Positions 1 to 9,257 of a stretch of 9,257 bases of DNA are shown here, piece by piece. The notes beneath the pieces are model-generated. The model was not told the DNA's origin and searched no databases. It saw only the letters and a list, made by a program, of their open reading frames with translations. The stretch is taken from assembly GCA_005772945.1 (NCBI GenBank), contig SXIE01000496.1, positions 1 through 9,257 of the forward strand. The letters are read 5' to 3'. The position numbers were made by a program, and so were the translations under genes. Source of the DNA: Pseudomonadota bacterium (GTDB lineage Bacteria; Myxococcota; UBA9042; PHBI01). Positions within the stretch are counted from its first letter, which is position 1, and each line of letters opens with the position of its first letter.

Positions 1-168
1 AGCAAGCCCCGGCGCCTCGTCGCCGAGCATGCGCAACTGACCGCCTGCCCTCAGGAATTCGGTGCGCGCCGCTTCCTGCGGCAGCTCGTGCAACGCCGCC
101 TCGAAGACCCTCAGGGCCTCGTCGCGCAGGCCGTTCGCTGGGGCCGCTGAGGTAAGGGGCGCTTGCAT
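1..168 (-). CDS. Unknown protein, N-terminal fragment (runs off the window)
   Basis: An open minus-strand frame starts at an ATG (bases 166-168) and runs 56 codons without a stop to the window edge, so only the N-terminus is visible. About 45 of 55 codons after the start end in G or C, matching the bias of the certain genes here. A GGA lies about 5 bases upstream of the ATG. After a short flexible start (MQAPLTSAAPANG) the sequence looks helical and amphipathic, with EALRVFEAALHELPQEAAR followed by a second helix, loosely like a TPR or other helical-repeat segment. No signal peptide or known motif is visible. It diverges from the lipoprotein hydrolase gene. The function is not recognised, and the fragment is too short to exclude a chance open frame. 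Confidence 0.45.
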   Translation of the reverse strand, partial: MQAPLTSAAPANGLRDEALRVFEAALHELPQEAARTEFLRAGGQLRMLGDEAPGLA

Positions 169-232
169 GCGTTCCGCATATACCATCATAAAGGCCGTGA
201 TCGGTGGACGTCGGACGTTGGAGAATCGGACC
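169..232. promoter_or_regulatory. Divergent intergenic region with A+T-rich patch, possible promoters
   Basis: This 64-base gap separates a minus-strand and a plus-strand start codon and contains the locally A+T-rich stretch 177-192. On the minus strand, TATGAT (bases 190 to 185) is one mismatch from a sigma-70 -10 box and would give a leader of roughly 10 bases. On the plus strand, CATAAA at 187-192 lies 18 bases after TTGCAT at 163-168, a weak -10/-35 pair. A GGAG at 220-223, nine bases before the ATG at 233, is the ribosome binding site of the hydrolase gene. No -35 box is convincing on either strand, so the promoter calls are tentative. Confidence 0.3.
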
Positions 233-1771
233 ATGGCCCTCTCGAAGTTTCTCGCACCCGTGCTCGCTCTCGGCTTGAGCGCCTGCAGCAAGGCGCCGAC
301 GCCGGCCGCGCCTACGAACGCAGCGACCGCTCCGCACGCACCCGACACCGCGGCGACGCCCGCACCGGCCGCACCGGTCGCACTCCCCGAGCTCGCCAAG
401 ACGATCCTCGCGGCGCTCGAGCGCGGCGACATGGCGGCCGTGCAACCGCACCTCAACGCCGACATGGTCAAAGCGGTCGGCACCGGCGACGCGCTCGTCA
501 GGCCGTTCGCACAGCTCGGCAAGTGCCCGGCGATCATCGCGGTCAAAGAGCTGATCGAGGGCGCGTTCACGACCCAGCGCCTCACGTGCAAGTACGCCTC
601 GGGCCCGATGGACGTCCTCGTGACCTTCGACAAGGACGGCAAGCTCGCCGGGCTCCACCTGCGCCCCAGCACCGACGCGGCCGCCTTCGGCCCGCGCCCG
701 CAGACCCCGCAACCGCCCTTCCCGTATGGCGAGCGCGAGGTCACCTTCACGAACCCGGCCGACGAGGGTGTCTTCGCGGGCACGCTGACGTTGCCGAGCG
801 GCCCCGGTCCGTTCCCGGCGGCCGTACTGATCTCGGGCTCGGGGAGCCAGGACCGCGACGAGACGATCTTCGGCCACAAGCCGTTTCTGGTCATCGCGGA
901 TGCCCTCACGCGCCGTGGAATTGCGGTCTTACGCGTTGACGATCGCGGCGCCGGCAAGACCCGCGCGGAGCCCTCGCGCGCGACGCTCGCGCTCCATGCG
1001 AGCGACGTCGAGGCGGCCGTGCGCTTCGTGCGCACGCAGCCCGAGATCGACCCGAAGCGCGTCGGCCTCATCGGACACAGCGAGGGCGGGATCCTCGCGG
1101 CCATGGTCGCTGGCCGCAGCGACGCGCGCCGTGAAACTGCCGAGCCCGCGAGCGACCGGGATCCGGTCGCCCCACTCGCGTTCATCGTGTCACTCGCCGG
1201 AACCGGTGTGAGCGGCGCGGAGCTCGTACCGCAACAGATCGGCACGATCCTCGGCGCCATGGGCGCGGCGCCCGAGGGCGTCGCGGAGGTCGTCGCCGGG
1301 CAGAAGAAGATCTGCCAGCTCGCGATGGACGGCGCCCCGACCGCCGAGCTCGAGGCCGCGATCACCGAGACCGCCGCGATCGCCACGCGCCTGGTCGGCG
1401 CGGACAAGGCCGCCGGGCTCGACGAGAGCAACAAGGTCGCAGCCGCGCAGCTTCAGTCGCCCTGGTTCCGGTCGTTTCTCAAGACCGATCCGCGCTTGCA
1501 CTGGGGCCACGTCAAAACGCCGGTGCTGGCGCTGATCGGCGATCGGGACACGCAGGTTCTGGCCGAGCAGAACCTCCGCGAGATCGCCGCCGCGCTCGCC
1601 AAGGCCGGCAACGGCGACGTCACGACCGAGACGCTCGCGGGCTTGAACCACCTCTTCCAGCCCGCCAAGACCGGGCTTCTCGACGAGTACGAGACGATCG
1701 CGCAGACGTTCGACCCGGCCGCGCTGGAGCGCATCGCGAGCTGGATCGAAAAGCACGTCGCGCCCCGCTGA
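233..1771 (+). CDS. Lipoprotein alpha/beta hydrolase with N-terminal DUF3887-like domain
   Basis: A 512-residue serine hydrolase predicted to be anchored to the cell envelope. The start at 233 is preferred over the open frame reaching back to 62 because it is preceded by GGAG and begins a clean lipoprotein signal, MALSKFLAPVLALGLSAC, with lipobox LSAC and lipidation at Cys18; Ser at +2 fits outer-membrane sorting. A Pro/Ala/Thr linker covers residues 20-50. Residues 51-145 resemble DUF3887, with Cys98 and Cys119 as a possible disulfide. The alpha/beta hydrolase fold covers about 165-510: SGSGSQDRDE (201-210) near the oxyanion hole, nucleophile Ser283 in GHSEGG, probable acid Asp439 in GDRDTQV, and His473 in LNHLF. 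A helical insert at about 325-415 probably forms the lid. The overall type is the dienelactone-hydrolase/S9-like peptidase or esterase group; the substrate is unknown. It converges with the CLC gene. Confidence 0.9.
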   Translation: MALSKFLAPVLALGLSACSKAPTPAAPTNAATAPHAPDTAATPAPAAPVALPELAKTILAALERGDMAAVQPHLNADMVKAVGTGDALVRPFAQLGKCPAIIAVKELIEGAFTTQRLTCKYASGPMDVLVTFDKDGKLAGLHLRPSTDAAAFGPRPQTPQPPFPYGEREVTFTNPADEGVFAGTLTLPSGPGPFPAAVLISGSGSQDRDETIFGHKPFLVIADALTRRGIAVLRVDDRGAGKTRAEPSRATLALHASDVEAAVRFVRTQPEIDPKRVGLIGHSEGGILAAMVAGRSDARRETAEPASDRDPVAPLAFIVSLAGTGVSGAELVPQQIGTILGAMGAAPEGVAEVVAGQKKICQLAMDGAPTAELEAAITETAAIATRLVGADKAAGLDESNKVAAAQLQSPWFRSFLKTDPRLHWGHVKTPVLALIGDRDTQVLAEQNLREIAAALAKAGNGDVTTETLAGLNHLFQPAKTGLLDEYETIAQTFDPAALERIASWIEKHVAPR

Positions 1772-1787
1772 TCCGCTTCGGCGTCAG
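1768..1787. terminator. Possible weak hairpin between convergent genes
   Basis: The 20 bases spanning both stop codons can fold as CTGAT/GTCAG (one G-U pair), then a one-base bulge, then CCG/CGG with a CTT loop. The hydrolase stop (TGA, 1769-1771) and the CLC stop (TCA read on the plus strand, 1784-1786) lie in opposite arms. No T-run follows on either strand, so an intrinsic terminator is doubtful. The 12-base gap holds nothing else. Confidence 0.2.
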
Positions 1788-3733
1788 GCCTCCGCCTCCT
1801 TGGCCGCGTCGACGACGGTCCTGCTGCGGCGCGGGCCCGCCACGCGTGTCAGCGTACCGAGGTAATGCTGGGTGATGTCGTCCTCGTCGAGGAACCCGAC
1901 GATCACATGCCCCTCGACCACCGGGATCTCGCGCAGGCGGTTGCGGATGAGGCGCTCGGCCGCCGCGCGCACGCTCTCGTCGGGCGCGGCCACGACCGGC
2001 GCCACCATCACGTCGCGCGCCGTCGTGGGCGAGAGCGGATCGAGCGCCAGCTTGCGCAGATCGTCGGCGCGCACGATGCCGACGATGTGGTTGTCGAGGC
2101 CGCGCACCGGAAACGTGTCCTGCCAACCCTCGGCCGCGAGCGCCCGCAGCATCTCGTGGGCCTCGGTCCCCGGCGCGAACGACGCGAAGGTCGCCGCCGG
2201 CACCATCACGTCCTTCACACACGTCGACTCGAGCGCCGTCACGAGCGCCTCCTCGCGATGCACCGGCGAGTCGCGCTGCGTCGGGAGCTGCGCCGGATAG
2301 AGCGTGCGCCGCCGGACCGCCACGAAACACACGCCCAGCGCCAACATGAGCGGCACGAGCAAGTCGTAGCTCCCGGCCATCTCGCACACGAGCACGAGCG
2401 CCGACAGCGGCACGTGCGCGAGGCCGCCGTAGAACGCGCCCATGCCCACCAGCGCGAAGGCGCCGGGGTCGATCGCCGGATCGATCAGCAGCTGCGCGGC
2501 ATGCCCGAACGCGCCACCGAGCAGCGCCCCGATCGCCAAGGACGGCGCGAAGTCACCAGCCGATCCGCCCGATCCGATCGTGAACGACGTCGCGATCAGC
2601 TTCGCGAACGCGAGCAGCACCAGGAGCCCGACCACGAGCCAACCGCCCGGCAGCCACGGGGCCCCGCTGATGGCCGTCTGGACCGCGCCGTAGCCGCCGC
2701 CGAGGAGCCCGAGCCCCTGGCCGGGCGTGCCGATGAGGTCGCCGACGCCCATGACGATCGGCGTGACGAAGATGCCCAGGAGGAGCCCACCCCAGGCCGG
2801 ACGCAGCCACGCCGGGCCCGGCAGGCGCTGCATGAGGCGCCGCAGGCCGCCCATCACGGCGAGCGAGATGTGCGCGAACAGCGCCAGGACGACCGCCATG
2901 AGCGCATAGAGCGGCAGATGCGACGGCGTGAACGGGTAGCGCGGCGCGTGCGCGAAGAGGATGCTCTCGCCAAAGAGCGAGATGACGACCGAGTAGGCGA
3001 CCACGCTCGCGAGGATGGCGGGGACCAGGGCGTCGGACTCGAAGTCGTCGCGGTAGAGGAACTCGACGGCGAGCAGCGCGGCGCCCAGCGGCGTACGGAA
3101 CACGGCCGCGATCCCGGCGGCGATCCCCGCGACGAGCAGGATCCGCCGCTCGCGCGCGCCGAGGCCGAGGAGGCGCCCGACCAGCGAGCCGACCGCCCCG
3201 CCGATCAACATGGTCGGCCCCTCGCGTCCGCCGGCCCCGCCGGTCCCGAGGGTGAGGAACGACGCCAGCGGCTTGGCCCAGAGGACGCGGCTGCGCAGGA
3301 CCCCGCCCTTATGGTGGTAGGCCTCGATGGTCGTGTCCGCGCCGCCGCCGGAGACCTCGGGCACGTAGCGCGCGATGAGCCCGCAGCCGAGCCCGCCGAG
3401 CGCGGGCAGAATCCAGAGGAGCCACGGGCGAAAGTCGGTGGGGGCGCCCGCGTCCGCGCCGACCAGGAGCAGCTCGCCGTGCGCGCGGAGGGGAACGTAG
3501 CCCGTCGCGCCCTCGAGGATCTCGGTCTGCGCGATCTCGATGAGCCAGAAGAAGGCGGCGCCGATGAAGCCGGCGATGATGCCGACCAGCACGGTGTGGA
3601 GGAGCGTCCGCCCGACGATGCGGAGGTCGAGGGGCGCCAGCTCGCCGATGACGTTCGGCAGGCGCGGCAGGTCCCGCGCGCGCATCGCGCGGAGGCGCTT
3701 GAAGAGCCCCTTGCGCCCCTGCGCGCGGGTCAC
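1784..3733 (-). CDS. CLC-family chloride channel/transporter with tandem CBS domains
   Basis: A 649-residue inner-membrane CLC protein that would form homodimers moving chloride or another anion. Hydrophobic segments fill about 42-475. Signature regions: EVSGGGAD (126-133) in place of the usual GSGIPE, GREGP (169-173) with gating Glu171, and GDFAP (393-397) in GSGGSAGDFAPSLAIG. Tyr479 in TLYPAQ matches the central anion-site tyrosine (E. coli ClC Tyr445). Glu224 matches E. coli Glu202, but the internal proton glutamate (Glu203) is replaced by Phe225. Two CBS domains follow, about 506-565 and 573-629; in this family they often bind adenine nucleotides and regulate gating. The start is GTG, one base after the stop of the LNS2 gene, with GGTGGTGAG just upstream; ATG at codon 17 (3683-3685) is an alternative. 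It is probably translationally coupled to the LNS2 lipoprotein gene. Exchanger or channel mode cannot be decided from sequence. Confidence 0.95.
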   Translation of the reverse strand: MTRAQGRKGLFKRLRAMRARDLPRLPNVIGELAPLDLRIVGRTLLHTVLVGIIAGFIGAAFFWLIEIAQTEILEGATGYVPLRAHGELLLVGADAGAPTDFRPWLLWILPALGGLGCGLIARYVPEVSGGGADTTIEAYHHKGGVLRSRVLWAKPLASFLTLGTGGAGGREGPTMLIGGAVGSLVGRLLGLGARERRILLVAGIAAGIAAVFRTPLGAALLAVEFLYRDDFESDALVPAILASVVAYSVVISLFGESILFAHAPRYPFTPSHLPLYALMAVVLALFAHISLAVMGGLRRLMQRLPGPAWLRPAWGGLLLGIFVTPIVMGVGDLIGTPGQGLGLLGGGYGAVQTAISGAPWLPGGWLVVGLLVLLAFAKLIATSFTIGSGGSAGDFAPSLAIGALLGGAFGHAAQLLIDPAIDPGAFALVGMGAFYGGLAHVPLSALVLVCEMAGSYDLLVPLMLALGVCFVAVRRRTLYPAQLPTQRDSPVHREEALVTALESTCVKDVMVPAATFASFAPGTEAHEMLRALAAEGWQDTFPVRGLDNHIVGIVRADDLRKLALDPLSPTTARDVMVAPVVAAPDESVRAAAERLIRNRLREIPVVEGHVIVGFLDEDDITQHYLGTLTRVAGPRRSRTVVDAAKEAEA

Positions 3734-3734
3734 C

Positions 3735-4997
3735 TCACCACCAGCCCTTGTTCACGTCGGGCGGCGTCGGTCCCGGCACGAGCGCGGCGGGCGCCGCTTG
3801 CGCCGTCGGCAGGTGGCTCGGGTACGCGTTCACCGCGACCGTCCCTTCCTGTCCAGCGTTCGCCCCGATGATGTAGGTCCGATTCTTCGGGATGTTGACG
3901 TTCGCGTAGGCGTGGATGTCGGTCGTGGCGTTGCCGTAGGCGGCGTAGAAGGCGGCCTGCGCCTCGGCGACGACCTTGTTCAAGAAATCGGTCTTGTAGG
4001 CGGCGACGCCCGCGTCGGTCGGAAAGGCCTGGGTGTTCGTGTCGGTCAGGTGCACGACGCCCGGCGGGTAGCCGAGATCGACGAGCCACGTCTGGGTCTG
4101 GGCGCGGAGCAGGTCGGGGCGGCCCGTGACGTAGATGATCTGGTAGCCCTTCTGGCGGTAGGCCCAGAGGACGTCCTGGCCGCCCGGATAGGCCTCGGGG
4201 ACGTAGCTGCCGGAGAAGAGGTCGGTGAATATCTGGGTGATGAGCTCGAAGTCGCTGGTCGTGAGCGTGCCGTCGATATCGGTGACCACGACGCTCACGG
4301 ACGGCGCCGTGACCCACAGCGTGAAGGCCGCGATCGAGAGGTCGCCCTTGACGAGCATGCGAACGGGATACACGCCGACGGGCAGGCGCTTGGCCATCGG
4401 GAGCTCGACGAAGATGCGGCCGCCATCGTCCGCAACGCCCCACATCGTGCCGTACTCGCCGTCCTCGGAGGTCGGGAAGACCCCGAGCGACTCCCAGGCG
4501 CCGCACGGCGCATCGGGCTGGTAGAAGACCTCGACGTCCTCGTCCTTCAGGTCCTTGTCGATGGCCCCGTAGGCGAACTTGGCGATGAGGCGTTGCGGCT
4601 CGCCGGCCGCGACGATGACGTCCTGGCCGCGGTGGTTCGGGGCTCCCATCGGGATGGTGAGGACGCCCGTCTCGAGGCTGTTACGCCACTCGCCCTTGGC
4701 GTAGGGGGGAACGAACGGATTCGGGATGCAGGCGGCCGGCGACGTGTCTTTCGCTGGCTCGATCGTCTCGTCGACGCGCGTCTCCTCGGGCGGCGCGGTC
4801 GCTTCCGCGGCGAGGGCGGTGTCGCCGGGCGCGGCCGTATGGGCGGTCCCGACGCCGGTGTCGACGGCCACCAGGGTATCCGCGGGGGCGCTCGTCGCGC
4901 TGTCTCGAGAGTTCATGGCGTCTTGACCGCAGGCGGCCGCAAGGGCCAGCAGAAACCACCACACACGCCAGGGCGCGCGAACCGGGGGGGCAGACAT
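3735..4997 (-). CDS. LNS2 (lipin/Nir-like) HAD phosphatase domain lipoprotein
   Basis: A 420-residue exported protein. The N-terminus MSAPPVRAPWRVWWFLLALA leads to AAC, giving a lipoprotein signal with lipidation at Cys23. Residues 27-88 are a Thr/Ala/Asp/Glu-rich linker. Residues about 92-232 look like a beta-sandwich ending in LPVGVYPVRMLVKGD (205-219), which resembles the segment before LNS2 in eukaryotic PITPNM/Nir proteins. The LNS2 HAD domain covers about 235-395: motif I DIDGT (Asp240, Asp242), motif II YVTGRP (Thr291), Lys335 in AYKTD, and motif IV GNATTDIHAY (Asp360), the last matching the lipin GNR..D..SY motif. All catalytic positions are present, so Mg-dependent phosphatase activity is plausible; phosphatidate is the lipin substrate, but the substrate here is unknown. 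The open frame extends upstream to 5915 only as a shadow of aguA. The gene is followed one base later by the CLC gene. Confidence 0.88.
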   Translation of the reverse strand: MSAPPVRAPWRVWWFLLALAAACGQDAMNSRDSATSAPADTLVAVDTGVGTAHTAAPGDTALAAEATAPPEETRVDETIEPAKDTSPAACIPNPFVPPYAKGEWRNSLETGVLTIPMGAPNHRGQDVIVAAGEPQRLIAKFAYGAIDKDLKDEDVEVFYQPDAPCGAWESLGVFPTSEDGEYGTMWGVADDGGRIFVELPMAKRLPVGVYPVRMLVKGDLSIAAFTLWVTAPSVSVVVTDIDGTLTTSDFELITQIFTDLFSGSYVPEAYPGGQDVLWAYRQKGYQIIYVTGRPDLLRAQTQTWLVDLGYPPGVVHLTDTNTQAFPTDAGVAAYKTDFLNKVVAEAQAAFYAAYGNATTDIHAYANVNIPKNRTYIIGANAGQEGTVAVNAYPSHLPTAQAAPAALVPGPTPPDVNKGWW

Positions 4998-5015
4998 GGG
5001 CGCCAATATAGCGCC
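4998..5015 (-). promoter_or_regulatory. Candidate leaderless promoter (-10 box) for the LNS2 gene, inside an inverted repeat
   Basis: On the minus strand TATATT (bases 5010 to 5005) lies seven bases before the ATG at 4997. A sigma-70-type -10 there would start transcription at or next to the A of the ATG. The bases between, GGCGCCC, hold no Shine-Dalgarno sequence, which fits a leaderless or very short leader. The -35 region is poor. The box is flanked by GGCGC (4999-5003) and GCGCC (5011-5015), a 5-base inverted repeat around CAATATA that could bind a dimeric regulator or be chance in such GC-rich DNA. Of the rest of the gap to 5108, 5050-5062 holds a small imperfect palindrome (CCGA..TCGG). 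Confidence 0.35.
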
Positions 5016-5064
5016 TCGAACCGTCTCCGTCGCTTCGCCGCGTGTGTTTCCGATCGATTCGGAT

Positions 5065-5072
5065 GGAGGAGG
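5065..5072 (+). promoter_or_regulatory. Strong Shine-Dalgarno-like GGAGGAGG, oddly far from the aguA start
   Basis: GGAGGAGG is the only good ribosome-binding sequence upstream of aguA, yet it ends 21 bases before the first in-frame GTG (5094) and 36 bases before the preferred GTG (5109). An ATG inside it (5063-5065) opens a five-codon frame ending in TGA (5075-5077). A second ATG at 5098 opens a five-codon frame whose TGA (5110-5112) overlaps the GTG at 5109, giving GTGA. Reinitiation from such mini-frames is conceivable but not shown. Confidence 0.3.
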
Positions 5073-5093
5073 CTTGAGGCGCGCGCGAGCGGG

Positions 5094-5153
5094 GTGTATG
5101 GCCGCCCCGTGACCGCCTCGCCCGTGACCGCCTCGCCTGTGACCGCTTCGATC
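5094..5153 (+). repeat. 15-base tandem repeat creating serial in-frame GTG codons at the aguA start
   Basis: Units begin at 5109, 5124 and 5139. The first two differ by a single base (GTGACCGCCTCGCCC against GTGACCGCCTCGCCT), and the third is GTGACCGCTTCG followed by diverged bases. A degenerate earlier unit at 5094 also begins with GTG. Each unit is five codons (Val-Thr-Ala-Ser-Pro), so copy changes keep the frame and shift the available start codons by five residues. Confidence 0.75.
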
Positions 5154-6172
5154 AGCCTGCTGCGCAGCCGCGGCCATGCGCTCATCCCGGAGTGGATGCC
5201 GCATCGCGCCGTCTGGTGCGCATGGCCGCACGACGCGGCCGAATGGGGCCCGGCCTTCGAGCCCGCGCGCGACGCGTTCGGAGCGCTGGTCGCGGCGCTC
5301 GCAGCGGGCGGCGAGGCCGTCGAGGTCCTCGTGCGCGACCCGGCCGAAGAGGCGTCCGCCCTCACCGCCTTCGCGCGTCACGGCGCGCGCGCCGCCGCCG
5401 TCCGCACGCATGTCGCCCCGTATGGCGACGTCTGGACCCGCGACACCGGACCGCTCTTCATGGTCGCTCCCGACGGCGCGCGCGTCGCGCTCTGCTGCGA
5501 ATGGAACGGCTGGGGCGGCAAGTACCTGATGGACGGCGACGACGGCGTCGCGCACCTCATCGCGGCCAGCGCCGCGCTCCCGACCTTCGACGCCGACTTC
5601 GTCCTGGAGGGCGGCGCGATCGAGATCGACGGCACCGGGACGCTCCTCACGACGCGCTCGTGCCTCCTCCATCCCAACCGCCACCCGGGCGCCGTCCCGA
5701 CCGAGGCCGCCCTCGAGGCCCGCCTCCGCGCCTGGCTCGGCGTGGAGCGCATCGTCTGGATCGACGACGGCCTCCACTTCGATCACACCGACGGCCACGT
5801 CGACAACATCGCGCGCTTCGTCGCCCCCGGCGTGGTCGCGATCGGCGCGCCCGACGGCGCTGGCGACCCGCACCGCGACCGCCTCGTCGCCATCCGCGAG
5901 CAGGTCACGCGGCACGGCCTCGAGGTCGTCCCCCTGCCCTCACCCGGCCGCGTCGAGAATCCGCACACCGGCGAGCTCCTCCCTGCGAGCCACCTCAACT
6001 TCTTCATCGCCCAGCACGCGATCGTCGTCCCGGTCTACGGCCGCCCCTCCGACGACGCCGCCTGCCGGCAGCTCGAGGCCCTCTTCCCCGGACGGCGCTC
6101 GCTGCCCGTCTTCGCGACGCACCTCCTGACCGGGGGCGGCTCGGTCCACTGCATGACGAAGGAGGAGCCCGC

Positions 6173-6191
<19 letters not shown>
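5109..6191 (+). CDS. aguA: Agmatine deiminase (agmatine iminohydrolase)
   Basis: This cytoplasmic enzyme hydrolyses agmatine to N-carbamoylputrescine and ammonia, in the arginine-decarboxylase route to putrescine. From GTG 5109 it is 360 residues, the normal family length. Peptidylarginine-deiminase-family signatures are in order: IPEWMPHRAVWCAWPHD (26-42), VWTRDTGPLF (108-117), EWNGWGGKY (131-139), EGGAIEIDG (167-175), FDHTDGHVDNIARF (224-237) with catalytic His230 and Asp232, SHLNFFI (294-300), and the C-terminal GGGSVHCMTKEEP (342-354) with nucleophile Cys348. The conserved domain begins near residue 24, so GTG at 5094, 5109, 5124 or 5139 could all start it. The open frame runs back to 3540 only as antisense to LNS2 and CLC. 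The 3' end overlaps aguB by 19 bases. An arginine decarboxylase is not in the window. The identification is firm; only the exact start is uncertain. Confidence 0.95.
6159..6167 (+). promoter_or_regulatory. Ribosome binding site of aguB inside the end of aguA
   Basis: AAGGAGGAG ends five bases before the aguB ATG at 6173, a near-ideal Shine-Dalgarno placement. It also encodes Lys-Glu-Glu of the conserved aguA C-terminus, three codons after the catalytic cysteine. It fixes the aguB start and supports translational coupling of the pair. Confidence 0.85.
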
Positions 6192-7044
<853 letters not shown>

Positions 7045-7045
<1 letters not shown>

Positions 7046-7107
7046 CCCGCTCGCGAAGAGCGCCCGGCGCTTGCCCCCTCGCGAAGAGCGCCCGGAGCGT
7101 GCCCGCT
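7045..7107. repeat. 28-base direct repeat filling the aguB / DUF2169 convergent gap
   Basis: Two adjacent copies, 7050-7077 and 7078-7105, match at 25 of 28 positions around the core CTCGCGAAGAGCGCCCGG. The GCCCGCT at 7045-7051 recurs at 7101-7107, giving about 2.25 copies with period 28. Copy 1 contains AGCGC-CCG-GCGCT, a short hairpin that substitutions break in copy 2. The array ends at both stop codons (TAG 7043-7045; CTA 7106-7108). No T-run is present, so a classical terminator is not supported. Confidence 0.8.
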
Positions 7108-9257
7108 ACTTCTTCTTGGGCGGCCCTTCCGCGTTCGGATCGATCGCGAGCACCTCGCCGGTCTCCGGATCCCGAATGATCCCGAACTCCTCGTCGGCCT
7201 GATCGCGCGCCACGCCCTTCAGCGCCTTCTCCTTCAGCTTGGCGAGCTTCTCGGCGCGCGCCTTCTGCTCGTCCACGAAGCCATCGCGCTCGGCGCGGAA
7301 CTTGTCGTCCCATTCATCGGTGTGGAGCTGGCGATCCTGCGACTGGTCCCACACCGCCGCGTCGGTCACGTCGTCCATGCGCGCGCCGATCCCGCCCTTT
7401 TTCCGACGGAACTGCTCGAGGTACTTCTTGTACGCCTCCTCCCCCTGGATCCCGTCGTCTTCGAGCGCGACGTCGTCCATCAAGAGCGCCGCGCCCTCGT
7501 CCTTCTTCTCCTTGGCGGCTTCCTTCCGGCGCATCTCGAGCCAGCTGTCCTGGTCCACCTCGATGACGTTGATCTTCTTGAAGGCGCGCGTCTCCAGCTC
7601 CTCGAAGTTCTTGAGCCGATACCAAGCCCGCCAGACCATCTCGACCGCCGGCTTCTTCGCATCCTCGACGTCGATGAGCAGCGTATCGAGCCGGAACTTG
7701 AGCGGCTCGGGCCCACGCGACAGATCGATCGTCGCCGTCGGATGGATCCCCGGCAGCCGGAAGAACAAGGTCCCCTCGGGCGTGAGGTTCGTCAGGTAGA
7801 CCTCCTCGTCCCCGCGCAGCTCCTTCACCTGCATCTTCGGATGTGCCTCCTGGAACGCCAACGGGTGCATGAGCGGAATCTCGAGCTTGCTCAGCTGCTC
7901 GAGGATCGCCTTGTCGTCCGGATCATCCTCGTCGTACTCGTCCTTGGCCTTTTCCACCCCCGCCTTGGCGAGATCGATGTCCCACGTGTACGCCCCGAAA
8001 TAGCGCGCGCGCGGATACCACGCCATCGGGTACGGCGCCCACCCGGCCGGCGTCCGCAGCTTGGTCAGATCGAAGTTCGCCAAATCGACGACGATCTCCT
8101 CGCCCGTCAGCGGCTCCTCCGGATCCTCGATGTTCGGCAGCGGCACATTCTCGACCTGCTCCTCGAGGTGCCCGACGCAGAAGCCCTTGCCGCACATGTT
8201 CGCCGGATACGGAATCGTCGGGACGTCGCTGTCCTCGAGCTTGCGCTTCTTCTTCTCGGGCCGCGCCCGCACGTACGCCGCCGCCCAGTTGTCGTCGTTC
8301 AGCTTGATGTCGCCGAACTTGGTCGCGCGGTCGCGCAGGGTCCCTTCCTCGTCCTTCAGCTTGCGCGCCTCGCCCACCGCGCGCTCCTCGAGCAGCTCCT
8401 TGAACTCGTCGTCCTCCTTGAGCTTGTTGAGATCGATCGCGGACGTCGCGCCATCCGAGAAGAACGCCGCGTTCGGATCGGCCTCCTTCTTCACCTCGGC
8501 CTTGGCGTCCTTTTTCGCGTCCCCGCCCTTGCCGTCCGCGTCCTCGGCCGCGGCCTTCTTGGCGGCCGCCTCGGCCTTCAGCCGGTCGAATTCATCTGCC
8601 GTTTCGGGCAGATCGCGCCCGAGACGGTACGCGCTGACGATCTTCATGCCGTCGTCTTTGGCGGCCTCGGCCTCGAGCCGCGCGCGCGTGGCCTCGTCGA
8701 GCTTGAGGTCGACACCCTCGTCGATGAGGAACGCCTTGCCCGCGATCTCGGCCGCCTTCTCGTCGGTGATCCCCGGCGGCTTCGGCTTCTTGTCCTTCGC
8801 CTTCTGCGCGTCCTCTTCCTTCTTCTTGAGCTCCTTCACGATCTCTTTCTTGCGCTCGCGCCGGTCCTCGATCACCGCCGAGGTCGCCTGCGCCTCCTCC
8901 GCCGAGACCTCCGCGTCCGGCGTCAGCACGATCTTGCCCCAGCCGCCATACGCGCTCTCGTAGCGCAGCGGCAGCTTGTCGATCGGCTCGGGCTCCGAGA
9001 AATCCGGGTCCGGCCAGACCCACTGCTCGCCCTTGGCGAGGTCCTCCGCCGTCAGCCACTTGAGCGGCGGATACCACACGAGGTGCCGATTCCCGTAGAC
9101 GCGCAGCCGCCGCTTCACGACGTTCTGGATGCGCACCTCGACCTCGAACTGCGGCACCGCCTTGCCGCCCGGCGCGTACGCCGTCCCGCGCACCATCACG
9201 TCGCAGTTCGGCTTCTCGTACGCGATCTCGCTCGGATGTCGCACGCTGACCATCGGC
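7106..9257 (-). CDS. DUF2169-domain protein (type VI secretion-associated), 5' partial, with large charged insertion
   Basis: The frame is open to the window edge. The ATG at 9253 falls inside the conserved domain (VSVRHPSEIAYEKPNCDV matches the internal S.RYPSDL..KP.TDV region of DUF2169), so the true start lies outside. Numbering from that Met, 715 residues are visible. DUF2169 landmarks: GTAYAPGG (23-30), VKRRLRVYGNR (46-56), LPLRYESAYGGW (94-105), YPANMCGKGF (349-358), LPNIEDP (372-378), TPAGWAPYPMAWYPRAR (401-417), LTNLTPEGTLFFRLPG (487-502), DTLLIDVED..VEMVWRAW (523-544). Between AYGGW and YPANMCGKGF, normally some 15-25 residues apart, lie about 240 charged, Lys/Glu/Ala-rich residues. 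A charged tail (about 550-715) ends in PPKKK. DUF2169 proteins act as adaptors for type VI effectors in Agrobacterium (linked to Tde2) and often neighbour PAAR or effector genes; none is visible here. A stretch of the coding sequence on the plus strand (8061-8963) is open but is a Ser-rich shadow. Confidence 0.85.
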   Translation of the reverse strand, partial: PMVSVRHPSEIAYEKPNCDVMVRGTAYAPGGKAVPQFEVEVRIQNVVKRRLRVYGNRHLVWYPPLKWLTAEDLAKGEQWVWPDPDFSEPEPIDKLPLRYESAYGGWGKIVLTPDAEVSAEEAQATSAVIEDRRERKKEIVKELKKKEEDAQKAKDKKPKPPGITDEKAAEIAGKAFLIDEGVDLKLDEATRARLEAEAAKDDGMKIVSAYRLGRDLPETADEFDRLKAEAAAKKAAAEDADGKGGDAKKDAKAEVKKEADPNAAFFSDGATSAIDLNKLKEDDEFKELLEERAVGEARKLKDEEGTLRDRATKFGDIKLNDDNWAAAYVRARPEKKKRKLEDSDVPTIPYPANMCGKGFCVGHLEEQVENVPLPNIEDPEEPLTGEEIVVDLANFDLTKLRTPAGWAPYPMAWYPRARYFGAYTWDIDLAKAGVEKAKDEYDEDDPDDKAILEQLSKLEIPLMHPLAFQEAHPKMQVKELRGDEEVYLTNLTPEGTLFFRLPGIHPTATIDLSRGPEPLKFRLDTLLIDVEDAKKPAVEMVWRAWYRLKNFEELETRAFKKINVIEVDQDSWLEMRRKEAAKEKKDEGAALLMDDVALEDDGIQGEEAYKKYLEQFRRKKGGIGARMDDVTDAAVWDQSQDRQLHTDEWDDKFRAERDGFVDEQKARAEKLAKLKEKALKGVARDQADEEFGIIRDPETGEVLAIDPNAEGPPKKK

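Follow-up and report, generated by a model that had tools for sequence, protein, structure and literature searches.

A putative exported LNS2 phosphatase related to the lipid-sensing domain of animal Nir proteins

Known LNS2 proteins and the architecture of the window protein

The LNS2 domain of the PITPNM/Nir (RdgB) proteins forms the tail of large cytosolic proteins, and the lipins studied so far are intracellular. In PMC7066176, lipin/Pah enzymes are described as using a D-x-D-x-T motif and Mg2+ to dephosphorylate phosphatidate, with an Ig-like domain that widens the membrane face and with activity lost in the TtPah2 D146A mutant. PMC12419160 describes Nir1 as carrying an SIDGS motif, in which the catalytic Asp is missing, and a lysine, K820, that is required for phosphatidate binding and not for PIP2 binding. 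No study of a bacterial Nir-type LNS2 protein was found in the open-access literature, most subscription papers being outside the scope of that search.

The window, which is the whole 9,257-nucleotide stretch of DNA analyzed, contains on its minus strand an open reading frame that starts with an ATG at 4997 and has its stop codon ending at 3735. An LNS2 domain had been assigned to this reading frame in the first-pass annotation, and the assignment is confirmed by Pfam and human Nir2 matches far above chance. The Pfam models LNS2_PITM1-3 (PF24694), PITM beta-sandwich (PF24695), and the older LNS2 (PF08235) scored 101.3, 79.3, and 54 bits against cut-offs of 27.7, 27.7, and 32.3, respectively, and the human PITPNM1/Nir2 chain 9jtz matched with an E value of 2.9e-29. 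The features of the gene are as follows.

3735..4997, minus strand: LNS2 gene, 420 amino acids, a Nir/PITPNM-type Ig-like plus LNS2 HAD module on a predicted lipoprotein
4932..4997, minus strand: predicted signal peptide, residues 1-22 (MSAPPVRAPWRVWWFLLALAAA), ending LAAA (sequence, lipobox rule, family survey)
4929..4931, minus strand: Cys23, predicted lipidated residue, with Gly at +2 (lipobox rule; sorting rule from PMC3222651)
4680..4928, minus strand: linker, residues 24-106, rich in A/T/P/D (pLDDT mostly <=65 up to about residue 90)
4728..4730, minus strand: Cys90, the earlier member of a common pair of cysteines that may form a disulfide (cysteine survey)
4647..4679, minus strand: predicted short helix, residues 107-117, ahead of the beta-sandwich (model; PMC12419160)
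4311..4637, minus strand: Ig-like beta-sandwich PF24695, residues 121-229 (Pfam, model)
4503..4505, minus strand: Cys165, second of the cysteine pair (cysteine survey)
3864..4289, minus strand: LNS2 HAD domain PF24694, residues 237-378 (Pfam, model)
4251..4280, minus strand: HAD motif I DIDGTLTTSD, residues 240-249, with putative nucleophile D240, acid/base D242, T244, and D249
4125..4127, minus strand: Thr291, HAD motif II position, YVTGRPD (alignment)
3993..3995, minus strand: Lys335, HAD motif III, aligned to the Nir Lys at the Nir1 K820 place (alignment)
3918..3932, minus strand: HAD motif IV, N356 to D360, NATTD (alignment)

The closest match in both fold and sequence is the Nir2 domain, the structure of which was solved with phosphatidic acid. 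PITPNM LNS2 and Tetrahymena Pah2 had been put forward for comparison with the protein; it has the fold of the former, the C-terminal domain of human Nir2 (PDB 9jtz, 9jz1, 9jzp), and the two-domain Ig-like plus HAD arrangement of the latter (PDB 6tzy, 7lhk, 9d13-9d16), to which it is only 16% identical. The segment ahead of the LNS2 domain that had been thought Nir-like, GVYPVRMLVKGD at residues 208-219, lies together with NHRGQD (121-126) inside the Ig-like beta-sandwich. In the predicted model, the helix at 107-117 occupies the position that the N-terminal helix has in Nir LNS2 and TtPah2. Whereas Nir LNS2 is described as the tail of large cytosolic proteins in PMC12419160, the window protein stands alone, is predicted to be exported, and has a cysteine pair. 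It is not a whole Nir protein, as no Pfam match to the PITP or DDHD domains was found in its 420 residues at E <= 1, and it has no Pfam match to Lipin_N. The catalytic domain of the HAD phosphatidate phosphatase APP1 (PF09949) matched at 29.4 bits, just above its cut-off of 27.1, but this was far from the best match, given the 101.3 bits obtained with PF24694.

Catalytic residues in the bacterial family and in Nir

At E <= 1e-3, a protein search found 164 relatives, of which 120 are listed, one of them (P0002) being the window's own protein. PF24694 and PF24695 were present in all 120, as read by eye from the table, and PF08235 in all but three of these 120 of 164 (P0023, P0083, and P0084). 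Separately, 80 of the 121 loci confirmed in a genome scan were kept. Two relatives carry the automatic names "LNS2 domain-containing protein" (Anaeromyxobacter terrae, P0087) and "phosphatidylinositol transfer protein" (a deltaproteobacterial MAG, P0059); these are database names only, and no study of either was found in the open-access literature.

The residues named beforehand (Cys23, Asp240, Asp242, Thr291, Lys335, and Asp360) all lie where they had been placed, and the catalytic set is intact well beyond the window. In a profile alignment of the listed relatives and kept loci, D240, D242, and T244 are present in 121/121 protein rows and 81/81 locus rows, K335 in 201/201 covered rows, and G355, N356, and D360 in 200/200 covered rows, while at position 291 the 202 rows have 188 Thr, 13 Ser, and 1 Ala. 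Motif I is tested by the protein rows alone, which were retrieved on the basis of shared words and similarity, with no motif I requirement, and which include the same protein twice (P0001 and P0002); the locus rows came from a scan that used a DxDGT pattern and so are no test of that motif. The degeneracy attributed to the Nir motif also holds: among the best 120 of 353 Nir2 matches, Ser stands at position 240 in 118/118 covered rows; at position 244 there are 116 Ser and 2 Ala, and at position 356 there are 85 Ser and 1 Phe, the other rows having a gap. In a 70-row alignment, N356 is kept in 56/56 bacterial and 5/5 lipin rows and D249 in 30/30 rows of the window's clade, 17/26 other bacterial rows, and 5/5 lipin rows; both are absent from 9/9 Nir rows.

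Nir LNS2 thus has Ser for D240 and Ser or Ala for T244 and is without D249 and N356, whereas the window protein has all four, with DIDGT in place of the degenerate SIDGS and with the remaining HAD catalytic residues of lipin/Pah. This pattern agrees with the published Nir1 motif and the inactivity of TtPah2 D146A. With the catalytic residues kept in bacterial rows and lost in Nir rows, the family, as judged from the alignments, joins a lipin-type active site to a Nir-type scaffold, and the window protein is probably an active phospholipid phosphatase because it has the phosphatase residues that animal Nir2/PITPNM has lost. The phosphatidate-contacting lysine of Nir also has a putative counterpart, in K335; the Nir2 lysine aligned with it lies 78 residues past the first residue of SIDGS, a spacing identical to that from 742 to 820 in Nir1.

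Export signals and proposed function

The proposed lipobox at Cys23 is supported. The cysteine is present and passes a simple lipobox rule written for this analysis. The same rule is passed by 86 of 120 proteins, a set made up of the window's own and 119 of the 164 relatives, as listed, compared with 220 of 6050 shuffled N-termini, but the sequence itself, LAAAC, is weaker than the textbook form since its -3 residue is Ala rather than Leu. The 34 proteins failing the rule include several with missed lipoboxes, several with plain Sec-like signals, and some that are truncated. A looser rule was passed by 66 of 81 locus ORFs, an uncontrolled count that includes some dubious matches; the Bacillota members L022, L039, and L049 fail it but show Sec-like signals. 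Export signals are thus found family-wide. None of the 86 lipobox proteins has Lys at +2, where 38 have Gly, 13 Asp, and 11 Ser; the window protein has Gly at +2 and Asn at +7. For Myxococcus xanthus lipoproteins, PMC3222651 links Lys at +2 to the inner membrane and Ala at +7 to the extracellular matrix; under this sorting rule, our default guess for the window protein would be the outer membrane.

A second family trait is the cysteine pair. Cys90 and Cys165 occur together, each within two columns, in 113 of the 120 listed proteins, and in 94 of the 120 the sequence from position 80 onward contains two cysteines and no more. The pair is found in 53 of 81 locus rows and is not universal among the more distant members, and Cys at position 165 occurs in 0 of 113 Nir rows with letters there among the Nir2 matches listed. 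Together, the lipobox and the cysteine pair argue for an oxidizing, extracytoplasmic location. The first-pass interpretation, an extracytoplasmic LNS2 lipoprotein acting as a phosphatase or a sensor, is supported overall.

Taking lipin/Pah chemistry, the role of Nir1 K820, and the spacing of K335 together, we propose that the window protein is an exported, lipid-anchored, Mg2+-dependent lipin/Nir (LNS2) HAD phosphatase, most likely acting on phosphatidic acid (probability about 0.62). That it catalyzes a reaction at all appears highly likely from its residues, and phosphatidate or a near relative is the favored substrate by a modest degree; which membrane it serves, and its physiology, are guesses. 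The signal peptide would take the protein through the inner membrane, Cys23 would be lipidated, and, under the Myxococcus sorting rule, Gly at +2 would direct it onward to the outer membrane, with the flexible linker keeping the Ig-like plus HAD module at the membrane face. Following the lipin/HAD mechanism, D240 would take the phosphate from a phosphomonoester of the membrane, for which phosphatidic acid bound through K335 is the most likely candidate; D242 would then aid phosphate release to leave diacylglycerol. The lipid anchor would do the membrane docking that is the role of the amphipathic helix in lipin/Nir.

Other readings share parts of this evidence. The protein might be an exported LNS2 phosphatase with another phosphomonoester as its substrate, such as a phosphosugar, nucleotide, nucleic acid end, or phosphopeptide, serving phosphate scavenging or prey digestion. 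We consider this possible but clearly less probable, as the Ig-like domain in its lipin-type arrangement and the phosphatidate-binding lysine of Nir are both kept, and a lipobox in 86 of 120 listed proteins suits a membrane substrate. A phosphatidate-binding sensor or adaptor without turnover, as Nir LNS2 is in animals, would fit the close match to a Nir2 domain solved with phosphatidic acid and the description of Nir LNS2 as non-dephosphorylating in PMC12419160. It is nonetheless improbable, since a pure sensor would not need the nucleophile and the motif IV Asn, which are missing in Nir and present in every covered bacterial row.

Least probable, and in our judgment very unlikely, is a cytoplasmic enzyme whose true start lies downstream and whose hydrophobic N terminus goes unused. 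The database gene model on the same contig, P0002 (378 amino acids), does begin at an internal codon downstream of 4997 and is consequently without the signal peptide; moreover, no clear Shine-Dalgarno sequence was seen by eye upstream of 4997, and a simple scan gave no sigma-70-like promoter near the gene. Such a start is at odds with the lipobox or signal peptide in most of the relatives listed, with the common cysteine pair, and with the long low-complexity linker. An Rfam search near the gene did not find an RNA element.

Distribution, origin of the Nir module, and gene neighborhood

Most of the 80 kept loci are titled Deltaproteobacteria or Myxococcota/myxobacterial groups. Others are from Bacillota (L022, L027, L032, L039, L049), Massilia (L066), Oligoflexus (L046, L074), and one MAG each labeled Spirochaetes and Planctomycetota; this spread is a lower bound, as 80 of 121 loci were kept. 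Among 189 Myxococcota genomes (the phylum to which a Polyangium genome belongs), 51, or about a quarter, were over the Pfam cut-off, a few of these with partial matches near 30 bits, and 66 matched at E <= 1e-3; 1 of 14 control genomes matched, below the Pfam cut-off. The data suggest that roughly one in four of the sampled Myxococcota genomes encodes a member of a phosphatidate-type phosphatase family that is exported and often membrane-anchored; if so, phosphatidate would be turned over outside the cytoplasm.

Several searched genomes have two to four LNS2 family matches each, and Massilia rubra (L066) has two copies near each other (5359-6729 and 7836-8885). Three proteins, P0114, P0085, and P0118, have long extra N-terminal parts before the module (686 amino acids in all, cysteine-rich repeats, Gly-rich linker). 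In the 217-row tree, the family member from a MAG titled Klebsiella pneumoniae (L024) groups with Proteobacteria/Deltaproteobacteria MAG sequences, and this MAG is probably mislabeled or contaminated. A viral origin was rejected, as 55 viral-contig loci match only about 140 residues or fewer around the HAD domain, at 27 to 35% identity, and resemble generic HADs; plasmid carriage was likewise rejected, with two Pseudoalteromonas records at only 33% identity.

Nir sequences have a mean identity of 34.8% to the window's clade, 29.1% to other bacterial members, and 18.6% to lipins in the 70-row alignment (30 window-clade and 26 other bacterial rows, 56 in all, with 9 Nir and 5 lipin rows). Trees of bacterial and eukaryotic LNS2 domains, which had been suggested at the outset, were rooted on lipins and built from rows of at least 215 residues (217-row tree) or at least 220 residues (later trees), shorter rows being dropped. 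Nir rows came from the best 120 of 353 Nir2 matches, and those bearing names, as read among these 120, are animals. Nir falls inside the bacterial family in the 217-row tree (unpruned bacterial rows and the first 16 Nir rows only), within a 104-row clade with an SH-aLRT of 98, in the 71-row tree (95/94), and in the 81-row tree with 11 lipins (95/99), where the bootstrap is not fully settled and 0% of 200 bootstrap trees have a branch that separates all bacteria from the other rows. The 70-row tree joins Nir to the window's clade (98/96), with a wider branch at 92/97. Lipins form a separate clade without the window protein (100/100, in trees with 11 and 5 lipin rows).

AU tests did not reject a placement of Nir outside all bacteria (p of 0.188, 0.173, and 0.202) or outside the window's own clade (p of 0.667, with a score above the free tree), so the nesting is only suggestive. 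Bacteria to animals is the better guess for the direction because diversity is greater among the bacterial members and Nir is one long-stemmed clade in the 71- and 81-row trees. Tentatively, and with the odds against it, Nir/RdgB LNS2 could have come from an exported bacterial (Myxococcota-like) phosphatase by transfer to an early animal ancestor, with loss of the export signal and cysteine pair and with loss of the nucleophile giving a sensor. The animal lipid-sensing domain has close bacterial relatives with an intact active site, which opens its origin and the change from enzyme to sensor to direct testing, and the bacterial family may show the source of the animal sensor. Small bacterial LNS2 proteins could also act as phosphatidate tools beside PILS-Nir1.

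The genomic context does not reveal function. A ClC-type chloride channel/transporter gene with CBS domains (1784-3733, minus strand; PF00654, 279 bits) begins 1 nt past the LNS2 stop on the same strand, and no called ORF in the 80 kept loci matched it (blastp, E <= 1e-8). A same-strand gene lies within 50 nt downstream in 5 of 56 loci with both flanks. A conserved operon was rejected, no neighbor being common to more than 16 of 80 loci when 811 ORFs from these loci and the window were clustered; weak linkage could be missed, since many loci are incomplete and the home-made ORF caller is imperfect, clustering the LNS2 family in only 69 loci and failing to call the LNS2 gene of the window itself. 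At 5109-7045 on the plus strand, divergent from LNS2, a gene of the peptidyl-arginine/agmatine deiminase family (PF04371, 307 bits) precedes one for a carbon-nitrogen hydrolase (PF00795, 170 bits); the two are probably an agmatine-to-putrescine pair. An alpha/beta hydrolase at 62-1771 on the plus strand resembles esterase EstD (NCBIfam 116 bits, below the cut-off of 600) and has its own lipobox-like stretch, LGLSACSKA, after an internal Met. The remaining neighbor, at 7106-9253 on the minus strand, is a 715-amino-acid DUF2169 protein (PF09937, 157 bits in two stretches) with long Lys/Glu/Asp-rich stretches.
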